Assembly (NCBI GenBank): GCA_030018005.1
Contig: JASEGT010000021.1
Span: forward strand, 1 to 32,181
DNA length: 32,181 nt
Source of the DNA: Actinomycetota bacterium
Lineage (GTDB): Bacteria > Actinomycetota > Aquicultoria > Aquicultorales > Aquicultoraceae
Reading direction: 5' to 3'
Below the pieces are notes generated by a model. That model did no database searches, was not told the DNA's origin, and saw only the letters and a program-made list of their open reading frames with translations. Below are positions 1 to 32,181 of this stretch, in pieces (the stretch's first letter is position 1; each line of letters opens with the position of its first letter). A program made the translations under genes and the position numbers.

Positions 1-1
1 C

Positions 2-685
2 GCGGTGGTAAAAGGCGAAAGCATCAAAGATACTGCACTAACGCTCGAAGCGATGGCGGCGGATATCGTCATCATCAGGCATGCGGCGTCGGGTTCGGCG
101 GCTTTGTTGGCGAAGTACATGGGATGCAGTGTCATCAACGCGGGCGACGGTCAGCACGAGCACCCGACACAGGCGCTCCTCGACCTCTTTACGATAAGGC
201 AGGAGTTCGGGACGTTGCGCGGCCTCAAAGTCGCCATCGTCGGCGACATCCTCCACAGCAGGGTGGCGCGCTCCAACATCCTGGCGCTTAAGAAGATGGG
301 CTCCGAGGTTATAGTGGTGGGCCCGCCGACCCTCATCCCGAAGGAGATAGAGTCGCTCGGGGTTCGATATTCATACGATATCGACTCGGTGCTGCCTGAG
401 ATAGATGTCCTGTACGTTTTGAGGATTCAAATGGAGAGGCAGGGCGAGTCGTTCTTCCCGTCACTACGCGAGTACGCGAAGCTCTACGGTATAAACAAGA
501 AACGCTTGCAGATGACCAAGCCCGACCTCGTTCTGATGCATCCGGGGCCCATAAACCGGGGCGTCGAGCTTGCACCCGAAGTCGCGGATGTGTCGCAGTC
601 GCTCATCACCGAGCAGGTCAAGAACGGGGTAGCGGTGCGCATGGCGGTCCTCTACATGTTGTTAGGCGGTGCTGAAGTTGAGTAA
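2..685 (+). CDS. pyrB: Aspartate carbamoyltransferase catalytic chain, 5'-truncated by window edge
   Basis: This enzyme joins carbamoyl phosphate and aspartate to give carbamoyl aspartate, the committed cytosolic step of pyrimidine synthesis. The reading frame is open from base 2, so roughly the first quarter of a usual ~310-residue protein, including the STRT carbamoyl-phosphate loop, lies outside the window. Visible family signatures are HAASGS, the DGQHEHPTQALLDLFT segment that binds substrates, VGDILHSRVARS in the aspartate domain, LRIQMER, and the C-terminal HPGPINRGVE motif. The GTG at position 5 is internal and not a credible start. The 3' end overlaps pyrC by 17 bases if pyrC begins at its GTG, which implies translational coupling. 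The operon promoter and any PyrR-type attenuator must lie upstream of this window. Confidence 0.97.
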   Translation, partial: AVVKGESIKDTALTLEAMAADIVIIRHAASGSAALLAKYMGCSVINAGDGQHEHPTQALLDLFTIRQEFGTLRGLKVAIVGDILHSRVARSNILALKKMGSEVIVVGPPTLIPKEIESLGVRYSYDIDSVLPEIDVLYVLRIQMERQGESFFPSLREYAKLYGINKKRLQMTKPDLVLMHPGPINRGVELAPEVADVSQSLITEQVKNGVAVRMAVLYMLLGGAEVE

Positions 686-1979
686 TTACCTGATAGTCGG
701 CGGGAGGGTCATAGACCCCGCGAATAATGTAGATGAGATAGCCGACGTTTTGATTGAACGCGGCAAGATAGCGGCGATCGGAAGCGACTTAAGCGGCAGC
801 GCGCCGGACGGTGTCGAGAGAATCGATGCTACGGGCAAGGTCGTGGCGCCGGGCCTGGTCGATATGCACGTGCACCTGCGCGAGCCCGGCCGGGCCGACG
901 AGGAGACGGTCGAAAGCGGCCTGCGGGCGGCTGTCCGGGGCGGTTTTACGAGCGTGGCTTGCATGCCCAACACCGACCCCGTCTGCGATTCGGCGTCGGT
1001 CGTCGAGTACATATTGCAGCGGGTCGAAGAGGTTGGTTTCGGCAACGCGTTTCCCATCGCCGCTGTCACGCACGGCCTCGAAGGCGAGAAGCTCTCCGAG
1101 ATGGGGGAGCTCGTGGGGGCCGGCGCGGTCGCGTTTTCGGACGACGGCAAATGTGTGGTCAACGGCCAGCTGATGAGGCGGGCACTCGAATATGCGAAGA
1201 CGTGGGATAAGACGATAATATCGCATGCCGAGGACAGTTTTCTCGCCCACGGCGGGCAGATGCACGAGGGTTACTGGTCGACGGTTCTGGGATTGAAGGG
1301 GATACCCGCAGCCGCCGAAGAGGTCGTTGTGGCGCGCGATATCATCCTCGCCGAGCTTACGGGGGGCAGGTTGCATATCGCGCATCTCAGCACCGCCGGG
1401 AGCCTTGAGCTGGTGAAGTTGGCGAAGGAGCGGGGGATACGGGTGACCTGCGAGGTCACGCCGCACCACCTGATTCTCACCGACGAAAAGGTGCGGGACT
1501 ATGATACCAATTTCAAGGTCAATCCGCCGCTTCGCTCAAAAGAGCACCTCGAGGCGGTGCGCCAAGGCTTAAGAGACGGTGTTATCGATGCTATCGCGAG
1601 CGACCATGCGCCGCACGCGCGCCACGAGAAGGAGATGGAGTTTGACTATGCGCCATTCGGGCTCATCGGGCTAGAGACGACGCTTGCACTTATATTAACG
1701 GAGATTGTAGACAAGGGCGTTATTGGCTTGTCGGAAGCTATAGCGCTTATGAGCATAAACCCGGCCCGCATCCTCGGTATCGACAGGGGAACGCTCTCTG
1801 TCGGGGCGGCCGCCGATGTAATCATATTAGACACTAACGCTCAGAATGAGGTAGAGCCGTTAAGGTTTGAATCTAAGAGCAACAACACCCCGTACGCGGG
1901 CTGGTCACTAAAGGGCGTGGTGGGGGATGTGTTTTGCGCGGGCAAACCGGTGATATGTAACAGTAGATTTGTGGTTTAG
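669..1979 (+). CDS. pyrC: Dihydroorotase
   Basis: PyrC cyclises carbamoyl aspartate to dihydroorotate. The 436-residue product is full length for the class I (long) type. The zinc-binding HxH sits in DMHVHLREPG near residues 65-74. Later metal ligands of the amidohydrolase fold appear in IISHAED, HIAHLSTAGS and the conserved IASDHAPH segment. The start is uncertain: GTG at 669 overlaps the end of pyrB, while TTG at 678 has an AGGCGG sequence 8 bases upstream and would give a product beginning MSNYLIVGG. Either way the gene is coupled to pyrB. It is followed after 54 bases by carA. Nothing in the sequence suggests it is one of the inactive pseudo-dihydroorotases, since the HxH and the late Asp are both present. 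Confidence 0.96.
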   Translation: MLKLSNYLIVGGRVIDPANNVDEIADVLIERGKIAAIGSDLSGSAPDGVERIDATGKVVAPGLVDMHVHLREPGRADEETVESGLRAAVRGGFTSVACMPNTDPVCDSASVVEYILQRVEEVGFGNAFPIAAVTHGLEGEKLSEMGELVGAGAVAFSDDGKCVVNGQLMRRALEYAKTWDKTIISHAEDSFLAHGGQMHEGYWSTVLGLKGIPAAAEEVVVARDIILAELTGGRLHIAHLSTAGSLELVKLAKERGIRVTCEVTPHHLILTDEKVRDYDTNFKVNPPLRSKEHLEAVRQGLRDGVIDAIASDHAPHARHEKEMEFDYAPFGLIGLETTLALILTEIVDKGVIGLSEAIALMSINPARILGIDRGTLSVGAAADVIILDTNAQNEVEPLRFESKSNNTPYAGWSLKGVVGDVFCAGKPVICNSRFVV

Positions 1980-2033
1980 GGTACATGTTTGCCGGCAACT
2001 CAAAGCATACGACCGGAAAGATAAAGGAGTACG

Positions 2034-3197
2034 ATGGGCATCTTAAAGAAGAAAAAGGCGATTCTGGCGCTGGAAGACGGCACCGCATACCATGGCTATG
2101 CTTTTGGGGCGGTTGGTGAGAAGACCGGCGAGGTCGTCTTTAATACCAGCATGACAGGATATCAGGAGATATTGACCGACCCCTCATACGCCGGGCAAAT
2201 CGTGACCATGACCTACCCGCTTATCGGTAACTACGGTATCAATGACGAGGATAACGAGTCGCGCAGGCCATTCGTCGAGGGATTTGTCGTGCGCGAAGCG
2301 TCCAGCATGTACAGTAATTGGAGGGCCCAGACCTCGCTCCAGGATTTTCTCACGGAGTACGCCATCGTGGGGATAGAAGGAGTCGACACGAGGGCGTTGA
2401 CGAAGCATATCAGGAGCGCCGGCGCGATGCGCGGTGTTATCTCGGTCGGCGATAAGAGCGTTGCGGATGTAATTGAGAAAGCGAAAAACGCACCATCGAT
2501 GGTCGGAGCCGACCTGGTCAAGGAAGTCACGGTCGATGAACCTTACTCCTGGGGTGATGGTGGCGGAGCGTATAAGATAGTCGCTTTCGATTATGGGATG
2601 AAGACCAATATCGTCAGACAGCTCGCAGAGGCGGGTTGTGATATACGGGTGGTACCGGCGGCAACCTCCGCCGAAGAGGTGCTGGCGATGGACCCCGACG
2701 GGATATTCTTATCAAATGGTCCTGGAGACCCGGCGGCGGTGACCTATGCGGTCGATACGATTCGGGAGCTTATCGGCAAAAAACCACTCTTTGGTATCTG
2801 CCTTGGCCACCAGCTGCTTTCGCTCGCGCTGGGAGGCAAGACGTATAAACTCAAGTTCGGCCACCGCGGCGGCAACCAACCGGTCAAGAATCTGCTCAAT
2901 GGTCATGTCGAGATAACGAGCCAGAATCACGGATTCGCGGTCGATCCGGCGTCGCTGAGCATCGAGGAGAAAGCCTGGCAGGTTGGACAGACTATACCTG
3001 AGGGAGGTTGGTCCGGGACGAGTGATTTCGGGCCTGTCGAGATAACCCACATCAACTTGAGCGACGGCACCGTCGAGGGTCTACGCTGCCTGGACGTACC
3101 AGCCTATTCTGTACAATATCACCCAGAGGCGGCTCCGGGACCACATGACGCTGAGTATCTGTTCGAACAGTTTATAGAGATGATGGGCGCGAAGTAG
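2034..3197 (+). CDS. carA: Carbamoyl-phosphate synthase small (glutaminase) subunit
   Basis: CarA hydrolyses glutamine and channels ammonia to CarB for carbamoyl phosphate synthesis, feeding both pyrimidines and arginine. The 387-residue protein has the CarA-specific N-terminal domain ([20 protein letters not shown] near residues 31-50) followed by a class I glutamine amidotransferase domain. The catalytic triad is visible: Cys256 in GICLGHQ, and His363 and Glu365 in QYHPEA. The ATG at 2034 is supported by AAGGAG about five bases upstream. The gene is separated from carB by only 72 bases without a visible terminator, so the two subunits are probably co-transcribed. A stretch near residues 315-340 looks slightly longer than in the versions I know, but the motifs around it are intact. 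Confidence 0.97.
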
Positions 3198-3269
3198 CCG
3201 CAACATCTCCTATTGAAGGTCTTAGATTTTGCGGATAGTTGAGTCAGGAACAACCAGGAAGAAGAGGTT

Positions 3270-6200
3270 ATGCCAAGAAGAGACGACATCAAGAAAATCC
3301 TAATAATAGGTTCGGGGCCGATCATCATCGGCCAAGCGTGCGAGTTTGATTACTCGGGAACCCAGGCGTGTAAAGTGCTGGAAGAAGACGGGTATGAGGT
3401 GGTTTTGGTCAACAGCAACCCGGCCACCATCATGACCGATCCTGAATTCGCCGACCGGACCTATATCGAACCTATTACGCCCGAGATAGTCGAGCGTATT
3501 ATCGCCAAAGAGAGGCCGCAGGCGCTCTTGCCGACGCTCGGCGGGCAGACCGGCCTGAATACCGCCGTTGCTCTGGCCGAAAGCGGAGTTCTTGAGAAGT
3601 ATAATGTCGAGCTTATCGGCGCTAAATTACCCGCTATCAGAATGGCGGAGGACAGGAGCGCGTTTAAGGCTGCGATGGTAAAACTCGGCTTCGAGGTGCC
3701 CAGAAGCGGGTTCGCGTACAACCTCAACGACGCGCTCGCTCTGGCCGAAGAACTCGGCTTCCCACTGGTCATCCGGCCAAGCTTCACACTCGGCGGCACC
3801 GGCGGCGGCATAGCATTCAACCAGGAAGAATATATAAATATCGTCTCCAACGGACTAATGCTCAGCCCCGTGTCCGAGCTTCTCGTCGAAGAATCGGTCA
3901 TCGGCTGGAAGGAATACGAGTTGGAGGTCATGCGTGACCTCAACGATAACGTAGTCATAATTTGTACAATCGAAAACCTCGACCCGATGGGCGTCCATAC
4001 CGGCGACAGCATAACAGTAGCGCCGGCGCAGACGCTCACCGATGTGGAGTACCAAAAACTGCGCGATGCGTCGATAGATATCATTCGCGAGATAGGCGTG
4101 GAGACCGGCGGTTCCAACATCCAATTCGCCATTGAGCCCGAAACCGGGCGTATCGTAATTGTCGAGATGAACCCGCGGGTTAGCCGCAGCTCGGCGCTGG
4201 CTTCCAAGGCGACCGGCTTTCCCATCGCAAAGATAGCGGCTAAGCTCGCTGTCGGATATACACTGGATGAGATAGCCAATGATATCACCAAGGAAACCCC
4301 GGCGTCGTTCGAGCCGACCATCGATTACGTGGTCACTAAGATACCGCGCTGGGCGTTTGAGAAGTTCCCCGAGACCGACCAGGCGTTGACGACGAAGATG
4401 AAATCGGTCGGTGAAGCCATGGCCATCGGGCGCACCTTCAAGGAGTCGCTTCAGAAAGCTATCCGTTCGCTCGAAATAGACCGCTACGGTCTGGGTGGCG
4501 ACGGCAAAGACGAGATATCGCCGGATGATTTGAACACCAAGCTCGCCGTGCCCAATCAAGATCGCCTCTTCTATATAAAATACGCCCTGGAAACGGGGAT
4601 GAGCATCGATAAGATACACGACCTCACAAAAATCGACCCGTGGTTTATCGACCAGATTCGTCAGATAGCCGAAGCCGAGGACGAAATCGCCGGCTACAAA
4701 CTCGAAGATATCCCTGACGAGCTGCTTTATGAGGCGAAGCGTTACGGCTTCTCCGACCGCCAGCTTGCATATCTTACCGGCTCCGCCGAACTCGAGGTGC
4801 GCGAGCGTCGCAAAAAAGCGGGAATCGTCGCGACCTTCAAGACGGTCGACACCTGCGGCGCCGAGTTCGAGGCTTATACGCCATACTATTACTCTACTTA
4901 TGAGAGCGAGTGCGAGGTTCGCGAATCGGATAGACCTAAGATAATGATTTTGGGAAGCGGTCCCAACCGAATCGGGCAGGGAATCGAGTTCGACTATTGT
5001 TGCGTCCATGCCGCCTTCGCGCTAAAAGAAGAGGGTTTCGAGACCATCATGGTCAACTGTAACCCCGAGACCGTCTCTACAGACTACGACACTTCGGACC
5101 GGCTATACTTCGAGCCGCTTACCTACGAAGATGTCATGAATATAGTGGAAAAAGAGAAACCGCAAGGCGTCATAGTCCAGTTCGGAGGGCAGACTCCCCT
5201 AAAGCTGGCGAAGGCGCTCGGTGCGGCGGGTGTTCCCATAATAGGCACCTCGCCCGATAGCATCGACCTGGCCGAGGACCGCAAGCGCTTCGACGTTCTT
5301 TTACGAAAGCACAATATCAATCAGCCGCCAAACGGGACGGCTACCTCTTACTCAGAAGCGCTCGATGTAGCGCGGCAAATCGGCTTCCCGGTGCTGGTGC
5401 GGCCGTCTTACGTGCTGGGCGGGCGCGCGATGGAAATCGTTTATTCCGAGGATAGTCTCGAGGCATATGTCGAAAAAGCGGTCAAGGCCTCACCAGACCA
5501 CCCCATCCTAATCGACAAGTTTTTGGAAGGCGCCATCGAGGTCGACGTCGACGCCCTCTGTGATGGTGACGACGTCCTGGTCGGCGGAATCATGGAGCAC
5601 ATCGAGGAGGCGGGGGTACATTCAGGCGACAGCGCCTGTGTTATACCGCCATATACCTTGGGCGAGGAGATCATAGGCCAAATAAAGGAATACACCGTGC
5701 TGTTGGCGAAAGAACTACGGGTGCGAGGCCTTCTTAACATACAGTATGCGGTCCAAGGTGAGACGGTCTATGTCCTCGAGGTAAATCCGCGTGCTTCGCG
5801 AACAGTACCTTTTGTCAGCAAATCAATCGGAGTTCCGCTCGCCAAGGTCGCCGCGAAAGTCATGGCCGGCAAAACTCTGCGCGAGCTGGGTTATCTGGAG
5901 ATAGCGCCGATTGAGCACGTATCGATCAAAGAGGCAGTCCTACCGTTCGGCAGATTCCCGGAGGTAGACACGGTTCTCGGCCCGGAGATGAAGTCGACCG
6001 GCGAGGTCATGGGCATCGATAAATCATTCGGGATAGCGTTCGCTAAGGCGCAGCTTAGCGCCGGCTTGAACCTGCCGAAGGAAGGCAGTGTCTTCATCAG
6101 CGTGCGAAACAGCGATAAGCGCTCGATTATATTCCTGGCTAAAAAGCTCCATGACATGGGCTTTAAGATATACGCGACCAAGGGGACGGCGACTATGTTG

Positions 6201-6530
6201 AGCCGAAACGGCATCAGCGCCGAGGCGGCGAAGAAGGTTCAAGAGGGACGACCCAATGTCGTCGACCTTATCAAGAACCGCACAGTCGATTTAGTCATCA
6301 ACACACCTTGGGGCAAAGGCACGCGCAAGGACGGATACGAGATCAGGACCAACGCGGCGGTATACGGGATTCCCTGCATAACGACTCTGGCGGCGGCTTC
6401 GGCGGTGGTGCAGGGCATCGAAGCGCTCATCAGCGGCGAGTTGGACGTCAAGGCTATCCAAGATTACCATAAAGATATGGCCCGCAGTGGCCAAGTAAAG
6501 ACCGCTAATGTGGAGTCGACCATCGAGTAG
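3270..6530 (+). CDS. carB: Carbamoyl-phosphate synthase large subunit
   Basis: CarB makes carbamoyl phosphate from bicarbonate, two ATP and the ammonia delivered by CarA. At 1086 residues it is full length. It shows the expected internal duplication: two ATP-grasp halves, the first opening with [20 protein letters not shown] and the second with [20 protein letters not shown] near residue 560. Each half carries a nucleotide-binding segment ([12 protein letters not shown] and [14 protein letters not shown]) and a metal-binding E-x-NPR motif ([12 protein letters not shown] and [12 protein letters not shown]). The last ~140 residues form the MGS-like allosteric domain, which in relatives binds effectors such as UMP or IMP. 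The ATG at 3270 follows a GAAGAGG sequence. The large antisense frames across it carry no recognisable protein. Confidence 0.98.
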
Positions 6531-6623
6531 TGGCGCTGGGCTGTAGGGAAGGCTGAGTACTAATACAAAATTTTTCTCTTGCAGAGTTCCTAAGATCATT
6601 ATTGGAGTTAGTGGAATTAGAGA

Positions 6624-7472
6624 ATGCTTCAAATCAAAGCGGACATCATCGGAAAAGAAGAGGTAATGCCGGGTGTATTCAACCTTATAATTGTCTCGCC
6701 CGAGATTTCACGGAACGCTCGGCCGGGACAGTTCGTGCACGTTCTATGCCCGTCTGGTGACGGTTTTATGCTACGCAGGCCTTTCAGTATCCATCGTGTA
6801 GTGCCGGGGCGCGCATTCGAAATCCTTTTCCAGGTTGTAGGCAAGGGAACCGAAGCGCTCTCAAGGGTCAAGATACATGACACGCTCGATATCATCGGCC
6901 CGCTGGGAACAGGTTTCAAATATTCCGAGGATATTAAGTCTGCGCTGCTTATAGCCGGCGGCCTAGGCGCCGCTCCGTTGCTTTTTCTAGCTGAAGAGCT
7001 CGTTGAGAGGCAGGTGCTCTTCTATCCTATGCTCGGGTATAAGACCAAGACGCAGATGTTGCGCTATATTGATTTTAAACGGCTAGGCAAGAAGACCTAT
7101 GCGGCTACGGAAGACGGGAGTTTCGGTCACGAGGGAACCGTCGTCGACCTATTAAACCGCACGGTACACAATATTCGTCCTGAAATTATCTACGCATGCG
7201 GGCCTGTTGGTATGCTCAAAAAAATATCTGAGACCGCGGATGAATTCGGCATCGAGTGCCAGGTGTCGCTTGAGACGAAGATGGCATGTGGTATCGGCGT
7301 CTGCTTGGGGTGCGCTTGTGTCACCAGGCAGGGATATAAGATGGCCTGCAAAGACGGTCCGGTTTTCGATACTCGTGACATCCTTTGGGGTGCGGAGGAT
7401 TATGAAAAAGGACGCGCTAGCGGGTGTGGCTGCGATAACGAAGCGCCCCCCGAGACGGATTCAGCCGGGTAA
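6624..7472 (+). CDS. pyrK: Dihydroorotate dehydrogenase (NAD+) electron-transfer subunit
   Basis: PyrK carries electrons from the FMN of PyrD to NAD+ through FAD and a [2Fe-2S] cluster. The 282-residue product has a ferredoxin-reductase-like FAD domain with RRPFSI near residues 51-56, an NAD-binding domain with AGGLGAAPLL near 111-120 and ACGPVGML near 191-198, and a C-terminal cluster-binding segment. The four ligands are visible as Cys222, Cys227, Cys230 and Cys242 in ACGIGVCLGCAC and KMACKDGPVF. The tail after residue ~260 is extra and holds two more cysteines (SGCGCDNE), of unknown role. pyrD follows after 64 bases, so the pair encodes the class 1B heterotetramer. The start at 6624 has only a weak ribosome binding site. 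Confidence 0.95.
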   Translation: MLQIKADIIGKEEVMPGVFNLIIVSPEISRNARPGQFVHVLCPSGDGFMLRRPFSIHRVVPGRAFEILFQVVGKGTEALSRVKIHDTLDIIGPLGTGFKYSEDIKSALLIAGGLGAAPLLFLAEELVERQVLFYPMLGYKTKTQMLRYIDFKRLGKKTYAATEDGSFGHEGTVVDLLNRTVHNIRPEIIYACGPVGMLKKISETADEFGIECQVSLETKMACGIGVCLGCACVTRQGYKMACKDGPVFDTRDILWGAEDYEKGRASGCGCDNEAPPETDSAG

Positions 7473-7536
7473 AGTAGGCAATAAAACAGGCAACACAGGT
7501 CGAGCAACGGTGATTTCTTCGCAATGGAGACAATGA

Positions 7537-8451
7537 ATGAGCGTAAACTTAAGCGTTAATCTTTCAGGAATTAAAATGAAAAACCCGGTCATGCCGGCTT
7601 CCGGTACGTTTGGGGCGGGGCGCGAGTATAGCGAACTCATGGATATCAACCGGCTCGGTGCATTGGTCGCCAAGACCGTTACATTAAAGCCGCGGGACGG
7701 GAATATTCCGCCACGGCTTTGTGAGGTCTCATCGGGTATGCTCAACTCGATTGGCCTGCAAAACGAGGGAATAGACCACTTCTTGAAGCACGACTTCCCG
7801 TTTATGAAGGAGTTTGACGTTCCCGTCATCATCAATATAGCGGGAAACAGCTTGGAGGAGTACGCGCAGCTTTGCAGGGAGATCGACCGCGTCGAGGGCG
7901 TAAGCGGTATCGAACTTAATATCTCTTGTCCTAACATAAAGGCGGGTGGAATCGCGTTTGGTGCCTCATCGAAGCTGGCGGAGCAGGTCACCGCAGCAGC
8001 CAGATATAACACACAGCTTCCCCTAATCGTTAAGTTGACGCCAAACGTTTACAATATATCCAAAATAGCCCGGGCGGTTACCAGCGCGGGCGCCGATGCC
8101 ATCTCACTAATAAACACGATGGTCGGCATGTCCATCGATACCAACACCTTCAAGCCCAATCTCGGCAATATTACCGGCGGACTCAGCGGGCCGGCGATAA
8201 AACCGATTGCGGTTCGCATGGTCTGGGAGGTCGCACAGAGTGTCAAGATACCGATTATCGGTATTGGCGGCATCTCGAACGCGCTAGACGCTGTGGAATT
8301 TTTCCTAGCAGGCGCGACAGCGGTAGCGGTAGGAACCGCAAACTTCATAAATCCTCTGACTATGACCGATATCATCAGCGGGCTCGAGGCGTATCTCGTC
8401 GATAAAGGTTTTACCGATATCGGCCAGATAATCGGAAAGGTTAAAACGTAG
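7537..8451 (+). CDS. pyrD: Dihydroorotate dehydrogenase catalytic subunit, class 1B
   Basis: PyrD oxidises dihydroorotate to orotate at a bound FMN; as a class 1B enzyme it passes electrons through the neighbouring PyrK to NAD+. The 304-residue product has the opening VNLSGIKMKNPVMPASGTFG, the substrate-binding SSGMLNSIGLQN loop (about residues 65-76), and the active-site cysteine (Cys131) in NISCPNIKAGG, as expected for a soluble class 1 enzyme rather than a quinone-linked class 2 enzyme. FMN phosphate-binding glycines occur in GIGGISNA and AVGTANF. The ATG at 7537 has GGAGA about seven bases upstream. A stable stem-loop follows the stop codon, before pyrF. Confidence 0.97.
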   Translation: MSVNLSVNLSGIKMKNPVMPASGTFGAGREYSELMDINRLGALVAKTVTLKPRDGNIPPRLCEVSSGMLNSIGLQNEGIDHFLKHDFPFMKEFDVPVIINIAGNSLEEYAQLCREIDRVEGVSGIELNISCPNIKAGGIAFGASSKLAEQVTAAARYNTQLPLIVKLTPNVYNISKIARAVTSAGADAISLINTMVGMSIDTNTFKPNLGNITGGLSGPAIKPIAVRMVWEVAQSVKIPIIGIGGISNALDAVEFFLAGATAVAVGTANFINPLTMTDIISGLEAYLVDKGFTDIGQIIGKVKT

Positions 8452-8468
8452 CGGCAGGTCTAGCGACC

Positions 8469-8498
8469 GCCGCAACGGTATCAACCGATACCGACGGC
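8469..8498 (+). other. Stem-loop between pyrD and pyrF
   Basis: An interrupted inverted repeat reads GCCG-caa-CGGTATC-aacc-GATACCG-a-CGGC. The inner seven base pairs are perfect, and an outer four-pair stem extends it. No uridine run follows, so this is not an intrinsic terminator. It could protect the upstream mRNA end or adjust expression of pyrF relative to pyrD; that role is inference. Confidence 0.5.
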
Positions 8499-8581
8499 TG
8501 TAAATCTTTCACCTTACGAGCGGCCGTGAGAGCACGATGCCGAAGAGTTATCCGCAAACGACCAAGGAGAGCTTGCGATAC

Positions 8582-9316
8582 ATGTATAAGCCGGAAGAAC
8601 GTTTGATAGTCGCGCTCGACGTTCCGACTCAAAAGGACGTTGAGCAAGCCTGTGCGGAGATTGGCGGAAACGCTGTTTTTTACAAAGTAGGCCTACAGCT
8701 GTTTCTAGCCGAAGGAGCTGGTGTTTTAAGCCATCTAAAGGGGAAGGGACTAAAGGTCTTTCTCGACCTCAAACTCCATGATATTCCACACCAGGTAGCC
8801 GGAGCGTGCCGTGAAATCGCGCGGACGGGCGTGGACATGACCACGGTCCACACGATGGGCGGCGTCGAAATGATGCGGGCGGCGGCAAATGCTATGCGGG
8901 AATCCGCGCTTGAATTCGGGGTCAAACCGCCGGTTCTCTTAGGTGTGACCGTCCTGACCAGTTTAAATCAATCTCAAGCTGGGGAAATAGGAATCGCCGT
9001 GAAGATTTCGGAACATGTCGTGCGGTTGGCGACTCTGGCAAGAGAGACCGGCCTTGACGGTGTTGTGGCATCGCCGCTGGAAGTCGAGGCGATAAGAGCA
9101 GCCGCGGGAGACGATTTTGTAATCGTGACACCGGGCATCAGGTCTTCCGCGGATATCGCTGGCGATCAGCAGCGAGTCATGAGTGCGGCAGACGCGATCA
9201 CGGCAGGGTCGACATACCTAGTGGTGGGAAGGCCTATAATGAAATCGGACGACCCCGGACGGGCGGCAGCGGCGGTTACCGCCGAAATAGAACGAGCACT
9301 GAACGCAAAAACGTAA
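8582..9316 (+). CDS. pyrF: Orotidine-5'-phosphate decarboxylase
   Basis: PyrF decarboxylates OMP to UMP, the last de novo step. From the ATG at 8582 the product is 244 residues, normal for the short bacterial type I family. The catalytic D-x-K-x-x-D array is visible in FLDLKLHDIPHQ, and the phosphate-binding end of the barrel in VTPGIR and LVVGRPIM. I chose 8582 because AAGGAGA lies 11 bases upstream and the family normally starts a few residues before RLIVALD. An in-frame ATG at 8537 would add 15 residues but has only a weak GAGAG upstream. PyrE, which supplies OMP, is not in the window. The gene ends the pyrimidine cluster, with a long non-coding stretch beyond it. Confidence 0.96.
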   Translation: MYKPEERLIVALDVPTQKDVEQACAEIGGNAVFYKVGLQLFLAEGAGVLSHLKGKGLKVFLDLKLHDIPHQVAGACREIARTGVDMTTVHTMGGVEMMRAAANAMRESALEFGVKPPVLLGVTVLTSLNQSQAGEIGIAVKISEHVVRLATLARETGLDGVVASPLEVEAIRAAAGDDFVIVTPGIRSSADIAGDQQRVMSAADAITAGSTYLVVGRPIMKSDDPGRAAAAVTAEIERALNAKT

Positions 9317-9345
9317 TCCGGATATTGAACTTGCGGCACAATTGT

Positions 9346-9374
9346 TTGACAACCAGGGCTGGAAGTACCATACT
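9346..9374 (+). promoter_or_regulatory. Candidate housekeeping promoter downstream of pyrF
   Basis: A perfect TTGACA is followed after 17 bases by CATACT, which matches four of six bases of the -10 consensus. It lies 30 bases past the pyrF stop codon and about 530 bases before mihF. It could start the mihF-gmk-rpoZ transcript with a long leader, or a separate small RNA. Identified by sequence pattern only. Confidence 0.5.
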
Positions 9375-9525
9375 CACACGTAACGCAGGGTGTTGTACCG
9401 CCTCCTGATAGGTACGGCCCTCAAAATGTCTGAACAAATCGCCTGAATTATAAATTTAAGTCTTGCCTAAGACAAGGGCTTATTGATAGCATGGTTTCCG
9501 TCAGGGAGTTAACGAACGTGAATTT

Positions 9526-9717
9526 ATGTTTTTGCTGGTAAAAAAGAAGGGAAAATATAATTTCGTAGAGAATTACGTAAAAGTCCAGGTCAGGGGAGCC
9601 TGTTCAAACCGACAAGTCGTCGACCTGCAGGCTTCGGCCGAAAATTCAACATGTTTGGAAGGGAGGGAGGTACAGTCGTTAGTTGCTAGCTTGATTGACA
9701 AGGGGTATCTAGAGTAA
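9526..9717 (+). CDS. Doubtful 63-residue small protein
   Basis: An open frame starts at ATG 9526 and ends with residues SLIDKGYLE. I do not recognise the family. The N-terminal third is basic (LLVKKKGKYN), and there are two cysteines. No ribosome binding site precedes this ATG. A different frame has a GGGAG followed by GTG at 9520, but it stops after seven codons (MNLCFCW). The run of five T at 9529-9533 joins the two frames, so one lost or gained base could have split a slightly longer gene beginning near ATG 9491. Codon use in the second half looks plausible for coding. It could equally be non-coding leader sequence. Confidence 0.27.
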   Translation: MFLLVKKKGKYNFVENYVKVQVRGACSNRQVVDLQASAENSTCLEGREVQSLVASLIDKGYLE

Positions 9718-9905
9718 TTTACGAACCACTTCAATCTACATGGCAACAATCGAAGCTCAATTCAGTCGTGTGACAACGCACTGTGCCGGATGGTCCCAGT
9801 AATAGCCTACGTGATGCAACACGGGAGCATGTGTTGAGCGTCAACTAGCTAGCCACAGTTTTAGTTCGCAGTCAATAATTTAACTACCTAGCATAAGGAG
9901 GAGTT

Positions 9906-10217
9906 ATGCCGTTACCGAAGTTAACCGAGGAGCAGAGGCAAGACGCTCTCAAGAAAGCCGCTGAAGCCAGACAAAAAAGGGCTGAGCTCAGGAAGCAGCT
10001 GAAAAACGGAGATGTAAACGTTAAGGATATCATCTCGAAGACGGATGACCCGATTGTCTCGAGGATGAAGGTCAGCAGCTTGCTTGAGTCATTGCCAGGA
10101 ATCGGCAAGGCCAGGGCTCAAAAGATTATGCAAGAGGCTGGAATCAGCCCGACCAGAAGAATTCAGGGTCTCGGCAGCAAGCAAAAAGAGATTCTTATTA
10201 GCTCGGTCGGTAAATAA
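9906..10217 (+). CDS. mihF: Integration host factor, actinobacterial type (mIHF)
   Basis: mIHF is a nucleoid-associated DNA-binding protein of Actinobacteria, unrelated in fold to the HU-like IHF of proteobacteria. The 103-residue product matches the family along its whole length: the opening PLPKLTEEQRQDALKKA, a charged helical N-terminal half, and the DNA-binding helix-two-turn-helix region MKVSSLLESLPGIGKARA followed by GISPTRRIQGLGSKQ. The LPGIGKARA stretch resembles a helix-hairpin-helix. The start is fixed by a strong AAGGAGGAG directly upstream. It sits four bases before gmk, an arrangement conserved in Actinobacteria, which makes this gene the best phylum marker in the window. Confidence 0.95.
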   Translation: MPLPKLTEEQRQDALKKAAEARQKRAELRKQLKNGDVNVKDIISKTDDPIVSRMKVSSLLESLPGIGKARAQKIMQEAGISPTRRIQGLGSKQKEILISSVGK

Positions 10218-10221
10218 ACGG

Positions 10222-10812
10222 ATGCACACGGTGGATACAGAACGAAAGGTTTTCGTCATCTCTGGTCCATCAGGAGTCGGAAAGGGGACCTTGACCCAAG
10301 AACTTCTTAGGCGGGTCCCCTTGATTACTCATTCGATTTCAGCGACGACGAGAAAGCCGCGGCCGGGCGAGGAGAATGGACGCGATTATTTTTTTCTCTC
10401 GGAAGATGAGTTCAAAAGGCATATCGAGAGCGGTGATTTCATCGAGTGGGCGCTTGTCCATGAAAACTATTACGGGACTCTGAAGTCGGTAATCGAGCGG
10501 GTGCTCGCAGGCGGCCGGGACGTGATACTCGAAATCGATGTGCAGGGCGCTTTGCAGGTTCGAGATGCGATGCCTGAAGCGGTTCTCATCTTCATACAGC
10601 CGCCCTCCATGGATGAACTCGCCGGCCGCCTCGAACTCAGAAATACGGAGACTGAAGAGGAATTGAACAGGCGACTGAAGAACGCCGAAGGCGAGATGGT
10701 TCTTGCTAATAAATACGATTATGTGGTAATAAATGATGAGATAGATAGAGCCGTTACAGAGTTAGAAGAGATTGTGCGGGAAGCAAAGCACAAGAAGTTA
10801 GGAGATATATAG
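10222..10812 (+). CDS. gmk: Guanylate kinase
   Basis: Gmk phosphorylates GMP to GDP with ATP in the cytosol. The 196-residue product has the P-loop GPSGVGKGT near residues 14-22, the GMP-binding segment STTRKPRPGEENGRDYFF (with one substitution, SATTRKPRPGE), and FIEWALVHENYYGT, EIDVQGA and FIQPPS motifs in family order. The frame is open further upstream through mihF, but family alignment and the gene spacing favour ATG 10222, four bases after the mihF stop; GTG 10231 is a possible alternative. No strong ribosome binding site is visible, so translation may be coupled to mihF. The stop codon overlaps the rpoZ start by one base. Confidence 0.95.
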   Translation: MHTVDTERKVFVISGPSGVGKGTLTQELLRRVPLITHSISATTRKPRPGEENGRDYFFLSEDEFKRHIESGDFIEWALVHENYYGTLKSVIERVLAGGRDVILEIDVQGALQVRDAMPEAVLIFIQPPSMDELAGRLELRNTETEEELNRRLKNAEGEMVLANKYDYVVINDEIDRAVTELEEIVREAKHKKLGDI

Positions 10813-11054
10813 TGAGCAGAGTTCCGATAGACAAGCTGTTAGGAAAAGTCGACAGCAGATTTACTCTGGTTATCGAGGCAGCCAAGAGAGCGAGACAAAT
10901 TAACGATTATTTCAACGCCGTAAAGCGCCACGATATGATTCGCGTGCGGCCGCCGCAAATAGATGCGATGTCTAGCAAGCCGTTGACCATCGCGTTTCAG
11001 GAGATTGCCGAAGATAAAGTAACTTACGAGCGTACGGTCGAAGGTATTAAATAA
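10812..11054 (+). CDS. rpoZ: RNA polymerase omega subunit
   Basis: Omega assists folding and assembly of the beta' subunit of RNA polymerase and contributes to ppGpp response in some bacteria. The 80-residue product has the family core SRFTLVIEAAKRARQIND near residues 15-32, followed by the KPLTIAFQEIAEDKV segment. Translation begins at a GTG that shares one base with the gmk stop (TAGTG), with TTAGGAGA about five bases upstream. The 3' end overlaps the unrelated minus-strand gene at 11047 by eight bases, tail to tail, and no terminator separates them. gmk-rpoZ adjacency is widely conserved. Confidence 0.94.
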   Translation: MSRVPIDKLLGKVDSRFTLVIEAAKRARQINDYFNAVKRHDMIRVRPPQIDAMSSKPLTIAFQEIAEDKVTYERTVEGIK

Positions 11055-11763
11055 TATCCAGGCCGCCGATGCGCAATTCCTCCACGAGAACGAGCGACCA
11101 GCCGATGAGGCCCGGGTCGACCCGGTCTAGTCCGGTAGCGACATGATTTCCGAGATGGATGAGGGCGGTTTCACCGGCCGTCCAGTTTTGAGAGATATCC
11201 AACCACACTTCGATGATGTCCTCGGAGAACATCGCCTTCTTAGAGGTGAGTATATCGAGCTTGTCTATCAGGTGGAAGAGTTCATTGCCTAACTCGAGCA
11301 AGCTGTAAGTCCAGCGAACAGCGACTAGTCTCGGAACATAGTTCGAGATCGCTCGCTCGATGAAACAATACCTGTCCTTAAACCATTGGTCCGTGTGAAT
11401 CCTGTTTTCCGCCGTCATTACCTCGTAGTTGTCGACGGCTTCTTCGCCATCTAGTAGGACGCTGTTTATCTCTCTAGCCTGGTTTCCAAAGATATCCGCG
11501 TGGAATTTAAGGCTTTGCGCGAGCTCCCAAATCGTAATGACTCGTTGCGCTACGCTGGGCATTTTATCTGTAATGTTGAATTGTTCGATCTGCTTGAGTA
11601 GCGAGAGCGTGAGGTCGTGCATGGATGCTAAATGCACGGCAGCCCGCACGGCAAATACTTTATTGATATTCGCCAGCTCGAGCTTTTCGACTATTACCGT
11701 GCTTAGACTCCCATGGTAGTCATAATTATTAGAACGATCGATGATTGAATATACTGTACTCAT
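11047..11763 (-). CDS. Unrecognised protein, convergent with rpoZ
   Basis: I do not recognise this protein. From the ATG at 11763 it is 238 residues, beginning MSTVYSIIDRSNN; an in-frame GTG at 11823 would add 20 residues (beginning SYLPHQYSKHRR). Neither start has a clear ribosome binding site. The sequence is rich in leucine, isoleucine, aspartate and glutamate with regular hydrophobic spacing, suggesting an all-helical soluble protein. It has no signal peptide, membrane helix, P-loop, zinc-finger cysteine pattern or repeat that I can see. A conspicuous segment is NWTAGETALIHLGNH near the C-terminus. It is the only minus-strand gene in the first 30 kb and breaks the usual rpoZ-coaBC junction. 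The long open frame with ordinary codons argues that it is real. Confidence 0.6.
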   Translation of the reverse strand: MSTVYSIIDRSNNYDYHGSLSTVIVEKLELANINKVFAVRAAVHLASMHDLTLSLLKQIEQFNITDKMPSVAQRVITIWELAQSLKFHADIFGNQAREINSVLLDGEEAVDNYEVMTAENRIHTDQWFKDRYCFIERAISNYVPRLVAVRWTYSLLELGNELFHLIDKLDILTSKKAMFSEDIIEVWLDISQNWTAGETALIHLGNHVATGLDRVDPGLIGWSLVLVEELRIGGLDII

Positions 11764-11828
11764 ACATGTTCTATCGGCAATACTTCTACGATGCTTAGAA
11801 TATTGGTGCGGCAAATAGCTCACATATT

Positions 11829-11857
11829 TAGAAAATAGCAGCTAAAGCTGGTATAAT
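11829..11857 (+). promoter_or_regulatory. Candidate coaBC promoter
   Basis: TAGAAA (four of six -35 matches) is followed after 17 bases by a perfect TATAAT at 11852-11857. It reads towards coaBC and would give a leader of about 100 bases. Its position right beside the start of the divergent minus-strand gene suggests the two share a regulatory region. Confidence 0.55.
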
Positions 11858-11891
11858 AAGGTTATTAGGGTAGCGAGCGAATAAATACATC

Positions 11892-11913
11892 ATATGTGTA
11901 ATTTACATATTAC
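11892..11913. repeat. Overlapping inverted repeats in the coaBC leader
   Basis: Two inverted repeats overlap here: ATATGT-N7-ACATAT at 11892-11910 and GTAAT-N6-ATTAC at 11898-11913. The surrounding 100 bases are much more AT-rich than the flanking genes. They lie between the coaBC promoter candidate and the coaBC start, and upstream of the divergent gene, a typical place for a repressor operator. Function is inference. Confidence 0.4.
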
Positions 11914-11961
11914 GTGAAATAGTATGCGCGCTGCGGACGATTGTCGACACGGAGTGAGATG

Positions 11962-13182
11962 ATGGAGACGATTTTGCAGGATAAGAGAATAGTCCTTGGC
12001 GTAACGGGCGGGATAGCCGCTTATAAGGCGGCCGATTTGGCCAGCAAGCTCACGCAGGCCGGTGCAGTCGTCAAGACCATAATGAGCAAGAATGCCACGC
12101 ATTTCGTAGGCCCGTTAACATTTAAAGCGCTGACAGGGCAGCCGGTCGTTACCGACCTATTTGCCTCCGGCTCGCATGGTTTTATTGAGCATGTCTCGCT
12201 CGCGTACGAGGCCGACCTGGTGGTCGTGGCGCCCGCAACCGCGAACATTCTGGCCAAAGCCGCGCATGGAATCGCTGATGACGCGCTCTCTACAACACTG
12301 TTGGCCGCAGAGGGGCCTATTGTGATGGTGCCGGCGATGAACAACCATATGTGGGATAACCCGGCTACGCAAGCTAATCTGCTGACCCTTCAGGAGCGTG
12401 GCGTAAACATACTCGCGCCGGAGGTGGGGAGGCTGGCTTGCGGGAGCGAGGAGGCTATGGGGCGCTTTCCCAAAACCGAGACCGTGCTCGAGTACCTCAA
12501 AGACCTTTTCAACGCGGCCGACATTCTTGCCGGTAAAACAATAATAGTAACGGCGGGCGGCACTCATGAGCCGATTGACGCAGTTCGCTTTATAGGCAAC
12601 CGCTCATCCGGCAAAATGGGATATGCCATAGCCGGGCGGGCAAAAGCCTGCGGTGCTGAGGTTATTTTAATCAGCGGCCCGACCGGTCTCCGCGCGCCGG
12701 CAGGAGTGCGACTCATCGAGGTCGAGACGGCGCTTGAGATGCGCCGGGCCGTCATCGACAATCTTCCGGGTTCGGCTGCGCTCATCATGGCCGCCGCCGT
12801 AGCCGACTTTAGGGTAGCGGGCAAGGTTAACGGGAAGATTAAGAAAGAGAGGATGGATGATGGTATCGCTTTAGAGCTAAACCCCGATATCCTCCAGGAA
12901 GTGGCGGGGCATAAAGACCGCGGCCTTATCATCGGCTTTGCCGCCGAGTCAGAGAACATCATCGCCCACGCGATTTTGAAGTTGGAGAAGAAGAAGCTGG
13001 ACCTCATCGTCGCCAACGACATCGGGCGCTCAGACGCCGGTTTCGGCAGCGATTATAACCTAGCGGTCCTCATAGACCACGACGGTCCGCAGGGTGAGCT
13101 TGCGATGTATCGCAAGTCCGATTTGGCTTCGGAGATAATTAATTGGCTGGCGCGAGCCCTCGGCAATAACCTTTGTTCTTGA
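11962..13182 (+). CDS. coaBC: Bifunctional phosphopantothenoylcysteine decarboxylase / phosphopantothenate-cysteine ligase
   Basis: CoaBC performs two coenzyme A steps: the C-terminal CoaB ligates cysteine to 4'-phosphopantothenate, and the N-terminal FMN-dependent CoaC decarboxylates the product. The flavoprotein domain (about residues 10-185) shows VLGVTGGIAAYKA, the active-site histidine in IEHVSLAYEADLVVVAPAT, the substrate-clamp PAMNNHMW, and the catalytic cysteine region LACGSEEAMGR. The ligase domain begins near residue 190 with IIVTAGGTHEPIDAVRFIGN and SSGKMGYAIA, and ends with GFAAES and the KKLDLIVAND segment. I chose ATG 11962 because GGAG lies seven bases upstream; ATG 11959 and TTG 11941 are in frame. 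coaBC beside gmk-rpoZ and metK is the usual actinobacterial arrangement. Confidence 0.95.
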   Translation: METILQDKRIVLGVTGGIAAYKAADLASKLTQAGAVVKTIMSKNATHFVGPLTFKALTGQPVVTDLFASGSHGFIEHVSLAYEADLVVVAPATANILAKAAHGIADDALSTTLLAAEGPIVMVPAMNNHMWDNPATQANLLTLQERGVNILAPEVGRLACGSEEAMGRFPKTETVLEYLKDLFNAADILAGKTIIVTAGGTHEPIDAVRFIGNRSSGKMGYAIAGRAKACGAEVILISGPTGLRAPAGVRLIEVETALEMRRAVIDNLPGSAALIMAAAVADFRVAGKVNGKIKKERMDDGIALELNPDILQEVAGHKDRGLIIGFAAESENIIAHAILKLEKKKLDLIVANDIGRSDAGFGSDYNLAVLIDHDGPQGELAMYRKSDLASEIINWLARALGNNLCS

Positions 13183-13208
13183 CTTTTTCACGCGTTCTCT
13201 GTTAATCT
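13179..13208 (+). promoter_or_regulatory. Weak metK promoter candidate
   Basis: TTGACT overlaps the coaBC stop codon and is followed after 18 bases by TAATCT. The -10 is a poor match. An alternative extended -10 (TGC before TATAGG) lies at 13211-13219 without a good -35. Some promoter must lie between here and the riboswitch at 13269, but the exact one is unclear. Confidence 0.3.
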
Positions 13209-13268
13209 GCTGCTATAGGACTGAATGATTTGTACCTTAAAAAGCCGCTTGGGCGGCGACATATTTAG

Positions 13269-13417
13269 CTCTTATCCAGAGAGGTGGAGGGACTGGCCCT
13301 ATGAAGCCTCGGCAACCTGGAAACAAGCGGGTTATACCCAATCGTTTCTAAGGTGCCAATTCCGGCGGAATCTAAAGGTAGTATCTTTTGATTAAAAGGT
13401 TACTGAAAGATGAGAGA
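13269..13417 (+). promoter_or_regulatory. SAM-I (S-box) riboswitch
   Basis: The S-box consensus is recognisable throughout. The P1 stem is CTCTTATC (13269-13276) with GATGAGAG (13409-13416). Between them lie AGAGGTGGAGGGACTGGCCC, GAAGCCTCGGCAACC, AAGGTGCCAATTCC and GGCGGAA-type segments in the correct order. The kink-turn and SAM-binding core bases look intact. Together with the terminator at 13437 this indicates that high S-adenosylmethionine halts transcription before metK, so the enzyme is controlled by its own product. Confidence 0.95.
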
Positions 13418-13436
13418 AGGTTTAAAAAGACTATAA

Positions 13437-13467
13437 ACCCTCGCGCTTTCAGGCCGAGGGTATTTTT
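13437..13467 (+). terminator. Riboswitch-controlled intrinsic terminator
   Basis: ACCCTCG (13437-13443) pairs with CGAGGGT (13455-13461) around an 11-base loop, followed by ATTTTT. It starts 20 bases after the S-box P1 stem and precedes metK by about 120 bases, which is the standard layout of a SAM-controlled attenuator. Confidence 0.88.
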
Positions 13468-13585
13468 GTGTAAGAAATGTTTTAAATGCTCACAGAGCAA
13501 GGGTAGGCGAAGAGTGGCTTGAGCGCGGTCGAATTGAGAGAGCCGTTCAGAAACACTAATCGCTTAAGTAAAGGGAGGTAGCAAA

Positions 13586-14818
13586 GTGTCAAAGAAACGC
13601 TATTTAATCACATCGGAGTCGGTGACAGAGGGTCATCCCGATAAAATCGCCGACCAGATCTCCGATGCGATTCTCGATGCCATCTACACCGATGACCCGA
13701 TGGCGCGAGTCGCGGTGGAAACACTGGTCACGACCGGGCTCGTCGTCGTCGCAGGAGAAGTTACGACGTGCACCTATGTCGACATCCCGAGCATCGTCAG
13801 GCAGACGATAAAGGGAGTGGGCTATACGAGAGCTAAGTTCGGTTTTGACTGCGATACCTGCGGTATTATAACGAGCATCGACCCCCAGTCGCCCGATATC
13901 GCCCAGGGTGTCGACTGCGCATACGAGAACCGGGCGCTCGGCGTCGACGAGGAACTCGACCGGCAGGGAGCCGGCGACCAGGGGATGATGTTTGGCTACG
14001 CTTGCGACGAGACGCCGGAGCTGATGCCGCTTCCGATACTGCTGGCCCATAAATTGGCTGCACGGTTGTCCGAAGTAAGAAAAGACGCGACGTTACCGTT
14101 TCTGCGCCCGGACGGGAAGACGCAGGTAACGGTCGTCTATGAAGACGGGAAGCCGGTTGCGGTCGATACGATCGTCATATCGACGCAGCATGCGCCGGGC
14201 ATCGATATAGAAAGCGACCTTCGTCCAGCGCTAATAGAGCACGTGATTAAACCAATCGTTCCCGCTAATTTCATCGATTATGATAAAGTGAAAATATTGG
14301 TCAACCCGACCGGTAGGTTTGAGATAGGCGGCCCGCAGGGCGATACCGGTTTGACGGGGCGAAAGATAATCGTCGACACCTACGGTGGTCTTGGACGTCA
14401 TGGCGGCGGGGCGTTCTCAGGAAAAGACCCGACCAAGGTCGACCGTTCAGCGGCGTATGCGGCGCGTTATGTAGCTAAGAATATCGTAGCCGCCGGCCTC
14501 GCCGAGCGCTGTGAAGTGCAGCTGGCCTATGCCATCGGAGTGTCGCGCCCGGTATCCATCATGGTGGAGACCTTCGGTACCGAGCAGGTACCGGTCGAGA
14601 AAATTGAGGAACTCGTAGAGAAGCATTTCGACTTGCGCCCGGCCGCTATCATTCGCGACCTCGACTTGCGCAGGCCGATATTTAAGAAGACCGCGGCATA
14701 CGGCCATTTCGGTCGAGACGATGCCGATTTTACCTGGGAGAAGACGGACAAGGCCGCGGCGTTGCGCGCCGCCGCCGGTTTGACGGCTCTCAAATCCGAT
14801 GCGGTGACATTGAGTTAA
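13586..14818 (+). CDS. metK: S-adenosylmethionine synthetase
   Basis: MetK makes S-adenosylmethionine from methionine and ATP in the cytosol. The 410-residue product is full length with all signature segments: the ATP and methionine site [17 protein letters not shown] near residues 10-26, [12 protein letters not shown] near 130-141 (the family hexapeptide), and the phosphate-binding [16 protein letters not shown] near 273-288. The start is GTG 13586 with GGGAGG eight bases upstream. A SAM-I riboswitch and terminator precede it, so expression should fall when the product is abundant. A strong intrinsic terminator follows the gene, making metK effectively monocistronic despite its position inside a conserved gene order. 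Confidence 0.98.
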
Positions 14819-14846
14819 GAGATATAAAGGGGAGTCTAAGAAAATG

Positions 14847-14872
14847 GCCGGGCATTTACGCCCGGCTTTTTT
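14847..14872 (+). terminator. Intrinsic terminator after metK
   Basis: A perfect seven-pair stem GCCGGGC/GCCCGGC with loop ATTTAC is followed directly by six T. It begins 28 bases after the metK stop codon. Confidence 0.95.
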
Positions 14873-14973
14873 CGTATCGCATGAGCCGGCGGGCATGAGG
14901 CCATCTAGCGCCGCCGCCGGCGTCTCCAAAAGCGACGTACCGGCGTCGCGATGTGCTCCATCGACCCTTGATT

Positions 14974-14982
14974 TGCTATAAT
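14974..14982 (+). promoter_or_regulatory. Extended -10 promoter for priA-def-fmt
   Basis: A perfect TATAAT (14977-14982) is preceded by TGC, giving the extended -10 pattern that can work without a good -35; none is seen 17 bases upstream. Transcription would start near 14989, about 29 bases before the priA start. It lies just after the metK terminator, as expected for a new transcription unit. Confidence 0.65.
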
Positions 14983-15017
14983 ATCCAAAGGACAACCGAC
15001 CCTAAGGAGCATCACTC

Positions 15018-17459
15018 TTGCCTCAAAAGCCGCTCATCGCTAATATCGTCGTCGACCTGCCGGTAAAGGCGGTCGACCGTATTTTTGACTATGAGGTTCC
15101 CTTCGCGCTTTCGGCTCGAATCACGGTCGGCTCGCTCGTCGTCGTTCCTTTCGGGCCGACCAAGCAGGTTGGATATGTGTTTAGCCTGTCCAGTGATTCC
15201 GAGATCGAAAAACTCGCGAAAGTAGAGGCGGTCCTCGAAGAGCATCCCGCCTTCGACGAGCACATGGTCGAGTTGTGCGCGTGGCTTGCCGACTATTATC
15301 TGTCGATGAAGAGTGAGGCGATAAAGCTGGCCCTACCGCCCGGCCAGAGCAGGAAGATAATCCAATCGGCAAAGATCGTGGCCCGGCTCCAGGCCGAGCC
15401 GACACAACGTCAAAGCGAGGTCTATCAGGTTTTGGAGAACCTCGGCGGCGATTCGCCGGTCGAGGCCATAAAAAAAGTCTGCGGCGCGAGCGCTGTGCCG
15501 GTCATCAAAAAATTAGAGCAGGCGGGTCTCATCGAGCGCTACTATCGACTAGACAAACAAAAAGTGAAAACCGCGACCGAGCGCTATGCGGTCGCGACTA
15601 CGCTTACGGAGACTCCCGAAGAAATCCTGGATAGTCTCGCGCGCGCTCCGAAGCAGCGTAAATTGATGGAAATCCTGTTGGCGCAAGACGCTACCGCAGT
15701 TTCAAAACTTCTTGCCGAGGCACAGGCACCGCACGCATCATTGAAAGCGCTTATGGAGAGGGGTTTGGCTCGAATCGAGGAGCGTGCGGTAAATCGCGAC
15801 CCCGAACACCATTTTTCGGAACAAGACAGCGAGGTCGAGCTTACCGACGAGCAGCAATCGGCGCTATTAGCAATCGCAACCTCGCTGGAGGGAGGCGCTC
15901 ACGACGTTTTCTTACTGCAGGGTGTGACCGGTAGCGGCAAGACCGAGGTCTATTTGCGCGCCATCAAGCGCGCGTTAGACGCAGGTAAGGGAGCTATCGC
16001 GCTGGTGCCCGAAATAGCACTCACGGCCCAGGCGGTCGCGCGCTTCAAAGCGAGGTTTGGCGAGACTGTGGCAGTGCTCCATAGCGGTCTCGGCGCCGGC
16101 GAGCGATTTGACCAGTGGCGCGGCATTCAAGAGGGTCGCTATAGAGTCGTCGTAGGCGCTCGCTCGGCTCTCTTTGCGCCGGTGTACGATATCGGCATAA
16201 TCATCGTCGACGAAGAGCACGAGGCCAGCTACAAGCAGGGACGAAGCCCCAGATATCACGCGCGCGACGTTGCGATAAAGCGAGGCGAACTCGAAAATGC
16301 CGTCGTCGTCCTCGGGAGCGCCACGCCATCACTAGAGAGCAAGTATCACTCGGAGGTCGGCCTATATGAGCCGCTTTTCCTGCGCTCTAGGGTCGAGCAG
16401 AGAGAATTCCCCGGCATCGAGGTCGTCGATATGAGGGAGGAGCCATTTGAGAAACCTAAATCCTCGCTCGGCCGCCTCCTTAAGCAACGGCTCGCCCAGA
16501 CGCTAGAAGCCGGCGAGAAAGCCATCCTCTTCATCAACCGCCGTGGATTCTCAAACTTTGTCATTTGCGAGGAATGCGGTTTTGTCCCGAAATGCCGAAA
16601 TTGCGCCGTCTCGCTGACTTTCCATTCCATAAACAACAGTCTCCGGTGCCACCACTGCAATTACGCCACGCGTGCCCTGCAAGCGTGCCCTAAATGCAAA
16701 GGCCACAGAATCGCTTTCCCGGGCTCGGGAACGCAACGTATCGAAACCGAACTCGCCGACCTCCATCCCGATGTGCCGGTAATCAGGATGGACGCCGATA
16801 CGACCTCGCGCAAAGGTGCCCACCAGAAGCGCCTAGCCCATTTCCAACAGGAGAAATCGGCGATACTTCTGGGAACTCAAATGATAGCGAAGGGCCTCGA
16901 TTTTCCGGAGATAACCCTGGTGGGCATAGTCAACGCCGACACGTCGATACATCTTCCCGATTTTCGCGCCGCCGAGCACACTTTGCAGATATTGATGCAG
17001 GTATCGGGTCGCGCGGGTAGGGGCGAGCTCCCCGGGCGGGTTGTCATTCAAACCCATGTCCCGGAGAGCTACCCGCTGCGGGCGGTCCTAGACGCCGACT
17101 ATGAGGGCTTTTATAAAACAGAGCTGGAGTTCCGGCGCGAACTTAACTACCCGCCGTTCTCCGGCGTAATCAGAATGGTCATCTCCGGGAATAACCCCGA
17201 AATAGTCGTAGGCCTTACGAAACGCGCCGCTAAAATCATCGACACCGCCGACCTGGGGGATGCGGCCACATTGATAGGTCCTTCACCGGCGCCGCTTCTG
17301 AAGGTTAAACAAGAGTACCGCTGGCACATCTTGCTCAAAGTCTTCGATGACTCGAAGGTCAAAACGTTCCTAGCTGATAATTTTCATCGATTTGTGCCAG
17401 ATAAATATAAAAATGAGGTAAGCTTAACTATAGATGTCGATCCCGTGTGGGTGCTATAG
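15018..17459 (+). CDS. priA: Primosomal replication restart helicase PriA
   Basis: PriA recognises stalled replication forks and reloads the replicative helicase. The 813-residue product has the N-terminal 3'-DNA-binding domain (opening ANIVVDLPVKAVDRIFDYEV), then a superfamily 2 helicase core with Walker A GVTGSGKTEVY near residue 305 and Walker B DEEHEASYKQ near 398. Eight zinc-binding cysteines sit in four CxxC pairs: CEEC, CRNC, CHHC and CPKC, near residues 518-560. Many actinobacterial PriA proteins have lost helicase motifs, but here GSGKT and DEEH are intact, so an active helicase is likely. The TTG start at 15018 is supported by AAGGAG nine bases upstream. It probably heads a transcript with def, fmt and rsmB. 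Confidence 0.96.
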   Translation: MPQKPLIANIVVDLPVKAVDRIFDYEVPFALSARITVGSLVVVPFGPTKQVGYVFSLSSDSEIEKLAKVEAVLEEHPAFDEHMVELCAWLADYYLSMKSEAIKLALPPGQSRKIIQSAKIVARLQAEPTQRQSEVYQVLENLGGDSPVEAIKKVCGASAVPVIKKLEQAGLIERYYRLDKQKVKTATERYAVATTLTETPEEILDSLARAPKQRKLMEILLAQDATAVSKLLAEAQAPHASLKALMERGLARIEERAVNRDPEHHFSEQDSEVELTDEQQSALLAIATSLEGGAHDVFLLQGVTGSGKTEVYLRAIKRALDAGKGAIALVPEIALTAQAVARFKARFGETVAVLHSGLGAGERFDQWRGIQEGRYRVVVGARSALFAPVYDIGIIIVDEEHEASYKQGRSPRYHARDVAIKRGELENAVVVLGSATPSLESKYHSEVGLYEPLFLRSRVEQREFPGIEVVDMREEPFEKPKSSLGRLLKQRLAQTLEAGEKAILFINRRGFSNFVICEECGFVPKCRNCAVSLTFHSINNSLRCHHCNYATRALQACPKCKGHRIAFPGSGTQRIETELADLHPDVPVIRMDADTTSRKGAHQKRLAHFQQEKSAILLGTQMIAKGLDFPEITLVGIVNADTSIHLPDFRAAEHTLQILMQVSGRAGRGELPGRVVIQTHVPESYPLRAVLDADYEGFYKTELEFRRELNYPPFSGVIRMVISGNNPEIVVGLTKRAAKIIDTADLGDAATLIGPSPAPLLKVKQEYRWHILLKVFDDSKVKTFLADNFHRFVPDKYKNEVSLTIDVDPVWVL

Positions 17460-17514
17460 AATTTGATAATCTAAAACCAGGATTAGGAAATCTCGAACGC
17501 AGGAGGAGCGAGCA

Positions 17515-18015
17515 GTGGCCATTTTACCGATAAGGGTCTATCCCGACCCGGCCTTGAAGGAGAAGACGCACGCAGTCGACTCCATCGATGATGAGTTGAG
17601 GAAGCTGATCAAGAATATGATAGATACGATGTATGCGGCACCGGGAGTCGGGCTGGCGGCAAACCAAATCGGTGTTTTGAAACGGGTCGTGGTCGTCGAC
17701 GTCGATGAAGACCTGATGGTTTTGATAAACCCCGAAATCACCTGGTACAGCGAGGAGCAGGAAGAGAACGAAGAGGGCTGTCTCAGCGTCTACCCGGACA
17801 AGATATCCGTCAACGTTTCCCGATCCTTAAGGATTATAGTAAAGGCCGTCAATGAGCATGGCGAGGACGTCGAGTTCGAAGCGGAAGGGCTTCTCGCGCG
17901 CGCACTCCAGCACGAGCTGGACCACATAAACGGCATGGTGATATTGGATAGAACGAGTTCTGAAGAGAGACAAAACGCCCTGAGAGGGCTGACTAAGCAG
18001 ATGGGGATGGGATAA
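17515..18015 (+). CDS. def: Peptide deformylase
   Basis: Def removes the formyl group from the N-terminal methionine of nascent proteins. The 166-residue product has all three family motifs: GVGLAANQIG (residues 44-53), EGCLS (87-91, with metal ligand Cys89) and the HELDH zinc/iron site (133-137, metal ligands His133 and His137, catalytic Glu134). The start is GTG 17515 behind a strong AGGAGG. It is immediately followed by fmt, whose GTG directly abuts the def stop codon, so the formylating and deformylating enzymes are made together. The def-fmt pairing is common across bacteria. Confidence 0.97.
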   Translation: MAILPIRVYPDPALKEKTHAVDSIDDELRKLIKNMIDTMYAAPGVGLAANQIGVLKRVVVVDVDEDLMVLINPEITWYSEEQEENEEGCLSVYPDKISVNVSRSLRIIVKAVNEHGEDVEFEAEGLLARALQHELDHINGMVILDRTSSEERQNALRGLTKQMGMG

Positions 18016-18948
18016 GTGCGGCTGTTTTTCATGGGTACACCCGAGCTTGCGGTGCCGGTACTCAAGAGAATAATGGAGTCTTCGCACGAGATAACTCTGG
18101 TAGTCACCCAGCCCGACAAACCATCCGGGCGCAATCGCCGCTTAACGCCGCCGCCGGTCAAAGTCGTCGCTCAAGCGGAAAACATGCCGATTGCACAGCC
18201 GCTTACTTTAAAGGATGAAGAGTTCAGAGAGACCATTGTCGGCTTGGATGTCGACGTCGGCGTAGTCTTCGCCTACGGGAAGCTTATCCCGCAGTGGCTG
18301 CTCGATGCTCCGAAGCACGGCATCATAAACATCCATCCCTCGTTGCTTCCGAGGTGGCGCGGGGCCGCGCCGATACAGCGGCCGATAATGGAGGGCGACA
18401 AAGTCACCGGCGTGACTATCATGCAGATGGTCATGGAGTTGGACGCGGGCGATATCCTCCTTCAGCAGCAGTTGCCGATAGAGCCCGACGATACGGCGGG
18501 GACCCTCTCGCAAAAACTGGCCGATATCGCGGCTGAGCTTGTCGTAGAGGCTCTCGATAAAATGAAGGATGGTACTGTCGTTCGCGTGTCCCAGGATGAA
18601 GCCGGCGTGACTTACGCCCGGAAAATCACCGACGAAGATGCGGCAATAGTCTGGCAGCGCCCGGCACAGAGCATCTTAGACCAGGTGAGGGGGCTCAACC
18701 CGAAACCCGGAGCCCACACGATAGCCCAGGACAAGCTGCTTAAGGTGTGGCGGGTCTCGCCCGCGCTCGAAATAGAAAACGGGGAACCCGGCACCATAGT
18801 CCATATCGACCCCAACAAAGGACCCTTCGTAGCGACAAAGACCGCGCCCCTCCTGCTCGAAGAGGTACAACCCGCTAATAAAAAGAAGATGAGCGGGGCG
18901 GAATTCGTTCGCGGTTCTCGCTTGCAAGTCGGCGACAGGTTAGGCTAG
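18016..18948 (+). CDS. fmt: Methionyl-tRNA formyltransferase
   Basis: Fmt formylates the initiator Met-tRNA using 10-formyltetrahydrofolate. The 310-residue product has the N-terminal formyltransferase domain with MGTPELAVPVL at the start and the catalytic segment NIHPSLLPRWRGAAPIQ (Asn105 and His107; the partner aspartate is in MELDAGDILLQ). The C-terminal OB-like tRNA-binding domain follows from about residue 205. Translation starts at GTG 18016, with no gap after def, and relies on a weak GGGATGGGA inside the def end, consistent with coupling. The stop codon is five bases before rsmB. Confidence 0.97.
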   Translation: MRLFFMGTPELAVPVLKRIMESSHEITLVVTQPDKPSGRNRRLTPPPVKVVAQAENMPIAQPLTLKDEEFRETIVGLDVDVGVVFAYGKLIPQWLLDAPKHGIINIHPSLLPRWRGAAPIQRPIMEGDKVTGVTIMQMVMELDAGDILLQQQLPIEPDDTAGTLSQKLADIAAELVVEALDKMKDGTVVRVSQDEAGVTYARKITDEDAAIVWQRPAQSILDQVRGLNPKPGAHTIAQDKLLKVWRVSPALEIENGEPGTIVHIDPNKGPFVATKTAPLLLEEVQPANKKKMSGAEFVRGSRLQVGDRLG

Positions 18949-18953
18949 GTATT

Positions 18954-20327
18954 ATGTCAAAAGCACCGAGAGAAATCGCGCTCGAAGTAATCAATCGCGT
19001 CCATAAAACCGGCAGCTATGCCAACTTGCTCCTGCCCAAGAGACTTCAAGAGAGCGATCTCGACGTAAGGGACCGTGCTTTTGTCACCGAGCTTACATAC
19101 GGCACGCTCAGGGCTAAGGGGACGCTCGATTGGGTCGTCAAGAAGTTCTCCTCGCAGAAAATCGACAAGATTCCCGACCTGGTTCTTGACCTGCTGCGGA
19201 TGTCGATTTACCAAATAATATATATGGACGTGCCCGACCACGCCGCCGTAAACGAAGCGGTCGACATCGCTAAGAAGAACTTCCACCCCGGTATTTCCAA
19301 GTTCGTAAACGGGCTCCTGCGCTCGGTCTCCCGGGAAAAAGAAGATCTTCCCTGGCCCGACCGCGATGCCGACCCGGTAAAATATATCGCGCTCAAGTAT
19401 TTCCACCCGATGTGGATGGTCAAGTCGTGGATAGAAGAATTCGGTGTTGCGGATACAGAAGCTCTCTGCGCCGCCAACAACCGCGCGCCTAAACTGATGA
19501 TACGGGTCAACACATTGAAGACAGACCCGGAGACTTTGGCGCAAGCCTTTACCGACGCCGGTTGGACGGTCGAGGCCGGCTCTTACCTGCGCGAGGCGCT
19601 CTCCGTGCGCGGAGGGGGCGACATAACGCGGCTTAGCCGGTTCAAAGAGGGTCAGTTCTATGTCCAGGACGAAAGCTCCATGATAATCGCGCACGTAGTC
19701 GACCCTCAACCGGGCGAGACCGTGTTGGATGCGGCCGCGGCACCCGGAGGCAAGACGACCCACATGGCAGAGCTGATGAAGAATAAAGGCCAAATCATCT
19801 CGGTAGACTCAAACGTAAATCGGGTCAATCTGATGAAGCAGAACTTCAGCCGGATGGGAGCGTCAATCGCGTTGCCGATACAGGCCGACGCCAAAAAAAT
19901 AAATAAGGTCATCAAGAAGCCGGTCGACCGCGCCCTGCTCGACGCACCCTGCTCCGGCTTGGGTGTTCTCGCGCGCCGGCCGGATTCGCGGTGGAACAAG
20001 ACGCAAGACCAGGTTGCCGAGCTGATGTCCCTCCAGACCGATATGCTCGACGCTGTCGCGGGCGCTGTGAGGCCCGGAGGGGTACTTGTCTATTCGGTTT
20101 GCACGTTGACCAGGCAAGAGACCAGGCTGGTCGTAGAGCGGCTCTTGCGGATCAGAGATGATTTCTATGTCGACGATATCGCGGCGTATTTACCGGAGCG
20201 CCTGCGAGCCGACGTCAAAGACGACATGATTCAACTGCTTCCGCACAAACACGGTGTCGACGGGTTGTTTATCGCTCGGCTTCGCCGGAGGGAGCAGGGG
20301 GGCGGGCGCAACCCTCAAAACCTGTAA
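18954..20327 (+). CDS. rsmB: 16S rRNA (cytosine-967 C5) methyltransferase
   Basis: RsmB methylates C967 of 16S rRNA using S-adenosylmethionine. The 457-residue product has an N-terminal NusB-like RNA-binding domain (about residues 1-140) and a C-terminal Rossmann methyltransferase domain. The SAM-binding loop is DAAAAPGGKTTHMAEL. The two cysteines of the m5C mechanism are visible in DAPCSGLG (motif IV) and SVCTLTRQET (motif VI). It starts five bases after fmt with little ribosome binding site, so it is probably coupled. The order fmt-rsmB-rpe is typical of Actinobacteria and many Firmicutes. Confidence 0.95.
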   Translation: MSKAPREIALEVINRVHKTGSYANLLLPKRLQESDLDVRDRAFVTELTYGTLRAKGTLDWVVKKFSSQKIDKIPDLVLDLLRMSIYQIIYMDVPDHAAVNEAVDIAKKNFHPGISKFVNGLLRSVSREKEDLPWPDRDADPVKYIALKYFHPMWMVKSWIEEFGVADTEALCAANNRAPKLMIRVNTLKTDPETLAQAFTDAGWTVEAGSYLREALSVRGGGDITRLSRFKEGQFYVQDESSMIIAHVVDPQPGETVLDAAAAPGGKTTHMAELMKNKGQIISVDSNVNRVNLMKQNFSRMGASIALPIQADAKKINKVIKKPVDRALLDAPCSGLGVLARRPDSRWNKTQDQVAELMSLQTDMLDAVAGAVRPGGVLVYSVCTLTRQETRLVVERLLRIRDDFYVDDIAAYLPERLRADVKDDMIQLLPHKHGVDGLFIARLRRREQGGGRNPQNL

Positions 20328-20467
20328 CCACACTAGCCATAAAGCCGATAATATACTAATATAAGCAGGTGCGCGCGAATAACCGGTCGTATTTCCGGGA
20401 TAGACCTGAACGCCGGGCATCAGACGCAGCGTGTTTGCAAACATCTGATATTGACTTGAGGTAGGGA

Positions 20468-21136
20468 ATGGATAAAAAGGTACTTATAGCCCCGTCGATT
20501 CTTTCGGCTGATTTCTCGAGGCTCGGCGAGCAGGTTGCGCTTGTCGCGCAGGGTGGAGCAGACCTTCTTCATGTCGATGTGATGGACGGGCATTTCGTGC
20601 CGAACATAACCATCGGGCCGCTAGTCGTTGAAGCGCTCAGAAAGACGACCGACCTGCCGCTCGATGTACACCTGATGATTGAAAACCCCGAGCGCTACAT
20701 CGACCGCTTTATCGAAGCGGGTGCGTCGTGGCTCTCGTTTCACGCTGAGGCAACACATCATTCACACCGCGTGATTCAGCAGATAAAAGAGTACGGGTAT
20801 GTAAAGGCGGGCATCTCTATAAACCCCGCGACGCCGGTGACCTACCTCCAACACATCCTTGAGGACCTCGATTTCGTCCTGGTGATGTCGGTAAACCCCG
20901 GTTTCGGCGGTCAGAAGTTTATCCCGAGCGCACTCGAGAAGATAGAGGTTGTTCGTCATATGATAGATTCTCGAGGACTCGATGTTATGATTCAGGTCGA
21001 TGGGGGGATATCCGCAGCCAATGCAGACAAAGTCGTTCTCAAAGGAGCGGAAATCTTAGTCGCCGGCTCCGCGGTCTTCGATTCGGAAGATATACCAGAG
21101 GCGGTAAGGGGTATACGGAAGGCCGCAACGCTCTAG
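20468..21136 (+). CDS. rpe: Ribulose-phosphate 3-epimerase
   Basis: Rpe interconverts ribulose 5-phosphate and xylulose 5-phosphate in the pentose phosphate pathway. The 222-residue TIM-barrel protein shows the family landmarks APSILSADFSRLGEQV, HVDVMDGHFVPNITIGP (metal-binding His and catalytic Asp), LDVHLMIENPERYID, VMSVNPGFGGQKFI and the second catalytic Asp in QVDGGISAANAD. The ATG at 20468 follows GAGGTAGGG. The 140 bases between rsmB and this gene include an AT-rich patch at about 20347-20365 but no promoter I would defend. It is adjacent to riboflavin genes, and its product ribulose 5-phosphate is also the substrate of RibB, a metabolic link that may be coincidence. Confidence 0.97.
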   Translation: MDKKVLIAPSILSADFSRLGEQVALVAQGGADLLHVDVMDGHFVPNITIGPLVVEALRKTTDLPLDVHLMIENPERYIDRFIEAGASWLSFHAEATHHSHRVIQQIKEYGYVKAGISINPATPVTYLQHILEDLDFVLVMSVNPGFGGQKFIPSALEKIEVVRHMIDSRGLDVMIQVDGGISAANADKVVLKGAEILVAGSAVFDSEDIPEAVRGIRKAATL

Positions 21137-21137
21137 C

Positions 21138-21167
21138 TTGCAATATCCGTTGACCATTTGATACAAT
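21138..21167 (+). promoter_or_regulatory. Promoter for the riboflavin operon
   Basis: TTGCAA (four of six) is followed after 18 bases by TACAAT (five of six). Transcription would begin near 21174, about ten bases before the FMN aptamer, which is the spacing expected for a riboswitch leader. Confidence 0.6.
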
Positions 21168-21183
21168 CATTAAAATTACATAG

Positions 21184-21331
21184 TACCTTCGGGGCAGGGT
21201 GAAATTCCCGATCGGCGGTTAGAGCCCGCGAGCTGCTTGTGTTTAACAGCGAGTCATTCGCAGAATATCACAAAAAGCTGAGCCGGTGAGATTCCGGAGC
21301 CGACAGTTAAAGTCTGGATGGGAGAAGGTTA
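21184..21331 (+). promoter_or_regulatory. FMN riboswitch (RFN element)
   Basis: The RFN consensus is clear. The P1 stem pairs ACCTTC at the 5' side with GAAGGT at the 3' side. Between them are GGGGCAGGGTGAAATTCCC, GATCGGCGGT, AGCCCGCGAGC, GAGCCGGTGAGATTCCGG, AGCCGACAGTTAAAGTCTGG and ATGGGAGAAGG in the conserved order. One variable arm (about 21238-21275) is AT-rich and longer than average. Flavin mononucleotide binding should favour the downstream terminator and shut off ribD-ribE-ribBA-ribH. Confidence 0.96.
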
Positions 21332-21337
21332 AGAGTC

Positions 21338-21360
21338 AAGTATACGTATAGCGTATACTT
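21338..21360 (+). other. Extra hairpin between FMN aptamer and terminator
   Basis: A perfect nine-pair inverted repeat AAGTATACG/CGTATACTT with a five-base loop lies seven bases after the aptamer and five bases before the terminator. It has no uridine run. It may act as a pause or anti-terminator element, or as a protein-binding site; its role is unknown. Confidence 0.6.
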
Positions 21361-21365
21361 AGATA

Positions 21366-21396
21366 ATGCGCCCCGCCTCTTCCTGGGTGCATTTTT
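21366..21396 (+). terminator. FMN-controlled intrinsic terminator
   Basis: ATGCGCCC (21366-21373) pairs with GGGTGCAT (21385-21392), with one G-T wobble, around an 11-base loop, and five T follow. This is the classical position and sequence style of an RFN-controlled attenuator. The next 157 bases up to ribD hold no gene I recognise. Confidence 0.88.
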
Positions 21397-21553
21397 GTTT
21401 GTCCGCCCAACGGCGACTAATCGCTATTACCAGCGGATATGTTTGCCGGGTCGGAGGATGAAAAAAGGTCAATATACGGTTGAGGGTTTAATGTAGCCGA
21501 CATAACGTTAGCTGGAATAGAGCAGGTATGTTTGTGAGCCGAAAATCGAGGTC

Positions 21554-22657
21554 ATGAAAAGCATAGAAATATCGAGCTATGAAGTCTATATGGATAGGGC
21601 GATAGCGCTTGCCGAGAAAGGCCGGGGGGAGACCAGCCCCAACCCGATGGTAGGAGCGCTTATCATAAAGGACGACCGCGTGATAGCGGAGGGTTATCAC
21701 GAGCGTGCGGGCGAGCCTCATGCCGAGATAAACGCACTGAAGAACGCAGTCGAAGATGTGACCGGGGCGACGATGGTCGTCTCGCTCGAACCGTGTAATC
21801 ATTTTGGCAGGACACCGCCGTGCACCGAGGCGATTATCGAGGCGGGGATAGGAAAAGTCGTCGTCGGCATGGTTGACCCGAATCCAAAGTGCGCGGGCGG
21901 CGGCATCAAGCGCTTACGCGATGCCGGAATCGAGGTAGAATACGGGCTGCTAGCCGATAAGTTAGCCAAGCAAAACGAGGCATTCATCAAATATATTACG
22001 ACCGGCAGGCCCTTTGTGGTGCTAAAAACCGCCATCTCCCTTGACGGGAAAATCTCGGAGGCGCCCGGCATGACCACGGCGATTACCGGCTTCGACACAA
22101 AACAGAAGGTACACGAGCTAAGAAGCGAGCACGATGCCATCATGGCCGGGATAGGAACGGTCATAGCCGATGACCCGATGCTGACTACGCGTTTGGAAGG
22201 CGTAAAGGCCAAGAATCCGATTCGCGTAATCGTAGACTCGAAAGCCAGAACACCACTAAGTAGCAGAATCGTAAAGAGCGCGCGCGAGGTTCGCACTATC
22301 GTCGCCGCCGGCTCACGCGCCGCACCCGCAAATATCGAGGACCTGAAAGCGCGCGGCATAGAGGTGCTCAAGCTCGGCCGATGGGACGGCGCCGTAGACG
22401 TAGAGCTGCTCCTGGAAGAACTGGGGCGCCTCGAGATATCGAGCGTGCTCGTCGAGGGCGGAAGCAGCTTAATCGCATCCTTAGTAAAGGCGGGCATGGT
22501 CGATAAGTATATAGTCTTTGTCGCGCCGAAGCTGCTCGGTGAGAACGGTGTCGATTTCGTCGGCGGAAAGCTCGAATCGGCCCGCATGCTAAGGATCACG
22601 GCTACAGAGCGTTTTGGAGACGATATTTTAATTGAGGCGTACCCCGCGGACAGTTAG
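21554..22657 (+). CDS. ribD: Bifunctional riboflavin deaminase/reductase
   Basis: RibD carries out two consecutive steps of riboflavin synthesis: deamination of the pyrimidine ring, then reduction of the ribosyl side chain with NADPH. The 367-residue product has the zinc deaminase domain first, with HAE at residues 56-58 and PCNHFGRTPPC at 80-90 giving the Cys81 and Cys90 ligands. The reductase domain follows from about residue 148 (RPFVVLKTAISLDGKI), with DPMLTTR and LVEGGSSL segments. The ATG at 21554 has GAGGT a few bases upstream; the frame also holds a Met at residue 13, where many homologues start. It is the first gene after the FMN riboswitch. Confidence 0.97.
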   Translation: MKSIEISSYEVYMDRAIALAEKGRGETSPNPMVGALIIKDDRVIAEGYHERAGEPHAEINALKNAVEDVTGATMVVSLEPCNHFGRTPPCTEAIIEAGIGKVVVGMVDPNPKCAGGGIKRLRDAGIEVEYGLLADKLAKQNEAFIKYITTGRPFVVLKTAISLDGKISEAPGMTTAITGFDTKQKVHELRSEHDAIMAGIGTVIADDPMLTTRLEGVKAKNPIRVIVDSKARTPLSSRIVKSAREVRTIVAAGSRAAPANIEDLKARGIEVLKLGRWDGAVDVELLLEELGRLEISSVLVEGGSSLIASLVKAGMVDKYIVFVAPKLLGENGVDFVGGKLESARMLRITATERFGDDILIEAYPADS

Positions 22658-22733
22658 AAGGTTCAATACTGGGGTTATTTTGTCGCATAGAGGCTTCCCT
22701 GGCGGAAGCGGCAGAGAGAAAGCAGGGCTAAGA

Positions 22734-23378
22734 ATGTTTACCGGCATAATCGAGGAGCTAGGGACGATTCGTTCGATAAGGCGCGGAGCCGATCAATTCG
22801 TGCTCGATATTAAAGCGCCGCAACTCGTAACAGGCGTTGAAATAGGTGATTCGGTTGCCGTAAACGGAATCTGCTTAACGGTCACGACGAAGACGCGGGA
22901 CGGTTTTGCGGTCGATGTCATGCCGGAAACCGTAACGAAGACAAACCTCGACAACATCAAATCGGGTGAGACAGTCAACCTCGAGCGCGCCATGACGATG
23001 TCGAGCCGCCTCGGCGGCCATATGGTATCGGGCCATGTTGACGGGGTTGGCGCTATCACGTCGAAGTCGAAAGCGGAAAACGCGCTTCTTATCAGGATTT
23101 CGGCACCGGAGGCGGTTACGCGCTATCTTATCGGGCGCGGCTCAATCGCCGTCGACGGCATAAGTTTGACCGTCATGGATTACGGCGATGAATACGTCGT
23201 AGTTTCGATAATCCCGCATACGGCGTCGGTGACGACTTTAGGATTCAAAAGACCGGGCGATATCGTCAATCTCGAGGCCGACCTTATCGGCAAGTACATA
23301 GAAAAATTCATGAGCGGCCAACAAAAAAAGACGCCGGGCCTAACGCTCGACACACTGCGCGAGCACGGGTTCGCGTAA
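22734..23378 (+). CDS. ribE: Riboflavin synthase alpha chain
   Basis: Riboflavin synthase dismutates two molecules of 6,7-dimethyl-8-ribityllumazine into riboflavin and a recycled pyrimidine. The 214-residue product starts with the invariant MFTGIIEELG, which fixes ATG 22734 although the frame is open further upstream into ribD. Two similar lumazine-binding repeats follow, with GDSVAVNGICLTV in the first and GSIAVDGISLTV in the second, and MVSGHVDGVG between them. The gap of 76 bases after ribD contains a short GCTTCC/GGAAGC hairpin. The ribosome binding site is weak (AGGG about nine bases upstream). Confidence 0.96.
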   Translation: MFTGIIEELGTIRSIRRGADQFVLDIKAPQLVTGVEIGDSVAVNGICLTVTTKTRDGFAVDVMPETVTKTNLDNIKSGETVNLERAMTMSSRLGGHMVSGHVDGVGAITSKSKAENALLIRISAPEAVTRYLIGRGSIAVDGISLTVMDYGDEYVVVSIIPHTASVTTLGFKRPGDIVNLEADLIGKYIEKFMSGQQKKTPGLTLDTLREHGFA

Positions 23379-23383
23379 CGAAG

Positions 23384-23412
23384 AATAATCGCGCTCTCCG
23401 AGGGAGATTATT
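23384..23412 (+). other. Stem-loop between ribE and ribBA
   Basis: AATAATC pairs with GATTATT around a partly paired interior that includes CTC and GAG. There is no uridine run, so it is not an intrinsic terminator; it may affect mRNA stability within the rib operon. Confidence 0.4.
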
Positions 23413-23487
23413 ACTAGAAGAACCGCTAAGACTCATAACCGATGAGGCAGGCGAGAGCAGGCACCTCAATAAAGAAAGGTGAGCAAG

Positions 23488-24702
23488 ATGTTGAACACAA
23501 TCGACGAAGCGTTAGGCGATCTGAGAGAGGGAAAAATCATAATAGTCGTCGACGATGAGGACAGGGAAAACGAAGGCGACTTCATCATGGCTGCGGAGAA
23601 GGTCACACCGGAGACCATCAACTTTATGGCGACAAACGGGCGCGGTCTCATCTGTATGCCCTGCACGCCGGAGCGCCTTGACGAGCTGGGGATTCCGGCT
23701 ATGGTATTTAATAACACATCCGAGCAAGGAACTGCGTTTACCGTATCCATCGGTGCTAAGGGCAAGATAAGCACCGGCATCTCCGCCCGTGACCGCGCTG
23801 TTACCATCCAAACAGTTGTCGATGCGGACAGCAAGCCCGGAGACATATCGATGCCCGGACATATCTTTCCGCTAAGGGCCAGACGCGGGGGCGTTCTGGC
23901 GCGCGCCGGCCATACCGAGGCGGCGGTCGACCTTGCGCGTCTCGCGGGTCTGTATCCCGCCGGCGTCATTTGCGAAATAATGAACGAGGACGGCACGATG
24001 GCGAGGCTACCCCAACTCCAAGAGGTCGCCGAGAAGTTCGGTCTCAAAATCATCAGCGTTGCGGACCTTATCAAATACCGGCGCCGCATGGAGAAGCTTG
24101 TCGAGCGTATCGCCGAGGTCACGCTCCCGACCAGCTTCGGCTCGTTCAAGGCGGTCGGCTATCGCTGCAAGCTCGATGGCAAGGAATACTTTGCGCTGGT
24201 CAAGGGTGAGGTTGAGGGCAAGGATAACGTGTTGGTCAGGGTTCACTCCGAATGCCTTACCGGCGACATCTTCCATTCCCTCCGCTGCGATTGCGGGGAC
24301 CAGCTCGAGGCGGCGCTCAGCATGATAGAGCGAGAGGGTCAAGGAGTTCTTCTCTACATATTGGGACACGAGGGCAGAGGAATCGGCCTTTTGAACAAGC
24401 TTCGTGCTTACGAGCTGCAGGAAGCCGGGCGCGATACCGTCCAAGCAAACAATGACCTGGGTTTCCCGGCCGATCTTCGCGACTACGGTATGGGTGCGCA
24501 AATCCTTGCGGACCTCGGTTTGACCTCAATCCGCCTTATGACGAACAACCCAAAGAAAATAGTAGGTCTTGAAGGATACGGTCTGAAAATCGTCGAGCGT
24601 GTGCCCATCCAGGTCGCGAGGACCGATTATAATGTTCACTACCTGGAGGCAAAAAAGGAAAAGATGGACCATATGCTCGACTGGGATAAAGCCGATAAAT
24701 AG
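23488..24702 (+). CDS. ribBA: Bifunctional 3,4-dihydroxy-2-butanone-4-phosphate synthase / GTP cyclohydrolase II
   Basis: This protein supplies both precursors of riboflavin: the RibB domain turns ribulose 5-phosphate into the four-carbon unit, and the RibA domain opens the imidazole ring of GTP. From ATG 23488 it is 404 residues. The RibB half (to about residue 200) has [13 protein letters not shown] and the metal-binding HIFPLRAR and [14 protein letters not shown]. The RibA half has the zinc cysteines in [21 protein letters not shown] and the GTP-binding [19 protein letters not shown] five to seven bases upstream supports ATG 23488 over the in-frame GTG 23479, which lies inside that ribosome binding site. 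Confidence 0.97.
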
Positions 24703-24745
24703 AGAGAACAGCTTATATGGTCAAGCTCGATTAGGAGGTTGTTTA

Positions 24746-25207
24746 ATGCAGGTATATGAAGGTAATCTTATTGGAGAGGGTTTGAAGGTCGCTATCGTGG
24801 TTGGCCGCTTTAACGATTTTATCGGGTCGAAGTTGCTCGACGGTGCCCTGGACGCGCTCAAGAGGCACGGCCTCGATGAAGGCGATGTTCATGTCGCATG
24901 GACGCCGGGCGCTTTCGAAGTGCCGCTCATAGCGAAGAAGCTAGCTGACAGCGGTCGCTATGATGCTATAATCTGTTTGGGAGCGGTAATCAGGGGCTCG
25001 ACACCGCATTTTGATTATGTGGCAGGCGAGGTCGCCAAAGGAATCGCGAGGATTAACCTCGACAGCGGCGTGCCGGTCATATTTGGCGTCGTCACGACCG
25101 ACAGCATCGAGCAGGCCATCGAGCGCGCGGGAACCAAACACGGCAACAAGGGATGGCAAGCCGCTGTCTCCGCTATCGAGATGGCAAATCTAATGAAAAC
25201 GCTCTAA
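24746..25207 (+). CDS. ribH: 6,7-dimethyl-8-ribityllumazine synthase
   Basis: RibH condenses the ribityl pyrimidine with dihydroxybutanone phosphate to give the lumazine used by RibE. The 153-residue product is full length, with [19 protein letters not shown], the substrate loop [10 protein letters not shown], and the active site [20 protein letters not shown] including the catalytic His. The C-terminal [16 protein letters not shown] is typical. ATG 24746 is fixed by a perfect AGGAGG seven bases upstream; the open frame extends back into ribBA without coding meaning. It is the last gene of the FMN-controlled operon; I see no strong terminator after it, only a new promoter. Confidence 0.97.
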
Positions 25208-25222
25208 GTTTTACGCTATAAT
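25193..25222 (+). promoter_or_regulatory. Candidate cupin promoter
   Basis: ATGAAA (four of six) inside the ribH 3' end is followed after 18 bases by a perfect TATAAT at 25217. It would place the cupin gene on its own transcript, independent of flavin control, with a leader of about 55 bases. Confidence 0.55.
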
Positions 25223-25283
25223 AGGATAGTGCAAATCTTGCAACTATTAAAAATACATGGTTAGATGTGGTTGGTGATAAGAG

Positions 25284-25628
25284 ATGAAAGTAGAAAAACC
25301 CTGGGGATTTTATAAACAATACGCATATAACAAGACTTGTTCGGTCAAGCTTTTGACGCTCAATGCGAATGAAGAGACCAGCCTGCACTGGCACAATCTG
25401 CGAAGCGATGCATGGGTTGTCCTCGACGAAGGCGTTCGGGTGCAAATAGGCGAGGAATTCCACGATGCGAAGGTCGGCGAGGAATTCTTTATCCCATCAG
25501 GAACGGTACACAGGTTGATGTCGGTCAGCGAAGGTACGGCTCGGGTGCTCGAAATAGCTTTCGGCTACAACAACGAAGACGACAACCACAGGATAGCCGA
25601 TGACTACGGTCGTGAGCTAGAGATATAG
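25284..25628 (+). CDS. Small stand-alone cupin, mannose-6-phosphate isomerase type II-like
   Basis: The 114-residue product is a single cupin barrel. It resembles the C-terminal cupin of the bifunctional mannose-1-phosphate guanylyltransferase/phosphomannose isomerase family: it opens with EKPWGFYKQY, has a metal-binding HxH at His35 and His37 (TSLHWHNLRSDAWVVLDEG), and a second histidine at His76 in IPSGTVHRL. The usual glutamate of cupin motif 1 seems replaced by Asp42 in the spacing I can see. It could isomerise a sugar phosphate or bind a small ligand; the exact reaction cannot be told. It sits alone between the rib operon and a regulator, with its own promoter and terminator. Confidence 0.8.
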   Translation: MKVEKPWGFYKQYAYNKTCSVKLLTLNANEETSLHWHNLRSDAWVVLDEGVRVQIGEEFHDAKVGEEFFIPSGTVHRLMSVSEGTARVLEIAFGYNNEDDNHRIADDYGRELEI

Positions 25629-25661
25629 GCTCCGACTGCATTTTAAATATTGTAAACATTG

Positions 25662-25687
25662 AAAAGTCCCGTTCGCTAGGGACTTTT
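25662..25687 (+). terminator. Intrinsic terminator after the cupin gene
   Basis: A perfect nine-pair stem AAAAGTCCC/GGGACTTTT with an eight-base loop ends in a T-rich tract (TTTTCTGTTTT). It begins 34 bases after the cupin stop codon and is a good terminator. Confidence 0.93.
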
Positions 25688-25711
25688 CTGTTTTGGCGTC
25701 CTCTATTTTCC

Positions 25712-25740
25712 TTGTCAAAGGCCCTTTTTTAAAATATCAT
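25712..25740 (+). promoter_or_regulatory. Promoter of the Rrf2-family regulator gene
   Basis: TTGTCA and TATCAT each match the housekeeping consensus in five of six bases and are exactly 17 bases apart. The leader to the regulator start is about 100 bases and contains a second TTGACA near 25788 without a good -10. If the regulator is autoregulated, its operator should lie in this stretch. Confidence 0.7.
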
Positions 25741-25843
25741 TGAAAGTAGGTAACAACTTTAGTGCTTTCTGCGCTTATCATGGACAGTTGACAAGAAATT
25801 GCCCCCAGGAAGTAGTTTTGTTCGCAAATGTGAAAGGGACAAG

Positions 25844-26260
25844 ATGAGAATGTCAACGAAAGGGCGGTATGGCGCCCGCGCGATGTTGGACATAGCGATG
25901 CATGACGACAAGGGCCCTGTTTCATTGCGGGATTTAGCCCAAAGACAAGACCTTTCCGTAAAATACCTCGAACAGTTGATTCAGCCGTTGAAAGCCGCGG
26001 GTTTGATTACGAGTGTTCGCGGAGCCGGTGGCGGCTATGTTTTGGCAAAAGAGCCGTCCGATATAAATCTTCTGCAGATAATCCGGGCGCTTGAGAAGCT
26101 TACGACATCGGATTGTCTCGATAATCCGCAAATATGCGGGCGCGTTGAAATATGCGCGACGCATGATGTCTGGAAAGAGATACAAAGCTCCACCAACCAT
26201 ATTCTGGCCTCGCTGACCTTGCAAGATATGATGGAAAAGCAACAGCAGAAGCTTGCCTAG
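25844..26260 (+). CDS. Rrf2-family transcriptional regulator, IscR-like
   Basis: The 138-residue product has the Rrf2 winged helix-turn-helix: it opens MRMSTKGRYGARAMLDIA, has the recognition segment LSVKYLEQLIQPLKAAGLI and the wing SVRGAGGGYVLAKEP. Three cysteines at 91, 98 and 104 (SDCLDNPQICGRVEIC) sit almost exactly where IscR binds its [2Fe-2S] cluster, so it probably senses Fe-S status, redox state or nitric oxide rather than acting like cysteine-free CymR. I chose ATG 25844 because GAAAGGGA precedes it and the family starts here; the frame is open 15 codons further up. No isc or suf genes are adjacent, so its targets are not shown by context. Confidence 0.9.
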   Translation: MRMSTKGRYGARAMLDIAMHDDKGPVSLRDLAQRQDLSVKYLEQLIQPLKAAGLITSVRGAGGGYVLAKEPSDINLLQIIRALEKLTTSDCLDNPQICGRVEICATHDVWKEIQSSTNHILASLTLQDMMEKQQQKLA

Positions 26261-26358
26261 CACCCGCCGGCGCCGAGCTTCGAGAGAGCCGGGAGAATCA
26301 AGATGAAGCTAATCCGGGTTTAATTCGTCCCTTTCTTGGGCGCGCTTACCTGGAATCC

Positions 26359-26387
26359 TTGTGTGAAATCATATCGACAACTAATAT
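26359..26387 (+). promoter_or_regulatory. Weak gltX promoter candidate
   Basis: TTGTGT is followed after 17 bases by TAATAT (four of six). The match is moderate, but the stretch is AT-rich and lies about 57 bases before gltX. Confidence 0.35.
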
Positions 26388-26443
26388 CTATATCTATGAC
26401 GACAAAACATTATTGCTGTTATTAAGCATGGCCTGGAGGTCTA

Positions 26444-27904
26444 ATGGAAAGCAATGTAAGGGTACGATTCGCGCCGAGCCCGACCGGATACCTACATATC
26501 GGCGGGGCGAGAACGGCTCTCTTTAACTGGCTCTACGCGCGGCGCCATGGCGGCGTCTTTGTCTTGAGAATCGAAGATACCGACCGCGAGCGCTCAACAG
26601 ACGAGGCGATTGACGCTATTATCAATGGTATGACCTGGCTTGGGCTTAACTGGGATGAGGGGCCGTACTTGCAGACGGATCGGCTTGACCGCTACAGCGA
26701 AGAGGCTCGACGTCTATTGGCGGAAGGAAAAGCGTACAAGTGCTATTGCACCTCTGAAGAGCTAGAAGAGATGAGAAAGGCGGCGCTCGACAGAAAAGAG
26801 GCGCCCAAGTACGACCGCCGTTGCCTCACGCAAAGCGAGAGCGTTCAAGCGGCATGTGAGGCACGAGGCCTAAGGCCGGTCACGCGGTTTCGCTGTCCCG
26901 ACTGGGGGACGACGATAATCGCCGACCAAGTCAAAGGCGAGGTCGTCTTTGAGAACCAAAACCTCGATGACTTCATCATGGTGCGCGCCGACGGTATTCC
27001 GACCTATAACTTCGCGGTCGTCGTCGATGATTATGATATGAACATCACACATGTAATAAGGGGAGACGACCACCTCTCGAACACCCCCCGCCAGGTCGTT
27101 CTGGGGCAGGCGCTCGGCTACAGAATTCCCGAGTTCGCGCATCTTCCGATGATTTTGGGGCCCGATAAGACGCGCTTGAGCAAGCGTCACGGCGCTACTG
27201 CGGTCGAGGCCTATCGCGACGAGGGTTATCTTCCGCAAGCGCTAATCAACTATCTCGCGCTTCTCGGCTGGGGGTATGAAGACCAGACCGTTTTTGCGCC
27301 GGAAGATCTCATAGCCAAGTTCGGGCTCGAAGCGGTCGGCAAATCGCCCGCCGTCTTCGACCCGGCAAAACTCGAATGGATGAACGGTGTCTATATCCGC
27401 GAATTGACATTACCCGAGCTTGCCGGTTATCAGAAGAGCTTCATGCAAGCGGCCGGTCTTCCTATCGAGATGTACGAAGATGCCTGGTATCTGCGCTTGG
27501 CTGAGATCACACAAGAGCGATTGACTAAGCTCGCGGATATCGTGGGCCTAAGTGATTTCTTCTTCAGCCGCGTTCCGTTCGACCCGGTGGCCGTAGAGAA
27601 AGTTCTCAATAAAGAGGGGACAAAAGATGTGCTGGAGAAGGCGATAGAGGTGCTCTCGGCCCCATTTACTTTCGAGGCGCACGAAATCGAGGCGCGCCTT
27701 CGCGCGCTCGCCGAGACGACCGGCATCAAGGCCAAGTTCGTCTTCCAGCCGCTGCGCGTGGCGGTTAGCGGGCGCACCATCAGCCCGCCGCTCTTCGAGA
27801 CTATGGAGCTTCTAGGCAGAGACACCACCATCGAGCGCCTCGGGGAGGCAAAAAACCTGCTCGAACAAGAGGATGAGCAGGTCTTTGGTGAAACGAATCG
27901 GTAG
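26444..27904 (+). CDS. gltX: Glutamyl-tRNA synthetase
   Basis: GltX charges tRNA-Glu with glutamate; in organisms without GlnRS it also mischarges tRNA-Gln for later amidation. The 486-residue product is a complete class I synthetase. The HIGH-type signature is LHIGGARTALFNWL (His18), and the KMSKS-type loop is TRLSKRHGA near residue 245. CYC near residue 103 and a later cysteine in YDRRC resemble the zinc site of bacterial GluRS. The C-terminal anticodon-binding helical domain follows from about residue 330. ATG 26444 has GGAGGT directly upstream. A tRNA-Gln gene lies 70 bases downstream, suggesting a non-discriminating role, but the sequence alone does not prove this. Confidence 0.97.
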   Translation: MESNVRVRFAPSPTGYLHIGGARTALFNWLYARRHGGVFVLRIEDTDRERSTDEAIDAIINGMTWLGLNWDEGPYLQTDRLDRYSEEARRLLAEGKAYKCYCTSEELEEMRKAALDRKEAPKYDRRCLTQSESVQAACEARGLRPVTRFRCPDWGTTIIADQVKGEVVFENQNLDDFIMVRADGIPTYNFAVVVDDYDMNITHVIRGDDHLSNTPRQVVLGQALGYRIPEFAHLPMILGPDKTRLSKRHGATAVEAYRDEGYLPQALINYLALLGWGYEDQTVFAPEDLIAKFGLEAVGKSPAVFDPAKLEWMNGVYIRELTLPELAGYQKSFMQAAGLPIEMYEDAWYLRLAEITQERLTKLADIVGLSDFFFSRVPFDPVAVEKVLNKEGTKDVLEKAIEVLSAPFTFEAHEIEARLRALAETTGIKAKFVFQPLRVAVSGRTISPPLFETMELLGRDTTIERLGEAKNLLEQEDEQVFGETNR

Positions 27905-27905
27905 G

Positions 27906-27934
27906 TTGAACGCCACGTCAATTCGTGGTACTAT
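27906..27934 (+). promoter_or_regulatory. Promoter of tRNA-Gln
   Basis: TTGAAC (four of six) lies just past the gltX stop codon and is followed after 17 bases by TACTAT (four of six). Transcription would start near 27941. The leader holds a five-pair GATTC/GAATC hairpin with a TTCG tetraloop at 27944-27957. Confidence 0.55.
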
Positions 27935-27974
27935 TTCGATGTCGATTCTTCGGAATCAATTGAAAAGAGAAGAG

Positions 27975-28048
27975 TGGGGGATCGTCTAACGGTAGGACAA
28001 CGGACTCTGGCTCCGTATGTGAGGGTTCGAATCCTTCTCCCCCAGCCA
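27975..28048 (+). tRNA. tRNA-Gln (anticodon CUG), CCA encoded
   Basis: The 74-base gene folds into a full cloverleaf. The acceptor stem TGGGGGA pairs perfectly with TCCCCCA, followed by discriminator G and an encoded CCA. The anticodon stem ACGGA/TCCGT encloses loop CTCTGGC with CTG at the anticodon position, reading CAG codons. The T arm is GAGGG-TTCGAAT-CCTTC with one G-T pair. The U1-A72 closing pair and CTG anticodon identify it as tRNA-Gln. It follows gltX and precedes a terminator. Confidence 0.97.
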
Positions 28049-28067
28049 AGTTTCTGACCCTCAAATA

Positions 28068-28094
28068 ATGCCTTGAACAAGGCATGTTCTTTTT
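28068..28094 (+). terminator. Intrinsic terminator after tRNA-Gln
   Basis: ATGCCTT pairs with AAGGCAT around a four-base loop GAAC and is followed by GTTCTTTTT. It starts 20 bases after the tRNA. Confidence 0.85.
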
Positions 28095-28393
28095 ACCCAG
28101 AATTTGAATCCCGGAAGGATTCGAGCGATTTTATCATTTTGATATATAGTTTTCACTAAAGCAAAACTTTTGCACTCTAGCATTCCGTTCGCTACGACAT
28201 GGCTATATAATTTCAATAGGATTTTTGCAACAGGTGGCCAGAGGCCTTCCGTATCATCATTGATAACCACAAATTAAGAGATTAAAGATTATGGATTGTA
28301 ATTTCACACATAATTGTCGAAAAGATATTGATATAAGAAGATTAATGATGCATATTAATACATATGATATTGAGTATTAAAGGAGGAAAAAAG
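28095..28393. other. AT-rich gap before vapBC
   Basis: This ~300-base stretch has no credible gene on either strand. It is clearly more AT-rich than the chromosome to its left. Near its left end, 28105-28120 read on the minus strand contains TCGAATCCTTC, matching the T-arm region of the adjacent tRNA-Gln in inverted orientation (11 bases). The right end holds the vapBC promoter and short palindromes. Confidence 0.5.
28328..28356 (+). promoter_or_regulatory. vapBC promoter with overlapping palindrome
   Basis: TTGATA (five of six) is followed after 17 bases by CATATT (four of six). The -10 region lies within CATAT-N6-ATATG (28351-28366), an inverted repeat in the place where VapB-VapC complexes usually bind to repress their own operon. 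Operator function is inference. Confidence 0.55.
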
Positions 28394-28591
28394 ATGAGGA
28401 CTACTCTTAATATAAACGACGAACTACTTGAAAAAGCAACAAAGATAACCGGCATTAAAGAAAAAACTTCATTGGTTCACCTAGGGCTTGAAGCTCTTAT
28501 AGCAAGAGAAAGCGGCAAGAGGCTTGCAAAAATGGGAGGAACCGAAAAGAACCTGGAGCCGATATCGAGAAGACGGGCGGAAGGCGCATAA
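28394..28591 (+). CDS. vapB: VapB-family antitoxin
   Basis: The 65-residue product opens MRTTLNINDELLEKATKIT, the ribbon-helix-helix DNA-binding pattern of the short VapB (DUF2191-type) antitoxins, and continues with a helix KTSLVHLGLEALIARE. The C-terminal part (about residues 43-65) would wrap around and block the VapC active site; it ends in a basic RRR patch. ATG 28394 is fixed by AGGAGG seven bases upstream, with an in-frame ATG at 28364 lacking a site. It abuts vapC without a gap, as is normal for this antitoxin-first operon. Confidence 0.9.
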   Translation: MRTTLNINDELLEKATKITGIKEKTSLVHLGLEALIARESGKRLAKMGGTEKNLEPISRRRAEGA

Positions 28592-28960
28592 ATGGTTCTT
28601 GTCGATACGTCGGTATGGATTGCGCATCTTCGATATGGAGACTCAGGTTTAGAAACGCTCCTAGATGATGCCCGGGTTCTTTGTCATCCATTTATTATAG
28701 GTGAGTTGGCATGCGGAAATCTTAATAACAGATCGGAGATTTTATCACTTATTCAAACACTCCCAGGCGCCGTGCAGGCCGATCACGAAGAGGTTATGCA
28801 CTTCATCGACGCTCATAGTCTAATGGGAAAAGGTTTGGGTTATGTCGACATGAACCTGCTTGCGTCGGCTGTCTTGACCGGAGTGCCGCTATGGACCTTA
28901 GACAAGAAACTGAGTATAGAATCCACACGACTCGGTCTGGTTTTTCATGAAAGACGCTGA
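28592..28960 (+). CDS. vapC: VapC-family PIN-domain ribonuclease toxin
   Basis: VapC toxins are Mg2+-dependent endoribonucleases that cut specific RNAs, in studied cases initiator tRNA, other tRNAs or the 23S sarcin-ricin loop. The 122-residue product has all four acidic residues of the PIN active site: Asp5 in VLVDTSVWI, Glu38 in IIGELACG, Asp86 in GYVDMNLLASA and Asp104 in LWTLDKKL. The toxin therefore looks catalytically intact. Its ATG directly follows the vapB stop codon. The nearby tRNA-Gln is notable but gives no evidence about its target. Confidence 0.93.
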   Translation: MVLVDTSVWIAHLRYGDSGLETLLDDARVLCHPFIIGELACGNLNNRSEILSLIQTLPGAVQADHEEVMHFIDAHSLMGKGLGYVDMNLLASAVLTGVPLWTLDKKLSIESTRLGLVFHERR

Positions 28961-28980
28961 GGAACTATAGCAGCAACTAG

Positions 28981-29463
28981 ATGAACGTTGACCCGGTAAC
29001 CACTGATGAGACCCAAACGAACGAGGTCTTTGCGCTCGGCGATATAAACGGCGATGGCGACAGCGAAATCGCAACAGTGGTGATGGGTGAAGAGACAGTC
29101 AGAATGGTCGTCTATGATTATCAGAGCGGCCATCTGACAAAGATATACTCAGAGAGTTTTACGAAGTCGCGGCGGGGACGGCAGCATCCTGAGCAAATCC
29201 AGTCTGTGTCCTACTGCGACCTTGACGGGGACGGGAAAAACGAGATTCTCATAACGACGGAGGACATTATCCCTAATACCGCGCAGGATCACGGTTGCTT
29301 CGTCGCTTATCGGTACATACTTCTTACCTGGAAACAAGAAAAGCTTGTCGAGCTTATCTCTAGGGATAGCATTAACCCTCGGGTAGTTACCGGGGATTCA
29401 AGCTTCCTTATTGTTAGCGCTGTCCCTGACAGGGAAAGTGGGCCGTATAATAGGCAAATATAG
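28981..29463 (+). CDS. FG-GAP/VCBS-like calcium-loop protein, probably a fragment
   Basis: The 160-residue frame contains two Asp-rich loops of the kind found in FG-GAP/VCBS beta-propeller repeats: DINGDGDSEIATV near residue 21 and DLDGDGKNEILI near residue 79. In known proteins such repeats occur in larger secreted or surface proteins. Here there is no signal peptide, the ATG is immediately preceded by an in-frame stop, and no ribosome binding site sits at a normal distance (GAGGA is 17 bases away). The C-terminus ends abruptly after SAVPDRESGPYNRQI. Two repeats are too few for a propeller. I regard it as a remnant of a larger gene or a gene cut at both ends; expression is doubtful. Confidence 0.5.
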   Translation: MNVDPVTTDETQTNEVFALGDINGDGDSEIATVVMGEETVRMVVYDYQSGHLTKIYSESFTKSRRGRQHPEQIQSVSYCDLDGDGKNEILITTEDIIPNTAQDHGCFVAYRYILLTWKQEKLVELISRDSINPRVVTGDSSFLIVSAVPDRESGPYNRQI

Positions 29464-29652
29464 TCAGTCGCGAGATGGGTTCGAATACCATCAATACTCC
29501 AACCCTAACCAGCAACCCTAAGCAGGGCACGGATTCGTATGATAACGTCAACATTATAATTTGTCGCCAACCTTGCAGGTAACCTAAAATATTGCGAGAA
29601 TTATATATGTAGCTTGCGTTGATTGTCGCTTATAAGAGAGGTCGCACATACG

Positions 29653-30102
29653 ATGAGAAGAGCTATCTTTTTTGCAGCAGTGCTCATGATTACCGCTGTT
29701 CTGGTTTCGGCTTGTAGCCAGCCAACTAAAACTGTAACCCCTGAGCGCTTTGACTATAAGCAATCGCTCATCGATGGTATTAACGAAGGAGGAGCAAAAG
29801 CAGAGTATTATAAAGGCCTAGCTTGGAGAATCCCGGACCGCAAGTCGTTGCCCAGCGAGCCAAATCATGGCCTCTATTCATTGGGAGGCACCCCCGAACG
29901 GCCGGAGATAAGACTTGAGATTGAAGGCGAAGGTTATTACATTGAAGCGGTCGAGTACGCTGAAGGTGGTCGAGTCGTCATAAAAAGCCTGGACACGAAT
30001 TTAGACAAGAAAACCCTGAAACTGATCAACCTTTATAGTGATACCGAGGCCAAACCGGAACTAGACAAGCGCGGGTTTGCATATATTTCGTGCAGGATAT
30101 GA
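29653..30102 (+). CDS. Putative lipoprotein, probable N-terminal part of a frameshifted gene
   Basis: From ATG 29653 the product is 149 residues. It opens with a lipoprotein signal peptide: positive MRR, a hydrophobic stretch, and a lipobox LVSAC with the acylated cysteine near residue 21, so the mature protein would be anchored on the outer face of the membrane. I do not recognise the rest; it looks like a beta-rich exported domain (RLEIEGEGYYIEAVEYAEG). GAGAGGT lies ten bases upstream of the ATG. The frame ends in AYISCRI, four bases into the next frame, whose content continues naturally if one T is added in the run near 30086-30088. I infer that this and 30099-30482 were one gene of about 275 residues. 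Confidence 0.6.
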   Translation: MRRAIFFAAVLMITAVLVSACSQPTKTVTPERFDYKQSLIDGINEGGAKAEYYKGLAWRIPDRKSLPSEPNHGLYSLGGTPERPEIRLEIEGEGYYIEAVEYAEGGRVVIKSLDTNLDKKTLKLINLYSDTEAKPELDKRGFAYISCRI

Positions 30103-30482
30103 AGACATTTGCAGCCTCGCAAGTTAGCCTAGCTGAGCTTGCGCTCGAGGATAAGCCGTTTCTAACCGATGATGACCTAGTCTCCTATAGATGGATGGAC
30201 CATAAGCTTAAACTAAGCGAAAAAGCAATCGGGAAAATACCCCAAGCAATCCCCCTGGACGGTAAGCCCGTCGTGGTCGTCGCAGACGGTCAAAGGATAT
30301 ACCTAGGGGCACTGTGGACACCCGTATCGTCGCTGAGTGCAAGCATTCCGACTATGATGTTATATAGCGGCTATCTATCGATTGAGCTCGGCAGTCCTGG
30401 CCAATTGCCAAATGGTAAGAGCGATCCAAGGGATAATACACGTATCTATAATGCCCTTAAAGATGCCGGAAAGCTACAATAG
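30099..30482 (+). CDS. Exported-type domain, probable C-terminal part of the frameshifted lipoprotein
   Basis: The 127-residue frame starts at an ATG that overlaps the preceding stop codon as ATGA; a GTG at 30090 is also in frame. It has no signal peptide and no own ribosome binding site. The content (LTDDDLVSYRWMDHKLKLSE, then KPVVVVADGQRIYLGALWTP, and a C-terminal DPRDNTRIYNALKDAGKL) looks like a complete small beta-rich domain of the sort found in exported proteins, but I cannot name a family. Restoring one base upstream would give GFAYIFVQDMKTFAAS, joining smoothly to the lipoprotein. Coupled translation of two separate proteins is the alternative. Confidence 0.6.
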   Translation: MKTFAASQVSLAELALEDKPFLTDDDLVSYRWMDHKLKLSEKAIGKIPQAIPLDGKPVVVVADGQRIYLGALWTPVSSLSASIPTMMLYSGYLSIELGSPGQLPNGKSDPRDNTRIYNALKDAGKLQ

Positions 30483-30514
30483 CTCACTTGAAAAGTTCAA
30501 CAGCCAGCCATAGA

Positions 30515-30533
30515 CCCCGCTAAATTAGCAGGG
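30515..30533. other. Small GC-capped stem-loop
   Basis: CCC and GCTA pair with TAGC and GGG around a three-base AAT loop, with single-base bulges. It lies 25 bases past the stop of the minus-strand 54-residue frame and 33 bases past the plus-strand frame at 30482. There is no uridine run on either side, so termination is uncertain. Confidence 0.35.
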
Positions 30534-30557
30534 CTATTGCATGCGCATTGACGGTCT

Positions 30558-30722
30558 CTACGCTGGTTCCTGGTCGGCCTTGTCTTCTATTTTGACTACA
30601 TTGACTTTCTTGGGCTTGGGCGCGGCCGGGATGAAATATTGTTGTGGGCTTTCAGGGGATTTGAAGAATTCCTCTGGACTGTAGACTCGATATTTCTTGC
30701 CGTTTTGGTCGGCTATCCTCAC
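30558..30722 (-). CDS. 54-residue small protein, unrecognised
   Basis: On the minus strand a GTG at 30722 is preceded by a strong GGGAGGAG six bases upstream and opens a 54-codon frame. The product begins MRIADQNGKKYRVYSPEEFF, continues with a proline-rich middle (PESPQQYFIPAAPKPKK) and ends in acidic EDKADQEPA. I do not know the family. It has no membrane segment, and the opening RIADQNGKKYRVYSPEEFF looks like a small beta-hairpin motif. The good ribosome binding site and the lack of low-complexity DNA suggest it is translated. It lies downstream of the CAP gene on the same strand, with a promoter-like site and a terminator-like hairpin in between. Confidence 0.55.
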   Translation of the reverse strand: MRIADQNGKKYRVYSPEEFFKSPESPQQYFIPAAPKPKKVNVVKIEDKADQEPA

Positions 30723-30813
30723 TTTTACTCCTCCCTATAAGTTGTCTGTCTGTTTTCGGGGCTCTTCTTTTACTCATATAGTTAGACCGCAATGTGTGGT
30801 AACCCTATGCAAT

Positions 30814-30852
30814 AAAAAAGATATGACCGCTCTTTCATGGGAGCTTCATATC
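30814..30852 (-). terminator. Intrinsic terminator or attenuator, minus strand
   Basis: Read on the minus strand, GATATGA pairs with TCATATC and an inner GCTC/GAGC adds four pairs, followed by TTTTTTATT. It lies about 175 bases beyond the CAP stop codon and about 90 bases before the 54-residue frame, so it may end the CAP transcript or attenuate the small gene. Confidence 0.7.
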
Positions 30853-30888
30853 CTCACAATTAAACAACGAAGCAATCTCAATAAACTA

Positions 30889-30897
30889 ATTATATCA
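30889..30897 (-). promoter_or_regulatory. Extended -10 promoter candidate, minus strand
   Basis: On the minus strand TGA precedes a perfect TATAAT, the extended -10 pattern; no good -35 is seen. Transcription would start near 30882 and meet the terminator-like hairpin at 30852-30814, giving either a short RNA of about 65 bases or a leader for the 54-residue frame. Confidence 0.4.
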
Positions 30898-31028
30898 CAC
30901 TAACGCTAAGATACCCTATTTAACGAAACACGGTCGAGCAGCACCCAACAGCCTGAGCAATTAAGGCAACTCGCGTCTTACTCGCTGCTTTGGTGATGCG
31001 AAATCGAGAATCGCCTAGAACCCCTTGC

Positions 31029-31460
31029 TCATAGCTTGCCGGCGGCTTTAGATGTCGCCTTGCGGCTCTCAAAGGCCATAAATTCCTGGACATAAATCGT
31101 CCCATAATCACCACCGTCGACTGCGCCGATTCCAATGGGGTCGTATGTTGGGTTGAGCAAATTGGCTTTATGCGATGGGCTCTCCATTAAAGCCCGGAAA
31201 GCATCTTCTGACGAAGGCGCATCTGCCAAGTTTTCTCCAGCCAACACCCAATACTTGAAACCGGCCCTATTGACGCGAGATAGAAGATTTCCCGTAATGG
31301 GGGAGACATGACTGAAGAAATCGTGCGCAGCCATTTCATGCGCATATGAGCGCGCGAAGATCACCAGCCTCGAATCGGCAGCAAGAGTCTTGATCCCGCG
31401 AGATGCTCGCTCGCTGTTTACCAAATCCAGCATAATTTTCTCATCTTCGTTCAGTTTCAT
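31029..31460 (-). CDS. CAP/SCP-superfamily protein (YkwD-like) without signal peptide
   Basis: The 143-residue product is a single CAP domain. It shows the family landmarks: MLDLVNSERASRGIKTL at the start, ARSYAHEMAAHDFFSH with His46 and His51, AGENLA with Glu76, and SPSHKANLLNP with His97, then GIGAVDGGDYGTIYVQEF. Bacterial relatives are usually exported and linked to spores or the cell wall. Here the protein starts directly at the domain, and an in-frame stop lies 27 bases upstream of the ATG, so there is no signal peptide. The ribosome binding site is poor. Either an upstream part was lost or it acts in the cytosol. The basic tail KATSKAAGKL is short and unremarkable. Confidence 0.85.
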   Translation of the reverse strand: MKLNEDEKIMLDLVNSERASRGIKTLAADSRLVIFARSYAHEMAAHDFFSHVSPITGNLLSRVNRAGFKYWVLAGENLADAPSSEDAFRALMESPSHKANLLNPTYDPIGIGAVDGGDYGTIYVQEFMAFESRKATSKAAGKL

Positions 31461-31545
31461 CGGACGGGTTTCCGAGGCATGCCTTCAATGGTCCGCTTAC
31501 TTATTCTCGGAACAAGGTCAAAGCGTTTGCGCAAATCCGGACAAT

Positions 31546-31577
31546 AAAAAAGACCCGCCATAATAGCAGGTCTTTTT
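31546..31577 (-). terminator. Terminator of the cold-shock gene
   Basis: On the minus strand AAAAAGACC pairs with GGTCTTTTT, with an inner GC/GC pair of bases and a seven-base loop, followed by a T run. It lies 15 bases after the csp stop codon. The A and T tracts on both sides make it able to work on either strand. Confidence 0.9.
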
Positions 31578-31591
31578 AAGTCTAGACTTGA

Positions 31592-31798
31592 TTAGCCAAC
31601 AACTGTTACGTTGCTTGCACGAGCGCCTTTAGCCTCCATTTGAACTTCAAACTCGACTACCGCACCCTCGGCGAGTGTCTTGAAACCGTCGCCACCGATT
31701 GCTGAGTGATGTACAAAGACATCCGGTCCGCCATCTTCCTGGCTGATAAAACCAAAACCTTTGCCGTCATCAAACCACTTTACTGTACCTTTTGACAA
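31592..31798 (-). CDS. csp: Cold-shock protein, CspA family
   Basis: CspA proteins are small cytosolic single-stranded nucleic-acid binders that melt mRNA structure at low temperature and in growth transitions. The product is 68 residues, opening [18 protein letters not shown], with RNP1 (KGFGFI, residues 13-18) and RNP2 (VFVHHSAI). I place the start at TTG 31798 because a perfect AGGAGGTGA (complement at 31804-31812) lies eight bases upstream; the in-frame GTG at 31807 is inside that site. The 5' leader is long and structured, with a promoter about 145 bases upstream and a nine-pair stem that covers half of the ribosome binding site, suggesting post-transcriptional control. Confidence 0.95.
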
Positions 31799-31809
31799 AA
31801 TTGTCACCT

Positions 31810-31844
31810 CCTAGCGTCGCTAAACTTGAGCTTATGACGCTAGG
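31810..31844 (-). promoter_or_regulatory. Leader hairpin masking part of the csp ribosome binding site
   Basis: A perfect nine-pair inverted repeat CCTAGCGTC/GACGCTAGG is separated by 17 bases. Read on the minus strand, the 3' arm ends in the AGG that begins the AGGAGG ribosome binding site. Folding would hide half of that site; melting or refolding would expose it. Temperature control is inference. Confidence 0.65.
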
Positions 31845-31942
31845 TTAATGAGGTACTTAAAAAGTTTACGACACCGACCAAAAAAATAAGAACCCGTCTA
31901 ACAACGAGTCCGCATTTACGAGTTCACGTCTTAGCTTCTATT

Positions 31943-31971
31943 ATTATCGGGCATGTTACGCGATTTGTAAA
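31943..31971 (-). promoter_or_regulatory. Promoter of the cold-shock gene
   Basis: On the minus strand TTTACA and GATAAT, each five of six matches, are exactly 17 bases apart. Transcription would start near 31936, giving a leader of about 138 bases, which is the long-leader layout known for cspA genes. Confidence 0.65.
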
Positions 31972-32126
31972 GGCTTTTCGCTAAACATTATGATTTAACA
32001 GGCAAGATAGACGGGATCTTGTTGAGAGTAGTCGATGAAATCTATGTCTGACCCCAGCCGGCAAGGAGCTTTTGCCGAACATCACGGTTTCCGATGTGGT
32101 TTGAGAGAAGCAGAGCCTATCGTGAA

Positions 32127-32152
32127 AAAAGCCCTGCGCTGGCAGGGCTTTT
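32127..32152. terminator. Bidirectional intrinsic terminator at the window end
   Basis: AAAAGCCCTGC and GCAGGGCTTTT form a perfect eleven-pair stem around the loop GCTG. A and T tracts flank both sides, so it can stop transcription from either direction. It probably serves a gene beyond the right edge, or the transcript reading towards csp. The ~150 bases between it and the csp promoter hold no gene I accept. Confidence 0.9.
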
Positions 32153-32181
32153 AAAACTGCATAACCATTGCGATACGAAAG

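Follow-up and report, generated by a model that had tools for sequence, protein, structure and literature searches.

Gene pairs that converge and overlap at their ends form a general category of bacterial gene arrangement, and lineage-restricted (orphan) genes form another. The locus described here can be compared with both. It lies in a window of 32,181 nucleotides, the whole stretch of DNA that was analysed (contig JASEGT010000021.1 of an Actinomycetota bacterium of the family Aquicultoraceae), in which a minus-strand gene separates rpoZ from coaBC. As in convergent overlapping pairs, the stop codons of this gene and of rpoZ overlap tail to tail, although the overlap spans eight bases only and the pair is known here from sequence. 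As with orphan genes, the gene has been seen in one genus and its paralogue in one family, but its rate of evolution inside the genus is below that of the adjoining rpoZ and coaBC. The features of the junction are the following:

10222..10812, plus strand: gmk, guanylate kinase (PF00625, E 1.4e-52)
10812..11054, plus strand: rpoZ, RNA polymerase omega subunit (PF01192, E 2.1e-16)
11047..11054, no strand assigned: the gene and rpoZ overlap tail to tail at their stops over 8 bases, with the same geometry in each of the 4 genus genomes
11047..11763, minus strand: genus-specific protein, predicted helical, 238 amino acids, 4 of 4 genus genomes, 96-99% amino acid identity, dN/dS 0.034-0.077
11959..13182, plus strand: coaBC (PF04127, PF02441)

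The minus-strand open reading frame at 11047-11763 begins with ATG and comprises 238 codons followed by a stop. Its length by itself proves nothing, because the window holds four further minus-strand reading frames, of 266-384 amino acids, lying across longer plus-strand ones; the case against a chance frame comes from comparing the four species of the genus, the group of Candidatus Aquicultor primus (n=4 genomes). All four genomes carry the gene at an identical junction, with 91-95% identity at the DNA level, no stop and no indel, and the third codon position takes 71-85% of the pairwise substitutions. Conservation is lower upstream of the ATG (81-86%). Pairwise dN/dS values, calculated by the Nei-Gojobori method, are 0.083-0.171 for rpoZ, where changes are few, and 0.140-0.197 for coaBC, both above the range for the gene. 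The true frame gives a mean of 0.054; four of the other five frames give 1.9-6.3, and the frame control carries the caveat that one antisense frame, in which the wobble positions are aligned, is likewise low at 0.126. On the grounds of four-genome conservation, junction position, dN/dS and frame comparison, 11047-11763 is accepted with near certainty as a genuine protein-coding gene. A search of its own genome to E values of up to 10 found no additional copy beyond this gene and its paralogue.

The gene is convergent with rpoZ and divergent from coaBC. The distance from rpoZ to coaBC is 907-908 nt in the four genus genomes, with the gene lying within it, and the gene's stop codon is TGA in one of them (G002) and TAA in the others because the overlapping rpoZ has ATC in the former and ATT in the other three. 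The comparison of junctions took in 30 of 36 class genomes; five of the rest had a coaBC match only and one had no match. In every one of the 26 genomes examined from elsewhere in the class, coaBC comes after rpoZ in the same orientation, at about -5 to 246 nt, with no match to the gene at the junction. The 195-nt region common to the gene and coaBC has a GC content of 39%, and 2.4% of the window's 195-nt stretches are as low. The initial annotation is thus upheld in its account of the locus: it had described a minus-strand gene of ~240 residues, here found to be under purifying selection, inserted where coaBC normally follows rpoZ directly, convergent with rpoZ with an eight-base 3′ overlap, and sharing an AT-rich upstream region with coaBC. 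Further along the window, 3′ of coaBC, a SAM riboswitch is found at 13269-13416 (RF00162, 82.4 bits), ahead of an open reading frame at 13586-14818 that we take to be metK.

Searches of Pfam, NCBIfam and PADLOC with the 238-residue protein returned no family at E<=1, and PHROGs gave three weak matches (best E 0.032). Against the sequences of solved structures, profile A1 yielded a single row at E 0.35, nothing usable. A literature search, small in extent and judged by titles and the start of abstracts, found no publication on this gene. Single-sequence searches with the protein picked up, at E values of 3e-5 to 4e-3 for the best match in each genome, weak similarity to a 265-residue protein present in its own genome and in family relatives. 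This protein and the cluster to which it belongs are found at the following places, Candidatus Aquicultor secundus being of another genus of the same family:

G000:C54:9673-10470: paralogue, about 265 residues, unnamed in the libraries searched
L040:6001-6792, in Candidatus Aquicultor secundus: paralogue, likewise
L040:2412-6795 (also L041, L042 and L043): T-box leader, HcyBio, NIL-4Fe4S protein, methionine-synthase-like gene and the predicted helical 265-residue protein, in one cluster

Profile-profile comparison (hhalign) of the gene with this protein gave a full-length alignment with a probability of 97.8 and an E value of 1e-12 over 220 columns, at 22-28% identity. Over 12 aligned sequences, four of the gene and eight of ten paralogues (two near-identical genus paralogues were omitted from alignments A1 and A2 and from the tree), 34 columns are invariant, and GET(..)ALxHxGxH and GxxGWSL, near the C terminus, are invariant in all 12. 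The two proteins differ in length, mostly by a stretch missing after residue 95, and in the gene's other locus and its restriction to one genus. Judged by these alignments, the product of 11047-11763 is a very divergent paralogue of a family-restricted protein, and a paralogue rather than an orthologue because it is located between rpoZ and coaBC and not downstream of homocysteine/methionine-synthase-like genes. Of the initial description of the protein as unrecognised, one part stands, since the profile search it proposed finds no recognised family and no profile library names either protein; the other has to give way to the single paralogue family within its bacterial family. Homologues, whose complete absence together with a lack of minus-strand transcription had been named as what would refute the observation, exist both in the four genus genomes and as this paralogue.

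Ten of the 11 family genomes contain the paralogue. When 396 genomes of the phylum were searched by profile, the matches were confined to those ten, and none of the 385 from outside the family gave one. A scan of genome contigs with the paralogue alignment found six loci, all in family genomes; as its patterns were special to the paralogue, remote relatives may have escaped it. In the eleventh family genome (G004), the paralogue is present as a C-terminal fragment alone (GFLGWSLATLEN, L031:3-266) near the start of a contig, a sign of either decay or the end of the assembly; the reading frame that follows presumably encodes a DNA ligase, which it resembles. Within the genus, the paralogue has a dN/dS of 0.012-0.035, a constraint stronger than that on the gene at the rpoZ junction.

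The setting of the paralogue is consistent across the family. In all nine family genomes where the methionine-synthase-like gene was found nearby (G001 and G004 yielded none), the paralogue lies 3′ of it in the same orientation, at a gap of roughly 270-530 nt. Upstream in the Ca. A. secundus cluster is the HcyBio protein (PF01837) together with the NIL-4Fe4S protein, and relatives of both are found in the other paralogue loci that extend that far. Twelve loci were scanned for a T-box leader, and one precedes the cluster in four of them, namely those whose sequence extends beyond HcyBio on its upstream side. The methionine-synthase-like gene also occurs in class genomes from other families, but no paralogue lies beside it in the loci examined there, and the reading frames around it gave no significant paralogue match, the best outside the family being about E 3. 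The methionine-synthase-like gene itself matches no Pfam family at 0.001 and no solved structure, and one NCBIfam model matched it weakly (E 0.014); in its HxC motif it resembles MesB as described in PMC7857596, and may be called MesB-like by that resemblance. Near the paralogue locus of one relative, pieces of a group II intron (RF02001, RF01998) are present at L043:10556-10867.

Structure prediction agrees with the initial description of the protein as helical. The AlphaFold2 model of the 238-residue protein, built from 7 sequences, is all-helical but poor (mean pLDDT 51); that of the paralogue is all-helical and of moderate quality (mean pLDDT 66, pTM 0.67), with residues 221-253, the site of the Glu/His motif, under 50. 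Foldseek found no match to either model at E<=0.001. Its top rows for the paralogue model were alpha pore-forming toxins (best E 0.037, TM-score 0.22, rmsd 22.2), generic long-helix matches that offer no basis for function. The best VIA-align match of the paralogue model, to BF1032 (3nrh_B; Z 9.5, rmsd 3.2, 139 aligned), lies within the range that the tool itself rates as common for helical bundles and is of no help. The 238-residue protein has a net charge of -13, and its highest hydropathy over 19 residues, 1.25, argues against a membrane helix. From hydropathy and these low-confidence models, the protein would be soluble and helical. Glu or His makes up 9 of the 34 columns invariant between the two groups (binomial p 0.007, in a post hoc test on an alignment partly gapped there). 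Conserved Glu and His recall metal-binding helical bundles of the hemerythrin or ferritin type, although the C-terminal part of the paralogue model is under pLDDT 50; a metal site is a guess from these residues, worth testing and no more.

Altogether, starting from a gene whose existence, conservation, place and paralogy are established, the reading that we tentatively prefer, while rating it somewhat short of probable, is that of a genuine gene, an old and since diverged copy that became fixed in a single genus and is kept there by strong purifying selection; its soluble, acidic and, by prediction, all-helical product of 238 residues would most likely act in trans as a protein. It could be a helical bundle with an accessory or adaptor role, binding either a partner protein or, by way of the conserved Glu and His, a metal or cofactor. 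The overlap with rpoZ would then be a by-product of compact packing. An accessory or metal-binding role, and the biochemical function as a whole, are guesses, and the neighbourhood of the paralogue need not reveal the function of the copy at the rpoZ junction.

There are rival accounts of the gene's origin. The gene could have arisen in the stem of the genus by duplication of the methionine-cluster paralogue that the genus itself carries, and have changed very fast before it froze. The other accounts are an earlier duplication with loss in the remaining lineages, and acquisition from a relative that has not been sampled. Its presence in this genus only would fit, and the AU test does not reject its grouping with the genus's paralogue (p 0.136). 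However, the free tree does not recover that grouping, the identity of the gene to the own-genus copy (22%) is not above that to the others (25-28%), and about 10 changes per site separate the two groups, against about 0.5 at most on branches within the paralogues. A copy made in the genus stem, with a rapid burst of change after it, is a real possibility that nonetheless falls short of being the probable course of events, and the older duplication and the transfer stay candidates beside it.

A second alternative concerns transcription, for which the candidate sites are these:

11829..11857, plus strand: promoter-like site before coaBC, TAGAAA-17-TATAAT, a TG preceding the second hexamer, called at the equivalent position in all 4 genus genomes; a consensus match only
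11918-11889, minus strand: second candidate site, 9 of 12, called in the window
11919..11947, minus strand: weak, speculative candidate promoter for the gene, TCGACA-17-TACTAT, 9 of 12, in 3 of 4 genus genomes (not G001)

No Shine-Dalgarno sequence is seen before the ATG of the minus-strand gene. Terminator-like sites around the junction are absent from three of the four genus genomes; the fourth (G002) has three, all inside the gene and not common to the genus. Among the seven family relatives without the gene, the scan covered the four with long spacers (L051, L052, L053 and L054), leaving out the shorter-spacer G004, G006 and G009, and a terminator-like hairpin follows rpoZ in all four. The gene thus occupies what seems to be the site of rpoZ transcript termination in these four relatives. 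Because the genus shares no terminator-like site at the rpoZ junction, in contrast to the hairpins of the relatives, convergent transcripts that overlap there are plausible. The initial annotation had raised possible antisense interference with the gmk-rpoZ transcript; on such a view the locus would be a cis antisense regulator, in which the minus-strand transcript enters rpoZ and gmk and dampens or ends their transcript, the protein being secondary. The tail-to-tail geometry kept throughout the genus and the lack of a shared terminator-like site would agree with it, yet the coding overlap is only 8 bases long and selection acts on the amino acids, unlike what a pure RNA role would entail, so that we regard this proposal as unlikely.

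A broader proposal joins the two loci. In Aquicultoraceae the unnamed helical family would belong to folate-independent (MesB-like) methionine synthesis, for instance as an accessory handling metal or corrinoid, and the second, far-diverged copy, having settled next to rpoZ, coaBC and the SAM-riboswitch unit at the position of the rpoZ terminator in relatives, would couple the transcription of the region to its own; we consider this combination very unlikely. Also very unlikely is a recently acquired mobile or phage-derived gene, for although its absence from the junction in other genera and its lack of any known family might suggest one, that idea is weakened by the lack of relatives in viral contigs (queries P0001 and A1) and in plasmids or phages (query P0001), by the lack of a PADLOC family, by a GC content of 0.49 and a GC3 of 0.61 that are like those of its neighbours, and by its presence under purifying selection in all four genus genomes.

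Returning to the preferred reading of a diverged paralogue acting in trans, the gene by itself is an ordinary lineage-restricted gene, a lead and no new kind of system. It nevertheless interrupts a gene order that all the other class genomes examined retain; because it both breaks that order and evolves more slowly than the adjoining RNA polymerase subunit, it is probably of importance to these uncultured bacteria. A further lead that it gives is an unnamed protein family encoded next to methionine-synthesis genes, one open to biochemical tests.
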